Assembly (NCBI RefSeq): GCF_963666195.1 | Contig: NZ_OY762653.1 | Span: 1,612,001 to 1,676,000 of the forward strand | Length of the DNA stretch: 64,000 nucleotides | From: Trichococcus shcherbakoviae | GTDB lineage: Bacteria > Bacillota > Bacilli > Lactobacillales > Aerococcaceae | Direction: 5' to 3' | Part shown: one piece after another, positions 1-64,000 of the stretch | How positions within the stretch are numbered: the stretch's first letter is position 1 | How the letters are laid out: each line of letters begins with the position of its first letter | Notes under the pieces: generated by a model | What the model was told of the DNA's origin: nothing | Database searches by the model: none | What the model saw: only the letters and a program-made list of their open reading frames with translations | Position numbers and translations under genes: made by a program

Positions 1-461
1 TCGCCCACATAGCCGATGTCGATTTTTTCGCCGTTCTTTTCCAGATATTTTTTGCGCGCTTGGATCAGATTGCCGTCTTTACCTGACAAGCCGATGCCTT
101 TGCCGCCGAGCTGGTTCAGGGTGCCGACGATATCCTTGTTGACTTTGCCCGCCAACACCATTTCGACGATTTCCATCGTCTCTTTGTCCGTCACGCGCAG
201 CCCCTGCTCGAAGTGGCTCTCGACCTTCAGTTTTTTCAGCATATCGTTGATGGCCGGTCCGCCGCCATGGACAAGGATAGGGTGCATCCCCACCGATTTC
301 ATCAATAATAAATCCTGCATGACGGCTTTTTTCAGCTCTTCATTGATCATGGCATTGCCGCCGTATTTGATGACGATGATCTTATCGCGGAAACGGTTGA
401 CGTAAGGCAGTACTTCGACAAGCATTTCGGCTTTTTCACAATTGCTCTTATTCATCTTCAT
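1..461 (-). CDS. argB: Acetylglutamate kinase, 3' end cut by the window edge
   Basis: Phosphorylates N-acetylglutamate, the second step of cyclic arginine synthesis, in the cytoplasm. The reading frame starts at an ATG at 461 (MKMNKSNCEKAEML) and shows the kinase glycine motifs IVIKYGGNAM and LVHGGGPAIN, then VNKDIVGTLNQLGGKG and GLSGKDGN. A CAGGAG Shine-Dalgarno sits 9 bases upstream, which favours 461 over the second ATG at 455. It begins 5 bases after the argJ stop, so it is the third gene of an argC-argJ-argB operon. About 153 residues are inside the window; the C-terminal half lies beyond position 1. Identification is firm. Confidence 0.95.
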   Translation of the reverse strand, partial: MKMNKSNCEKAEMLVEVLPYVNRFRDKIIVIKYGGNAMINEELKKAVMQDLLLMKSVGMHPILVHGGGPAINDMLKKLKVESHFEQGLRVTDKETMEIVEMVLAGKVNKDIVGTLNQLGGKGIGLSGKDGNLIQARKKYLEKNGEKIDIGYVG

Positions 462-466
462 CCCGC

Positions 467-1693
467 TCAACTCCTGTAATCCGCATTTATTTTCACGTAG
501 TCGTAAGAGAAGTCGCATGTCCACGTGCTGGCGGCTTCTGTTCCCAGATGCAGGTCGATCAAAATATTGATTTCATCTGCTTCCAATATTTTTTTCGCAA
601 GTTCTTCATCGAAGACTACGCCCATCCCTGCTTCGCAAAGCTTGATTTCGCCGTTCTTGCTTGAGAACGCGATATCAATCACATCGGCATCGAAGTATTC
701 CGTGTCCGCATAACCGGCAGCCGTGATGACACGACCCCAGTTGGCATCCTCGCCGAACATCGCCGTCTTCACTAAACTTGATGTAGCAACCGATTTGCCG
801 ATCGAAACGGCATCAGCCATTGTCTTCGCGCCGGAAACCAGCACCTCGACAAATTTTGTCGCTCCTTCACCGTCCTTGACCAACAGCTGCGCCAATTGGG
901 AGCAGATGGATAGGACACCCGCTTCAACTTCGGCATAGCCTGCATCATCAGCCGAAACAATCAGCGGATTATCCAGTTTGCCGGTTGCAGCGACAAAGAC
1001 GGAATCGTTCGTGCTCGTGTCCCCATCGATGGTAGCGTGGTTGAAGGTCGCGTCAGCGGCTTTCAGTAACATCGCGTGTAAGGCTGTTTGACCGATTGCG
1101 ACATCAGTTGTGATGTAGCCCAGCATCGTGCCAAGGTTCGGATGGATCATCCCGGATCCCTTGACCATTCCGCCGATGGTAGCCGTCTTGCCGGCGACTT
1201 CAAAGGTGAAGCTGACTTCTTTCGGAACCGTATCAGTCGTCATGATTGCTTTGCTGGCTGCAGCACCGCCGAATTCGGAAACTTCCGGTGCGATTTCCTT
1301 GATCCCTTTTTTCATTGTCTCCATGTTCATGAACATCCCGATGACGCCTGTCGAAGACACCAACACTTCTTCCGGTTGGATGTTCAATTCTGCAGAAAGG
1401 AGCTTCACGGTCTCTTCCACATCGGCTTTGCCTTGTTTGCCTGTACAGGCATTCGCGTTGCCGCTGTTGATCAGGATCGCCTTGAAACGGTCATGTTGCT
1501 GCAGGGCTTGTTGATCGTACTGGACCGGAGCCGCTTTGACTTTATTTTTGGTGAAGACGCCCGCAACTGTTGCCCCATCCGGGAAATACAGCAGCGCCAT
1601 GTCCTTTTTGCGTTTCTTGAACCCAGCGTGAATCCCTGCGGCTTGCACACCTGCAGCGGCAGTCACACCGCTTTTATGTAATTTCTTTATCAT
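467..1693 (-). CDS. argJ: Bifunctional glutamate N-acetyltransferase / ornithine acetyltransferase
   Basis: ArgJ recycles the acetyl group from N-acetylornithine to glutamate. It is a self-cleaving Ntn-type enzyme; the cleavage and nucleophile threonine lies in the motif KGSGMIHPNLGTML, visible about mid-protein. About 408 residues, normal for the family, ending NADYRS. Start choice: the reading frame reaches an ATG at 1702, but AGGAGG ends only 2 bases before that codon. The in-frame ATG at 1693 (MIKKLHKSG) has an 11-base spacing and is preferred. Lies between argC and argB in one leftward operon. Whether it is bifunctional depends on argA elsewhere, which cannot be seen. Confidence 0.93.
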   Translation of the reverse strand: MIKKLHKSGVTAAAGVQAAGIHAGFKKRKKDMALLYFPDGATVAGVFTKNKVKAAPVQYDQQALQQHDRFKAILINSGNANACTGKQGKADVEETVKLLSAELNIQPEEVLVSSTGVIGMFMNMETMKKGIKEIAPEVSEFGGAAASKAIMTTDTVPKEVSFTFEVAGKTATIGGMVKGSGMIHPNLGTMLGYITTDVAIGQTALHAMLLKAADATFNHATIDGDTSTNDSVFVAATGKLDNPLIVSADDAGYAEVEAGVLSICSQLAQLLVKDGEGATKFVEVLVSGAKTMADAVSIGKSVATSSLVKTAMFGEDANWGRVITAAGYADTEYFDADVIDIAFSSKNGEIKLCEAGMGVVFDEELAKKILEADEINILIDLHLGTEAASTWTCDFSYDYVKINADYRS

Positions 1694-1724
1694 TTCGTCC
1701 ATTTCCTCCTTCAGTCTTCCGTTA

Positions 1725-2765
1725 TTACGGGAAAAGCCCTATCATCTGTAATCCTGTCGTTTCGGCAAGTCCGAACATCAGGTTCATGTTTTGCACGGCT
1801 TGGCCGGCAGCACCCTTCATCAAGTTGTCGATGACAGATACGATGATGACCCGGCCTGTGCGTTCGTCGTAGGTGACACCCAATTGGCAGTTATTTGTGC
1901 CTTTTACCGATTTCGTCATCGGCCACATGCCCGCAGGCAGAACCTGCACAAACGGTTCGTCGGCGTAAGCTTCCTCAAAAAGAGCGTGGATTTCTTCTGC
2001 CGTATGTCCCCCGGTGACCGTCGCATAGATGGTGCTGAGTATGCCTCGGCTCATCGGCACCAGATGCGGCGTGAATTGGATCATCGTGTCCGTGCCGGCC
2101 ATCTGCGTCAACAGCTGCTCGATTTCCGGTGTGTGGCGGTGATGCGCTACCCCGTAGGCTTTAAAGCTGCTTTCCACCTCAGTGAAGAGGTTCGCTACGT
2201 TGCCGGCGCGGCCCGCTCCGGATGTGCCGGATTTGGAATCGCAGACGATGCTGTTCGGCACGACCCAACCTTTTTTCATTAATGGCATCAAGCCCAATAG
2301 AATGCTTGTCACGAAGCAACCCGGGTTCGCGATGACTGTTGCATCCTTGATCGCCTCGCGGTCCCATTCGGGCAGACCGTAGACGGCTTCTTCCAAAAGT
2401 TCCGGCTCGGTGTGCGCAACTTTGTACCATTCTTCATAGACCACCGCATCCTTCAATCGGAAATCGGCTCCCAGATCGATGACTTTTTTACCTTTTTCTT
2501 TAGCTTTCTTGGCTATCGGCAACGCGTGTCCATGCGGCAAAGCCACAAAAATAATATCGCTGTCCGTCGTCACTTGTTCCAGATCCAATTCTTCACACGT
2601 GTGATCGACATTGCCCAACAGGTGCGGAAAAAGATGCTGGATCTTTTGACCCGCGTACGTGCGGGAGGTCAGATGATCCAGAACCACATCCTCGCGCAAT
2701 CCCAATAATCGGACTAATTCTACCCCCGTGTAACCTGTTGCTCCAATGATACTGACATGAATCAT
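1725..2765 (-). CDS. argC: N-acetyl-gamma-glutamyl-phosphate reductase
   Basis: NADPH-dependent reduction of acetylglutamyl phosphate to the semialdehyde, the third arginine step. About 346 residues. The N-terminus MIHVSIIGATGYTG is the Rossmann nucleotide-binding loop, and the catalytic cysteine is in ANPGCFVTS. HHRHTPEIEQ and SVKGTNNCQLG are typical of the family. A longer frame to 2867 exists, but the ATG at 2765 has an AAGGGGG ribosome site about 10 bases upstream and gives the conserved N-terminus. First gene after the T-box leader; argJ follows 31 bases beyond the stop. Confidence 0.95.
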   Translation of the reverse strand: MIHVSIIGATGYTGVELVRLLGLREDVVLDHLTSRTYAGQKIQHLFPHLLGNVDHTCEELDLEQVTTDSDIIFVALPHGHALPIAKKAKEKGKKVIDLGADFRLKDAVVYEEWYKVAHTEPELLEEAVYGLPEWDREAIKDATVIANPGCFVTSILLGLMPLMKKGWVVPNSIVCDSKSGTSGAGRAGNVANLFTEVESSFKAYGVAHHRHTPEIEQLLTQMAGTDTMIQFTPHLVPMSRGILSTIYATVTGGHTAEEIHALFEEAYADEPFVQVLPAGMWPMTKSVKGTNNCQLGVTYDERTGRVIIVSVIDNLMKGAAGQAVQNMNLMFGLAETTGLQMIGLFP

Positions 2766-2837
2766 ACTTCCCATCCCCCTTTTTAAATTTGTTGCAAAAG
2801 CAGGCCAAGCCCGTTTTGCAAAGTCTTGCAGATATAC

Positions 2838-3095
2838 AAAAAAACTTCCGTGCCTATACCAAATCAAATAGATTCAGTATAGGGACGAAAGTTCGTGGTG
2901 CCACCCTTATTCTCCAGCATGCGCGCACGCCGGACTCAAGTATTGCTACTTTTGCGATAACGGGGCAACCGGATTAAACTTTATGGTTCACATTCAGCTT
3001 ATCAACTCAAAGTTCCTGTTCATCCATCGCGGTTGACCTTGCTTTCACCCTCCAAGGTTCGCTTCACTGTGCAAATGGACTACTCTTCTTGTCAA
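2838..3095 (-). promoter_or_regulatory. T-box riboswitch leader upstream of argC
   Basis: Read on the minus strand, positions 2907-2894 hold the T-box core AGGGTGGCACCACG that pairs with the uncharged tRNA acceptor end. It overlaps a terminator (2893-2838): ACTTTCGTCCCTATAC pairs with GTATAGGCACGGAAGT, followed by seven U residues. Upstream, 3090-2990, is the stem I region with GAAGAGTAGT-like and GGTGAAAGC-like elements. Uncharged tRNA should stabilise the antiterminator and let argCJB be transcribed. An arginine specificity is expected from the genes. A possible AGG specifier lies at 3017-3015, but I could not fold stem I with certainty. Confidence 0.88.
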
Positions 3096-3164
3096 AGTTT
3101 TTATTTGTTTTAGATGTTGTTTGACATTTGCATTAAATTTATCATCTGTTTTTCACTTTGTCAA

Positions 3165-4178
3165 TCAAACTTTTGGAATAAATAAATTTCCTAAGGTCGC
3201 AGCCATGATTGCCTTGATGGAATGCATGCGATTTTCGGCTTGTTCAAACTGAAGACCATGCTTGCTGCGGAAGGCCGCGTCGGTCACTTCCATCTCGCGC
3301 ATGCCGAATGTTTCCGCGATTTCCTGGCCATATTGCGTTTTTGTATCGTGGAAAGCCGGCAGGCAGTGCAACATGATCACATCATCATTGCCAGTCTTCT
3401 CAATCATCTCCATATTGATCTGATAAGGTGTCAACAATTCAATACGCTCCGCAAATTTATCTTCTTCACCCATCGATACCCATACATCGGTGTAAAGCAC
3501 ATCTGCCGCTTTCACGCCTTGGGCTACATCGGCCGTGATTTCGATTTTGCTGCCGCTCTTTTCAGCGAATTTCTGCGCCATCTCAACCAATTCATCGGTC
3601 GGGAACAACGATTCCGGCGCGCAGATCGTGACGTTGACACCCAGGATAGCGCCGGTAACCAACAAGCTGTTGGCGACATTATTGCGTCCATCCCCGACAT
3701 AAACCAACTTAAGTCCGGCCAACTTGCCGAAATGCTCTTTGACCGTCAGGAAATCGGCGATCATTTGGGTCGGATGCCAGTCATCGGTCAAGCCGTTCCA
3801 CACCGGTACACCGGCATATTTCGCCAAATCTTCGACGGTTTTTTGGCTGAAGCCGCGGAATTCGATGCCGTCGAACATGCTGCCGAGCACTTTAGCGGTA
3901 TCTTCAACGGATTCCTTTTTGCCCAATTGGATATCATTTTTCCCGAGATATTCAGGATGCGCCCCAAGATCGATGGCAGCCACTGTAAAAGCGGCTCTGG
4001 TGCGAGTGGATGCTTTTTCGAATAATAGGCAGATGTTCTTGCCTTCAAGATAACGGTGCGGGATATTTCGTTTCTTCAGATCCTTCAGATGTGCCGAAAA
4101 ATCAATCAGATACTCCAATTCTTCCCGAGTGAAATCTTTTTCCGCCAATAAGCTTCTTCCTTGAAATACTTGTTCCAA
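3165..4178 (-). CDS. argF: Ornithine carbamoyltransferase
   Basis: Makes citrulline from ornithine and carbamoyl phosphate. About 337 residues. The carbamoyl-phosphate loop STRTR is at about residues 57-61; the ornithine-side motifs [11 protein letters not shown] and [13 protein letters not shown] are also present. Start choice: an ATG at 4232 is in frame, but the TTG at 4178 has AAAAGGGGA about 8-10 bases upstream and gives [16 protein letters not shown], the usual N-terminus of the family. Transcribed leftwards just upstream of the argC leader, but not covered by that T-box. It could serve biosynthesis or the deiminase pathway; the neighbours favour biosynthesis. Confidence 0.93.
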
Positions 4179-4405
4179 ATTCTGCCATCCCCTTTTAATT
4201 ATATTCTCACTCTCGTTCTTATGAACAATCATTTCCGAGTCATGATGCGACTATTATTGGACTCATTTTATACCCAATTCTAATCAATTACAAACTTTAT
4301 TTTAATTATATGTATAGAATAAGGCCCGATTCATCGAGCGAAAGACTGGCCCTTGGCGCTGCCCGAACCAGTCTGTTGGTGAACATTTGTTTGCGAAATT
4401 TTAAT
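4179..4405. other. argF / rib divergent intergenic region
   Basis: AT-rich spacer with no reading frame worth calling. It contains a 7-bp hairpin (AGACTGG at about 4345 pairing with CCAGTCT at about 4368) and a weak minus-strand promoter candidate (TATAAA around 4270) for argF. I looked for arginine-repressor boxes and found nothing convincing. Confidence 0.5.
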
Positions 4406-4434
4406 TTGACAATAGTACTGATTGGGATTATCCT
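4406..4434 (+). promoter_or_regulatory. Promoter of the riboflavin operon
   Basis: Consensus -35 TTGACA at 4406-4411 and -10 TATCCT at 4429-4434 with a 17-base spacer. It ends about 20 bases before the FMN aptamer, as expected for the start of a riboswitch transcript. Confidence 0.85.
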
Positions 4435-4454
4435 AGAGACAACTTAATTGAATA

Positions 4455-4564
4455 GTCTTCAGGGACGGGTGAAAATCCCTACCGGTGGTAAAGCCCACGA
4501 GCCTTTAAAGCAGATTCGGTTAAATTCCGAAGCCGACAGTCAGAGTCTGGATGAAAGAAGACAA
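4455..4564 (+). ncRNA. FMN riboswitch (RFN element)
   Basis: All conserved RFN blocks are visible in order: GTCTTCAGGGACGGGTGAAA, TCCCTACCGGTGGTAAAGCC, GCCGACAGTCAGAGTCTGGATG, and the closing AGAAGAC that pairs with GTCTTC to form P1. It precedes ribD and two terminators, so bound FMN should stop transcription before the operon. The class is certain; the switching mechanism is inferred from the terminators. Confidence 0.96.
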
Positions 4565-4647
4565 GAACCATTTATCGAATGGCACGCTACGTTTATTTGT
4601 CATACAAAAAACGTTTTCGCGCCATCCGTTCATGAATCGGAACGTCA

Positions 4648-4682
4648 ATCCCTGGGTGTAGTCTATGCCCAGGGATTTTTGG
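4648..4682 (+). terminator. First terminator of the FMN riboswitch leader
   Basis: ATCCCTGGG (4648-4656) pairs with CCCAGGGAT (4668-4676) and is followed by a T run. This is the likely FMN-responsive expression platform. Confidence 0.85.
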
Positions 4683-4708
4683 CTTTATTTAGCTGGCCTT
4701 CCTTTGTC

Positions 4709-4746
4709 GAGCCCTGAAGCAGAAACTGTTCAGGGCTCTTTATTTT
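4709..4746 (+). terminator. Second terminator in the rib leader
   Basis: Ten-base perfect stem GAGCCCTGAA / TTCAGGGCTC (4709-4738), then TTTATTTT. It lies between the first terminator and ribD, so the leader carries two intrinsic stops in tandem. Confidence 0.8.
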
Positions 4747-4767
4747 GGAAAAGGGAGGCACACAAAG

Positions 4768-5871
4768 ATGCAAGATAAGGATACACACTTTATGCAAATG
4801 GCTCTGGAACTGGCGGAGAAAGGCCGCGGGGCCGTCGCGCCAAATCCGATGGTCGGCGCCATCATCGTCAAGGACGGACGCATCATCGGATCCGGCTACC
4901 ACGAAAAATTCGGGGAAGGCCATGCTGAAGTGAACGCGTTCCGCTCGGCAACAGAAGATGTGGCCGGCGCGACCATCTACGTGACCTTGGAACCCTGCTC
5001 CCATTACGGCAAAACACCGCCCTGCTCCGACAAGATCATCGAAAAGAAAATCGGGCGGGTCGTCATCGCGGCTTTGGATCCCAATCCGTTGGTTTCCGGG
5101 CGCGGCGTCAAGAAACTGCAGGCTGCCGGCATTGAAGTGGTGACAGGCGTCCTGGCCGAAGAAAGCATCCGTTTGAATGAAATATTCATGAAATACATCG
5201 TCAAAAAAGAGCCTTTCGTCATCATGAAAGCAGCGATGTCCCTGGACGGAAAGATCGCGACCCGGACCGGAGAATCGCAATGGATCACCGGACCTGCCGC
5301 TAGGGAACGCGTGCATCAACTGCGCAACGCCCTCACCGGCATCATGGTCGGCGTCCAGACCGTCATCATGGACGATCCGCAGCTGACCTCCCGCATTCCG
5401 GGAGGAAAAAATCCGGTGCGGATCATCGTCGACAGCACCTTGCGCATCCCGCTGGAAGCAAAAGTGCTCCAAAACCAGGATGTGGCCAAGACTCTTATCG
5501 CAACGACAGAACGGGCAGACCGCAGCAAGGCAGCCCGGATCGAAGAATCCGGCATCGAGCTTTTGACCGTACCCGACAAAGACGGCCAGACCGACCTGAA
5601 GGCGCTGATGAGCGCCCTCGGGGAGCGCGGCATCGACAGCATCCTCCTGGAAGGCGGCGCGACTTTGAACTTTTCTGCCCTGCAGGCGGGCATCGTCGAC
5701 AAAGTGCAAGTCTACGTCGCTCCGAAATTGATCGGCGGGGAAACGGCAAAAACACCTGTCGGCGGAGATGGCATCGAGAAGCTGAGCCAAGCTTTTAGCG
5801 TGATCGAGTTGAAGGCCAGCACCGTCGGGGAAGACATCCTCTTGGAAGGCTACATTTCCAAGAACGAATAA
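4768..5871 (+). CDS. ribD: Bifunctional riboflavin deaminase-reductase
   Basis: Catalyses the second and third steps of riboflavin synthesis from GTP. The N-terminal deaminase domain (about residues 1-145) has the zinc site His52-Ala-Glu54 and Cys77/Cys86 in EPCSHYGKTPPC. The C-terminal half is the NADPH-dependent pyrimidine reductase (MSLDGKIATRTGES through SILLEGGATLNFSAL). 367 residues, the usual bifunctional length. The start has AGGGAGG upstream. First gene of the FMN-regulated operon ribD-ribE-ribBA-ribH. Confidence 0.97.
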   Translation: MQDKDTHFMQMALELAEKGRGAVAPNPMVGAIIVKDGRIIGSGYHEKFGEGHAEVNAFRSATEDVAGATIYVTLEPCSHYGKTPPCSDKIIEKKIGRVVIAALDPNPLVSGRGVKKLQAAGIEVVTGVLAEESIRLNEIFMKYIVKKEPFVIMKAAMSLDGKIATRTGESQWITGPAARERVHQLRNALTGIMVGVQTVIMDDPQLTSRIPGGKNPVRIIVDSTLRIPLEAKVLQNQDVAKTLIATTERADRSKAARIEESGIELLTVPDKDGQTDLKALMSALGERGIDSILLEGGATLNFSALQAGIVDKVQVYVAPKLIGGETAKTPVGGDGIEKLSQAFSVIELKASTVGEDILLEGYISKNE

Positions 5872-5894
5872 TAGAGGAAAGTGGGAGGAAATTC

Positions 5895-6548
5895 ATGTTT
5901 ACTGGAATCATCGAAGAAGTCGGCACCTTAAAAGGCATCCGCCATGGGCAAAAATCTTCCGTCGTCACTGTCGGCGGCAAAAAAGTGCTGATCGGGACAA
6001 AAATCGGCGACAGCATTTCCACCAACGGCGTCTGCCTGACGGTAACGAAGCTGCATAAGGATGCCTTCGATGCGGACGTCATGCCGGAAACACTGCAGCG
6101 CTCCAATCTAGGCGCCCTGCAGATGGGCGGCCGCGTCAATCTGGAACGGGCATTGCAGCTTGATACCCGCCTAGGCGGGCACATCGTCAGCGGCCACATC
6201 GACGGCACCGGATCGATCAAGGAATACCGCAAGGACGATAATGCCGTCTGGATCACCATATCAGCCGGCCCCGAACTGCTCCGCTACATCATCGAAAAAG
6301 GCTCGATCACCATCGACGGCGTCAGCCTGACTGTGGCGACGGTCGACAGCGGCTCGTTCCAGGTATCCATCATTCCCCATACCGGAGCGGAGACGATCCT
6401 GCTCGAGAAGAAGTTGGGCGACACGGTCAATCTGGAGTGCGACATCATCGGAAAATACGTGGAAAAACTGCTGGGCCTGAGCCCTAAAACACAAACAAAA
6501 CAAAGCAACCTATCTGAAGCTTTCTTGCAAGAGAACGGCTTTTTCTGA
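5895..6548 (+). CDS. ribE: Riboflavin synthase, alpha subunit
   Basis: Dismutates two 6,7-dimethyl-8-ribityllumazine molecules to riboflavin. 217 residues with the two tandem lumazine-binding barrels. [10 protein letters not shown] opens the first; [13 protein letters not shown] is the conserved block between them; SLTVATVD and [14 protein letters not shown] belong to the second. Starts 23 bases after ribD with a GTGGGAGG ribosome site. A short unconserved tail follows the second barrel. Confidence 0.96.
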
Positions 6549-6571
6549 AAGAAATAAGGAGGGAAACATAC

Positions 6572-7768
6572 ATGTTCAACACATCTGAAGAAATAATCGC
6601 GGACATCAAAGCAGGCAAAATCATCGTGCTTGTCGATGATGAGGATCGCGAAAATGAAGGCGATCTGATTTGCGCAGCCGAATTCGCGACTCCGGAAAAC
6701 ATCAATTTCATGGCCATCTACGCGAAAGGCTTAATCTGTATGCCGATGGATCGGACACTCACCGAGAAACTGGTGCTGACTCCGATGGTGGACCGCAACA
6801 CCGATAATCATGGGACAGCCTTCACCGTCGCCATCGACCACGTTGAGACGACCACCGGCATCTCGGCCTTCGAACGCTCTTTGACCGTCATGAAGGCAGT
6901 AGAGGATAATGCCCAGCCCGAAGATTTCCGCCGACCCGGCCACATTTTCCCGCTGAAAGCAGTGGACAACGGCGTGCTCGCTCGCAACGGCCACACCGAA
7001 GCCACCGTCGACTTGGCGCGTTTGGCCGGGCTGAAGCCGGCAGGGCTCTGCTGCGAAATCATGGCCGATGACGGCACGATGATGCGCACAGACGAACTGA
7101 TCACTTTCGCCAAACAACATGACCTGAAGATCGGCACGATCGCCGACCTGATCGCCTACCGCAAGGAGAACGAACAGCTCTACAAGCGCGAAGGCAAAGC
7201 CAAACTACCCACCAAATACGGTGAGTTCGACATCTACACTTACGTGAGCAAGATCGACGCAGACGAACACCACGTCGCTTTGGTCATGGGCGATGTCACG
7301 ACGGAAGAACCCGTGCTGGTGCGCGTCCATTCCGAGTGCTTGACCGGCGATGTCTTCGGATCGAAACGCTGCGACTGCGGCCAGCAATTGGACGCGGCCA
7401 TGAAGCAGATCGCCGAGGCAGGCCGAGGGGTCTTGGTCTACTTGCGCCAGGAAGGACGCGGCATCGGGCTCGTCAACAAAATCCACGCTTATTCGCTGCA
7501 GGACCAAGGCTACGACACAGTTGAAGCCAATCTGATTCTGGGATTCCCAAGCGATCTGCGCGAATACTACATGGCTGACGAGATGCTGCAAGACTTGGGC
7601 GTCAAGGAAATCCGGCTTTTGACGAACAATCCGCTTAAGATAGAAGGATTGAAAAAGCACGGTGTGAAGATCACCGAAAGGCTTCCGATCCAGCTGGAGA
7701 TCTTCGATGAAACGCAGCGCTACATGGAAACAAAGAAACAAAAGATGGGGCATTATTTGGATTTATAA
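6572..7768 (+). CDS. ribBA: 3,4-dihydroxy-2-butanone-4-phosphate synthase / GTP cyclohydrolase II
   Basis: Supplies both precursors of lumazine. The N-terminal domain (about 1-200) carries the metal and substrate motif [11 protein letters not shown] and DNHGTAFTV. The C-terminal GTP cyclohydrolase II domain (about 205-398) carries zinc ligands in [20 protein letters not shown] and the [10 protein letters not shown] motif. 398 residues, full length. Ribosome site AAGGAGGGA. Sits between ribE and ribH in the standard Firmicutes order. Confidence 0.97.
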
Positions 7769-7795
7769 AAAAACAACCAAACAGGAGGAAAAAAA

Positions 7796-8257
7796 ATGAA
7801 CATCATCGAAGGACAATTAATTGCACAGGATTTAAAAATCGCTATCGTGGTGGCAAGATTCAACGAATTCATCGGCTCGAAATTGGTGGGCGGTGCCTTG
7901 GACGGCTTGAAGCGCCATGGCGTGGCTGAAGATGCCATCGACTTGGCATGGGTGCCGGGCGCATACGAGATCCCATTGGTAGCACAAAAAATGGCGGCTT
8001 CCGGAAAATACGATGCTGTCATCACTTTGGGCGCCGTCATCAAAGGTGCGACAGCGCATTTCGATTACGTCTGTTCCGAGGTATCCAAAGGCGTAGCAAC
8101 CGCCTCCATGAGTACGGGCGTTCCAGTCATCTTCGGCGTCCTGACGACCGACACGATCGAACAAGCCATTGAGCGCGCCGGCACGAAAGCGGGCAACAAA
8201 GGCTACGATTGTGCCGTATCCGCCATCGAAATGGCCAACCTGCTTAAGAATTTATAA
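7796..8257 (+). CDS. ribH: 6,7-dimethyl-8-ribityllumazine synthase
   Basis: Condenses the dihydroxybutanone phosphate from RibBA with the pyrimidine made by RibD. 153 residues. [13 protein letters not shown], the phosphate-binding [14 protein letters not shown] (which includes the catalytic histidine) and the C-terminal [14 protein letters not shown] are all in place. Forms shell-like oligomers in relatives. AGGAGG lies 8 bases before the start. Confidence 0.97.
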
Positions 8258-8263
8258 AAGTTT

Positions 8264-8929
8264 ATGGAAAAACTAATGTTCAAAGGAGTCCGCACCATCA
8301 TCCTTGACTACGACGGCACCCTCCATGACAGCACCAAGAATTACATCCACGCTTTCAAACAAGCCTATGCTTACCTCGTTGAAGCCGGCCACGCCGCATC
8401 AAGAGATTGGGCGGATGCTGAAATCACGAAGTGGCTGGGCTACAGCAGCAAAGCCATGTGGGAAAATTTCATGCCTGACCTAGAAGAAGAAATCCGATCG
8501 AAGGCCTCAAAAATGATCGGGCAGATCCTGCTGGAAAAAGCCCAAACCGGGCAGGCTGTTCTTTACGAGGGCGCTCTGGAAACTTTGCAGGCATTGAAGA
8601 AGAAAGGCTACCGCTTGGTCTTCTTGAGCAACTGCAGCCGGGCCTACATGGAAGCGCACCGGGAAAGCTTCGGGTTGGACCGATACTTCGACGGCATGTA
8701 CTGCACCGAAGATTTCAGCTTCATCCCCAAATATGAAATCTTCGAATCGATCCAATCGGTTTTCCCTGGCGGCTACCTGATCGTGGGCGACCGTTTCCAG
8801 GACATCGAGGTCGCCGAACATCATCCCGTCAGCACAGTGGGCTGCCGCTACGGCTTCGGTTTTCCCGGAGAACTGGACTCGGCGGATGCACAGATAGACG
8901 ATATCCGCGAATTGAACGACTTGCTGTAA
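8264..8929 (+). CDS. HAD-superfamily phosphatase, last gene of the rib operon
   Basis: Haloacid-dehalogenase fold: motif I DYDGT (nucleophile Asp15, acid Asp17), motif II FLSNCS, motif III lysine in IPKYEIF, motif IV VGDRFQDIEVA; an alpha-helical cap lies between motifs I and II. 221 residues. The start is 6 bases after the ribH stop with no clear Shine-Dalgarno, which suggests translational coupling, and the operon terminator follows directly. Riboflavin synthesis needs a phosphatase acting between RibD and RibH, done in other bacteria by HAD enzymes. Position makes that role plausible, but it is inference; phosphoglycolate-type activity is the alternative. Confidence 0.85.
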   Translation: MEKLMFKGVRTIILDYDGTLHDSTKNYIHAFKQAYAYLVEAGHAASRDWADAEITKWLGYSSKAMWENFMPDLEEEIRSKASKMIGQILLEKAQTGQAVLYEGALETLQALKKKGYRLVFLSNCSRAYMEAHRESFGLDRYFDGMYCTEDFSFIPKYEIFESIQSVFPGGYLIVGDRFQDIEVAEHHPVSTVGCRYGFGFPGELDSADAQIDDIRELNDLL

Positions 8930-8933
8930 CAAT

Positions 8934-8968
8934 AGAAAGAGGCTGGGATTTTGTCCCAGCCTCTTTCT
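8934..8968 (+). terminator. Terminator of the rib operon
   Basis: Perfect 15-base stem (AGAAAGAGGCTGGGA / TCCCAGCCTCTTTCT) just after the HAD gene. Its T-rich and A-rich flanks could also stop the convergent amidotransferase gene. Confidence 0.9.
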
Positions 8969-9020
8969 GCGCTTCCGGATATTAGATACATAAACGTGGA
9001 ACAACCGACGAATCACTCTT

Positions 9021-9698
9021 TCACCGGAAATTCCGATTCAACCGGTCCAACAACCGATAAAGCAGCTCCCGGTTGCTCGCTGGAATCGGATAATTCCGGA
9101 TTTCTACTGCCGTCTGCGTATAGGCGGTGCCATCCAAGAAGGCCACATCGTTCTGGAGAATGCTCTCGATGCTCTCCTTTGTGGACTCGAAATGGAATTG
9201 CAGGCCGATCACGTTACTTTTATAGACAAAGCCCTGGTTCGGACAGACATCGCTTGCGAACAGGCGCTCCGCTCCTTCCGGCAAGCCGAATTGTTCCCCG
9301 TGCCAATGGAACACGACCATTTCCTCAGGCAAATCGCCGATAGTTGTCGAGCTTATCGTTCGGATCGGCAGCCAGCCTGCTTCCCGGTAGGCCCCCTGAA
9401 AAATGTCAGCCCCCAAAGCTTTGGCGATCTGCTGTCCGCCGAGACAAACGCCAAACACTGGCTTGCCCTGGCTGATGAGTGCGCGGATAAGCTGGCGCTC
9501 CTCCTCCAGCCAAGGCAGTTCATCCAGGACGCTCATGGGACCGCCCAATATCACCAGGAAATCCGTTTCCTCCGATTTCGGCAAAGCTTCACCCAGAAAT
9601 AGGCGGTATACCTTATATTCATTTCCGGTCTGTCGGCACCAATTCTCGATTTCACCTGGCCCTTCAAAATCCACGTGCTGCAAAATTGCGATACCCAT
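9021..9698 (-). CDS. Class I glutamine amidotransferase-like protein
   Basis: Single-domain relative of the GMP-synthase glutaminase fold, 225 residues. The nucleophile elbow GVCLGGQQIA carries the cysteine, and the acid/base pair lies in LQFHFEST (His, Glu). ILGGPMSVLDELPWLEEE is typical of the YfeJ/GuaA-like subgroup. There is no synthetase domain, so the ammonia or hydrolysis substrate is unknown. A GGAGGGATCAGC ribosome site precedes the start. Convergent with the rib operon; stands alone. Confidence 0.85.
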   Translation of the reverse strand: MGIAILQHVDFEGPGEIENWCRQTGNEYKVYRLFLGEALPKSEETDFLVILGGPMSVLDELPWLEEERQLIRALISQGKPVFGVCLGGQQIAKALGADIFQGAYREAGWLPIRTISSTTIGDLPEEMVVFHWHGEQFGLPEGAERLFASDVCPNQGFVYKSNVIGLQFHFESTKESIESILQNDVAFLDGTAYTQTAVEIRNYPIPASNRELLYRLLDRLNRNFR

Positions 9699-9856
9699 GC
9701 TGATCCCTCCTTAAAATTGTTTATTTCCATCATAATCCATCATCCCGCAACCGTCACCCAACTCTGCGTTATTGAGTGCAGATGCAGGTCGAGAATGTTA
9801 TGATAGACCTATAGAAAACACTTGATCCAAAGCCATTTCCGAAGGGAGCAAGCACC

Positions 9857-10165
9857 ATGAGAAACCTGGACAAAGAAATTGCGATCATCCAAAAATTCAA
9901 AGCCGAGCACCCGAACAAAGCCTACAAACTCTACATCGAGACAAGCGACGACTTCGACTTCCATGACGAAACCGAAAGCGAAGACTACATCGCCGTCCTC
10001 ATCGCCGAATTGGAGACCGAAACGCCCGTAGAAAATCCGTTTTTGGAAGGCACATCCGCCTATACCTGGGATGCCGAATACGTCATCTACATCGACAAAC
10101 CAACTACGGCCGACCGGGAATTGATCACAAAACTTTATTACGACGAACTGCTCCAATATGTCTGA
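9857..10165 (+). CDS. Small acidic protein of unknown function
   Basis: 102 residues, not recognised. Strongly acidic centre (ETSDDFDFHDETESEDY), no membrane segment, no cysteine; predicted cytoplasmic. The ribosome site GAAGGGAGCAAGCACC precedes the ATG and a clear terminator follows at 10162, so it looks like a real monocistronic gene. Confidence 0.75.
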   Translation: MRNLDKEIAIIQKFKAEHPNKAYKLYIETSDDFDFHDETESEDYIAVLIAELETETPVENPFLEGTSAYTWDAEYVIYIDKPTTADRELITKLYYDELLQYV

Positions 10166-10192
10166 AGGGAATCACCCTTCAGGCATTTTTTT
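10162..10192 (+). terminator. Terminator after the acidic small protein
   Basis: CTGAAGGG / CCCTTCAG stem (10162-10182) followed by seven T residues. It overlaps the last codons of the preceding gene and the end of the small opposite-strand gene. Confidence 0.85.
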
Positions 10193-10351
10193 GTCCGTTG
10201 CGTCTTTGGTTGGCTCCTCCAAGATGCTCTCTGGGGGTTTATGCCCGGCCGCTTTCTCCTCATCGGTCCCACTCCCGCTTGGCTCCGGTTCTTTGGACGA
10301 CCGCAGCATCTTCTCCACGAGCAATTTGACCACCCGATCCAGTTCAACCAT
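10172..10351 (-). CDS. Short hypothetical protein
   Basis: About 59 residues: an amphipathic start (MVELDRVVKLLVEKML) then a low-complexity Pro/Glu/Lys/Ser tail. The ATG at 10351 has GGGGAGG seven bases upstream, and a TATGAT -10-like box lies about 30 bases before it, which supports expression. No family recognised. Convergent with the acidic protein, sharing its terminator hairpin. Confidence 0.5.
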   Translation of the reverse strand: MVELDRVVKLLVEKMLRSSKEPEPSGSGTDEEKAAGHKPPESILEEPTKDATDKKMPEG

Positions 10352-10572
10352 CACGATTCCTCCCCTGCTTTTTTACCATCATAGCACAAAGATTGCGGGA
10401 GCTCACCGGGAATTCGGCTAACGGAAATGGGTCGGGTTCCCGGTGTGAAGCCGTTCGCCGGGAATTCGGCTGCCCGAATGATAGGAGCACGCGTCGTAGA
10501 AAGCTGGTCATTGTCCGACAAACCGCTGTCCGCCCACTGATACCCACTCTCTTAAAGCGTCAAAACGACATA

Positions 10573-10619
10573 AAACAGCCTCCAGAAATCCGTATGTTAC
10601 GGACTTCCGGAGGCTGTTT
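10573..10619 (-). terminator. Terminator of the secreted hydrolase gene
   Basis: AAACAGCCTCC / GGAGGCTGTTT outer stem (10573-10583 and 10609-10619) with an inner CCGTA / TACGG stem. Located 27 bases after the hydrolase stop. Symmetric, so possibly bidirectional. Confidence 0.85.
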
Positions 10620-10645
10620 GTTTTATAAAAGGTGCATCAAATAGA

Positions 10646-11971
10646 TCAGTCGTTCAAGGACTGTTCGGCCAGCCATTGCATCAATGTGATCTCTGTTCCG
10701 TCGATCACTGTCGACACTTCATTGTTGTGGACATACACCCAAGAGAAGTGGCCATTGTATTGATAAGGCGTGCCGTCCGCATTTGTATACAGACCGGAAG
10801 TGTCCTCGACATTATCAAACAAGGTCATGTACACATCCGCACCGGCAGCCAACAAGCGGTTGTAGGTAGGAATCGTATTGATTGCTGGAGGCAGCACCAT
10901 GTCGTTTGCGGCGGCAGTGAACCAGATAGGCGTCTGCGCCAGATTCTGGATGTCCGCATCCGAGATCAAAACATCATTCAAACCTTCGCAGACAGGGAAA
11001 GCGGCAGCGAAGTAGCCAGGGTAATCCCGCACCATCAGCATCGTCATGTAGCCGCCGTTGGAAGGTCCGCCGATATAGATTCGGTCGGTGTCGACATCCG
11101 GATTGTTGGCGACGTACTCTTCAATCAGCGCCATCAAAGCATCTTCGTATTTGGAAGAACCATCCGCTCTTCCGCCGATGCCGTCCATCCAATAGGTCGG
11201 TGTCTGCGGAGCCAAGACATAGGCTCCATCGAAGTAGGACTGGATCTCATCCGTAGCCAAAGCAGTCGCTTTGTTTGCAGCCAACGGGATTGTCGCATCC
11301 GTTCCGCCTTCCCCGCCTCCGTGCAGCCAGATGATCAATGGATTTTCTTGGTTGTCCTGCGCCGGGCTGTAGTCAGCATAAGTCAATGTGACGTCTTCGA
11401 AGGTCGATGCGCCGGTTTCGAAATCTTCGATGATTTCCTTGGTTGTTCCGGCAAATTCCGTGACGACCAGACCGGATACGGAGCCCGCCGGCGTTTCGAT
11501 AGCCGTCTGTTGCGTGATGGTGTAGGCGTTCGTCGTCCAATCATTGCGACCGGTAGCGACCTGATAGTTCAAAGCAGAGCTCAAGGCCAAAGTCGGACCG
11601 TATTCCATTTCCAGCACCACATACTGGCCAGTCTGAACGGCCGGATTGCCGTCTTTGTCGGCCATATAGGCATTGGTGACATTCACGATGCCCGCACCCA
11701 GCAAGGAAGGTTCTAAGCGGCTGTCGCTTCTTGAGACATTGACGCTGAATGTATCAGTCGTCACGGAGCCTTGCGGAACCGGCCTGCCCAAGTCCACGAT
11801 GATCTTCGTCACCGTTGCGCCCCAATCCTTCACTTCGATGACCGTTTCATAGGATGATGGCTGCGTCTTCAATTCTTTTGCCGAAACCTGATCCGCCGTT
11901 GCGAACAACCCTCCTAAAACCACCGCGCTCAATGCCGTTACTTTAGCCATTTTTTTCACTCTACCCATCAT
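10646..11971 (-). CDS. Secreted two-domain serine hydrolase (esterase/peptidase-like)
   Basis: 441 residues from the ATG at 11971, which has GGGAGG eight bases upstream; a longer frame to 12043 lacks a ribosome site. Residues 1-31 are a Sec signal peptide (basic MMGRVKKMAK, hydrophobic core, cleavage near VSA). Residues 40-170 look like a beta-rich N-terminal domain. From about 200 an alpha/beta hydrolase: oxyanion loop HGGG 217-220, nucleophile Ser304 in GGPSNGG, Asp357 in AANDMV, His408 in YNGHFSW. It resembles the prolyl-oligopeptidase-like esterases often found with glycoside hydrolases. No cell-wall anchor, so probably released. Substrate unknown. Confidence 0.85.
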   Translation of the reverse strand: MMGRVKKMAKVTALSAVVLGGLFATADQVSAKELKTQPSSYETVIEVKDWGATVTKIIVDLGRPVPQGSVTTDTFSVNVSRSDSRLEPSLLGAGIVNVTNAYMADKDGNPAVQTGQYVVLEMEYGPTLALSSALNYQVATGRNDWTTNAYTITQQTAIETPAGSVSGLVVTEFAGTTKEIIEDFETGASTFEDVTLTYADYSPAQDNQENPLIIWLHGGGEGGTDATIPLAANKATALATDEIQSYFDGAYVLAPQTPTYWMDGIGGRADGSSKYEDALMALIEEYVANNPDVDTDRIYIGGPSNGGYMTMLMVRDYPGYFAAAFPVCEGLNDVLISDADIQNLAQTPIWFTAAANDMVLPPAINTIPTYNRLLAAGADVYMTLFDNVEDTSGLYTNADGTPYQYNGHFSWVYVHNNEVSTVIDGTEITLMQWLAEQSLND

Positions 11972-12043
11972 ATTTTTTCCTCCCGATCTATCTGTGTTTT
12001 TGTGTTGGATCCTTACAGAAAATGTTGCGTCCGCTCCGGACAT

Positions 12044-12184
12044 TCAGTCCAGATCGGCCTCGTTTGAAGCGATGAACTTCTTGTACCAGTGGAACGACTC
12101 TTTTTTGCTGCGTTTCAAGTTGCCTTTTCCTTCATCATGATCGACATAGATGAAGCCGTAGCGTTTGGACATTTTGCCATACAT
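12044..12184 (-). pseudogene. C-terminal remnant of a GH1 6-phospho-beta-glucosidase
   Basis: A 46-residue frame ([19 protein letters not shown] ... [16 protein letters not shown]) matches the extreme C-terminus of family 1 6-phospho-beta-glucosidases; [11 protein letters not shown] and SFxWYKxVI are hallmarks. The rest of an approximately 480-residue enzyme is missing. Its ATG overlaps the celB stop (TAATG), so this is what is left after an internal deletion of a gene that followed the PTS permease. No GH1 catalytic residue remains. Confidence 0.85.
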
Positions 12185-13488
12185 TAAACTAATGCGCTGT
12201 CCAATTCTGATGCTTCCGCTTGCTGCTGCGCTTCCACCTCTTGTTTATAAGCAGCTTTGTCCATAACTTTGAAGAACGGCAGATAGACGAAATAGCTCAC
12301 GCCGATCATAAGTGCTTGATAGACAGCCCATCTCCAGCCGCCCGCCATCAATCCGTTGATGATGACCGGAACACCCAACGGTACCGCGATACCCGGCAGG
12401 TAAGGCAGGATGCCTGTCAGCATGCCAAGATAGGAAGTAACTGCGATGATCAAAGGCACCAGGATGAATGGGATAGCCAAAGTGAAGTTCATGATGATCG
12501 GCATCCCGAAGATGATCGGTTCGTTGATGCCGCAGATGTTCGGTATCAAGCTCAATTTGCCAAGCACACGGTATTGCTCCGATTTTGCCCGCAGCATCGC
12601 CATAGCCAAGCCTAAGGTAGCGCCTGAACCCATGAACACAACCATCCCGAACATGCTTCCGGAAACGATGTTCGGGATTTCCAGACCGGCGTTATAGGCT
12701 GCCAAGTTTTCAGTCCCCAGCGGTGTCCAGATCGGCATGAATACACTGTAGACGACCATTGCGCCGTGTACACCGACCAACCACAAAATCTGTGCCGCAA
12801 ACATCGCAACCAACAGAGCCGTAAAGCTTCCGCCCAGTTTGGTCAACGGTGCAGCCACTACTGAAAAGATGAACGAGTGGATATCACCAAAAGCAGTCAA
12901 CGTCATCACGTAGCGGATGACCATTGCAAGGACAGCCAACACCAAGCCCGGCACCAGACCGGAGAATGATTTGGAAACAGTAGGCGGTACGCCGTCAGGC
13001 ATCTTGATGACCCAACCTTTAATTTTAAAAATGGTATAAACTTTCGCGGACAATAACGCGACAAGAAATGCAGTAAACAGTCCCGGTGCGCCCATCCAGG
13101 TAGCGGGCAGCGAGGCCAATGTGTTCGCTTCGGAATAATTGAAAGGTGTCACAATCAAAAAGCTCATCAAGGCAAGAATCCCTGCCGGCGTCGCGTCGAT
13201 GTCATAGGACTCGGCAAACTTCGCAGCGATCAAATAAACAACATAGATGGCCAAAAGGTTGGTCGTGATTTCAGAAGGAATAACCGTAATCGCTTTCAAT
13301 CCAGCGTTGACCAAAAAATCCTGATACCCTTGAACCGGGAAACTGTTCACGAGACTCCCCAAGGCACCCACGATCGTGATCGGCATCGCTGACATCAGAC
13401 CATTCGTGATGGCACTGATATATTTGTTATTTTGGATCGCACCCGCACCACGTTGTAAACTCATTTGCACATTCGAAAAATCAGCCAT
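12184..13488 (-). CDS. celB: PTS cellobiose/beta-glucoside-type permease, IIC component
   Basis: 434-residue membrane permease of the lactose/cellobiose PTS family, moving a beta-glucoside across the membrane while phosphorylating it with the neighbouring IIA and IIB proteins. About ten hydrophobic segments are visible (for example [30 protein letters not shown]). The family motif [18 protein letters not shown] is intact. GGGGG lies about 8 bases upstream. It ends in a short charged tail. The downstream hydrolase gene is reduced to a remnant, so the imported sugar phosphate must be split by an enzyme elsewhere. Confidence 0.93.
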
Positions 13489-13501
13489 TCTTTTCAGCCC
13501 C

Positions 13502-13813
13502 CTATTTGTTTAATAAATTTAAAGCCTCCGCCAATACTTTTTTGCCGTTCATCATGCCGTAATCCATCGAAGGAATCGTTGCGATCGCGACCGGATGGCC
13601 ACTGTACTTCTTTTTAAAGCTCTCCTCCATGTAACCGACTTGCGGACCCAGCAGGAGGATGTCGATATTCTGGATCAGCTTATCCACTTTCCCTTCCGCC
13701 GTGGCATCGATATTGACCTCCATCCCTCTCTCTTTTGCTGCGTCCTTCATCCGTTCGACCAGCATACTGGTCGAGAAACCTCCCGCACAGGCCAACATAA
13801 TCGATAGTGTCAT
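13502..13813 (-). CDS. celA: PTS cellobiose-type IIB component
   Basis: 103 residues. Phosphocysteine Cys9 in MLACAGGFSTSML, the signature of lactose/cellobiose-family IIB. Accepts phosphate from the IIA protein and passes it to the sugar bound in IIC. Overlaps the end of the IIA gene by 4 bases (ATGA coupling), and celB follows 13 bases after its stop. Confidence 0.94.
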   Translation of the reverse strand: MTLSIMLACAGGFSTSMLVERMKDAAKERGMEVNIDATAEGKVDKLIQNIDILLLGPQVGYMEESFKKKYSGHPVAIATIPSMDYGMMNGKKVLAEALNLLNK

Positions 13814-14157
13814 GCAATCCCCTCCTGATTCACTTTTTGTGTATGGAACAAATGGACTTCTTCCCTCAGTTGGATCAGGTGCTGCGCCAGATCCCTCACG
13901 GTCATGGCATTCATCACATGATCCTGTGCATGGACCATCAGCAGCGTAGTGTTGGTCGGTTTTCCTCTGATTTCTTCTTGGATGATCGTAGTTTGCAGAT
14001 CATGCGCCTTGTTCAAGGAAGTCCTTGCCTCCCCCATCAGTTTGTCGGCTTCCATAAACTCGCCCTTTTCGGCAGCTTGGATGGCTTTCATGCTGTACGC
14101 GCGGGCATCTCCCCCATGGATGATCAGTTGCATGATGATGTTCTCCTCGTCTTCCAA
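13810..14157 (-). CDS. PTS lactose/cellobiose-type IIA component
   Basis: 115-residue helical protein. The phosphorylated histidine is His76 in LLMVHAQDHVM. First gene of the IIA-IIB-IIC operon behind the sigma-54 promoter; GGAGGGATTCATTTG lies just upstream. Members of this family form trimers and also phosphorylate PRD regulators, so it probably signals to the adjacent LevR-type activator (inference from the family). Confidence 0.94.
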   Translation of the reverse strand: MEDEENIIMQLIIHGGDARAYSMKAIQAAEKGEFMEADKLMGEARTSLNKAHDLQTTIIQEEIRGKPTNTTLLMVHAQDHVMNAMTVRDLAQHLIQLREEVHLFHTQKVNQEGIA

Positions 14158-14196
14158 ATGAATCCCTCCTGTCCTTTATCCTTTCATTTATCTATA

Positions 14197-14213
14197 TGCA
14201 AATAGCGTGCCAA
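14197..14213 (-). promoter_or_regulatory. Sigma-54 (-24/-12) promoter of the PTS operon
   Basis: On the minus strand TTGGCACG-CTAT-TTGCA matches the sigma-54 consensus TGGCACG-N4-TTGCW. It lies about 40 bases before the IIA start and beside a sigma-54 activator gene, so initiation should need RpoN plus that activator. Confidence 0.92.
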
Positions 14214-14242
14214 CACACATGAACCGCACCGTATCGCGCAAC

Positions 14243-14279
14243 AAAAAAATCTGTGTCGCCAAAACGACACAGATTTTTT
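14243..14279. terminator. Bidirectional terminator between the activator gene and the PTS operon
   Basis: AAAAAATCTGTGTCG / CGACACAGATTTTTT, a 15-base perfect stem with A and T runs on both sides. Stops leftward transcription of the activator gene before the sigma-54 promoter. Confidence 0.9.
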
Positions 14280-14298
14280 AAAATTATGCAATTGTGTG

Positions 14299-17064
14299 TC
14301 AGCCGTTCGCCGTGTAGGACACACTTCGGGCCAAGTAAGCATAGGCGACATGGTTCAGCATGTCCTCGTTGATCATCTCCAGATGCTCCCGGAAATAATC
14401 CAGGAAAAGATTCTTGATTTTCGGAACGATATATTTGTCCTGCGGAAAGGAAACCATGCCTTTTTCAAAATGCGGAATCTGTTCCTTGCGCTTGATTTTG
14501 CGCAGCATACCGATGATATGGAAGGAAAGGCCGATCTTATCGCTCACAAACAGGGAAGGGCTCATCATTTCGTTCACTTCATCGTTGAAGCGATAAATGC
14601 TGGACAGCAGCTCCTCTATTTCGGGCATGTCGTAATACTTCAGGATCGTTTCCTTAATCGAACGATACGTATAGATTTCATCGATGCAGTCCTGAATCCT
14701 TTGCAGTCCCGCCCGGTTCATGACCGTATACAGCTCAAAGGTCGGATACTCCGTTTTGATCGCAAAGGTGCTGATGACACAGATGATCTCGTATTCCTTC
14801 GTCAATTCCTGAAGGCGCACATAAATGCTCTCCTTGCCGACCAGGTTGATCGGTACGATCGTGATTTCCTTCTCGTCGAAGGAAATCTCCTTGCGGATGA
14901 TGTCACGGATCGTTACGGCGGTTCCCTCGCCGGTCAGGCAGATCGAAATGATCGCCAACGGTCTGAAATGGAACGAATCCGTGGCTTGCGGCCGCACTTT
15001 GGGCTTCTGCACCTGTTCCAATGCCTTCCTGTCCTGATAGATGGCCATATAGTCGTTCACCTTCAGGGTCTCGACGTAGACTTCACGCAGACTGCAACCG
15101 ATCATCGCTTTTCTGCTGGCCTCGAGGACATGCATGGTGCTCACCAATGGGATGGACTCGGCCTTCAAGGGGAACAGCTTTTCCAGTTCCCCCGCAAAAG
15201 TCGTCAGGCTGCCCATATCCACCAGCAGCAGGATATCGTCCATAATCTGATGGTTTTTGATGTAGCGGACCAGCCTTTCGAATACCTGTCGGGGCTCCTC
15301 ATCCAAGCGCGCATTGATCCCGATGGCACCCTCATGGTTCAGCAGTTGGTTCGCCGTGTCGCAAAGTGCCGACGCAATCCCTGATCCGTGCGCAATCACG
15401 ATTACCTGCACTTTCGCCAATCTTTCGATCGCATCCATCTCATCGTGCGTCAGGAACATGATGAAGTAACTCGCTTCCTCTTCCGGAATGCGCACACCCA
15501 GGTCCGCTTCCAAAATGGCCATACATTCTTTCGCGACACCATACATCTCCGGATATTTGTCGATGATCGCTTCATGCATATCGTTTTTCAGCACATGATC
15601 CTGTTGGCTTCGCTTCACAAGGTTGTAGATATGGATCGCCATCATCTGGAACACCTTATCGCTCATCACTTTGCCTGTCTTGATCGTGACATGGCGGAGG
15701 ATTTTTTCCAGTTCCTTGATGATGTTGTCAGGCACAAGCGCAATCAAATTTTCCTTGTTGCAGAAGCGTTGTTCCTTTTCTCCAGTCAACTTGAAATACG
15801 TCTTCAGATCGTGCTCCATCGCTTTTTGGATCTCATCCGCACTGATTTTTTTCTGCTCCAATTCCCTGTAGCGTGTATTCATTTCCCGATAAATGGTGCT
15901 TTCGCTCGGCGCGCTGCTGACTTCCGGAACGGTATTGTCGGAAGGAAGATATTGGATCGCCTGTCGGTTCGTCCCTTCGTATTTCGACCACATCTGACGG
16001 TGGTCCGCATTGCTGAGCAGACCCGCCCGGATGTAATCCGGCAGATCATTGCTGCTGACTTTCAGATAATTTTCTTTGACTGCCAAGAAACGGGCATAGC
16101 TTTTCGCGAAAGCGATCCGGATATCCGCTTTGAATTGCCCGATGTTCAATTCGCATTTGTAATGCAGAAAAGCTTTCAGCGCATTCTTGCTGAAATACAT
16201 CGGCACTCCCAACTGGTCGACTTCCTGCTGGACGAAGGCATCGAACAGCTGATGGCGTTCCTCGATCGACCTTTCCCTCAAACTCGGCAGATCGATGATG
16301 ATCGGCAGTCTGCGGATGAATGTTTTCAGAAGTGTGTCCTTCTTCTCCGTCGTAGCGCCGATGATCAGGACATTGGCATGGTGATCCTTTTCGGATTCGC
16401 CGAGCGGCCGGAAAACACCGCGGTCGATGTAGGTGAACAGCATCTCCTGCCCTTCGATCGGCAACCGGTGGATTTCATCCAAAAATAGGATGCCACCGTT
16501 CGCCTTCTCGAGCAGCCCTGTCTTATTTGTCTCCGCACCCGTATAAGCCCCTTTTGTATGGCCAAACAACTGGCTCATCAATAGTTGCGGATTATGGGCA
16601 TAATCGGCGCAATTGAACTGGATGAAGGGGGAAGATTCGGCCAGTTTCCCCGATTGGATACCGTATTTGTGCAGCAAATCGGCAAACAACGACTTGCCCA
16701 CCCCAGTTTCGCCCAGCAACAGCATATGCATGCCGTCCCCTGGATACAGGATGGCAGCCTTCCCTTGCTCGATCTGATGGAAAAGGCTGGGATTCTTCTT
16801 CAGGAATTTATCCATGTCCACGATTTTAGGCGTTTCCTTTGGTGCCGCAGCCTGTTGGGGCACCTTGCGTGCGCACGGGAAAAAACGTACCGGTCTGGTT
16901 TTTTCTTTGTAGCAGCGTTTTTCCTTATACAGCTGATTCAGATCACGCGAAATATTGCTTCTGTCGCTTTTCAATCTATAGGCGATTTCCTCGGCCGTTA
17001 TGCCATGCTTCTTTTCCTCGTAAAGCATGCCCAATGCCTCTAGCACTTTTTCAATCCTCTGCAA
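14299..17064 (-). CDS. LevR-family sigma-54-dependent activator with PTS regulatory domains
   Basis: 921 residues. Order: N-terminal winged helix (about 1-55, TAEEIAYRLKSDRSNISRDL); AAA+ sigma-54 domain with Walker A GETGVGKS 118-125, sigma-54 contact loop GAYTGA 172-177 and Walker B FLDE 194-197; first PRD (histidines in MAIHIYN and FLTHDEMD); a mannose-IIA-like domain (VIVIAHGSGIAS); a IIB-like stretch; a second PRD (GLSFHIIGML, MLNHVAYAYL). Starts at a TTG with AAGGGGTGA upstream. It should activate the adjacent PTS operon at the sigma-54 promoter, with phosphorylation of the PRDs reporting sugar supply. The sigma-54 gene itself is not in the window. Confidence 0.93.
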   Translation of the reverse strand: MQRIEKVLEALGMLYEEKKHGITAEEIAYRLKSDRSNISRDLNQLYKEKRCYKEKTRPVRFFPCARKVPQQAAAPKETPKIVDMDKFLKKNPSLFHQIEQGKAAILYPGDGMHMLLLGETGVGKSLFADLLHKYGIQSGKLAESSPFIQFNCADYAHNPQLLMSQLFGHTKGAYTGAETNKTGLLEKANGGILFLDEIHRLPIEGQEMLFTYIDRGVFRPLGESEKDHHANVLIIGATTEKKDTLLKTFIRRLPIIIDLPSLRERSIEERHQLFDAFVQQEVDQLGVPMYFSKNALKAFLHYKCELNIGQFKADIRIAFAKSYARFLAVKENYLKVSSNDLPDYIRAGLLSNADHRQMWSKYEGTNRQAIQYLPSDNTVPEVSSAPSESTIYREMNTRYRELEQKKISADEIQKAMEHDLKTYFKLTGEKEQRFCNKENLIALVPDNIIKELEKILRHVTIKTGKVMSDKVFQMMAIHIYNLVKRSQQDHVLKNDMHEAIIDKYPEMYGVAKECMAILEADLGVRIPEEEASYFIMFLTHDEMDAIERLAKVQVIVIAHGSGIASALCDTANQLLNHEGAIGINARLDEEPRQVFERLVRYIKNHQIMDDILLLVDMGSLTTFAGELEKLFPLKAESIPLVSTMHVLEASRKAMIGCSLREVYVETLKVNDYMAIYQDRKALEQVQKPKVRPQATDSFHFRPLAIISICLTGEGTAVTIRDIIRKEISFDEKEITIVPINLVGKESIYVRLQELTKEYEIICVISTFAIKTEYPTFELYTVMNRAGLQRIQDCIDEIYTYRSIKETILKYYDMPEIEELLSSIYRFNDEVNEMMSPSLFVSDKIGLSFHIIGMLRKIKRKEQIPHFEKGMVSFPQDKYIVPKIKNLFLDYFREHLEMINEDMLNHVAYAYLARSVSYTANG

Positions 17065-17218
17065 AAATCATCACCCCTTGGTAAGCGTTTACATTCCAAT
17101 AACAATCGTACCATATACTTTAATCATGTAAGAATATAAAAATATTAGATTGTAGTTATTATTTGCAGTGCCTGCTAAAAAATTTAAAAACAAAGAATAC
17201 GGTTATTGCTTTGCATGA

Positions 17219-17356
17219 ATTCCAAGTAAACTAGTAGGCAGCGAGAAGATGATATATAATAGGCTTTATGCTGAGTATGCTGGCGCGATCAATATCATGA
17301 CCACGCTGGTATGTATTGTAACCATGCCCATCTTTGTCATCCTGTATTATTTATAA
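17219..17356 (+). pseudogene. C-terminal remnant of a membrane transporter (AEC/auxin-efflux-like)
   Basis: An open frame without a start, bounded by stops, reads SEKMIYNRLYAEYAGAIN then a hydrophobic helix (IMTTLVCIVTMPIFVILYYL) and TAA. The pattern of a Tyr-rich cytosolic loop, Ala-rich turn and final helix with a Met-Pro kink looks like the last helix of auxin-efflux-carrier family permeases. Too short to be sure. The rest of the gene is gone. Confidence 0.45.
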
Positions 17357-17360
17357 AACA

Positions 17361-17406
17361 AAAAAATCCTGGGAAACAGTGAAGAAAATTACTTCACTGT
17401 TCCCAG
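17361..17406 (-). terminator. Terminator downstream of tRNA-Lys
   Basis: CTGGGAACAGTGAAG pairs with CTTCACTGTTTCCCAG (one bulge), followed on the minus strand by a run of T. Ends the tRNA transcript. Confidence 0.85.
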
Positions 17407-17426
17407 AATTTCTGCTTAAAGAATTA

Positions 17427-17499
<73 letters not shown>

Positions 17500-17568
17500 C
17501 TATCACGTGCTGATCACGTAACAAATGTTATTTTACTCTCTTTTCCAATAAAATGCAATAACTTCACG

Positions 17569-17619
17569 AAAAAAAGAGTCCACATCCGGATAGTATCTCC
17601 GGATGCGGACTCTTTTTTG
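17569..17619 (-). terminator. Terminator of purA
   Basis: GAGTCCGCATCCGGA / TCCGGATGTGGACTC stem with a T run on the minus strand, 15 bases after the purA stop. Confidence 0.9.
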
Positions 17620-17633
17620 TATTCATTACTGCC

Positions 17634-18932
<1,299 letters not shown>

Positions 18933-19048
18933 TTACTCCACCTCATCTTATTTATTCATAACACTATGCTAGTTTACCAATATTACCTATGTCTTTCAAT
19001 AAAGAATCAAATAAAAGCGCTCATTTCTGAACAATTTGTCCAATATCA

Positions 19049-20416
19049 TTAACTAATTTCCGGCATATAGCTCATCGAAGAAAATTTATTGAATTCCTTT
19101 TTGAACAGGAGCTTTACGGTTCCCCGCGCCCCACTCCGGTTTTTTTCGATGATGACTTCTACGACATTGTTCTCCTGCTCATCCCGTTCCGATTCTTCGC
19201 CGCCTTCACGTTCGTAATAATCATCGCGGTACAGGAAAGCAACGATATCGGCATCCTGCTCGATCGATCCCGATTCACGGATATCGCTCAATACCGGACG
19301 CTTGTCTTGCCTTTGCTCCACGCCACGGGACAATTGGGAAAGGGCGATTACCGGTACTTTCAGTTCCTTCGCCAACTTTTTCAATTGACGCGAAATGTCG
19401 GAAACTTCCTGTTGGCGACTTTCGCGGTTATTCCCTTCGATCAGCTGCAGATAATCGATCACGATGAGGCCCAGTTTTCCCTGTTCCTGCAGCAAACGAC
19501 GGCTTTTTGCCCTGATTTCCGCAATCCGGATCCCCGGCGTATCATCTATGAAGATTTTTGACTGGCCCAGCGTCCCCATCGCCATGATCAGGTTGGACCA
19601 CTCATCCTCAGAAAGCTGTCCTGTCCTCAGGTGGCCGGCATCGATGTTCCCTTCCGCACACAGCATCCGGTTGACCAATGACTCCGCCCCCATCTCCAAG
19701 CTGAAGATAGCGACTACCTGATCCGCCTTGGTTGCGACATTCTGCGCGATGTTCAGCGCAAAAGCGGTCTTACCTACGGCCGGACGCGCCGCCAGGATGA
19801 TCAGCTCTTCTTTTTGGAGGCCCGCCGTCATTTTGTCCAAAGCGATATAGCCTGTCGGCACCCCAGTGACGTCATCGCTTCGTTGAGCCAATGATTCGAT
19901 ATTCTGCAGCGATGCCGAAACGACATCCGATATGCGGATGAACCCGGATCGGTTTCTCCGTTCGGATACCTGAAGGATGTTCTGTTCGGCGCTGTCCAGC
20001 ATGACAGCAAGCTCATCACCCTCTTCATAGCCTTTGCGGACGATTTCTGTAGCTGATCGGATCAGATTGCGCAAGATCGATTTCTCTTCCACTATCTTGG
20101 CGTAATATTCCACGTTGGCTGAAGTGGGTACCGCGACCGCCAATTCGGCTAAGTACTCCATGCCGCCAGCATTTTCAAGCTGATTCTTCGTATCCAACTC
20201 ATTCGAGATAGTGACGACGTCTATCGCTTCATTCCGATTGTTCAATTGCAAAATCGCATCAAAAATAATCTGATGATTTTTTCTGTAAAAATCAGATGAT
20301 TCAAGGTATTCTAAAACATTCACAACCGTTTCGGGATCCAAAAAAATGGAACCCAGAACGGATTGCTCTGCTTCTATACTATGAGGGGGTATGCGATCTT
20401 GAAGTGTATCTTCCAT
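19049..20416 (-). CDS. dnaB: Replicative DNA helicase
   Basis: Hexameric 5'-3' helicase of the replication fork. 455 residues: N-terminal helical domain (about 1-105, PPHSIEAEQSVLGSI), linker, and a RecA-like C-terminal domain with Walker A ARPAVGKTAFAL, FSLEMGAESL, Walker B LIVIDYLQL and SQLSRGVEQR. Ends normally. Downstream of rplI and gdpP on the leading strand. Confidence 0.97.
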   Translation of the reverse strand: MEDTLQDRIPPHSIEAEQSVLGSIFLDPETVVNVLEYLESSDFYRKNHQIIFDAILQLNNRNEAIDVVTISNELDTKNQLENAGGMEYLAELAVAVPTSANVEYYAKIVEEKSILRNLIRSATEIVRKGYEEGDELAVMLDSAEQNILQVSERRNRSGFIRISDVVSASLQNIESLAQRSDDVTGVPTGYIALDKMTAGLQKEELIILAARPAVGKTAFALNIAQNVATKADQVVAIFSLEMGAESLVNRMLCAEGNIDAGHLRTGQLSEDEWSNLIMAMGTLGQSKIFIDDTPGIRIAEIRAKSRRLLQEQGKLGLIVIDYLQLIEGNNRESRQQEVSDISRQLKKLAKELKVPVIALSQLSRGVEQRQDKRPVLSDIRESGSIEQDADIVAFLYRDDYYEREGGEESERDEQENNVVEVIIEKNRSGARGTVKLLFKKEFNKFSSMSYMPEIS

Positions 20417-20448
20417 TTTATATTTTCACCCTTTAGGTTTTTTCATTC

Positions 20449-20482
20449 GGACGAGGCAATCATTCCTGGCTACCTCGTCTTT
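20449..20482. other. Hairpin in the rplI-dnaB spacer
   Basis: GACGAGG (20449-20455) pairs with CCTCGTC (20472-20478), followed on the plus strand by TTTTGCTTCC. It lies in the 5' leader of dnaB on the minus strand. The remaining bases of this 280-base spacer (20483-20642) hold no recognisable gene. Confidence 0.4.
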
Positions 20483-20642
20483 TGCTTCCTTATTGTATCC
20501 TAAATCAGCCATATTTACAATTCAGAAAAACGAACTCTTGTTCCCATTTGTAAAAAATTCTGTTGGGTCAGTCCGCCTTAAAAAGGCCGTCAGATTAATT
20601 TTCTTCTATATTATAGGAGTTGCCTCAGTGATCCTCATAAGC

Positions 20643-20682
20643 AAACGAAAAGACAGAGATTGGTATCCCTGTCTTTCGTTTG
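20643..20682 (-). terminator. Terminator of the gdpP-rplI unit
   Basis: AAACGAAAGACAGGGAT pairs with ATCTCTGTCTTTTCGTTT just after the rplI stop on the minus strand. Confidence 0.8.
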
Positions 20683-20696
20683 TGTTTGGAAAATTA

Positions 20697-21146
20697 TTAC
20701 CCTTCCGTCACTTGTACAGTCAACATCGCTGTCACTTCCGGATGAATTTTTACGGGCATTTTTGTGAAACCCAATGCGCGGATAGGATTTTCTAATTCAA
20801 TTTTTCGTTTATCCAATTTAACATTATGTTGCTTTTGCAACGCTTCAGCAACCTGTTTCGTTGTTATGGAACCGAACAATCGACCATCTTCGCCAATTTT
20901 TGCGGACAATTTGATGATTGATTCATCATTCTCCAGCAGTGCTTTTAATTCTTGGGCTGCTGCTAACTCCTCTGCCTGCTTCTTCTCTTCAGCCTTCTTT
21001 TGGCCTTTCAATGCGGAAATAGTGGCGGCATTCGCTTCTTCAGCCTTGCGGTTTTTGATCAGGAAATTAGCGTAGCCATCCGCAACATCTTTGACTTCCC
21101 CTTTTTTACCTTTACCTTTAACGTCCTCTAAAAAAACAACTTTCAT
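20697..21146 (-). CDS. rplI: 50S ribosomal protein L9
   Basis: 149 residues. The N-terminal rRNA-binding domain ([29 protein letters not shown]) is joined by a long charged helix (about 40-75, Glu/Ala/Lys-rich) to the C-terminal domain. Starts 3 bases after the gdpP stop, with its ribosome site GGAAGGGG inside gdpP, so the two genes are co-transcribed. Confidence 0.97.
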
Positions 21147-21149
21147 TTA

Positions 21150-23168
21150 TTATTCCCCTTCCTTGATTTTTTCTGGATTTATGACTGCTTTCAGTTTCTC
21201 AACGACTTCATGGACTGTCGTATTCTCAATCTGAGTGGCTGCATTGGATAAATGTCCGCCGCCACCTAATTTTTCCATGACTGTCTGCACATTGTATTGA
21301 CCCAGACTTCTGGCGCTGATTCCGACTCTGCCGTCTTGGCGTTTTGTGACGACAAATGAAGCATCTACCGCTTCCATCGACAACATCGTGTCGGCTGTTT
21401 GAGCAGCTACGACTGTGTCATAGATTTTTTCATCTTCCCCATGGACGATCGCCAGGTTACCATTCACAAATTCCATTGTCTGCAACAAATGGCTTCGCAA
21501 CAGATAAGTATCCAAGTCCTCTTTCAGTGATTTCTGGATCAGTACGGTATCGGCTCCATTAGATTGCAGATAACTGGCAGCATCAAAAGTCCTTGATCCG
21601 GTTCTCAAACTGAAGTTGCGGGTATCGACGATAATCCCCGCCAACATAGCAGTTGCTTCTATCTTATTGATAGCATCCATCTCATTGGATTGATATTCGA
21701 ACAATTCAGCGATCAATTCCGATGTGGAGGACGCATAAGGTTCCATATAAACCAAAACAGAATCTTTCGGAAATTCTTGTCCGCGTCTGTGATGATCCAA
21801 AACAACTATTTTTTTGGACAGATTCAACAGCCCAGGTGCCGGTGTCATGGATGGGCGATGGACATCAACCATCACGATCAGCGTCTGTGGCGTCACCAAT
21901 GCCATTGCTTGTTCAGGCGAAATGATCCGCTTCGCAATCAAAGGATCTTTGTCTATCTCCTGCATGATCCGGTTCACATCATTGGAAAATTGTTGCGGAT
22001 CCAATACTATCCAGGCTTCCCGATTGTTCATCTGAGAAATGCGGCGGATTCCTAAACAGGAACCGATAACGTCCATATCCGGATAACTATGACCCATGAT
22101 GATAACTTTATCGGCATGGATAATAAGCTCTTCCAAAGCTTGGCTGATCATTCTCGCACGGATACGGGTCCGTTTTTCCATTGGGTTAGTTTTACCACCA
22201 TAGAAACGGGCATCTTCATTTTCGGCCCGCACAACAACCTGATCGCCACCTCTTGCCAAGGCTAAATCAATATTCGACTGCGCCATTTTAGCGACTTCTT
22301 TAAAATTGGTTTGCTCAAAAGTTTTCTCATATGAGAAACCCATGCTCAATGTCAACGGAAAATTTTGCTTGTAGGTTCTTTCCCTTATTTGATTTATGAT
22401 ATCAAAATTGTTTTCTTCGATTTTCTTTAATGCACGCATATTGGTCAATGCTATAAAGCGGTCATCATCTACTCGTTTCAGAAAGACATTATTCATGTTT
22501 GCCCAATTTGTGAGTTGATTCGTCAGATAGTTGTTTACATTCGATCGCTTACGATCGTTCATGGATTGAACAGCCTCATCATAATTGTCGACAATGATAT
22601 TCCCAAAAACAAATTTTTCGTCTTTGTACTTCTCTTCAATTTTGGCATATTCTGTTATATCCATCAAATAAATGACGCCAATATCCTCTTGAATGATCAT
22701 ATCAAAATAATGATCTCCCCATTTCACACGGCGTATCACATAATCCTGCGATTCTTTAAAAAGCTGATATAATTCTTCATCAACCACTTTCAGCTTTCTG
22801 CCCAGTGTATCTTTCTTGCCAAAATACTTTATTAAATATGGGTTCATCCATTGGATTTCTTCTTGCTTATTATATAGAAGTATCCCAATAGGCATTTTAA
22901 TTAAAGCCTCTTGTTCACCTTTTTTGATTCGATAAGATAAGTCAGATATGTATTGATTTGTCTCATCAATCAAATACTCCGAAGAATAACTGATGAACCC
23001 AACAATTCCAACGCATAAGAGCGTAATTCCAATACCGATTTTCCAGTCTGCAATGAAAGTCAAAACAACAATCACCAGCAATAAGAACACGATAATCAGG
23101 AAAGGAACCTTAATCTTGTCAGCCTTTATGAAGTGAGGAAGATTCTTTAACTTTTCCTTTATTTTCAT
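21150..23168 (-). CDS. gdpP: Cyclic-di-AMP phosphodiesterase GdpP
   Basis: Membrane enzyme that degrades c-di-AMP. About 672 residues from the ATG at 23168 (AAAGGAG five bases upstream); the frame extends to 23216 without a ribosome site. Two membrane helices at about 20-70 (VPFLIIVFLLLVIVVLTF and a second), a PAS domain, a degenerate GGDEF domain, then DHH/DHHA1: MGHSYPDMDVIGS, MVDVHRPSM, VVLDHHRRG and the C-terminal GGGGHLSNAATQ. Conserved neighbour of rplI and dnaB in Firmicutes. Confidence 0.95.
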   Translation of the reverse strand: MKIKEKLKNLPHFIKADKIKVPFLIIVFLLLVIVVLTFIADWKIGIGITLLCVGIVGFISYSSEYLIDETNQYISDLSYRIKKGEQEALIKMPIGILLYNKQEEIQWMNPYLIKYFGKKDTLGRKLKVVDEELYQLFKESQDYVIRRVKWGDHYFDMIIQEDIGVIYLMDITEYAKIEEKYKDEKFVFGNIIVDNYDEAVQSMNDRKRSNVNNYLTNQLTNWANMNNVFLKRVDDDRFIALTNMRALKKIEENNFDIINQIRERTYKQNFPLTLSMGFSYEKTFEQTNFKEVAKMAQSNIDLALARGGDQVVVRAENEDARFYGGKTNPMEKRTRIRARMISQALEELIIHADKVIIMGHSYPDMDVIGSCLGIRRISQMNNREAWIVLDPQQFSNDVNRIMQEIDKDPLIAKRIISPEQAMALVTPQTLIVMVDVHRPSMTPAPGLLNLSKKIVVLDHHRRGQEFPKDSVLVYMEPYASSTSELIAELFEYQSNEMDAINKIEATAMLAGIIVDTRNFSLRTGSRTFDAASYLQSNGADTVLIQKSLKEDLDTYLLRSHLLQTMEFVNGNLAIVHGEDEKIYDTVVAAQTADTMLSMEAVDASFVVTKRQDGRVGISARSLGQYNVQTVMEKLGGGGHLSNAATQIENTTVHEVVEKLKAVINPEKIKEGE

Positions 23169-23283
23169 GATAGCTCCTTTACTGAACCTACATTTTGCAC
23201 TCGTACATTTTAACATATTCAGATAATAATAGCTATAATGCCCTTTCTGACGGGATTAGTTGACATCTCAACGTCAAATTGAA

Positions 23284-23299
23284 TGTTTCACGTGAAACA
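23284..23299. other. parS site (perfect 16-bp palindrome)
   Basis: TGTTTCACGTGAAACA, matching the Firmicutes ParB/Spo0J centromere consensus. Lies 115 bases upstream of gdpP at the edge of the non-coding block. Confidence 0.92.
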
Positions 23300-23655
23300 T
23301 TTCCCCTGAATAAAGTTCGTATTCCGGATAGCGGACTTTCTGAGCATACCCCGGTCATCGTAATGTTTTCGGCGTTTAAACGTATAATTTCCTCAAAATA
23401 AATATGTGCTCTAGAATGGGTGGTGCAAACGTTCCCGCCTATCCAGTCTTCATACACCATCTGGCAAATTGAACTAAAGTGCTGCATTTTTTCTGGATAT
23501 TTTTTCAAAGCATACCTGCATTTAGATGTGTACTTATCCGCAAACGGATTTAGGTACCGTGAAAATTAATCTCTCAAAATAGTAACCATTCCTGATCTAA
23601 ATGTAATTATTATTATAGTTTTCACTTAGTTGCAATTGCCTCTACCATCTTTAAT

Positions 23656-23671
23656 AGTTCCACGTGGAACA
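23656..23671. other. parS site
   Basis: AGTTCCACGTGGAACA: the parS core TTCCACGTGGAAC with one outer mismatch from the symmetric 16-mer. Confidence 0.8.
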
Positions 23672-23731
23672 TTTATTGATTACCCCTTCTATTTTTAAAA
23701 CTCCTGTGTATATTCCATTTTTCTTAATCTA

Positions 23732-23747
23732 TGTTCCACGTGGAACT
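23732..23747. other. parS site
   Basis: TGTTCCACGTGGAACT, one outer mismatch. Only 60 bases from the previous site, so ParB could nucleate on both. Confidence 0.82.
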
Positions 23748-23948
23748 TTTTTGTTCGATTATGCTGTCTTTTCGATTTGATCCCTTCTCTTACTATTTTT
23801 TCAGCTTAACCTCGCTTTCTTTCAATCTATTATTCCAACAACCCTTTTTACGAAAAATGATTTTTCTAATGACTTCTATTACTATTTCACTAATTATTTG
23901 AATAATCTAGCTATACGATGTTCTTCTATTTTTTCATAAAATCTGCAG

Positions 23949-23976
23949 AATCAATTTTCTTGCTTGAAAATTGATT
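23949..23976. repeat. 11-bp inverted repeat in the origin-like block
   Basis: AATCAATTTTC (23949-23959) and GAAAATTGATT (23966-23976) with a 6-base loop. Perfect arms, AT-rich; could extrude as a hairpin or bind a dimeric protein. Confidence 0.6.
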
Positions 23977-24639
23977 TTCATCCTGTCTATTTTTTTCAGT
24001 TTTCGCATTTTTTAGCAGCACATTTTTTTGTGGATAACTCGAACTATCCCCACCCTTTGCAGTTATGCACATTATTCGACGTTTGCCTGTGTATAACTAA
24101 ATCGAATAGTATGTTCTAACCTTGCTATAATAGGATTTCTGCTATAAAATAACTTTGTTGATAACTTATTAACTTGCTATTATTTATGACAGCTTTGGCG
24201 CTGTCGAATACCTGTGGACATCCTGTGCATAAGTCGGTGTGATTACGCTGATTCTTATATATTCGTCTGAACATTTGTTTGATTAGTGTATTTATGAAAT
24301 AATGTCCTTTATTTTGGATGAATTTTCTATCATTTTAATGAAAATTACCGGATTTTGAAAAAGTCACCCTATATATTCAGCAATTAGTCATTCCTGCCCG
24401 TTTGCAAATTCATAACAGAAGTCCGTTGATCTTGATGAGATCCTTCTGTGGATAAAAGAGCAGGGAATAGTTTTCCACATCTTGTTTTTTAATGTACAGT
24501 CAGTCCTGAAATAATCTTCATATCCTTTTGTGGATAATAGAAAATACAAATATAATCAGCCTGTGTACAACCTACATCACACGCCAGTGAGGTCAACTAC
24601 CTCGATGAAATCCATCCCATCAATATAGTATGCAAAAAA

Positions 24640-24990
24640 AAGCCTATTGCTCTTCCAGCACCTAACTTTAATTTTGATTCATCGCAATTAGCCCAAACAT
24701 TACGGGGATGTAGCTGGTGAAGCGAGACAATTCAACCGACCAAACACCAAAAAACCGTAAAGCCCTAAGTCTAAATTTCCAGGAAAAAATCGTTATGTGA
24801 GCATAACTCACCCAGACACTTGATGGAAACCGCAAAAAAAATGGCGCTTAATTCGAGCGATCATCGCTTCGGCAGGTCCGTTGCAGCAAGGGTGAAGTCA
24901 TCCGCCGTAAATCAATGGGTGGCGGCACAAGCCAGCGACTTTGGCCATGTGTCATTGATGAATAACTTCAGAATATCCATCATTTCAATT
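24640..24990 (-). other. Degenerate element, possibly decayed coding or repeat sequence
   Basis: More GC-rich than its surroundings. On the minus strand one frame reads NDTWPKSLACAATH, stop, FTADDFTLAATDLPKR, stop; further on, another reads FGVWSVELSRFTSYIPVM. The element ends near a poly-T stretch (24636-24644 read in reverse). It looks like decayed or repeat-derived sequence rather than a gene. I do not recognise the family. Confidence 0.35.
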
Positions 24991-25574
24991 CAGCTGCACC
25001 TTAGGAATATACAGCTTAAACGAAAACCTTCAACAGTAAGGATGACCCTATTTGAATAGTGCCAATTTGTTTTCATTTTTTGATGCCATGTATATTTTTT
25101 TCAATCCGGGACCTGATCCTATGCATCTATTAATAATTTCGATAGCTATAAATGTAATATCGGCAACTTTTCACGCACAGACGGATGGGTATCTCATGAT
25201 GCCAAGTCCTTAGTTCATCTGCAATATATTCAATTGAATGAGTCTGATTTCGTGGGGCATCACTATCTGTTTTATAGCCCTTAAGAAAACAGGGGAGGTA
25301 TGTCGCTGATATGTGTTGTTACGTATCGGGTAACTACTACAGTACGGGGGATAGAAGGGGATGTCTTATTGTTTGCTGGATTGAAAACTGTAGCCAATCC
25401 CAAACAATCCAGTTCTGCCTGTTTCAGAAATATATTATTTATGAATGAAGCATACGCATCAGGAGATGGCCTAGATCCGCAGGTGATACTTTTTGGGGAT
25501 TCCCACTTTCAATTTTTGAGAGCAATACCCACTAAGGAAAATATATTGGAGCAATCCAGAAGTTATTCAGCATC

Positions 25575-25622
25575 ACAAACGGCGATACAATGTTCCACGT
25601 GGAACATTGTATCGCCGTTTGT
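25575..25622. repeat. 48-bp perfect palindrome centred on a parS site
   Basis: Two 24-base arms with no mismatch and no spacer: 25575-25598 (ACAAACGGCGATACAA then TGTTCCAC) and its exact reverse complement 25599-25622. The central 16 bases (25591-25606) are TGTTCCACGTGGAACA, a symmetric parS. A T-rich stretch (TTTTTCTTTT) follows on the plus strand, so as RNA it would also look like a terminator. Confidence 0.93.
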
Positions 25623-26119
25623 TTTTCTTTTATTGAAATCAGCGAAATTTGAGCCTCTGACAGCATCTGCATTCTTATTAGAAGTATTTACCCATGACTT
25701 AGGATGGTTCGTTCTCACAGGGATATAATGGCCCGATCAGAGCATTCTAGTGCCTATCCTTATATCTATCGATGGAGAATACCCAGGTAGAGGGAACCAG
25801 CGCTTATGAAAAATACTTTGGAGTATTTCTGTCAGTAAGAAGCGGAGGGTGGGGCGTTTAAATGGAGTGTCCCATGTATTGAGGGATAGTGTTATCGGAA
25901 TGATCCGGCTCACCCTGATAGATAAATATAGTGTCTACTTGGCTGATTTAGTGCTTGGGCGGAGCCTCTCAGAACGATGCATCAAGCAGTTTGCTTTATC
26001 TGACCATACGCTCGTTCGATAGAAGCGGATAGGGCACTTCAAAAAAAATTTGTATCCGGAAGAGGGGGTAGGTGCTAAGATGCAATGCGTGTCCATATCC
26101 AGCAACTGTTTTTGGGTAC

Positions 26120-26150
26120 AAAAAAAGGAGCGCTCCTGGAAGCGACTCCC
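26120..26150 (-). terminator. Terminator of the rpsF-ssb-rpsR operon
   Basis: GGGAGTCGCT / AGCGCTCC stem with one bulge, then seven T residues on the minus strand, just after the rpsR stop. Confidence 0.85.
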
Positions 26151-26156
26151 TTAATA

Positions 26157-26399
26157 TTATTCTGCTAATGTAAATGGCATAAGAGCCATGATACGAGAAC
26201 GTTTGATAGATACAGTCAAAGTTCTTTGATGTTTAGCGCATGTACCTGTTACACGACGAGGTAAAATTTTACCTTTTTCAGATATATAACGTTTCAATAA
26301 ATCAGTCTCTTTGTAATCTACATGATCAATGTGGTTAGCACAGAAATAACAAACTTTCTTACGTTTGCGTCCGCCTCTGCTGTTACGTTGAAATGCCAT
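26157..26399 (-). CDS. rpsR: 30S ribosomal protein S18
   Basis: 80 residues, basic N-terminus ([20 protein letters not shown]), [25 protein letters not shown] motif. Forms a heterodimer with S6 on the 30S platform; S6 is encoded two genes upstream in the same operon. Only CxxC is seen (CYFC), and a further cysteine in GTCAKHQ. Confidence 0.97.
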
Positions 26400-26442
26400 G
26401 TCAATTCCTCCTTTTCCTAAACTAACCGTTCTGTCCTAAAGA

Positions 26443-26994
26443 CTAGAACGGTAAATCATCATCTGAAATGTCAATTGATTCTCCGTTTGATGAAAACGGA
26501 TCAGCAGTTGAGTTAAAATCAGAAAAACCGTTTTGTTTCGGAGAAGAGTATTGATTATTATACTGTCCTTGGTTTTGGTTAGATTCAAAAGATTTGCTTG
26601 ATCCGAAGTTTGCACTCGGAGCTGCTTGATTTGAAGAAGCTGCGCCAGTCTCTCTCGGTCTTTGTTCGGTAGTTGTTTTCGATTCCAACAATGTGAAATT
26701 ATCTGCAACGACTTCAGTCACGTATACGCGCTGTCCTTGTTGATTATCATAATTCCTTGTTTGGATTCGGCCAGTGATACCGACTAAAGAGCCTTTACGA
26801 GTGAAATTCGCGAAATTCTCTGCAGATTTTCTCCAAATGACACAATTGATGAAGTCAGCTTCTCTTTCTCCTGCTTGGTTAGTAAACTGTCTGTTTACTG
26901 CAAGAGCGAAGGTTCCGACTGCTGTGCCGCTGGATGTATAGCGTAAATCAACATCTTTTGTAAGTCTGCCGACTAAGACAACATTATTAATCAT
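26443..26994 (-). CDS. ssb: Single-stranded DNA-binding protein
   Basis: 183 residues. OB fold in residues 1-105 ([77 protein letters not shown] in two parts), then a Gln/Ser/Asn-rich flexible linker, and the acidic tip DDDLPF that recruits partner proteins. Lies between rpsF and rpsR in the classic operon. Confidence 0.97.
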
Positions 26995-27014
26995 TCATCT
27001 TACTCCTTTCAAAA

Positions 27015-27030
27015 TGTTTCACGTGGAACA
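27015..27030. other. parS site between rpsF and ssb
   Basis: TGTTTCACGTGGAACA, the asymmetric form of the 16-bp consensus, placed in the 38-base gap between the rpsF stop and the ssb start; it therefore also lies in the operon mRNA just ahead of the ssb ribosome site. Confidence 0.88.
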
Positions 27031-27032
27031 CT

Positions 27033-27326
27033 TTACTTAGTTTCTACTTTAACAACGATGTGGCGAATGATATCGCTATTGATCTTTGCTAGACGGTCGA
27101 ATTCGTCGATTGCTTTAGCATCTGAAGCAGAAATTTTCACGATATGGTAGATACCTTCACGAAAATCTTTGATTTCATAAGCTAAACGGCGTTTCGCCCA
27201 GTCTTTTGATTCAATAACTTCAGCGCCATTATCAGTTAAAATAGAATCGAAACGTGCGATCAATTCTGCTTTAGCTTCTTCTTCGATGTTAGGACGGATA
27301 ATGTAGTTGATTTCGTAATTGCTCAT
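27033..27326 (-). CDS. rpsF: 30S ribosomal protein S6
   Basis: 97 residues, ferredoxin-like fold: [56 protein letters not shown]. First gene of the operon with ssb and rpsR; AAGGAGGTGACAGTCAA precedes the start. The leader (27327-27420) may carry the S6:S18 autoregulatory RNA, but I could not confirm its motif. Confidence 0.97.
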
Positions 27327-27471
27327 TTGACTGTCACCTCCTTGTGGACTTTGGCCCTTACTTTTGTAAGAGCAAGGAGAGTACCTTTTCAGGATTACTC
27401 ACATCTAAAGATTGTACCATATTTCATTTTTTATGGCAAGCCTTTTTTTCAGCCTCATTCAAAGAGGGCGA

Positions 27472-27513
27472 AAAAAACGGAGGAAACTGTCCTGGGACGG
27501 TTTCCTCCGTTTT
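27472..27513 (-). terminator. Terminator of the gyrB-gyrA operon
   Basis: AAAACGGAGGAAAC / GTTTCCTCCGTTTT, a 14-base perfect stem with T run on the minus strand, 28 bases after the gyrA stop. Confidence 0.92.
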
Positions 27514-27540
27514 AGCGGTATTAGCTTTTGTATCGAAGTT

Positions 27541-30168
27541 TTATTCTTCCGAATCTTCTTCATCCAACAGTTCATCCGCGAAATCGCTCAATTTATCGGC
27601 CATTTCGGATGTTTCCGCTGCATCTGGTGTATTTGCCTGTTCGGTAGCATCAGCTGCTTCTAAGGCGCTGTTTTCGCCTTCTGAGCCCACTTCCTCATTC
27701 AGAGGTGCCACAACTTCTTCATCCTCTTCGCGCTCAACTTTTGCCATTGTCGATACAATGGCTTCGCCATCAAGCTTGATCAAGCGCACGCCCAGAGTGG
27801 CACGGCCAGTTTGGGAAATGGCATCCGCGTGGAAACGGATCATGACGCCTTTGTCCGTGATGATCATGATGTCTTCATCGCCAGAGACAGTCGTCAACCC
27901 TACCAATTTACCGTTTTTCTCAGTGATGTTGGCTGTTTTGACCCCTTTGCCGCCGCGTCCTTTGATGGCATACTCATCGGCTGCCGTACGTTTGCCGTAA
28001 CCATTTTCCGTGATGATCAGAACTTCCGACTCGTGTTTCAGCACATCCATGCCGACAACATAATCGTTTTCTCTCAGTTTCACGCCTCGGACACCGGTGG
28101 CGGTCCTCCCCATATCGCGGACGTCCTTTTCATCAAAGCTTACGGAATAGCCGAAGTGCGTTCCGATGATGATGTTCTGGTTGCCGTCAGTCAAGGATAC
28201 TTTGATCAGCTCATCCTCATCCTTCAGGTTGATTGCGCGCAGACCGCTTTGACGGATATTTTGGAATTCAGTGGCGGATGTCCGTTTGACGGTACCCATC
28301 CGTGTCGTGAAGAACAAGTAATCCCCGTCTTGCGGGCCACCTTTGACATTGATGATGGCTTGGATTTTCTCGTTGGCATCCAAGTTCAGCAAGTTGATGA
28401 TCGGCAAACCTTTTGCCTGGCGGCCGTATTCAGGCACTTCATAGCCTTTTGTTTTGTATACTTTCCCTTGGTTCGAGAAGTACAGCAACACATCGTGCGT
28501 CGATGCCGAAATCAGCGTTTCGATGAAATCATCATCATGGATGCCCATGCCTTGGACACCGCGTCCGCCGCGTTTTTGGGCTCTGAATTCGCTGTTCGGC
28601 AAACGTTTGATGTAACCGTTGTGGGTCAAAGTCAGGACGATGTCTTCCTCTTCGATCAAGTCTTCATCCTCAAGCGACAATACTTCTCCGACCAAAAGTT
28701 CCGTGCGGCGTTTGTCGCCGAATTTTTCTTGGATTTCAAGCAGTTCCGTATAGATGATGTCGAAGACACGCTGCTCATTCGCTAAAATATCAGCCAGATC
28801 AGCAATCAAAGCCATCAGCGCATCATACTCTGCTTCAACTTTTTCTCTTTCCAAACCGGTCAGACGCACCAAACGCATATCCAAAATGGCTTGTGCTTGT
28901 TTGTCGGAAAGACCGTATTTGTCGATGAAAATTTGTTTGGCCGCATCGCCATTGGTTGAACCGCGCAGAATCGCTACGATTTCATCGATGTGATCCAAAG
29001 CGATCCGCAAACCGGCCAAGATATGCGCACGGGCTTCCGCTTTTCGTTTATCGAATGCGGCTCTTCTGCGGATGACTTCTTCTTGGTGTTCCAGGTAATG
29101 GACCAGAATCTGCTTGAGTCCCAGCACTTTAGGGATGCCTTTTACGATCGCCAACATATTGAAGCCGAAAGATGATTGGAGCGGCGTCAATTTATAGAGA
29201 TTATTCAGAATGACGCCGGCACTGAAATCCTTGCGGACATCGATGACAACACGCATGCCGTCGCGGTCGGATTCATCCGCCAAGTCGGTTATGCCTTCGA
29301 TCCGTTTATCGCGGGCCAGTTCAGCAATCCGTTCGACCAATTTCGCTTTGTTGACCATGTAAGGCAATTCCGAAATGATGATGCGTTCTTTGCCGTTTTT
29401 CAGGATTTCGACCTCTACACGTCCGCGGACAATGATTGAGCCTTTGCCCGTTTCATAGGCTTTTCTGATGCCTGATTTGCCCATGACGATACCGCCTGTA
29501 GGGAAATCTGGGCCAGGAACGGCCTCCATCAATTCGGCAGTCGTCGCATCCGGATCATTCATCAGGATATGTAGGGCGGAAATGACTTCCGTCAGGTTGT
29601 GCGGTGGGATATTTGTCGCCATCCCAACAGCGATACCGGAAGCTCCATTCACCAGCAGGTTAGGGAAGCGGGCCGGCAATACATCGGGTTCACTTTCGGA
29701 ACCGTCATAGTTATCGTGATAATCGACTGTATCCTTGTTGAGGTCACGCAACATCTCCAAGGCGATTTTTGACATCCGCGCTTCGGTGTAACGCATCGCT
29801 GCGGCGCTGTCTCCATCGATTGAGCCGAAGTTTCCGTGTCCATCGACCAACGGATAACGGTAACTGAAATCCTGGGACATACGCACCATGGATTCATAGA
29901 TGGCACTGTCACCGTGGGGATGGTACTTACCCATTACGTCCCCGACGATACGTGCGGATTTTTTGTGTGCTTTATCAGGCGTAACGCCCAATTCGCTCAT
30001 GCCGTACAGAATCCGGCGATGGACCGGCTTGAGTCCGTCACGGACGTCAGGCAAAGCCCTGGCTACGATAACGCTCATGGCATATTCCAGGAATGAAGTT
30101 TCCATTTCATGGCTTAATTCCCTTTGTTCCATGGCTTGATCATTTATTTTTTCAATTTCATCAGACAT
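27541..30168 (-). CDS. gyrA: DNA gyrase subunit A
   Basis: 875 residues. The breakage-reunion domain has the catalytic Tyr127 in [12 protein letters not shown] and the quinolone region [10 protein letters not shown] (Ser88 and Glu92, the usual susceptible residues). The C-terminal beta-pinwheel contains the GyrA box [10 protein letters not shown]. After the pinwheel there is an unusually long acidic tail of about 65 residues rich in Glu, Asp and Ala. Downstream of gyrB by 18 bases. Confidence 0.97.
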
Positions 30169-30186
30169 TTAATTTCCAACCCCCTT

Positions 30187-33246
<3,060 letters not shown>

Positions 33247-33250
<4 letters not shown>

Positions 33251-33513
33251 GCTTCGGACTCACTGTTGTCTTGCTCAGCCTCTTCTTTATCCGATTTTGT
33301 TGACTGGATGAAGAAAGTGCCTTCACCCGGGATGTCGATCATCGTACCGGGAAACAATTTGCGGCCTCTGCGGTCTTCTTTTTCGTTATCTACGTAAACC
33401 ACATATTCTGAAAGGAACCATTTGGCCATTCCGCCGCTGGAAATCAGATTAACATGTTTCAGTAGTTGACCAAGAGTAATGAACTCAGCATCAATATTCA
33501 CAATATTTTTCAA
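33247..33513 (-). CDS. yaaA: S4-domain RNA-binding protein YaaA
   Basis: 88 residues with an S4-type fold (FITLGQLLKHVNLISSGGMAKWFLSEYVVYVDNEKEDRRGRKLFPG in outline) and an acidic tail. Conserved between dnaN and recF. The TTG at 33513 has AGGTGA five bases upstream; the GTG at 33522 lies inside that ribosome site, so TTG is favoured. Probably acts in ribosome or RNA metabolism (family inference). Confidence 0.88.
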
Positions 33514-33541
33514 GAAATTCACCTATTTTCCAATAAAATAA

Positions 33542-33563
33542 GCGTGGAAAATAAAATCCACGC
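33542..33563 (-). other. Hairpin in the yaaA 5' leader
   Basis: GCGTGGA / TCCACGC, 7-bp stem with an 8-base AT loop and a U-rich 3' side, between the promoter and the ribosome site. Could stabilise or attenuate the yaaA-recF-gyrBA transcript. Confidence 0.5.
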
Positions 33564-33585
33564 AACAACGCTCATTAATATGTTT

Positions 33586-33614
33586 ATTATACTATTTTTT
33601 TTGATCAATTTCAA
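33586..33614 (-). promoter_or_regulatory. Promoter of yaaA-recF-gyrB-gyrA
   Basis: Minus-strand -35 TTGAAA (33614-33609) and -10 TATAAT (33591-33586), spacer 17. The rest of the dnaN-yaaA gap (33615-33820) is AT-rich with no other feature seen. Confidence 0.8.
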
Positions 33615-33820
33615 ATTTTCGCGAAAAAAAAGGCCCTTATTTCAATTTTTTCCGAAAACAATACAAATTAGCTATATGTAAACGAAAGCGCCTATAGGCT
33701 TATAAATTTAAAATTCGCGTTTTTCAGTCATTTTATCTTTAGCCGAACAAATGCAGCACATGCAGACTTTCTTCCTATGGGAAAAACGGCTGGTCCGAGC
33801 ATTTTCATTTTTGGATAAGC

Positions 33821-33859
33821 AAAAAGCAAGAAAACGATCGGATCGTCTCCTTGCTTTTT
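33821..33859 (-). terminator. Terminator of dnaA-dnaN
   Basis: AAAAAGCAAG / CTTGCTTTTT with an inner GATCCGATC loop stem, 18 bases after the dnaN stop on the minus strand. Confidence 0.85.
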
Positions 33860-33876
33860 GGATTTTACCAATCGGA

Positions 33877-35028
33877 TCAATAAGTCCTTACAGGCGTGAT
33901 CAATTGGATGAACGAATTATCGTTATCGTCTTCACGATCTGCCGGCACGACTGTGAATGGGCGTACAGCAGAAGTGAAATTGACTTGGACATCCTGTTGG
34001 CCGAATGTGCGCAGCGCATCCTTCATGTAATCAGGATTGAAGGAAATGATTAGCGGATCGCCACTGGCGGACTCATAAGCCAAGGATTCTTCCACATTGC
34101 CGACCTCAGGAGAGTTTCCTGATAACTCGACTTTGTTTGCGTCGATGGACAGTTTGACGACGTTGTTTTTTCCTTCATGCGAAAGCAGGGAGGCACGGTC
34201 GGTAGCCTGCAGCAAATCATAGGCATTCAGGACAATCTGCGTGCTGGAGCTGGCTGGAATCAAGCGGTTTGTATCCGGGTAGTAGCCTTCCAGCAAGCGC
34301 GAGTAGAAATAAACATTTTCGGCTTTGAAAAGGACTTGGTTCTCCGTGATCATCATTTCGATGGTCGCTTGATTCTCAACGATCCGTGAGAGTTCCACCA
34401 AGCTTTTTCCGGGAATGATGACATTGTATGTTTTTTCCAGCTGTGAGTCCGGAGCCGCGATCGAGATGACGCGCTGACTTAAACGATGGCTGTCCGTAGC
34501 GACAGCTGTCAATTTCCCATCTTGGATGGTCATGTTCACCCCAGTCAAGATCGGACGGCTTTCCTGTGTCGACGTTGCGATTACCGTGTGCTGGATCACT
34601 TGTTTGAATAAAGCAGTCGGCAAGGTGATGACTTCATTAGAATCGATGACCGGGAAATTCGGATAGTTGTTTACATCTATTCCGTTGATGGTGAAAGATG
34701 CTTTTGCGGAAGTGATGTTTGTCTGGAAATGATCTTTGACTTCAATCGTGATTTTTTCATCAGCTAATTTTTTGACGATTTCACTGAAGAAACGAGCAGG
34801 CAGGACAATGCCGCCTTGTGTGTGGATTTCGATCTGATTATTCTCTTCCGACACAGGGATAAGCGTCTCGATGGAAATATCCGAGTCGCTTCCGCTCAAT
34901 ACGATTCCATTTTCATCAGCGCTGATTTTTACACCTGTCAAAATAGGGATTGTCGTTCTGCTGGAAATAGCTCTTTGTACGTCAGATAAGTGTTTGATCA
35001 AAACCTGACGATTAATGGAAAATTTCAT
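33877..35028 (-). CDS. dnaN: DNA polymerase III beta subunit (sliding clamp)
   Basis: 383 residues, three repeats of the clamp fold: MKFSINRQVLIKHLSDVQRAIS, VIATSTQESRPILTGVNM, ATDSHRLSQR, C-terminal FTVVPADREDDN. The frame extends to 35055, but the ATG at 35028 has GGAGGT eight bases upstream and gives the conserved start. Follows dnaA after a gap full of DnaA boxes. Confidence 0.97.
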   Translation of the reverse strand: MKFSINRQVLIKHLSDVQRAISSRTTIPILTGVKISADENGIVLSGSDSDISIETLIPVSEENNQIEIHTQGGIVLPARFFSEIVKKLADEKITIEVKDHFQTNITSAKASFTINGIDVNNYPNFPVIDSNEVITLPTALFKQVIQHTVIATSTQESRPILTGVNMTIQDGKLTAVATDSHRLSQRVISIAAPDSQLEKTYNVIIPGKSLVELSRIVENQATIEMMITENQVLFKAENVYFYSRLLEGYYPDTNRLIPASSSTQIVLNAYDLLQATDRASLLSHEGKNNVVKLSIDANKVELSGNSPEVGNVEESLAYESASGDPLIISFNPDYMKDALRTFGQQDVQVNFTSAVRPFTVVPADREDDNDNSFIQLITPVRTY

Positions 35029-35055
35029 AATAAGGGACCTCCGATGGTTATTCAT

Positions 35056-35205
35056 ATAAATTAAATAATATTAGTAATAGTAGTAGGGCCTGTTTATACT
35101 GTGGATAAGTGAAATAAGCTGATAAAACCAATCGTTTTCCACCTGTGGATAACGTGTTCGTAAATGGCGTCTTATTTATTGGCTTATCCACAATGCGCGA
35201 GAGGA
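35056..35205. other. DnaA-box cluster between dnaA and dnaN (origin half)
   Basis: Perfect boxes at 35100-35108, 35144-35152 (both TGTGGATAA) and 35184-35192 (TTATCCACA), in a 150-base AT-rich gap. This matches the downstream half of bipartite Firmicutes origins, where unwinding usually occurs. Confidence 0.85.
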
Positions 35206-36537
35206 TCATTTTTTCAGACTGTTTTGGATCGTCTCGATTTCGCGTTGCAGAACAGGGTCTTTTTTTACGGAAAGGGCAATCTTGTCGTGCGCGTGGATGA
35301 CAGTCGTGTGATCCTTGCCGCCGAATTCGGAACCGATTTTCGGCAAGGAATTGTCCGTCATCACTCGGGAAAGGTACATGGCGATTTGTCTTGGCACCAC
35401 GATTCCCTTGGTGCGCTTCTTGCCTTTCAATTCCTCTACGGTCACATGATAATATTTTCCTACCGCTTGCTGGATGGCATAGATGGATAAAGCTTTTGGT
35501 TTTTCGGAAGGCATGATGCTCTTCAGTGCGTCCGCTGCCAGACTGGTGGTGATGTCGGTCCCTTGTATCGCTGAATAGGCTTGAACCCGTACGAGCGCGC
35601 CTTCCAGTTCCCTGATGTTGGAATCTATCTGCCCAGCGATGTAGCTGAGGGTATCATCCGGGATCTCCAAGCGTTCGCTGTTGGCTTTTTTGCGCAGAAT
35701 GGCGATGCGTGTCTCCAGATCGGGCGGTGTGATATCAACCGATAAGCCCCAAGCAAAACGCGAGACGAGCCGTTCCTGCAGTTTCGGGATCTCGTTCGGC
35801 AAGCGATCGCTCGTCAGCACGATTTGTTTGCGTTCATCGTAAAGCGCATTGAAAGTATGGAAGAACTCTTCCTGCGTTCCTTCTTTGTCGGCAAAAAATT
35901 GGATATCATCGACCATCAATAAGTCGACGCTGCGGTATTCATTGCGGAATTGCTCCTGCGTCCGATTCTGGATGGAATTGATGAAATCATTGGCGAACGT
36001 TTCGCTGCTGACGTATTTTACCCGTGCGGTTGGCCGCAGTTGCAGCATTTGATGGCCGATGGCGTGCATCAAATGGGTCTTGCCTAAGCCGACGCCTCCA
36101 TAGAAGAAGAGCGGGTTGTAGATTGTGCCGGGTTCCTCCGCCACGACGAGGGCGGCAGCGTGAGCCATCTGGTTTCCTTTTCCGATAACAAAGGTGTCAA
36201 AGGTATACTTGCTGTTCAGTTGGGCATCCTTGAAGAGACGATTGTTGTTGGTGCGTTTTATGGTCGGTTTTGCAATATCGGGCATTTCCTCGTTCTTGAT
36301 CATAAAAATGGGAGTCAGTTCTTTGCCGCTGAATTCGTAGATGCCTTCAACAATTCTGCTCATCAAATTATTTTGCCAATAATCTTTATGTAAAGAAGAG
36401 GGAACTTCGATGATGATATTCGTATCAGTCAGTCGGACCGGGACTGCGCTGTCTATCCAAGTATCGTAGCTGACTTTGGACAGTGATTCTTGAAATTTTT
36501 CTTGCAGATAACGCCATAATGAATAGATGTCATCCAA
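35206..36537 (-). CDS. dnaA: Chromosomal replication initiator protein DnaA
   Basis: About 443 residues. Domain I ([27 protein letters not shown]), variable domain II, AAA+ domain III with Walker [16 protein letters not shown] and [14 protein letters not shown], and domain IV with the box-binding signature [16 protein letters not shown]. The frame begins at a GTG (36546) lying inside the ribosome site; the TTG at 36537 is 8 bases after GGAGG and is preferred. Initiates replication at the surrounding box clusters. Confidence 0.97.
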
Positions 36538-37107
36538 ATGGGACACCTCCTTTTAGTGAGTCCTTTTTATTTTAGCATTATATCAAAAAGTTTTCCACAA
36601 CTCTTTTCAGCTGTGAATAAAACAATTAACCGGTGTATAAATAGTTGTCCACAGGTCCAGGAAGGGTGTGGACAAGATTTGTTGATGAAGCAGTTGTCCA
36701 CGGTCGGTTGTGGAATGGAATGTTTTTAAAACATGCATTGTTACAACGTTTGATACACTTTTCCACAGGTTTTTCGGGTGGGGTTTCGGTAGAAATACAC
36801 ACGCTGTAGGAATGTGGATAAACCGGGTCGAAGGTGTGAGCAATCAGGGCGATTGCAGAAGTTATCCCGTGGCATTGTGCATTAAAAAAAAGGTTGTGGA
36901 TAATTTTATTTTGATGAGAAATAATTTTTTTTCAAGAAAGGTATTTTATCTTTCAATGTTTTGTGCTATTATATCTCAGTGAGTTCAATAAAATGAACCA
37001 ATTTTACTTGACAGGTCACATTCTGTCTCTTTATAATGTTAATGGACTGTCTAAACAGTGAAATATAACCTATTTGAAAGATAGTTTATCAGGAGGTGTA
37101 AAGATCA
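36538..37107. other. rpmH-dnaA intergenic origin region
   Basis: About 570 bases without genes at the strand switch. Perfect TTATCCACA-type boxes at 36813-36821 and 36895-36903; near matches at 36591 (TTTTCCACA), 36612, 36645 (TTGTCCACA), 36667 (TGTGGACAA), 36684, 36759. Genes diverge from here, as expected for the replication start. Promoters for dnaA (left) and rpmH (right) must lie here too. Confidence 0.88.
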
Positions 37108-37242
37108 ATGAAAAGAACATACCAACCTAAAAAACGTCACCGTCAATCCGTTCATGGTTTCCGTAAACGTATGAGCACAAAAAACGGCCGTAGAGTATTA
37201 GCAAGAAGACGCGCTAAAGGCAGAAAAGTTATCTCTGCATAG
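37108..37242 (+). CDS. rpmH: 50S ribosomal protein L34
   Basis: 44 residues: [18 protein letters not shown] then [20 protein letters not shown] and RKVISA. Almost entirely basic and exactly the family length. AGGAGGTG lies about 10 bases before the ATG. Upstream of rnpA, in the conserved origin order. Confidence 0.98.
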
Positions 37243-37243
37243 A

Positions 37244-37273
37244 TCACTGACCGTTTCAGTGGTCTTTTTTTTT
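37244..37273 (+). terminator. Terminator-like hairpin after rpmH
   Basis: CACTGA / TCAGTG with a 5-base loop and ten T residues within two bases. Probably limits rnpA expression relative to L34. The following 190 bases before rnpA show no gene. Confidence 0.75.
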
Positions 37274-37467
37274 AAGTATTTCGAAAAGTGCAAAAATGTC
37301 TTTCTTAAATGGAGAGTATGACAAATGTGTCCAACAGAACCGACAGCAGAGATGCCTAGGGAGTGGGTTCATATTTGTGATGATAACGGAGAGAGAAATT
37401 TTTCTGTTTTTCTCCATTTGGGGGAGATTTTTTTTGCATGTTATGATTGCAGATTTGAGGGAAGAAC

Positions 37468-37812
37468 ATGAGGAAATCTTTTCGTGTTAAGAAAGAAAAA
37501 GAATTTCAGAAAGTATTTCATAATGGTGTGTCCAAAGCGAACCGCCAATTCGTGATCTATGTGCTTGATAAAAAGGGGCAACCGCATTTTCGGGTCGGTT
37601 TGTCCGTGGGCAAAAAAATCGGCAATGCCGTCGTGCGGAATGCCGTCAAAAGAAAAATCCGCCAGGCACTCACGGAATTGAAGGCAGATTTGGTTCAGGA
37701 CATTGACTTCATCGTGATCGCGCGTAAACCGGTTGCTGAAATGTCGGCTGCGGAGGTCAAAAAGAGTCTGACCCATGTCCTTAAGCTTTCCAACCTTTTG
37801 AAAAAAAAATAA
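37468..37812 (+). CDS. rnpA: Ribonuclease P protein component
   Basis: 114-residue basic protein that assists the RNase P RNA in tRNA 5' maturation. [17 protein letters not shown] and the RNR-type motif [17 protein letters not shown] are present. GAGGG upstream of the ATG. Between rpmH and yidC as usual. Confidence 0.96.
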
Positions 37813-37843
37813 ACTATATTATTCCTATTAAGGAGGAGTTCTC

Positions 37844-38674
37844 TTGTCAAAGCGTAAGCGATTACTTTTTACACTCAGCTTATTTGCTGTTATGATGGTT
37901 CTATCAGCATGTGGGACAGAGCCTATCACCTCGGATAGCACCGGTTTTTGGGACCGTTATGTTGTCTTTAATTTTTCCAACATGATCGTGTGGTTGTCCA
38001 ATCTATTTTTCAGTAATTATGGTCTGGGAATCATTGCCTTTACGATCATCATCCGGGTTATCCTGTTGCCGCTCAATCATTTCCAGACGAAGAGCACGAA
38101 AAAAATGTCGGCTGTTCAACCGCAGATAAAAGCGCTGCAGGCGAAATATGCCTCTAAAGATCGGGAAACGCAGGAACATCTGCAGAAAGAAGTTTCCAAA
38201 CTGTATGCCGATAACGATGTGAATCCTTATATGGGCTGCCTGCCTGTTTTGGTTCAGATGCCTGTCCTGATGGCGTTGTACCAAGCAATCAGCCGGACTG
38301 AAATTTTGAAGAGCGGCAGCTTCCTATGGATGAACTTAGGAGAACGCGATCCATTCTTCATTTTGCCGGTAGTGGCCGCCATCCTGACTTATGCTACAAG
38401 CAAGTTGACGATGATGTCACAGACGGATGCGAATCCCGCGACCAAATCGATGACGTACACGATGCCGATCATGATTTTGATGATGGGTATCAACTTCCCG
38501 AGCGCCTTGTCATTGTATTGGGTAGCAAGTAATGCCTTCTCAGTCGGGCAGACGCTGATGCTGAACAACCCATACAAGGCCATCCGCGAGCGCGAACAAG
38601 CGGAAGCAGAAACAAAAGCGCGCGAAAAAGCATTGAAGAAAGCTCAAAATCCTAAAAAGAAAAAGAAAAACTAG
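37844..38674 (+). CDS. yidC: Membrane protein insertase YidC/OxaA, lipoprotein type
   Basis: 276 residues, starting with a TTG 6 bases after AAGGAGGAG. Residues 1-23 are a lipoprotein signal (MVLSAC, lipid-bearing Cys23). Five membrane segments follow, with the conserved GLGIIAFTIIIRVILLPL, PVLVQMPVLMALYQAI and SALSLYWVASNAFS. The tail is very basic, as in the forms that bind ribosomes. Inserts membrane proteins with or without SecYEG. Confidence 0.95.
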   Translation: MSKRKRLLFTLSLFAVMMVLSACGTEPITSDSTGFWDRYVVFNFSNMIVWLSNLFFSNYGLGIIAFTIIIRVILLPLNHFQTKSTKKMSAVQPQIKALQAKYASKDRETQEHLQKEVSKLYADNDVNPYMGCLPVLVQMPVLMALYQAISRTEILKSGSFLWMNLGERDPFFILPVVAAILTYATSKLTMMSQTDANPATKSMTYTMPIMILMMGINFPSALSLYWVASNAFSVGQTLMLNNPYKAIREREQAEAETKAREKALKKAQNPKKKKKN

Positions 38675-38709
38675 TTATACTTTGAAGTAGGAAAGGATGA
38701 CATTCTATT

Positions 38710-39534
38710 ATGGATAAAGTAATTGCGAAAGATACGACCGTTGATAAAGCGATTCGCAAAGGTCTGGATTTGTTGGGCGTAGACAGCCATGAAGCCGATA
38801 TCGTCGTAATCTCTGAAGGTAAAAAAGGGATTTTTGGATTCGGACAAAAAGAGGCAGTCGTGGAAATCACGCTCAAAGAAATCAGGGACTTTGATGAAGC
38901 AGGCGATATCCAGTTAGCTGAAATCGAAGAGACAGTCGAAGATATCGTAGAAGATCTTGAAGAGGATTATCCGGAAACTGCGGAAAAGATATTGGCTGAT
39001 CAACCTGAAATCGATACAGTGATTTCTTCCGATGAGGATGAAGAAGCCGAAGAATATGAAGATTATGATGAAGAATCCGGTCGCGATGAAGCGATTGCCG
39101 CAGTGACCGAGTATCTTACTTCGGTATCTGAAGCATATGGGGCGCCTGCGATCGTAACGGTCGAAGAGAAGAACAATATGCTGATTTTCCAAATGGAAAG
39201 CGAAAAGCCAGGCTTATTGATCGGCAAATTCGGAAAAATCGTCAATGCTCTCCAGATATTGGCGCAAGCGCTGGTGCAACGCTATGTGCGTCGCCGCTTG
39301 TCCGTAATCGTTAATGTCGGTGACTACCGTGAGCGCAGAGCTGCCGTATTGGAAAGCATCGCCGATCGTACTGCGGAACGCGTCATCAAAACGAAACAGC
39401 CCGTTTTCCTTGAGCCGCTGCCTGCTTTTGAAAGAAAACAGATCCATGCGCGTTTGAGCCAGAATAAACGCATCAAAACCCATTCCGAGGGCAAAGAGCC
39501 GCATCGTTATTTGGTTGTTGAGATAGCGGAATAA
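38710..39534 (+). CDS. khpB: RNA-binding protein KhpB/Jag
   Basis: 274 residues: Jag-N domain (about 1-52, AIRKGLDLLGVDSHEADIVVISEGKKG in outline), a strongly acidic linker (about 60-120), a KH domain (LIGKFGKIVNALQILAQ) and an R3H domain (RLSQNKRIKTHSEGKEPHRYLVV). Pairs with KhpA in relatives and influences cell elongation and division. Directly after yidC, as in most Firmicutes. Confidence 0.94.
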   Translation: MDKVIAKDTTVDKAIRKGLDLLGVDSHEADIVVISEGKKGIFGFGQKEAVVEITLKEIRDFDEAGDIQLAEIEETVEDIVEDLEEDYPETAEKILADQPEIDTVISSDEDEEAEEYEDYDEESGRDEAIAAVTEYLTSVSEAYGAPAIVTVEEKNNMLIFQMESEKPGLLIGKFGKIVNALQILAQALVQRYVRRRLSVIVNVGDYRERRAAVLESIADRTAERVIKTKQPVFLEPLPAFERKQIHARLSQNKRIKTHSEGKEPHRYLVVEIAE

Positions 39535-39544
39535 GTGTACATCC

Positions 39545-39591
39545 AAAAAACTTCACCAGGGATCAGCTCGATTCCCGGTGAAGTTTTTTTT
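39545..39591 (+). terminator. Terminator of the rpmH-khpB cluster
   Basis: ACTTCACC-GGGA / TCCCGGTGAAGT stem followed by eight T residues, just after the khpB stop. Confidence 0.9.
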
Positions 39592-39690
39592 GTCTTGCCG
39601 CTTTTCTTGCTGCCTAGCATTCAGCAGAGGTCGCAAATTATGGGAAGATGGACTAAACTGAAGATAATACAAACGGAAACGAGGGGTAGT

Positions 39691-40698
39691 ATGGAAGAGT
39701 TCAAGGCTTTATGGGCGGAAAATATAGATGCGAAAGTGGAAACGACGGTCAGAACATTCAATAAAGAGGACTTGCCTGAAGGGGAGGTGCTGATCGAAGT
39801 GCATTATTCGAGCGTCAACTACAAGGACGGACTGGCCGGAACCAATCCGAAAAGCGGGGTCATCCGCAATTATCCCATGATTTTGGGGATCGATCTGAGC
39901 GGCGTGGTCGTGGAATCGCTCGATCCAGCTTTCGGGGCAGGGGATGAGGTAATCTTGACTGGCTACGGTTTAGGGGTGAATCATTTCGGCGGATTCAGTC
40001 AATATGCCCGGGTCCCAGCAGCCTGGGTCGTTCCGTTGCCGGAAGGATTGAGTTTAAGGGAAGCAATGATCATCGGAACGGCCGGTTACACAGCGGCGGA
40101 ATCAGTGGATGCTTTGGATAAACAAGGCATCCAGCCTCAAACGGGTACTGTTTTGGTGACTGGGGCTTCCGGCGGTGTCGGCGGGATGGCGATCGCTATG
40201 TTGAAGCGTCTAGGGTATACGGTCGAAGCTATGTCCCGCAAAAAAGCGGACTGTATGGATTACCTGAAGGGACTGGGTGCTGAAGCGGTTCTTCATCCTG
40301 AAGAAGTGGCGCTGGAGAAGAAGCGGCCATTGGCGCAGCAGCGTTGGGCGGCGATCGTCGATCCGGTCGGCGGTCCGATGCTGCCTGATTTGCTGGCGCA
40401 GCTGCACTACGGCGGCTGTCTGGCTTTGAGCGGAAATGCCGGCGGAATCGCATTCGAGGCGACCGTACTGCCGTTCATCCTGAGGGGCGTCAAACTTGTT
40501 GGAATCGATTCAGTGAACCATCCGTACGCTGAACGAATCAAGCTTTGGGAGCGGATGGCAAGCAATCTGAAGCCGGAAAATCTGGAGTTGCTGGCCGAAC
40601 AGGAAATCGCATTGGAAGATTTGCCGGCAGCTTTCAGGAAGATCATGGACGGAAAGATGCACGGGCGTACGTTGGTGAAAGTGAAGCAAGGGATATGA
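39691..40698 (+). CDS. YhdH/AcuI-type NADPH-dependent oxidoreductase
   Basis: 335 residues, medium-chain dehydrogenase without zinc ligands. GroES-like N-terminal half (VLIEVHYSSVNYKDGLAGTNP, GIDLSGVVVES); Rossmann half with VLVTGASGGVGGMAI. The YSSVNYKD and GIDL pattern is typical of YhdH, known as acrylyl-CoA reductase or quinone oxidoreductase. The ATG at 39691 has GAGGGG upstream; the frame reaching back to 39535 crosses the khpB terminator and is not used. Physiological substrate unknown. Confidence 0.87.
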   Translation: MEEFKALWAENIDAKVETTVRTFNKEDLPEGEVLIEVHYSSVNYKDGLAGTNPKSGVIRNYPMILGIDLSGVVVESLDPAFGAGDEVILTGYGLGVNHFGGFSQYARVPAAWVVPLPEGLSLREAMIIGTAGYTAAESVDALDKQGIQPQTGTVLVTGASGGVGGMAIAMLKRLGYTVEAMSRKKADCMDYLKGLGAEAVLHPEEVALEKKRPLAQQRWAAIVDPVGGPMLPDLLAQLHYGGCLALSGNAGGIAFEATVLPFILRGVKLVGIDSVNHPYAERIKLWERMASNLKPENLELLAEQEIALEDLPAAFRKIMDGKMHGRTLVKVKQGI

Positions 40699-40720
40699 TC
40701 GGCTTGGCATAATCAAGAGA

Positions 40721-40770
40721 AACGGCAAGGGAATGGGCCATCCGATCCTGTAGCCGTTTTTTTTTTTTGA
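40721..40770 (+). terminator. Terminator after the YhdH-like gene
   Basis: AACGGC / GCCGTT outer stem (40721 and 40753) followed by about 12 T residues. Confidence 0.75.
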
Positions 40771-40819
40771 TTGTGTTGTCCAGCTTATTAACGCTTTATA
40801 AAATGCGGGAAATTGACAA

Positions 40820-40833
40820 CTTGTCTATACAAG
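40820..40833. promoter_or_regulatory. TreR operator 1
   Basis: CTTGTCTATACAAG, a near-palindrome close to the known TreR site TTGTATATACAA. Upstream of the treB promoter. Confidence 0.7.
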
Positions 40834-40848
40834 TAAAAGCGCAGCGGG

Positions 40849-40863
40849 TGGAAAACGTTTGCA
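40849..40863. promoter_or_regulatory. cre-like site at the treB promoter
   Basis: TGGAAAACGTTTGCA, one mismatch from the CcpA consensus, overlapping the -35 box (TTGCAT, 40859-40864). Position suits glucose repression. Confidence 0.65.
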
Positions 40864-40887
40864 TTATAAAATATTTCGAGGTAGAAT
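40859..40887 (+). promoter_or_regulatory. Promoter of treB-treC
   Basis: -35 TTGCAT (40859-40864), 17-base spacer, -10 TAGAAT (40882-40887). Flanked by two TreR-like sites and overlapped by the cre-like site. Confidence 0.7.
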
Positions 40888-40901
40888 AGAAATGTCAGGA
40901 A

Positions 40902-40915
40902 CATGTATATACAAG
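40902..40915. promoter_or_regulatory. TreR operator 2
   Basis: CATGTATATACAAG: 11 of 12 bases match TTGTATATACAA. Lies just after the -10 box, where a repressor would block transcription. Confidence 0.75.
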
Positions 40916-40931
40916 TTTAGGAGGAGAAAAA

Positions 40932-42377
40932 ATGGTAGATTTCAACAAAGATGCAAAGGATTTGCTGGAATATATCGGTGGACCCGATAATATTTCTGCA
41001 GTCAGTCACTGTGCCACTCGGATGCGTTTCGTTCTGAATGATCCGGCTGCCGCCAACATCAAGAAGATCGAAGACATACCCGCAGTAAAAGGAACCTTCA
41101 CCCAAGCAGGACAATTTCAGGTCATCATCGGTAATGAAGTGCCACAATTTTATAACGAGTTTGCGAAGGTATCCGGCAAAGAGGGTGTCTCAAAAGATGA
41201 GGCAAAAGCAGCAGCCAAGCAGAATCAGAATGTCGTGCAGCGTGCCATGGCTGTTCTGGCGGAAATCTTTACACCGCTGATTCCGGCAATCGTAGTGGGG
41301 GGTCTTATCCTCGGGTTCCGCAACGTGCTTGAAGGGATCAATTTCGCCAATGGCACAATCGTTTCCAATTCTCAGTTCTGGACAGGCGTCAATGATTTCC
41401 TTTGGTTGATCGGTGAAGCCATTTTCCACTTCTTGCCAGTCGGCATCACTTGGAGCATCACGAAAAAGATGGGCACTACGCAAATTCTGGGTATTGTTCT
41501 AGGGATCACATTGGTATCACCGCAATTATTGAATGCCTATGGTGTCGCTGGCGCGCAAGAAATTCCATTCTGGGATTTCGGTGCTTTCACGATCAACAAG
41601 ATCGGTTATCAAGCGCAAGTCATTCCGGCCATGTTGGCTGGGTTTGTGTTGGCCTACTTGGAGATCTGGCTGCGTAAATGGGTTCCGCAGTACATTTCGA
41701 TGATTGTGGTTCCGTTATTGGCCTTGGTTCCTACTGTCATCATCGCGCATACAGTGTTGGGGCCTATCGGTTGGACGATCGGACAATGGGTTTCCGAAGT
41801 CGTCTATGCCGGATTGACAGGGGACTTCAGATGGCTGTTCGGTCTGTTCTTCGGTACGCTCTATTCGCCGCTTGTCATCACGGGGCTTCATCATATGTCC
41901 AATGCCATCGACCTGCAGCTGATCGCTGATTTCGGCGGCACGAACCTGTGGCCGATGATCGCTCTTTCGAATATCGCACAAGGCTCGGCCGTACTGGCAA
42001 TCATCTTCCTGCACAGGGGAAATGAAAAAGAGGAACAGGTTTCCATACCGGCCGCCATCTCCTGCTACTTGGGCGTAACCGAACCAGCCATGTTCGGGAT
42101 CAACATCAAATACATCTATCCGTTCGTTGCAGCAATGATCGGATCCGGAATCGCCGGATTGGTGGCTACGACCTTCAACGTCATGGCGAACAGTATCGGA
42201 GTAGGTGGGATTCCAGGTTTCTTGAGCATCCAGACCGATTCGATGGCGATGTTCATCGTATGTATGGCCATCGCGATCGTCGTGCCGTTCCTGTTGACGA
42301 TTGTGTTCGAAAAGAAACAACTTTTCGTTCCCAAAGGCGAAGTCGAGGACGCACCGGTTATCCAAACGCAAAAATAA
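40932..42377 (+). CDS. treB: PTS trehalose transporter, IIBC components
   Basis: 481 residues. The IIB domain (about 1-90) has the phosphorylated Cys27 in AVSHCATRMRFVL; the IIC domain (about 110-470) is a multi-pass permease with GLHHMSNAIDLQLIA and the glutamate motif CYLGVTEPAMFGI. No IIA domain, so it must borrow the glucose-type IIA from another system. Imports trehalose as trehalose-6-phosphate. AGGAGGAG upstream; treC follows. Confidence 0.93.
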   Translation: MVDFNKDAKDLLEYIGGPDNISAVSHCATRMRFVLNDPAAANIKKIEDIPAVKGTFTQAGQFQVIIGNEVPQFYNEFAKVSGKEGVSKDEAKAAAKQNQNVVQRAMAVLAEIFTPLIPAIVVGGLILGFRNVLEGINFANGTIVSNSQFWTGVNDFLWLIGEAIFHFLPVGITWSITKKMGTTQILGIVLGITLVSPQLLNAYGVAGAQEIPFWDFGAFTINKIGYQAQVIPAMLAGFVLAYLEIWLRKWVPQYISMIVVPLLALVPTVIIAHTVLGPIGWTIGQWVSEVVYAGLTGDFRWLFGLFFGTLYSPLVITGLHHMSNAIDLQLIADFGGTNLWPMIALSNIAQGSAVLAIIFLHRGNEKEEQVSIPAAISCYLGVTEPAMFGINIKYIYPFVAAMIGSGIAGLVATTFNVMANSIGVGGIPGFLSIQTDSMAMFIVCMAIAIVVPFLLTIVFEKKQLFVPKGEVEDAPVIQTQK

Positions 42378-42456
42378 AAAGTGAATTACTGGAGGCAAAA
42401 AGCTGTTAGTGAAGCTTTTTGCCTTCAGTCATAGTGAGAAGACAGGAGGTTTTACA

Positions 42457-44112
42457 ATGAAAGACTTTCAAAAAAAAGTGATCTATCAGCTTTATCCAAA
42501 ATCATTCAAGGATTCCGATGGAAACGGCATCGGTGATCTCCAAGGGATCATCAGCAAAGTGCCATATTTGGCGGAACTGGGCATCGATATGATCTGGATG
42601 AATCCGATTTTCGTATCCCCGCAAATGGACAATGGATACGATATCACTGATTATTATGCCATCGATCCTGTTTTCGGCACGATGGCAGACTTTGAAGAAC
42701 TGATCCGGAAGCTGAAGCAGCATGGCATCGAAATCATGTTCGACATGGTGTTCAACCATACCTCGACCACGCACGAGTGGTTCCAGAAAGCATTGGCCGG
42801 TGACGAAGCGTACCAGGATTATTACATCATCCGCGATCCGAAAGAAGACGGCAGCCTGCCGACCAATTGGGGTTCGAAATTCGGCGGGGAGGCGTGGGCA
42901 CCTTTCGGAGACACCGGCAAGTACTATCTGCATCTCTTTGATGTCACGCAAGCGGATCTGAACTGGCGCAACCCGAAAGTGCGCGAGGAACTGCAGGAAG
43001 TCGTCAATTTCTGGCTGGAAAAGGGAATCAAAGGCTTCCGATTCGATGTATTGAACCTCATCGGCAAGGATGTCGCGTTGGTGGACAGCCAAGGAAGCAA
43101 TGAGAAGAGCCTCTATACGGATCGTCCGATCGTCCATGACTATATCCACGAGCTGAATCAGGCATCGTTCGGTACGCTGGAGGACATAATCACGGTCGGT
43201 GAGATGTCTTCGACCACTGTCGAAAACGGAATCCTTTATTCGAATCCGGACAGGAACGAATTGTCGATGATCTTCAGCTTCCACCATCTGAAGGTCGACT
43301 ACAAGGATGGTGAAAAATGGACGGATCACCCGTTCGATTTTCTTGAACTGAAGCGGATTCTGAATGAGTGGCAGGCAGGGATGTCGGATGGGAACGGCTG
43401 GAACGCATTGTTCTGGAACAATCATGATCAGCCGCGCGCCAACAGCCGATTCGGCGATCCGATCCGTTATCCTTTCGAAACAGCTTCTATGCTGGCGCAA
43501 ACGATCCATCTGCTGAGGGGCACGCCTTACATCTACCAGGGCGAGGAAATCGGCATGACGAATCCGGATTATGACGACATCAGCGTTTATCGGGATATCG
43601 AGTCGCACAATGCCTACCGCGATCTGAAACTTGCCGGGTTGACGCATCCGGAGGCCATGCGCATCATCAAACAAAAATCCCGCGACAACAGCCGGACGCC
43701 GATGCAATGGGACAGCAGCCCGCACGCCGGCTTTACGACAGGAGAACCTTGGCTGCAGGTGGCGGCCAATTATCCGGAAGTGAATGTCGAAAAAGAACTC
43801 GCTGAGGGCAAAATTTTCCGTTACTACCAGGAGTTGATCCGTATCCGTAAAGAGCATCCGGTCATTGTGGACGGTTCCTACGAGGGTATCCTGTTGGATG
43901 ACCCCGAAGTGTTCGCCTATATCCGGGAGAACGGGGAGGAAAAAGTGCTTGTCCTGAACCATTTTTATGCCGGCGAGTACACGATCAGCGTACCGGAAGA
44001 ATGGGCAAATAAGGCCAGCAGTTTCCTGGCCGGCAACTACGGGGAGAGACAGCTTGCGTCGTCCTTCACGCTGAAGCCGTACGAAACCATCGCTTTCAGG
44101 ATAATAAAATAA
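42457..44112 (+). CDS. treC: Trehalose-6-phosphate hydrolase
   Basis: 551-residue GH13 enzyme splitting trehalose-6-phosphate into glucose and glucose-6-phosphate. Nucleophile Asp197 (GFRFDVLN), acid Glu249 (VGEMSS), Asp324 in NNHDQPR; QLYPKSFKDSDGNGIGDL is typical. The frame begins at 42409, but the ATG at 42457 has AGGAGG upstream. Distinguished from oligo-1,6-glucosidase mainly by its operon with treB and the TreR sites. Confidence 0.93.
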   Translation: MKDFQKKVIYQLYPKSFKDSDGNGIGDLQGIISKVPYLAELGIDMIWMNPIFVSPQMDNGYDITDYYAIDPVFGTMADFEELIRKLKQHGIEIMFDMVFNHTSTTHEWFQKALAGDEAYQDYYIIRDPKEDGSLPTNWGSKFGGEAWAPFGDTGKYYLHLFDVTQADLNWRNPKVREELQEVVNFWLEKGIKGFRFDVLNLIGKDVALVDSQGSNEKSLYTDRPIVHDYIHELNQASFGTLEDIITVGEMSSTTVENGILYSNPDRNELSMIFSFHHLKVDYKDGEKWTDHPFDFLELKRILNEWQAGMSDGNGWNALFWNNHDQPRANSRFGDPIRYPFETASMLAQTIHLLRGTPYIYQGEEIGMTNPDYDDISVYRDIESHNAYRDLKLAGLTHPEAMRIIKQKSRDNSRTPMQWDSSPHAGFTTGEPWLQVAANYPEVNVEKELAEGKIFRYYQELIRIRKEHPVIVDGSYEGILLDDPEVFAYIRENGEEKVLVLNHFYAGEYTISVPEEWANKASSFLAGNYGERQLASSFTLKPYETIAFRIIK

Positions 44113-44134
44113 ACAGCAAGTTACGTGATGACGA

Positions 44135-44183
44135 AACAAATGCACGTTGCCCCAAAAAGGGACAGCGTGCATTTGTTTATTTT
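44135..44183. terminator. Bidirectional terminator between treC and the hemerythrin gene
   Basis: ACAAATGCACG / CGTGCATTTGT stem with a shorter CCCC/GGG inner pairing and T-rich flanks; lies between two convergent genes. Confidence 0.85.
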
Positions 44184-44208
44184 TGGTAGACATTTCCGGA
44201 ACGGCGGT

Positions 44209-45717
44209 TTAGGACAGTGTCCGCTTTTCGCCGTCAAGATCGATGATCGGTTGGATGTCCTGGACATATTCAAGGGTTCCCATATAGCTGCCGTCGTCAT
44301 CCCTGACGGCGCGGTAGGTGACCATGATGAATTTGCCCATCGCGCGGAACCACATCGATTCGCTTTCTTTCGCGCCCGATTTCAGGTCGGCGAGCAGTTT
44401 CGTGACGATCGGCAGGCTCTTCGGCGGATGACAGTTCATGACGTCGCGGCCGATTGCGCTGCTGGTGCGCTTGAAGAATTTTTCTTCGCCGTTGTCATTG
44501 TAGTAGCGCACGATGTTGTCGGCATCCACAAAAGTCAATTCCAAAGGGATGTTGTTCAGCATCTTTTCCAATTGATGCGGCGTCAGGTGCCCGGTTTGGA
44601 AATTAATGTAAGGATTCGCTTCAGTCGTCAGTGTTTCATGTGAAACATCCTCGGGAATGGAACGATCCGGCACCCATTTTGCTTCCGGTTTGACGATGCA
44701 GTAGCCGATCTCTTCGGACTCCTTGGCTATCTGCAGCCAGTGGTCCTCATTGAAGATGTCGATGATCATCGGCAGGAGGATGTCTTCTTCCTTCGTAATC
44801 ATCTCCGTCATTTCGTATTTCAGGTCGGAGAATGCTTTGGGAATCGCGGCAAAGTCCTCGTTTTGCAGAAGGGTTTTGAAGTCCTTATACATGGCGCGGA
44901 TATCGTCATCGACACCCCACATGACTTTTGGCGGGGCTGTGATGCCTTTGTTCTCCATAATCGGGAAAATGGCGTATTCTTTGCGGGCATAATGCTTGTC
45001 GAATTCGCCGAGCAGCGCCAATTGTTTCTGGATGCCTGCCTTCAGGGTCGGTTCCTGCGTTTCAAGGTAGACGGCCAGTAATTTGCTGACCTTTTCCAGC
45101 GTGTTTTCGATGGCCAAATTTTCGAGTTTCATAACTTGGATCGGATGCCCGGCATGCTGCTGTTCCGCTGAAGTGGTGTAGACCGCTTCGATGGATCCGC
45201 CGAAGAGCGATGCATGCACGTTGCAGAGGCGTTGGATGTCTTCGGCATCTATCCCTTTGCCCATCAAGCCTTGCTCCATGACGGAAATCTCATAGGCGCT
45301 GACGCCCGTGAAATGCTTCTTGAAGTCGGCTTGCACCGCATCCCAATCCTCTCCTTTATGCAAGCGCAGGATGAGGCTCTGCAGGATGTCCTGGCGCTCC
45401 TGGAATTCCGCTGAACCCATACGGGCAATTCCGCCGGTTGGAGCGGCGGGCTCTGCCGGTTCGCTTGGAGTAACTGCTGCCGGTGACGGCGCCAATTCCT
45501 TCACGCTGAAGCCGTTTTTTGCGAGCGTTTCGACGAATGCCTCCTCCGGCACGTCGTTGCGTTTGAGAGCCTTCCCGATGGTCATGATTCGGCCGGCGGT
45601 ATTCAGCATCTTGTCGCTGCGCAATGGTTCGAAGCCCAGACTGATGATGATTTCCCTGATTTCAGGGTATTGCTTCACCAGGTTGTAGACTGTATCGTTC
45701 AAACTGATTTCTTTCAT
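44209..45717 (-). CDS. DUF1858 / DUF438 / hemerythrin / PAS multidomain protein
   Basis: 502 residues. N-terminal DUF1858 (about 1-65), a Pro/Ala/Glu linker, DUF438 (about 105-170), a hemerythrin-like four-helix domain with several His and Glu positions (IQVMKLENLAIENTL, FDKHYARKEYAIFPIMENKG, EMTEMITKEEDILLPMI) and a C-terminal PAS domain (about 375-490, VDADNIVRYYN, FFKRTSSAIGRDVMNCHPP). Such proteins are thought to sense oxygen or nitric oxide through a di-iron site. Stands alone. A parS-like sequence lies inside it (44632). Confidence 0.88.
   Translation of the reverse strand: MKEISLNDTVYNLVKQYPEIREIIISLGFEPLRSDKMLNTAGRIMTIGKALKRNDVPEEAFVETLAKNGFSVKELAPSPAAVTPSEPAEPAAPTGGIARMGSAEFQERQDILQSLILRLHKGEDWDAVQADFKKHFTGVSAYEISVMEQGLMGKGIDAEDIQRLCNVHASLFGGSIEAVYTTSAEQQHAGHPIQVMKLENLAIENTLEKVSKLLAVYLETQEPTLKAGIQKQLALLGEFDKHYARKEYAIFPIMENKGITAPPKVMWGVDDDIRAMYKDFKTLLQNEDFAAIPKAFSDLKYEMTEMITKEEDILLPMIIDIFNEDHWLQIAKESEEIGYCIVKPEAKWVPDRSIPEDVSHETLTTEANPYINFQTGHLTPHQLEKMLNNIPLELTFVDADNIVRYYNDNGEEKFFKRTSSAIGRDVMNCHPPKSLPIVTKLLADLKSGAKESESMWFRAMGKFIMVTYRAVRDDDGSYMGTLEYVQDIQPIIDLDGEKRTLS
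44632..44647. other. parS-like site inside the hemerythrin gene
   Basis: TGTTTCATGTGAAACA: a single centre base differs from the consensus, and the outer arms are perfect. It encodes the residues DVSHETL in the linker before the PAS domain. Binding strength is uncertain, since the central CG is altered. Confidence 0.5.
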
Positions 45718-45898
45718 AAGTTTTCCACCTCTATTTTAAATTGTGAAATGTTTCTTTTAGTTTCGTGCTGGCTTAATTATACTTGAAAGGAGTTGCTTAG
45801 TGCCACAGCATTCGTGCGTTGCAGCGATAGTTAGGGCAATGCCTTAGAAAGCGGTTGTGATATAATGAAGACAACTAAGGCAGAAGGTGGGAAAAAAC

Positions 45899-47029
45899 AT
45901 GAGAAAGAAAGTTTCGAATCTGATGATAGCGTTGTTGGTACCCCTATTAGCTTCTTGCAGCCTCTTTGGAGGATCCGATGCCTCATCCGATTCTTCGGCT
46001 GTCAGCAGTGTGTCCTCTTCCGTATCCAGTTCTTCAGACAGCGGATCGGCTTCCTCATCCTCTTCGGAACCTGCAGATGCAACGACAATCGAGGCTTATT
46101 ATCCATTCAGCGCATCCGTATTCACAAAATATTTGGGTGAAGGGAACGAGTACGCTTCCTTCACGGTCTATCCGCAATACATCGAAGGCAACCGGATGCA
46201 GATTACTTCCAACAACGGCGGCACTCAGATCGTGACGGTATTGGAACTGGCTGACGGGGAACTCAGAGAAGTATTCACGCGTCCGGAAACCTACTTCAGG
46301 GAAAACATGCTTGAAAAAACAGCAAGCGGTGATGCGGCAAACCAGTTGGATATTCTGTTGAAGGAGCCTTTGGAAGTCGGCAACAGTTGGATGAATGCGA
46401 GCGGAGTCCCTTCCGAAATCACGAATCTGACTGCACAGATCGAAACACCGATGGGCAATTTTGAAGCGCTTGAAGTGACGACGACTTATGAAGCTTCCAC
46501 TACCAAGGATTACTACGTAAAGGACATGGGCTTGGTGAAACGGGTGACGGATCTTGGGGATGACATGGTTGTCTCTTCCAGTCTGGAAGCACGCAACGAG
46601 AACGTTCCGGAAACGCAACAGTTGCGCGTCTTTTATCCGGACAGCGAACTGATGGGATTGGATGCAACAAGTATTGCCTTATCCTATGCAACCAATGACG
46701 TTACCCGCACCATTTTGGCGGAGGCGCTGAAGAACGTGCCGGATGCGCCAGGGGGAAGTCTGATCGGACCGAATGTCTCCATCAACAGCTTGTCCTTGAG
46801 TGACGATGGGCGTGTCTATGTGGACTTCTCGCAGGAATTCGTTTCTGAGATGAATGCCGGGACATCGGCGGAATCACTGATTTTGCAAGGTGTCGTCAAT
46901 ACAATCGGGGAATATTACGGCGTGCAGGAAGTCTACCTTACTGTGGCGGGAAACCCATATGAATCAGGACATATATTGATGGCCGAGGGTGCCTATTTCA
47001 CCGTTGATTATACGAATGTCAACGAGTGA
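45899..47029 (+). CDS. GerMN-domain lipoprotein
   Basis: 376 residues. Lipoprotein signal with lipobox LLASC (Cys20), then a Ser/Asp-rich flexible stretch (about 22-60), a middle domain, and a GerMN domain at the C-terminus (LRVFYPDSELMGLDATSIAL, VYVDFSQEF, EVYLTVAG). Anchored outside the membrane; relatives bear on cell-wall or spore-envelope assembly. ATG at 45899 after AAGGTGGG; extended -10 TGATATAAT at 45858-45866. No partner genes adjacent. Confidence 0.87.
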   Translation: MRKKVSNLMIALLVPLLASCSLFGGSDASSDSSAVSSVSSSVSSSSDSGSASSSSSEPADATTIEAYYPFSASVFTKYLGEGNEYASFTVYPQYIEGNRMQITSNNGGTQIVTVLELADGELREVFTRPETYFRENMLEKTASGDAANQLDILLKEPLEVGNSWMNASGVPSEITNLTAQIETPMGNFEALEVTTTYEASTTKDYYVKDMGLVKRVTDLGDDMVVSSSLEARNENVPETQQLRVFYPDSELMGLDATSIALSYATNDVTRTILAEALKNVPDAPGGSLIGPNVSINSLSLSDDGRVYVDFSQEFVSEMNAGTSAESLILQGVVNTIGEYYGVQEVYLTVAGNPYESGHILMAEGAYFTVDYTNVNE

Positions 47030-47046
47030 CCAGCCCTTACATAAGC

Positions 47047-47082
47047 AAAAAAAGATGAAGCCGGCTTGGCTTCATCTTTTTT
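47047..47082 (+). terminator. Terminator of the GerMN lipoprotein gene
   Basis: AAAAAAGATGAAGCC / GGCTTCATCTTTTTT, 15-base perfect stem. Confidence 0.92.
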
Positions 47083-47154
47083 ACTATTTGTAGCATGTTA
47101 TTAATTGAAAAGTGCATCACCATAGGTGTTGTACAGGTTTGCAAAATGTTTCAT

Positions 47155-47388
47155 GCATCTAAAATGATGGCTAGCGGTCCAAGCCTGCCTCTCGGAAATT
47201 AGATAAAGGAACCTCTTGTCTCTACGAGCCAAGACATACTGTTCGTCTAACCTGCTGACGCAGGAAGTCTCTCAGCAATTGCGCTCTGCGATGCTCATTT
47301 GCATGGGACTCTTAGGGGGTCATCCCCTTAGAGTCCCAGTATAAGGTGACCGTAGGGAACGTTGCGAGGCCAGATTTCCTAAATTTCT
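47155..47388. other. Structured intergenic element of unknown type
   Basis: No coding frame. It contains a strong hairpin (GGGACTCT-AGGGG / CCCCT-AGAGTCCC, about 47308-47339), a second stem CCTGC-TGAC-GCAGG near 47260, and weakly complementary ends (GGAAATTAG near 47197 and CTAAATTTC near 47377). It fills most of the GerMN-treR gap. Could be a small repeated element or a structured RNA. Confidence 0.5.
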
Positions 47389-47389
47389 T

Positions 47390-48112
47390 TTATAGGCTGT
47401 GTTTTCTGCGGGCGAATTCGACGAAACGGAAACGATCCAGACGATGGCGCGACTCGGTATATTGGAACAGACGGGTGTCTTCCAGATAGACTTCACTCTT
47501 GACGACGACGACGTGTGTGTCATCCTTCAGATCCATCAGCTTGTGATCTTCCCGTGTAGCTGCCTCTACGACGAATTCCTTTTTGGCATAAGCGATATTC
47601 AGGCCCAATTCATTCTCCAAGTACGCGTAGATGGAATTTTCGGCAGCTTCGGAAGGGATTTGCTCGATGATGTCATGGAAGAGGTAGTCTTTATCCATGA
47701 TGACGACTTCCCCGGCAATCTTGCGCAGCCGGATAAGGGAAATCACTTCTCGGTCGGGATCGACTTTCAGATCTTCGGCAAGGAATTCCGGAATGGTCTC
47801 GAGCTTATTCTTGATGACGATCGTTTCATTCGGGATTTGTTGGGAATCCTGCAGCTCTTTGAAGCTGGTCAGTCCGGAAACAGGGAAATTGAACCGTCTG
47901 ATGTCCAGCACGATGGAACCTTTGCCCTGCTTCTTCTGAATGTAGCCACCTTCCAGCAAAAGCGCCAAAGCCTTTCTGATCGTTTCCCGTGAAACCTTGT
48001 AATGGTCCGATAGCGTCTTTTCGCTCGGCAACAAAGATCCGGTTTCGAATTCCGCATGCTCAATTTTTTTTCTCAAATCCATATAGATATCGAAGAATTT
48101 ATTCATAATCAT
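47390..48112 (-). CDS. treR: Trehalose operon repressor TreR (GntR family)
   Basis: 240 residues. N-terminal winged helix (LLPSEKTLSDHYKVSRETIRKAL, KKQGKGSIVL) and a UTRA effector domain (about 85-235). FNFPVSGLTSFKELQ is a TreR hallmark. The ATG at 48112 is 4 bases after AGGAGG, and ATG at 48106 is an alternative with 10-base spacing. It should bind the two TATAC-type sites before treB and release them with trehalose-6-phosphate. Unusually it lies 3 kb beyond treC on the other strand, separated by two unrelated genes. Confidence 0.88.
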   Translation of the reverse strand: MIMNKFFDIYMDLRKKIEHAEFETGSLLPSEKTLSDHYKVSRETIRKALALLLEGGYIQKKQGKGSIVLDIRRFNFPVSGLTSFKELQDSQQIPNETIVIKNKLETIPEFLAEDLKVDPDREVISLIRLRKIAGEVVIMDKDYLFHDIIEQIPSEAAENSIYAYLENELGLNIAYAKKEFVVEAATREDHKLMDLKDDTHVVVVKSEVYLEDTRLFQYTESRHRLDRFRFVEFARRKHSL

Positions 48113-48485
48113 CGTTCCTCCTGTGAGCAGATGGGTTTGTTGGAAATTAAATAAGTAAGTTGAAAAAATCATGTTTAATAATATTATTCCATTTTATTCT
48201 ATAGGATAAGAACAGAAATAAAAAGAAAATCAGTATATTTTTATTTTGGAAGGGTTTGCACATCGTAATTTTATCATATTATTGCCATTTATGGTGAAAA
48301 AGAGTTGATTTTTGAATAAAAAAGCAGGCGTTTTTTTGATGCGAAATGCAGGCGTCGGTTCTCCGGATTTGAATCAAAACAGATTATTTCCGAACGAAAA
48401 CACCAATTGTTACCAAAAACGTTTGGAATAATGAGAGATGATGTGCTATATTAAAAATGAAAAATTGATAATGGGGGAAAAATGG
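48113..48485. other. treR-purE divergent region
   Basis: 373 AT-rich bases with no gene. The treR side shows no TreR-like operator. The purE side has two PurBox-like motifs and an extended -10 (TGC-TATATT, 48444-48452). Confidence 0.7.
48386..48432. promoter_or_regulatory. Inverted PurBox pair upstream of purE
   Basis: ATTTCCGAACGAA (48386-48398), core CCGAAC as in the PurR consensus AWWWCCGAACWWT, and an inverted weaker copy around 48420-48432 (CCAAAC core on the minus strand). The pair lies just before the purE -10. Confidence 0.7.
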
Positions 48486-48974
48486 ATGAATACGATTGTT
48501 TCTGTCGTAATGGGTAGTACTTCTGACTGGGAAACTATGAAAGAAGCTTGCTTGATACTGGATGAATTCGGAATCGCTTATGAAAAGAAGGTCGTTTCGG
48601 CTCACCGGACACCGGATCTGATGTTCACCTTTGCTGAACAAGCACGGGCTGCGGGAACGAAAGTCATCATTGCCGGCGCAGGCGGCGCAGCGCACCTTCC
48701 GGGTATGATCGCTGCGAAAACGACGCTTCCGGTCATCGGTGTTCCAGTCCAATCGCGCGCATTGAGCGGCATGGATTCTTTGTTGTCCATCGTCCAGATG
48801 CCCGGCGGTGTTCCGGTTGCGACGGTAGCCATCGGCAAAGCAGGGGCAATCAATGCCGGTCTGCTTGCGGTGCAAATCCTTTCGATCGAAAATCAAGATT
48901 TGGCCGATCAATTGGAAAAGAGACGCGAAGATTTAAAACAAAAAGTATTGGAAAGCAGTGAAGACCTTGTATAA
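48486..48974 (+). CDS. purE: N5-carboxyaminoimidazole ribonucleotide mutase
   Basis: Moves the carboxyl group made by PurK to form CAIR. 162 residues; [21 protein letters not shown] and [11 protein letters not shown] are the active-site segments of class I PurE. The ATG at 48486 has GGGGG about 9 bases upstream. Its end overlaps the purK start by 17 bases. Confidence 0.96.
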
Positions 48975-50100
48975 AGTACTGAAACCAAATGACGTAATCG
49001 GCATCATCGGCGGGGGACAATTGGGGCGCATGCTGGCACAGTCCGCAAAGCGGATGGGATTCACCGTCGGGATTTTGGATCCGGGCGAAAATTGCCCGGC
49101 AGCCCAAGTAGCGGATTGGCACATCCAGGCGGCATACGCTGACGCGTTGGCTTTGCGTGAATTGGCCGAAAAATCCGATGTCGTGACATTCGAATTTGAG
49201 AACATCGATGCGGCAGCGCTGCAGGAAGTGGAAACACTGTCCAGCATTCCGCAAGGCAGCGGAATTTTGACGATTACGCAAGACCGCATAAAGGAGAAGG
49301 AATTCCTTCAATCCGCCGGGGTATCGATTGCGCAATTCGCAGTAGTTGAAAATGCGGAACAACTGGATGCGGCCATCGCCAAAATCGGCTATCCGAGTGT
49401 TTTAAAAACGACCCGTTTCGGGTATGATGGTAAGGGGCAGGTTGTCCTGAAATCGGAAGCGGATAAAGAAGAAGCCATGAAGCTGGCGGCGGACAGCATC
49501 TGCGTTTTGGAGGCTTGGGTTCCTTTCACCAAAGAGCTTTCGGTCATGATCGTACGCAACCAAAAAGGCGAAGCTACAGTATTCCCGGTTTCCGAAAATA
49601 TCCACATCAATAATATTCTGCACGAATCGATCGTGCCGGCCCGCGTCACAGCTGCGGTAGCCGAAAAAGCAAACAAAGCGGCCCACCAGATTGCCGATGC
49701 GCTTCAATTGGTGGGTACGCTTGGCATCGAAATGTTCCTGGCAGCGGATGACACGATCTTCATCAATGAGTTGGCGCCGCGTCCGCATAATTCGGGCCAT
49801 TACACAATCGAAGCAATGAACGTTTCCCAATTTGATGCCCATATCCAAGCAGTCGCCGGATTGCCGATGCCGACAGCGCGGCAATTGTCGCCTGCCATCA
49901 TGGTCAATATCCTGGGACAGCATATGGAAGGGACAATCGCGCTGCGGGAAGAAAAAGCGGATTGGTTTTTCCATTACTACGGTAAAGCGGAATCACGCAC
50001 AGACAGAAAAATGGGACATATCACCATTTTGACGGATGATCAAGAAGCAACCTTAACAGAAATAGACAATACCCAAATCTGGAACGGAGGAACAATTTAA
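48958..50100 (+). CDS. purK: N5-carboxyaminoimidazole ribonucleotide synthase
   Basis: ATP-grasp enzyme that carboxylates AIR with bicarbonate. 380 residues. [16 protein letters not shown] at the N-terminus, [12 protein letters not shown] (ATP loop) and [17 protein letters not shown]. Starts at a GTG within purE; a TTG 9 bases later is possible. Shows this organism uses the two-step PurK/PurE route. Confidence 0.95.
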
Positions 50101-50101
50101 A

Positions 50102-51400
50102 ATGATTACACGTTATACACGCCCTGAGATGGCTGAAGTTTGGTCCGAATACAATCGTTACAAATGCTGGTTGGAGGTAGAAATCCTGGCTGATGAAGCT
50201 TGGGCTGCCCTAGGCGAAATTCCTGCGGAAGACGTTGCTAAAATCCGCGCGAATGCGACATTTGACATCGATCGTATCCTTGAAATCGAAAAAGAGACCA
50301 GACATGACGTAGTGGCGTTCACACGCGCCGTTTCCGAATCTTTGGGAGAAGAAAGAAAATGGGTCCACTATGGCCTTACGAGTACCGATGTGGTCGATAC
50401 TGCCTACGGTTACCAATTGAAACAAGCCAATGATATCCTGCGCAAGGATCTGCAGAACATGCTGGAAATCATCGGCGAAAAAGCGAAAGAACACAAAAAG
50501 ACTGTCTGCATGGGCCGTACGCATGGTGTACATGCGGAACCTACGACATTCGGACTGAAACTGGCTACTATGTATTCGGAAATGAAACGCAACATCGAGC
50601 GTTTTGAACATGCGGCTAAAGGCGTTGAAGCCGGAAAAATCAGCGGGGCTGTTGGTACTTTCGCAAACATCCCGCCATTCGTCGAGGAGTACGTCTGCGA
50701 AAAATTAGGCACAAGACCGCAAGAAATTTCGACACAGGTTCTGCCGCGTGATCTGCATGCCGAATATATGGCAACGATCGCTTTGATTGCGACAAGCATC
50801 GAGCGCTTCGCTACAGAAATCCGTGGATTGCAGAAATCGGAAACCCGTGAAGTGGAAGAATTCTTCGCGAAGGGCCAAAAAGGTTCTTCGGCTATGCCGC
50901 ACAAACGCAATCCGATCGGTTCCGAAAATATGGTAGGCCTTGCCCGCGTCATCCGCGGATACATGGTCACTGCTTACGAGAATGTGGGCTTATGGCATGA
51001 ACGCGATATTTCCCACTCTTCAGCGGAACGGATCATCCTTCCGGACGCAACGACATTGTTGAACTACCAATTGAACCGTTTTGCGAACATCATCAAGAAC
51101 TTGACCGTGTTCCCTGAGAATATGCTCCGCAACATGAATGCAACTTTCGGCTTGATCTATAGCCAACGCGTTCTGTTGAAATTGATCGACAAAGGCATGA
51201 GCCGTGAAGAAGCTTATGACTTGGTACAGCCGAAGACTGCCCTTTCATGGGATAATCAGACCGATTTCCGTCCACTGGTGGAAGCGGATGAAGCCATTAT
51301 GGCAAAATTAACGAAAGAAGACATCGCTGATGCCTTCAACTATAACTATCACTTGAGTCACGTCGACGAAGTATTCGAAAGACTCGGATTAGGCGACTGA
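50102..51400 (+). CDS. purB: Adenylosuccinate lyase
   Basis: Acts twice in purine synthesis: on SAICAR and on adenylosuccinate (from PurA at 17.6 kb). 432 residues. Fumarase-superfamily signature [17 protein letters not shown] and the active-site segments TSTDVVDTA and [10 protein letters not shown]. Directly after purK with a GGAGG site; ends the first pur unit. Confidence 0.97.
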
Positions 51401-51401
51401 T

Positions 51402-51436
51402 GGAAAGGCTGGGACTACGGTTCCGGCCTTTTTCTG
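51402..51436 (+). terminator. Terminator after purB
   Basis: AAAGGC-TGGGA / TTCC-GGCCTTT with two G-U pairs, followed by TTTTT. Separates purEKB from purC onwards. Confidence 0.65.
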
Positions 51437-51483
51437 TACACCGGATGCCTTGAAAACAGTGAAGAAAAACCGGAATTTATTTC

Positions 51484-51499
51484 AATTTTCATGAAAATT
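51484..51499. promoter_or_regulatory. 16-bp palindrome just upstream of the purC promoter
   Basis: AATTTTCATGAAAATT, perfect. It resembles a CodY box (AATTTTC-N-GAAAATT) but is one base longer between the arms. Ends 3 bases before the -35. Confidence 0.5.
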
Positions 51500-51502
51500 C
51501 CA

Positions 51503-51530
51503 TTGACAAGCGGGTGGCAGATGATACAAT
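51503..51530 (+). promoter_or_regulatory. Promoter of the purC-purD cluster
   Basis: -35 TTGACA (51503-51508), 16-base spacer, -10 TACAAT (51525-51530), about 60 bases before purC. Confidence 0.8.
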
Positions 51531-51562
51531 ATAAACGAATGAATCAGGTAGTTATACAAATT

Positions 51563-51575
51563 AATGTTCGGATTT
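51563..51575 (-). promoter_or_regulatory. PurBox in the purC leader
   Basis: AAATCCGAACATT on the minus strand, a perfect match to AWWWCCGAACWWT. It lies about 30 bases downstream of the -10 and only 18 bases before the purC start. Confidence 0.75.
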
Positions 51576-51592
51576 AGAAAGGGACGGGAACG

Positions 51593-52303
51593 ATGGAAAG
51601 AAAAGAATTGCTTTATACTGGGAAAGCTAAAAAGATGTACGCTACAGATCAGGAGAATGTCCTTTGGGCAGAATACCTAAATCAGGCTACCGCATTAAAC
51701 GGCGTAAAGAAGGACACTATCGAGGGCAAAGGCAGACTCAACAACCAGATCACCGGCCGCATCTTCGAGTATCTGGCTGAAAAGGGTATCGCGAGCCATT
51801 ACATCCAAGAACTATCAGAAACCGAACAATCAGTAAAAAGAGTCAATATGTTCCCATTGGAAGTGGTTGTCCGTAATGTATCCGCAGGAAGCTTCGCGAA
51901 ACGCTTCGGCATGGAGGAAGGCATCGACTTGCCGTTCCCTGTTTTGGAGTTCTACTACAAAGACGACGCGCTCAACGATCCTTTCATCAATGATGCCCAT
52001 GTACAAGTTCTGGGAGCGGCAACTGAAGAAGAAGTTGCGGAAATCAAGAAGCAAGCGTTGAAGATCAATGCAGCCTTGATCGAGATGTTCAAAGCAATCG
52101 GCATCCGCCTGATCGATTTCAAAATCGAATTCGGCAAGACTGCTGAGGGAGAAATCATCCTGGCTGATGAAATCTCACCTGATACATGCCGCCTTTGGGA
52201 TATCGAAACGAACGAACACTTGGATAAAGACATCTACCGCCGTGACTTGGGAGATCTGATCCCTGTCTACGTGGAAGTGCTGGACCGCCTGAACAAAATG
52301 TAA
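51593..52303 (+). CDS. purC: SAICAR synthetase
   Basis: ATP-dependent addition of aspartate to CAIR. 236 residues; LLYTGKAKKMYATD, VRNVSAGSFAKRFG and LADEISPDTCRLWD are typical. Starts a new transcription unit with its own promoter and PurBox; purS follows after 70 bases. Confidence 0.96.
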   Translation: MERKELLYTGKAKKMYATDQENVLWAEYLNQATALNGVKKDTIEGKGRLNNQITGRIFEYLAEKGIASHYIQELSETEQSVKRVNMFPLEVVVRNVSAGSFAKRFGMEEGIDLPFPVLEFYYKDDALNDPFINDAHVQVLGAATEEEVAEIKKQALKINAALIEMFKAIGIRLIDFKIEFGKTAEGEIILADEISPDTCRLWDIETNEHLDKDIYRRDLGDLIPVYVEVLDRLNKM

Positions 52304-52373
52304 GCCATCCGAATGCAACTAACGAATAAACAAAAAACAAAAAAATAAAAAAACAAAAGCGAGGAATTTGGAC

Positions 52374-52625
52374 ATGTATAAAGTAACCGTGTATGTAACG
52401 TATAAAGACTCAGTATTGGATCCGCAAGGGGAAGCCGTGAAGGGTGCCGTCCACCGTATGGGCTACCCAACAATCGAAGATATCCGCATCGGAAAATATT
52501 TTGAAATCCAAGTCTCCAAAGATGAAGAGAACGTTGAACAAGTCATCGAAGAGATCTGCGACAAGTTGCTTGCAAACGTGGTTATGGAAACTTACCGTTA
52601 TGAAATCCAGGAGGTTGAAGCTTAA
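52374..52625 (+). CDS. purS: Phosphoribosylformylglycinamidine synthase, PurS subunit
   Basis: 83-residue subunit that links PurQ and Pur[29 protein letters not shown]-like and GKYFEIQV motifs. ATG at 52374 with GAGGAA upstream; a TTG at 52368 is less likely. Overlaps the purQ start by one base. Confidence 0.95.
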
Positions 52626-53305
52626 TGAAATTCGCTGTCATCGTTTTTCCTGGATCTAACTGTGATTTAGATATGTATGCAGCCATTAAAGATATTCTTG
52701 GAGAAGATGCAGAGTATGTGCAACATTATGAAACAAGCCTTGAAGGTTTCGATGCTGTCCTATTGCCCGGCGGATTCACTTATGGCGACTACTTGCGTAC
52801 AGGTGCGATTGCCCGCTTTGCAAACATCATGAGCGAAGTTGTCCGTTTCGCTGAAGAAGGCAAGCCAGTATTCGGCACTTGCAACGGATTCCAGATTTTG
52901 GCTGAAGCCGGCTTATTGCCTGGTGCTTTGCGCCGCAATGATACTTTGAAGTTCGTCTGCAAACCGCAGGATCTGAAAGTCGTGAATGCCGATACGCAAT
53001 TCACTTCCCTCTATAAAGAAGGAGAAATCATCTCTGTTCCGATCGCACATGGTGAAGGAAACTACTTCTGCGATGCAGAGACTTTGGCGGACCTGAAAGC
53101 CAACAACCAAATCGTATTCACTTATGCCAACGGCAACCCGAACGGCAGCATCGAAGACATCGCCGGCATCATCAACAAAAAAGGCAACGTCCTAGGCATG
53201 ATGCCTCACCCGGAGCGTGCTGTCGAAGCTTTACTGGGATCAGCGGACGGCCTGCGCCTGTTCCAATCCATGGTTGAAAATTATAAGAAGGAGCTGAACA
53301 AATAA
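52625..53305 (+). CDS. purQ: Phosphoribosylformylglycinamidine synthase, glutaminase subunit
   Basis: 226 residues. Class I glutaminase: nucleophile cysteine in [10 protein letters not shown] and His/Glu in MPHPERAVE. Hands ammonia to PurL. One-base overlaps with purS and purL (TAATG) point to coupled translation. Confidence 0.96.
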
Positions 53306-55533
53306 TGGCATTTTTAGAACCAACGCCAGAACAAGTAAAAGAATCCAAAATTTATCGTGAATGGGGTCTGACAGACGAAGAGTACGGCACAATCTGCGAT
53401 AAAATTTTGCATCGTTTGCCGAATTATACTGAAGCTGGCCTGTTTGCCGTTATGTGGAGCGAACACTGTTCTTATAAAAATTCAAAACCAGTCCTGAGAA
53501 AATTCCCTACTACCGGCCCGCAAGTATTGCAAGGACCTGGTGAAGGCGCTGGTATCGTGGATATCGGCGACGGCCAAGCTGTCGTTTTCAAAGCGGAAAG
53601 CCACAACCACCCATCAGCTATCGAGCCTTATGAAGGCGCAGCTACCGGTGTCGGCGGAATCATCCGTGACATCTTCAGCATGGGCGCACGCCCAATTGCG
53701 ATCCTGGACTCTTTGCGTTTCGGCGAATTGGACAATGAGCGTACGAAACACATCTTCGAAGAAGTCGTTGCCGGCATCAGCGGTTACGGCAACTGTATCG
53801 GCATCCCGACTGTCGGCGGTGAAACGGTCTTCGACCCTTGCTACAGAGGCAATCCGTTAGTCAACGCAATGTGCGTCGGCTTGATCGATCAAAAAGATAT
53901 GCAAAAAGGTCAAGCTGCCGGAGTCGGCAACTCGATCATGTACGTGGGTGCAAAAACAGGCCGCGATGGTATCCATGGCGCCACTTTCGCTTCCGAAGAA
54001 TTCAAGGAAGAGGAAGAAGCGCAACGTTCGGCTGTCCAAGTAGGCGACCCATTCATGGAAAAATTATTGATGGAAGCTTGTTTGGAATGCATTTATGACT
54101 ACTCCGACGCTTTGATCGGTATCCAGGATATGGGTGCTGCCGGTTTGGTCTCTTCCAGCTCGGAAATGGCTTCAAAAGCAGGCAGCGGCTTGCTGTTGAA
54201 CCTTGATGACGTTCCGCAGCGCGAAACAGAAATGACACCTTACGAAATGATGCTTTCCGAGTCGCAGGAGCGTATGCTGTTGTGCATCAAGAAGGGCGAA
54301 GAGCAACGCATCGTCGACCTGTTCAAAAAATATGAATTGGATGCAGTCGTGATCGGTGAAGTTACCGATGATGGCATGTATCGTCTATCCCATGCAGGCA
54401 AAGTGGTGGCTGAACTTCCGGTTGATGCTTTGGCTGAAGATGCACCGGTCTACTACAAACCGACTGCAGTGCCTGCCCGCATCGCTGAATTCGCAGCTAT
54501 GGAAGACTACAAACCTGTCTTCACATCAGCGCAGGATACATTAGTGGCTTTATTGCAACAAGCGACGCTGGCTTCCAAGAAGAGCGTCTATGATACATAT
54601 GATTCCATGGTCCGCACCAGCACGGTCGTAGGCCCAGGAAGCGATGCTGCAGTCGTCCGCGTCCGCGGCACCAAAAAAGCGATCGCAATGACAACGGACT
54701 GCAACGGCCGTTACCTGTATTTGAATCCAGAAATCGGCGGACAGATCGCTGTCGCTGAAGCTGCCCGCAACATCGTTGCCAGCGGCGGAAAACCATTGGC
54801 GATCACAGACTGCTTGAACTACGGAAATCCTGATAAGCCAGAAATTTTCTGGGAATTAAGCACTTCCGCAGACGGTATCTCTGAAGCTTGCCGCCAATTG
54901 GATACGCCTGTCATCTCAGGAAACGTTTCCCTTTACAATGAAACCGACGGCGTTGCCGTTTATCCGACACCGATGATCGGTATGGTCGGCTTGATCGAGG
55001 ATCTTGCGCACATCACAACGCAAGCTTTCAAGACTGCCGGCGACCGTATTGTCCTGATCGGCGCTACAAAAGCGGACTTCAACGGGTCCGAACTGCAAAA
55101 AATGGAATTGGGCAAAATCGAAGGGAAATTGATGGACTTTGACTTGGCTGTCGAAAAAGAAAACCAAGCGAACGTCCTGAAAGCAATCAAAGCTGGTCTG
55201 ATCGCAAGCGCGCATGACCTATCAGAAGGCGGCTTGGCTGTCGGCTTGATGGAGAGCGTCTTTGACACTGGCCTAGGTTTTGACGTAACGGTTGACATGG
55301 ATAAAACGTTGTTGTTCAGCGAAACGCAATCACGCTTCATCCTGACCGTGAAACCTGAAAATGTTGCCGCTGTGGAAGCGATCTTCGGATCAGCTGCTGC
55401 ACAAATCGGAACAGTGACTGCTGACGCTGTCGCAAAAATCGCTGCCGAGAACGAAACAATCACTTTAGACGTGAAAGAAGTACAAACGAAATGGGAGGAG
55501 GCTATTCCATGCTTGCTGAAACAAAAAGCTTAA
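53305..55533 (+). CDS. purL: Phosphoribosylformylglycinamidine synthase, PurL subunit (small form)
   Basis: 742 residues, the small form that needs PurS and Pur[42 protein letters not shown]-type ATP site (seen in two parts), [14 protein letters not shown]. Two AIRS-like halves. The end overlaps purF by 25 bases. Confidence 0.96.
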
Positions 55534-56969
55534 ACGAAGAATGTGGCGTATTCGGCATTTGGGGAGACGACAATGCCAGCCAGTTGACTTACTTCGGTTT
55601 GCACAGCTTGCAGCACCGCGGACAAGAGGGTGCAGGGATAGTTTCATGTGATGAAGGAAAACTGTTGGTTCACCGCAATCTGGGACTGATCAGCGAAGTC
55701 TTCAAAGACGGAAATGATCTGCAGAGGTTGACCGGAAACCGTGCCATCGGTCATGTGCGTTACTCCACTTCCGGACAGAACAGCATCGAAAATGTGCAGC
55801 CGTTTTTGTACCATTTCTATGATATGGACATCGCCATTTGCCACAACGGCAACTTGGTGAATGCCAAATCATTGCGCCGCAATCTTGAGGAAAATGGCGC
55901 CATCTTCCATTCGACTTCGGATACGGAAGTTCTGATGCATCTGATCAGACGCAGCCAGAAAGAAAGTTTGATCGAAAAGATCAAAGAGAGCTTGAATCAG
56001 GTCAAAGGCGGGTTCACTTATATCCTTTTGACTGAAGAAAAAATGTTCGGTGCCGTCGATCCGAATTCGTTCCGTCCGCTTGTCATCGGCCAATTGCCGA
56101 ATGGCGCGTATGTGATGGCCAGCGAAACGTGTGCCATCGATACAATCGGCGCTGATTTTGTCCGCAACGTCAACGCCGGCGAACTGGCGATCATTGACGA
56201 CAACGGATTGACGATCGAAAAATATACCGACGATACAACCATTTCCATCGCTGCGATGGAGTATATCTACTTCGCGCGTCCGGATTCCAATATTGCCGGC
56301 GTGAACGTGCATACTGCGCGCAAACGGATGGGAACGCGTTTGGCCATCGAAGCACCTGCAGTGACTGCCGACATCGTCATCGGTGTGCCAAACTCTTCCT
56401 TGTCCGCAGCGAGCGGATTCGCGGAAGAAAGCGGAACGCCTTACGAAATGGGTCTGATCAAGAACCAATATGTCGGACGTACGTTCATCCAACCGACGCA
56501 GGAGCTGCGCGAATTGGGCGTAAAAATGAAGTTGTCCGCCGTAAAAGGGGTCGTCCAAGGCAAGAGCGTCGTCATGGTGGATGATTCCATCGTGCGCGGG
56601 ACGACCAGTAAACGCATCGTGACTTTATTGAAAGAAGCGGGAGCCAAAGAAGTGCATGTCCGCATCTCTTCCCCGCCTTTGATCTACCCAAGTTTTTACG
56701 GCATCGACATCAGCAAGTCAGCTGAACTGATCGCTGCTAAAATGACCGTTGATGAAATCTGCGAATACATCGGGGCAGACAGCTTGTCTTTCCTTAGCCA
56801 AGAGGGTCTGATCGATTCAATCGGTTTGAAATTTGATATGCCGTATTCAGGCTTGTGCATGGACAGCTTCAACGGGGACTACCCGACTGGGCTCTATGAC
56901 TATGAAGCGGATTACGTGAACAATATGACAGCTATCCAAAAAGAGAATCTAAAGGGAGGACAAGTTTGA
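55509..56969 (+). CDS. purF: Amidophosphoribosyltransferase
   Basis: First committed enzyme of purine synthesis. 486 residues from the ATG at 55509 (GGGAGGAGG upstream, inside purL). The 11-residue propeptide [11 protein letters not shown] precedes the catalytic Cys12 (ECGVFGIWG), as in the B. subtilis-type enzyme. The PRPP loop is [14 protein letters not shown]. This class also binds an iron-sulphur cluster; candidate cysteines lie in the C-terminal part ([15 protein letters not shown]). Confidence 0.95.
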
Positions 56970-58018
56970 TGGAAAACGCATATGCAAAAGCGGGTGTGGA
57001 TGTCACAGCCGGTTATGAAACAGTAAGCCGCATCAAGAAACACATCGACCGCACGAAACGTCCAGGCGTTTTTGGCGAAGTCGGCGGATTCGGCGGAAAC
57101 TTTGACCTTTCTGAATTGAACTACAAAAAACCTGTGCTTGTATCGGGTACGGACGGTGTCGGCACGAAGCTGATGCTGGCCATCGAAGCCGGAAAATTCG
57201 ATACGATCGGGATCGATTGTGTCGCAATGTGCGTCAACGATGTCGTAGCGCAAGGTGCAGAACCTCTTTATTTCTTGGATTATGTAGCTGTCGGTAAAAA
57301 CCGTCCGGAAAAATTGGAGCAGATCGTTGCTGGCGTAGCTGAAGGCTGCGTCCAAGCCGGAGCTGCCCTAATCGGTGGAGAAACAGCTGAAATGCCCGAT
57401 ATGTACGATCCGGAAGATTTCGATTTGGCTGGATTTACGGTAGGGATTGCGGAAAAAGATGCTTTGTTGACACCTGCCTTGATCAAAGAAGGGGATGTGT
57501 TGGTCGGGTTGCCTTCGTCAGGCATCCATTCGAACGGCTATTCCTTGGTGCGCAAAATCTTCTTCAAGGACAATGACTACAAATTGGCCGACAAGGTTGC
57601 AGGCATCGAAGACCAAGAATTGGGCGACGTTTTATTGACGCCTACAAGAATCTACGTGAATGCTCTATTGCCGTTGATCAAAAAACAGCTGCTGCATGGC
57701 GTTGCCCACATCACAGGCGGCGGCTTCGTCGAAAACGTGCCGCGCATGCTTCCTGAGAACGTCCAAGCGGAAATCAAATTAGGCAGCTGGCCTGTCTTGC
57801 CAATCTTCCAAGTGATGGAAAAAATCGGCAAGATTCCGGCTCTTGAAATGTACGAAATCTTCAACATGGGCATCGGCATGGTGCTGGCAATCGCTCCCGA
57901 AAACTTGACGGAAGCGCTCGGCGTTCTGACCGAGAATGATGAAAAAGCCTACGTGATCGGATCTGTGGCTGCAAAAACATCAGAAAAAGAGGTTATCCTG
58001 AAAGAGGCTCAAGCATGA
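56969..58018 (+). CDS. purM: AIR synthetase
   Basis: 349 residues: [59 protein letters not shown]. Closes the imidazole ring. ATG overlaps the purF stop (TGATG), with AAAGGGAGG inside purF; ends in an ATGA overlap with purN. Confidence 0.96.
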
Positions 58019-58587
58019 GGATAGCTGTCTTTGCTTCAGGAAACGGCTCGAATTTTCAAGCCATCGCCGAAGCCATCGCGTCAGGCGAAGTGGATGCGAC
58101 GATCGCTTTCCTGTTCTGCGACAAGCCGAAAGCCTATGCGATCGAGCGCGCCAAACAATACAATATCCCGGTGATCTCCTTTACGCCGAAAGGCTTCGAG
58201 GATCGGGTCGCCTACGAAAATGAAATTTTGAAGCATTTGGCTGAGGAGAAGGTCGACTTGGTTGTCTTGGCCGGCTATATGCGGATCGTTGGACCGACTT
58301 TGCTATCGGCCTACGCCGACCGCATCGTCAACATCCACCCGTCCTTGCTGCCGGATTTCCCGGGTCGACATGGCATCCAGGACGCCTTCGAAGCTGGTGT
58401 TCCGGAAACCGGCGTCACCGTCCATTTCGTCGATGAAGGGGTCGATACCGGCCCGATCATCGCGCAAGAAAAAGTGGCGATCCTTCCGGAGGACACGCTG
58501 GAGAGTTTGGAGACCCGTATCCATCAAGTGGAGCACCGGATTTTCCCGCAAGTGATCCAGCAATTGGCTCAAAAGAATAAAGGCTAA
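58015..58587 (+). CDS. purN: GAR transformylase (10-formyltetrahydrofolate-dependent)
   Basis: 190 residues. The formyl-transfer site is [23 protein letters not shown] in outline, with the catalytic Asn and His there and Asp in [24 protein letters not shown] binds the phosphate. Last gene of the tightly overlapping purC-to-purN run. Confidence 0.96.
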
Positions 58588-58597
58588 CAAAATGGAT

Positions 58598-58632
58598 GAG
58601 GACTCCGCGCTTGCGGAAGTCCTTCCTTTTGT
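58598..58632 (+). terminator. Hairpin between purN and purH
   Basis: AGGACT-CCGC / GCGGAAGTCCT with one bulged A, then CCTTTTG. Weak T run: an attenuator or partial terminator. Confidence 0.6.
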
Positions 58633-58675
58633 TAAAACCGCATTAATCCATCATAAATTTAAGGAGTGACACACA

Positions 58676-60217
58676 GTGACAAGAGCATTGATCAGTGTTT
58701 CAGATAAAACAGGCGTTGTAGCATTTGCGCAGGCATTAGCAGCAAAAGGAATCGAAATCATCTCAACTGGCGGAACGAAGAAGGCTTTGGAAGAGGCAGG
58801 CGTACCGACTATTTCCGTAGAGGATGTAACCGGCTTTCCTGAAATGATGGACGGCCGCGTAAAAACGTTGCATCCACTGATCCATGGCGGACTTTTGGGC
58901 AGACGTGATCTTGCGGACCATATGCAAGCCATGAAAGAGCACAATATTGCACCGATCGATTTCGTTGTCGTCAACCTTTACCCATTCAAAGAAACGATCA
59001 GCAAAAACGATGTGACTTTGGCTGATGCCATCGAAAACATCGACATCGGCGGCCCAAGCATGCTCCGCAGCGCGGCTAAGAACTACGCAAGCGTGACTGT
59101 TTTGACCGATCCGATCGACTATGCAAACGTCCTTGCCGAATTGGAAGCTGCAGGCGAAACGACTTTCGAGACGCGCCAAGCTTTGGCTGCAAAAGTGTTC
59201 CGTCATACAGCCAGCTATGATGCTTTGATCGCGCAATATTTGACTAATGTGGTCGGCGAAACCGAACCTGAAAAATTGACAGTGACTTATGATCTGAAAC
59301 AGAGCCTGCGTTACGGAGAAAACGGCCACCAAACCGCGACTTTCTACCAAGAACCATTGGCTGTGCCGTTCTCGATCGCAAGCGCAATCCAATTGCACGG
59401 AAAAGAATTGTCCTACAACAACATCAAAGACGCTGATGCGGCCATCCGTATCGCCCGCGAATTCGACGAGCCCGCTGTAGTTGCCGTCAAGCACATGAAT
59501 CCATGCGGCGTCGGCATCGCAGACGACATCGATGCAGCCTTCGATCGTTGTTATGCAGCTGATCCTGTCTCCATCTTCGGTGGCATTGTGGTTGCGAACC
59601 GTCCTTTGGATGTGGCGACTGCCGAAAAACTGAACAGCATGTTCCTGGAAATCGTTCTGGCGCCAAGCTATACGGAAGAGGCTCTAGCTATCCTGACGAA
59701 GAAAAAGAATGTCCGCATCATGACTTTGGACTTCTCTGCCGCAAAAGCAGGCGGAAAAGAATTTGTCTCCGTGTTGGGCGGCATGCTGGAACAGACGCAA
59801 GACATCAACACAGAAGACGTACCTGCTAATTGGGAAGTCATGACCGAACGTCAACCGACTGAAGACGAAATGAAAGCAATGGATTTCGCCTGGAAAGTCG
59901 TTAAACACGTGAAGAGCAATGCCATCGTATTGGCAAACAGCAAACAGACAGTCGGCATCGGCGCAGGCCAGATGAACCGTGTCGGATCCGTCAAAATCGC
60001 AATCGAGCAAGCTGAAGCGGCCAACGCCATCGAAGGCGCTGTATTGGCGAGTGACGCTTTCTTCCCGATGAACGACAGCGTGGAATATGCTGCCAAACAC
60101 GGCATCAAAGCAATCGTTCAACCAGGCGGCAGCATCAAGGACCAAGATTCGATTGAAATGGCAAACAAATACGGCATCACGATGCTGAAAACAAGCGTAA
60201 GACACTTCAGACACTAA
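58676..60217 (+). CDS. purH: AICAR transformylase / IMP cyclohydrolase
   Basis: 513 residues, last two steps to IMP. N-terminal cyclohydrolase ([36 protein letters not shown]) and C-terminal transformylase ([27 protein letters not shown]). Starts at a GTG with AAGGAGTGA about 7 bases upstream. Confidence 0.96.
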
Positions 60218-60256
60218 GATGAGATGAATCCCATGGTAGAAATCGAGCACTAAGAA

Positions 60257-60298
60257 GTCAACTGCAAAGCGGGCGCTTTTTGCCCGTGTGCAGTTGAC
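60257..60298 (+). terminator. Long hairpin between purH and purD
   Basis: GTCAACTGC / GCAGTTGAC outer stem plus GCGGGC / GCCCGT inner stem around GCTTTTT. No terminal T run, so its role as a terminator is uncertain. Confidence 0.55.
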
Positions 60299-60308
60299 AG
60301 CTTAGGCA

Positions 60309-60341
60309 CTCAAACGTCACAGTGCGACGTTTGAGGTCTTT
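60309..60341 (+). terminator. Second hairpin between purH and purD
   Basis: CTCAAACGTC / GACGTTTGAG, 10-base perfect stem, then GTCTTT. Eleven bases after the previous hairpin. Confidence 0.55.
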
Positions 60342-60401
60342 AGCATTTTGAGTACTGGCACTAATATCAAGCTTCATATAAAAGGTTGGAGGATCTAACA
60401 G

Positions 60402-61676
60402 ATGAAACTTCTTGTAATCGGCAGTGGCGGACGCGAGCATGCCATCGCTAAAAAATTAACTCAAAGCCCGTTGGTGGAGACTGTTTACTGCGCCAAAGGC
60501 AACCCAGGGATGGCCCAGGACGGCATCACGTTAGTCGACATTGCGGAAAACGACCATCAAGGATTGGTTCAATTCGTCAAAGACAACAACATCGCTTGGA
60601 CTTTCGTCGGACCGGAAATACCTTTATTTGAAGGGGTAACTGATGTATTTGAAGCGGCTGGCCTGAAAGTCTTCGGACCTAGCAAAAAAGCGGCCGACCT
60701 GGAATGTTCGAAACAATTCGCAAAAGATCTGATGAAAAAATACGGCATCCCAACTGCAGCCTATGAGACATTCGAAGACTATGAAGCAGCTGTTGCTTAC
60801 GTGGAAGCCAATGGTGTTCCGATCGTCATCAAGGCGGACGGTCTGGCAGCCGGAAAAGGCGTCGTTGTCGCGATGACGATGACGGAAGCTCTGGATGCGC
60901 TGAACGACATGCTCCTGCAAGGCAAATATGCAGCCGGCAAACCGAAAGTCGTCATCGAAGAGTACCTTGAAGGGGAAGAATTCTCGTTGTTCGCGCTGGC
61001 GAATGGTGCGAAGTATTACTATTCAGGCGTCGCACAAGACCACAAACGCGCCTATGATGGCGACAAAGGCCCTAATACGGGCGGCATGGGCGCTTACTCG
61101 CCAGTACCGCAAGTATCCGAAGCTATGATTCAAGAAGTGCTGGATACGGTCGTAAAACCGACTGTAGAGGCGATGGTTGCTGAAGGCATCCCGTTCAAGG
61201 GAGTTGTCTATGCCGGCTTGATGATCACCGCCAAAGGGTTGCGCGTCATCGAATTCAATGCCCGTTTCGGCGATCCAGAAACGCAGGTCATCATGAACCA
61301 GATGGCATCCGATTTGGCGCAAGTCATCGATGACATCCTGAACGGAAAAGATCCGGTCATCGAAATGTATACCGATCGTTACACTTTGGGTGTTGTTGTT
61401 GCCGCTGAGGGCTATCCGGAAGCGCCTATGAAAGACATCCCGTTGCCTGATCTGGATACGGAAAATGCGGACTGCATCGTCTATGCAGCAGGCGTGAAGG
61501 CTGGCGAACAAGGGCTATTGTCAAACGGCGGTCGCATCCTGTTGGTTGCTGGCCAAGGCGAAACGCTCCAAGCTGCGCAAGACAAAGCTTACCGTTACCT
61601 GAGTGCAAATCCGATCGCGCATACGTTCTATCGTTCCGATATCGGAGCAAAAGCGATCCGTTTTACCGAAAAATAG
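60402..61676 (+). CDS. purD: GAR synthetase
   Basis: 424-residue ATP-grasp enzyme joining phosphoribosylamine and glycine. MKLLVIGSGGREHAIA, GPEIPLFEGVTD, FGPSKKAA, GPNTGGMGAYSP and FNARFGDPETQ. TTGGAGGA upstream. Last gene of the cluster, after a 184-base spacer with two hairpins. Confidence 0.97.
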   Translation: MKLLVIGSGGREHAIAKKLTQSPLVETVYCAKGNPGMAQDGITLVDIAENDHQGLVQFVKDNNIAWTFVGPEIPLFEGVTDVFEAAGLKVFGPSKKAADLECSKQFAKDLMKKYGIPTAAYETFEDYEAAVAYVEANGVPIVIKADGLAAGKGVVVAMTMTEALDALNDMLLQGKYAAGKPKVVIEEYLEGEEFSLFALANGAKYYYSGVAQDHKRAYDGDKGPNTGGMGAYSPVPQVSEAMIQEVLDTVVKPTVEAMVAEGIPFKGVVYAGLMITAKGLRVIEFNARFGDPETQVIMNQMASDLAQVIDDILNGKDPVIEMYTDRYTLGVVVAAEGYPEAPMKDIPLPDLDTENADCIVYAAGVKAGEQGLLSNGGRILLVAGQGETLQAAQDKAYRYLSANPIAHTFYRSDIGAKAIRFTEK

Positions 61677-61772
61677 CAAGGTGAGGGGGAGGCTTCGGTC
61701 TCCCTCTTTGTATTTCCGTCCCGAAAAGTTATACTGAATCTGACAGAACTATCCATTTGAGGAGTGAGTGAT

Positions 61773-62765
61773 ATGGTGAAAACATTGATTCACAGCGGAA
61801 AAGTTGGTTTGGAAGGTTTGAAATGGGAAGACCGTGCGGAACAGCCGGCTGGACCTTTCGAGATCAAAATAAAGGTCAAAGCGGCGGGACTGAACCATCG
61901 CGATCTTTTTGCCTTGAGCCAAGTCCATGAGAAGCATCCGGTTGTCATCGGATCGGATGCTGCCGGTATCGTTGTGGCTGTCGGAGCAGAGGTGACGCGT
62001 TTCAAAATCGGTGATGAAGTGATGCTTTATCCCGGCAGTGGTTGGCGCAAGAACAGCGATACGGCTCCTGAAACCTTCACGATCCTCGGGAGTTCGGAGC
62101 AGGGGGCGATGGCGGAGGAAATCGTTGTTTCCGAAGAGAATGCTGTCCATAAACCGGCCAATCTGTCTTGGGAAGAAGCAGGCGTTTTGTCCCTGTCCGC
62201 TTTGACAGCTTACCGCGCCCTATTCACAAAAGGCGGAGTATCGGAAGGCATGAAAGTCCTGATCCCAGGCATCGGCGGCGGAGTAGCCAACTATCTGCTG
62301 CAATTCGCCAAGGCAGCTGGAGCGATAGTGTACGTCACTTCCCGTTCCCAAGAAAAATTGGGAATGGCGCTGCAGCACGGAGCCGAAAAAGGCTTGCTGC
62401 ATGATGAGGATTGGGTGGAAGCGATGGGCGGCGGAAAAGTGGACGTCGTGATCGAGTCAGTCGGAGCAGCCACTTTCGATAAGTCGCTGGATGCGGTCCG
62501 CAGAGGAGGCACAATCGTGACTTTCGGCTCATCGACTGGCGATCTGGTCACCTTCGATCTGCGGAAATTCTTTTACGGACAGTACACGCTTAAAGGTTCG
62601 ACGATGGGCAGCTTCGAAGAGTATGAAGCGATGATCCGTTTTGTCGAGGACCATGATCTCCATCCGGTAGTGGATGCCGTTTATCCGGCAGAGGAGTTCA
62701 TGGAGGCATTCCAACGGCTGGAAAATGCCGAACAGACGGGGAAAATCGCCTTGCAGATCGGCTGA
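61773..62765 (+). CDS. Zinc-binding-type alcohol dehydrogenase family oxidoreductase
   Basis: 330 residues, medium-chain dehydrogenase fold: IKIKVKAAGLNHRDLFAL, VIGSDAAGIVVAVG, VLIPGIGGGVANYLLQ (an unusual GIGGG nucleotide loop). The usual structural zinc cysteines are absent, closer to the quinone-oxidoreductase group. ATG at 61773 after GAGGAG; a GTG at 61764 is in frame but falls at the ribosome site. Unrelated to the YhdH-like gene at 39.7 kb beyond the fold. Substrate unknown. Confidence 0.85.
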   Translation: MVKTLIHSGKVGLEGLKWEDRAEQPAGPFEIKIKVKAAGLNHRDLFALSQVHEKHPVVIGSDAAGIVVAVGAEVTRFKIGDEVMLYPGSGWRKNSDTAPETFTILGSSEQGAMAEEIVVSEENAVHKPANLSWEEAGVLSLSALTAYRALFTKGGVSEGMKVLIPGIGGGVANYLLQFAKAAGAIVYVTSRSQEKLGMALQHGAEKGLLHDEDWVEAMGGGKVDVVIESVGAATFDKSLDAVRRGGTIVTFGSSTGDLVTFDLRKFFYGQYTLKGSTMGSFEEYEAMIRFVEDHDLHPVVDAVYPAEEFMEAFQRLENAEQTGKIALQIG

Positions 62766-62871
62766 TCCGTAATAAAATGGACAAAATAAATCCGGCGGGT
62801 AAGCAGAACTTCCTCAAAACGCTATGCTATACTATTTTAGAAGTCGAGCGTACTATTTGAGGAGGATTTCC

Positions 62872-63081
62872 GTGAATATCAGTGAGTTGTTGTTCATCGC
62901 ATCGATGATCACTTTAATCGTAGGATTTGTGGGTGTGGTGATGGTCATTGTATTGGGTCTGATGGATTTGATGCATATCCAATTGCGTGTCCAGGTAGAC
63001 AGGAAAAAATACATCCGTAACATCATCATCCTGTTGGTGGTCGGAGGTTTGTTGAGTACGGCCTACCTCATGATGAAATAA
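62872..63081 (+). CDS. Small two-helix membrane protein
   Basis: 69 residues from a GTG at 62872 (GAGGAGGA upstream). Two membrane segments: about 5-30 (LLFIASMITLIVGFVGVVMVI) and about 50-67 (NIIILLVVGGLLSTAYLMM), with a basic loop between (QVDRKKYIRN). No family recognised. Frame extends to 62824 without a ribosome site. Confidence 0.7.
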   Translation: MNISELLFIASMITLIVGFVGVVMVIVLGLMDLMHIQLRVQVDRKKYIRNIIILLVVGGLLSTAYLMMK

Positions 63082-63184
63082 ACAGCAGTTGATTAAATGC
63101 TTGCATTGCGCCCGCATTGCTTGTATAATCGGCTAGAAATCTATTTAAAGTAAGCTGAAAAGAATATCCAAAGTGAACTGCAGT

Positions 63185-63237
63185 CAAAGTGCTTTTCCTC
63201 CCGCTTGAACGAAGGGGAGGAGTGGGCGCTTTTTTTG
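63185..63237 (+). terminator. Terminator-like hairpin upstream of mnmE
   Basis: AAAGTGC...CCTCCC pairs with GGGAGG...GCGCTTT and is followed by seven T residues. It lies 34 bases before mnmE, so it is a stop for upstream transcription or an attenuator. Confidence 0.65.
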
Positions 63238-63270
63238 TACGCTGAAACAACCAAGAAAGGACGACAATGA

Positions 63271-64000
63271 ATGATTACAAATGAATTTGATACCATCGCC
63301 GCCATTTCGACGCCGCCTGGAGAAGGGGCCATCGGAATCGTACGTTTGAGCGGAGATCAAGCAATCCAGATAGCCGATGCCTTATACCGATTCGGTACGA
63401 AGCACTTGGCCGATGTCGCCACACACACCATCAATTACGGTCACCTTTATGATCCGCGCACAGGCGACATGATCGACGAGGTCATGGTGTCCGTCATGCA
63501 TGGACCGAAGACGTTCACCCGCGAAGATGTAGTGGAAATCAACTGCCACGGTGGTGTCGTGAGCGTCAACCGGATTCTGCAGACAATTCTCCAGAACGGC
63601 GCCCGCATGGCGGAGCCCGGGGAATTTACGAAGCGCGCCTTCCTGAACGGCCGGATCGATTTGTCTCAGGCCGAAGCGGTTATGGACTTGATCCGTGCCA
63701 AAACCGATCGTGCCATGAATGTGGCCCTGCATCAGTTGGACGGCAAATTGTCCGGTATGATCCGCGATATCCGTCAGATCATCCTGAACACATTGGCTGA
63801 GGTAGAAGTGAACATCGACTACCCGGAATACGATGACGTCGAGGAAGTGACGACGAAGCTGTTGAAGGAACGTACCATTGAAGTGCGCGGACACATCCAG
63901 CACTTGTTGGATACCGCCAAGCAAGGAAAGATCCTGCGCGAAGGGTTACAGACAGCCATCATCGGACGCCCGAACGTAGGGAAATCCAGTTTGCTGAACC
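63271..64000 (+). CDS. mnmE: tRNA modification GTPase MnmE, 3' end beyond the window
   Basis: N-terminal 243 residues: [68 protein letters not shown], and the G1 loop [14 protein letters not shown] at the window edge. With MnmG it modifies uridine-34 of several tRNAs. AAAGGA lies about 9 bases before the ATG; a closer ATG at 63267 is out of frame and ends after a few codons. Typical origin-side neighbour of jag/yidC in other genomes, here displaced by the sugar and purine genes. Confidence 0.95.

Follow-up and report, generated by a model that had tools for sequence, protein, structure and literature searches.

According to the extracts of the literature considered here, the chromosomal parS site, i.e. 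the Spo0J/ParB site, has the consensus TGTTNCACGTGAAACA (PMC7022226). In Neisseria, DNA uptake sequences are found as inverted pairs in terminators (PMC2397512). Template switching has been described as making quasipalindromes more perfect in E. coli (PMC7202029), and it was proposed to maintain the stems of hairpins and RNAs (PMC8794818).

The present analysis concerns a parS site at the centre of a long palindrome in Trichococcus shcherbakoviae (NCBI RefSeq assembly GCF_963666195.1, contig NZ_OY762653.1, positions 1,612,001 to 1,676,000); this entire stretch of 64,000 nucleotides is referred to as the window. The initial annotation knew of no described parS with such arms, and the best-ranked matches in the titles and abstract starts of the open-licence PMC literature likewise contained no report in which parS is located in a terminator or carries extended arms. 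For Trichococcus together with parS no report of a parS in a terminator was detected in open-licence titles and abstract starts among the matches listed. One paper holding ParB, an intrinsic terminator and a parS site draws no link between them in the part of its text considered here.

Anatomy and genomic setting of the palindrome

The inverted-repeat search revealed a perfect palindrome of 48 bp consisting of two arms of 24 nt each (25575-25598 and 25599-25622) that are 100% complementary with 0 nt between them. Its centre is the 16-bp parS-type sequence TGTTCCACGTGGAACA, which is present as an exact copy nowhere else in the window, and none was obtained when the parS search was run on 100 shuffles. 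The initial annotation had described a perfect 48-bp palindrome centred exactly on parS, followed by a T-rich run and expected to form a very strong hairpin if transcribed. All of this was borne out: the arms are free of errors, TTTTCTTTT follows on the + strand, and the RNA is predicted to fold with -37.8 kcal/mol (z -9.6), a stable hairpin as in intrinsic terminators. The predicted DNA fold has a value of -25.9 (z -11.0).

Among the terminator-like stems listed by the terminator scan for 20000-32000 the palindrome is the longest. It is also the longest of 22 perfect inverted repeats (arms of at least 14, spacer 0-8) in a sample of 364 kb, comprising 15 stretches of 20 kb and the window out of the 2.9-Mb genome, and it alone is spacerless, spacers of 1-8 separating the arms of the remaining 21. 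Within these 364 kb, long perfect stems capped by a terminator-like loop are a usual feature of the host genome.

The stretch 25300-25640 has no second full copy in the genome, so that a mobile or repeated element was rejected. A known RNA family was also rejected, FMN, T-box and tRNA being the only Rfam assignments at gathering scores in the window. The open reading frame 25300-25728 spanning the palindrome is presumed to be mechanical, and since the flanking alignment is full of gaps the region was treated as noncoding. Elsewhere in the window a dispersed repeat of ~285 bp (~47106-47390) matches no Rfam family at gathering score. A 1.1-kb query containing this repeat yielded 47 matches in the host genome and, across 13 Trichococcus genomes, 10-54 per genome; among the matches listed, most fall on the ~285-bp part.

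The palindrome is located in a noncoding gap of ~2.9 kb between rpsR and the gene which we take to be gdpP (Table 1), both neighbours being encoded on the - strand. The gap holds three further parS sites, and a fifth lies between ssb and rpsF. These four near copies (two mismatches at 23284, one each at 23656, 23732 and 27015) have perfect arms of just 10, 7, 7 and 3, respectively. The five parS sites span 3.75 kb at ~8-13 kb from dnaA and are the five sites of the whole genome; such clustering near the origin genes is as in chromosomal parS. A ParB-family gene (TIGR00180 over cut-off) was detected in 12 of the 13 Trichococcus genomes, the host copy (C1:1688011) being located ~50 kb from the parS sites of the window. 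The core of the palindrome very probably is a ParB site.

Six further DnaA-box-like sites near dnaA/dnaN (35100-36903) are separate from the cluster in the gap. The four-fold-site GC skew on the + strand is positive for gyrA, gyrB and dnaA and negative for dnaB and gdpP, while purA and recF do not fit. Based on the DnaA-box cluster in the gap and this skew pattern, the replication origin may be located near 24 kb rather than at dnaA. At 23732-23757, where parS 3 runs into TTTTTT on the + strand, a small terminator-like site was flagged; the T-rich stretch is retained in most aligned species, not in G001. About 250 bp of the gap (24700-24949) barely align with seven other species (identity 0.16-0.40 in 50-base steps) and are possibly the remnant of an inserted element.

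Table 1. Coordinates in the window of the palindrome, its parts and the surrounding features.
Feature	Position	Strand	Basis or remark
gdpP-like gene, left-hand neighbour	21150..23216	-	NCBIfam bifunctional signalling protein/L9 model matches below cut-off
Promoter-like TTAACA-18-TATAAT reading into the noncoding gap	23210..23239	+	Present in 12/12 genomes; conservation only
parS 1 TGTTTCACGTGAAACA	23284..23299		Without long arms in the window
parS 2	23656..23671		Without long arms in the window
parS 3	23732..23747		Without long arms in the window; T-run next on +
Six DnaA-box-like TTATNCACA sites, clustered in the noncoding gap of the palindrome	24029..24537		Motif search
parS-centred palindrome/hairpin stem	25575..25622		Inverted-repeat search and alignment of genomes
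Left arm outside the core	25575..25590		Sequence turnover between species, symmetry retained
parS core TGTTCCACGTGGAACA	25591..25606		Intact in 11/12 genomes; Trichococcus sp. K1Tr differs at one base
Right arm outside the core	25607..25622		Changes in step with the left arm within the inner 20 pairs
T-run after the stem, U-tract of the candidate intrinsic terminator	25623..25631	+	Sequence and terminator scan
Terminator-like site after the convergent rpsF-ssb-rpsR genes	26131..26144	-	Terminator scan and alignment
rpsR (S18), right-hand neighbour	26157..26399	-	Profile match
parS 5, between ssb and rpsF	27015..27030		Without arms

Conserved symmetry and coupled arm changes in Trichococcus

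The rpsF locus was present in 12 of the 13 Trichococcus genomes searched and absent from one genome that is 63% complete. All 12 carry a parS-centred palindrome at the corresponding place between rpsR and gdpP. Since the same form recurs in 12 assemblies, far beyond shuffles, an origin by chance or as an artefact of assembly or alignment is refuted, and its probability appears negligible.

The perfect arm comprises 28 positions in T. pasteurii, 24 in the window and in SX930, 20 in T. alkaliphilus, T. collinsii, T. patagoniensis, T. palustris and a MAG, 19 in T. flocculiformis, 17 in G001 and 13 in T. ilyis (21 if one G-U is allowed). Strain K1Tr has 20 pairs including one G-U inside the core, at the one changed parS base, and retains both the arms and the T-run despite this change (a G-U pair in the + RNA). 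The sequence MUZD01000005.1, titled Sedimentibacter sp. SX930, is listed as the same species as the window, is 99.3% identical to it over the aligned region of 4.5 kb and is probably misnamed.

In an alignment of 12 rows (11 distinct) 219 of the 220 cells of the inner 20 pairs (99.5%) form standard pairs. Ten of these 20 pairs have changed on both sides, giving 34 double-change cells. The observed pairing and covariation were reached in 0/500 shuffles, and slid controls pair at 35-43%. The arm cells are nearly all Watson-Crick, 2 G-U and 1 A-C being found among 132. With T. palustris left out, the two arms show 1.75 and 1.83 events per site, the flanks 2.15 and 1.6, and the parS core 0 and 1 changes over 8 sites; coding DNA shows 0.12-0.16 events per site. 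The initial annotation had held that arms varying freely around a constant core would speak against its proposal. This applies to the arm letters, which vary at the rate of the flanks, but not to the symmetry of the inner 20 pairs, which is invariant. The conserved entity is therefore the palindrome and not the arm sequence.

The changes were also counted on a tree of 11 genomes, T. flocculiformis being left out since its locus is divided between two contigs. Arm pairs 9-20 show 27 coupled changes from one Watson-Crick pair to another versus one or two one-sided changes, depending on the cost of the double step, a ratio to be read with caution since these pairs were selected for being paired nearly everywhere. 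The ratio of double to single events is 21:1 without T. palustris, 15:1 also without T. ilyis and 11:1 also without the MAG. Over the whole arm of the window (pairs 9-24) there are 27 pair-to-pair, 4 other double and 15 single events. Only the inner 20 pairs are coupled: for pairs 21-24, which still lie within the window's own arm, the count is 13 single versus 4 double events. Coupled changes in both arms are the pattern associated with template switching at quasipalindromes.

Three control terminators of the neighbourhood yielded single-to-double ratios of 18:5, 14:0 and 26:11 (double step at 1.5), the last one aligning poorly and including 1 change from Watson-Crick to Watson-Crick; pair-to-pair versus single events amount to 5/18, 0/14 and 1/26. 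In a comparison independent of single events, the palindrome shows 2.25 coupled changes per pair versus 0.24, 0 and 0.07 in these controls, which cover fewer genomes than the palindrome (without G001). Owing to misalignment L034 is not part of control 17570, and it has no match for control 17372, which aligns poorly. The three ordinary terminators contain 11-30% unpaired cells. Two additional terminator stems from other parts of the window are nearly invariant across species; some of their loci were aligned in reverse, and they are used solely for this near-invariance. The controls number five in all, most of them beside conserved genes.

Terminator features and armed parS sites at other places

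A T-run directly follows the stem on the + strand in 12/12 genomes, as in intrinsic terminators, with 5-7 T in the best 8-base window starting 0-3 bases on. It is weakest in G001 and T. pasteurii (5/8), the latter having five more T within the stem. The - strand reaches at least 5 T of 8 in 2/12 genomes, one of them being K1Tr, where the stem count on this strand is shortened by the core change. The predicted + sense RNA folds of the sites of five genomes range from -24.9 to -41.5 kcal/mol (z -6.4 to -13.3). No other + strand terminator was detected in 23216-26157 (stem of at least 8, at most 1 mismatch, energy < -11) by a scan that is not exhaustive, since the rpsR terminator on the - strand, which has a bulge, escaped it. 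These features suggest that the palindrome probably functions as a terminator.

Upstream of the palindrome, where there is no + strand gene, lies the conserved promoter-like element. Since the promoter scan as a whole was not enriched over shuffles (27 found vs 25.2 expected) and gdpP may require part of the same sequence on the opposite strand, the element is regarded as a lead.

At least 9 of 12 flanking pairs are present in 13 of 50 distinct Trichococcus parS sites, ten at the place of the palindrome and three in T. palustris. As the search demands an intact core, K1Tr is outside this count and that of the other genera. In T. palustris four of the five parS sites bear arms and a clear T-run is found solely at the corresponding place. 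The additional three sites are located upstream of gdpP (L022, 5022-5503) and have arms of 25 (perfect), 14 (perfect) and 19 with one mismatch; the site with 25-bp arms was flagged as marginally terminator-like by the scan. Arms consequently do not require a terminator, and a role at the DNA level is conceivable.

In other genera 4 of 125 distinct parS sites have at least 9 of 12 flanking pairs (0.95 such sites on average with shuffled flanks; p 0.016, 2000 shuffles), and the mean of 3.94 flanking pairs is near the shuffled 3.72 (sd 0.14); these sites are a sample among the matches listed, with duplicate contexts removed. Arms as a general property of parS were therefore rejected. In other genera within the family 61 of 65 parS sites have at most 7 of 12 flanking pairs. 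Two other genera, represented by G029 (L052) and G088 (L064), carry parS-centred hairpins in the same gap with T-rich tails opposite the gdpP strand. In G020 (L047) the T-run is reversed, lying on the rpsR/gdpP strand, and the fourth armed site (L129) is without a clear T-run.

Interpretation and comparison with known systems

From the observed anatomy, place, symmetry, coupled arm changes and one-strand T-run we infer ParB binding, a transcript, its termination and a copying mechanism. On balance, and with somewhat better than even confidence, we regard the palindrome as a parS-cored intrinsic terminator of the + strand, the arms of which evolve in concert, probably by hairpin template switching. 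In its duplex form the 16-bp centre would serve for the loading of ParB, as other chromosomal parS sites do. A noncoding transcript would start at the promoter-like element and cross the parS/DnaA-box region. Once transcribed, the palindrome would form a hairpin of ~17-28 pairs followed by a U-tract, at which RNA polymerase would stop. The likely task would be to end noncoding transcription before the convergent rpsF-ssb-rpsR operon. The arm letters would be nearly free, a change in one arm being transferred to its partner, most likely through a template switch on the hairpin as the DNA replicates (quasipalindrome correction), and selection for termination would remove broken forms of the palindrome.

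The initial annotation had left the choice between a special ParB nucleation site, a cruciform and a terminator that has captured parS. The last of these fits best, since the T-run is confined to one strand in 12/12 genomes, the stem covaries and no other + strand terminator was found in the gap by the scan. It is the simplest reading and accounts for the place, the one-strand T-run, the stability and the survival of the hairpin in K1Tr. Taken as a plain terminator, however, it leaves the near-constant coupling unexplained, since other terminators here tolerate mismatches; template switching on hairpins would, by analogy, account for the coupled arm changes. Whether arm copying is their main cause appears evenly balanced. 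Counted against the preferred reading are arms more perfect than termination needs, given the unpaired cells of ordinary terminators, the armed T. palustris sites without T-run, the reversed T-run of G020 and the uncoupled pairs 21-24.

An ordinary terminator that happens to contain parS, with the coupled changes as normal compensatory evolution, would agree with the long perfect stems common in the host genome and with terminator 17570-17618, which shows 5 coupled events. This seems rather improbable considering that the coupled-to-single ratio is far from that of the three neighbourhood terminators and that two other stems of the window hardly change between species, although this comparison covers five controls, most beside conserved genes. 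No more probable is a purely mutational palindrome, in which the parS core would act as the seed of template switching, and the arms would be perfected and retained by this process while conferring no benefit. The excess of coupled over single events (27 vs 2), arms changing at the flank rate and the armed T. palustris sites without a clear T-run point in this direction, but mutation alone leaves the T-run on one strand in 12/12 unexplained, and the other parS cores of the gap are without long arms except in T. palustris.

Unlikely, too, is an extended palindromic centromere, in which symmetry is selected at the DNA level as a cruciform, a hairpin or a ParB-bound state (loading, sliding block, marking) and the T-run is secondary. 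The almost purely Watson-Crick arms, beyond the need of RNA, the three T. palustris sites armed without a clear T-run and the lack of a spacer, unlike the 21 other long inverted repeats, argue for it. Against it stand the T-run on one strand, the rarity of arms off this place (3 of the 13 armed sites among 50 in Trichococcus, all three in T. palustris; 61/65 sites of other genera in the family with at most 7 pairs) and K1Tr, which keeps its arms though its core has changed; cruciform extrusion would furthermore presumably split the duplex parS. A shade more doubtful is the notion that Trichococcus keeps a structure-selected centromere, with one parS per origin centred in a spacerless palindrome of conserved symmetry rather than sequence, and with a DNA hairpin or cruciform, coupled to termination or replication, as part of the ParB complex or of the working of the origin. 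These alternatives overlap with the parS-cored terminator, and their probabilities do not add up to certainty.

If the parS-cored terminator is real, loading of the ParB clamp and stopping of RNA polymerase would be joined at one site, a simple means to keep transcription from stripping ParB. Letters drifting at the local rate in locked arms would provide a clean natural case for selection versus template switching as the cause of perfect hairpins.

The locus resembles chromosomal parS in its 16-bp palindromic core, the clustering of copies near origin genes and the ParB-family gene in the genome. However, chromosomal parS is usually described as 16 bp, whereas the Trichococcus core is centred in a palindrome of ~34-56 bp with a T-run. 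With intrinsic (Rho-independent) terminators it shares the strong hairpin with a T-run directly behind it on one strand, and stems of great length are usual in the host genome, but it differs in its spacerless form, its apex consisting of a protein-binding palindrome and its arms changing in coupled steps. As in quasipalindrome correction and template-switch hairpins (PMC7202029, PMC8604942, PMC8794818) the arms become or stay complementary via coupled changes, although the extracts of these papers considered here describe a mutational process and no centromere site. The nearest parallel, as far as the extract of PMC2397512 goes, is the terminator stem formed by uptake sequences in Neisseria, where a sequence with a separate recognition function likewise serves as the stem of a terminator. 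In Neisseria each arm is formed by one of two copies, whereas in Trichococcus the apex is a single self-palindromic site flanked by arms of unrelated sequence.
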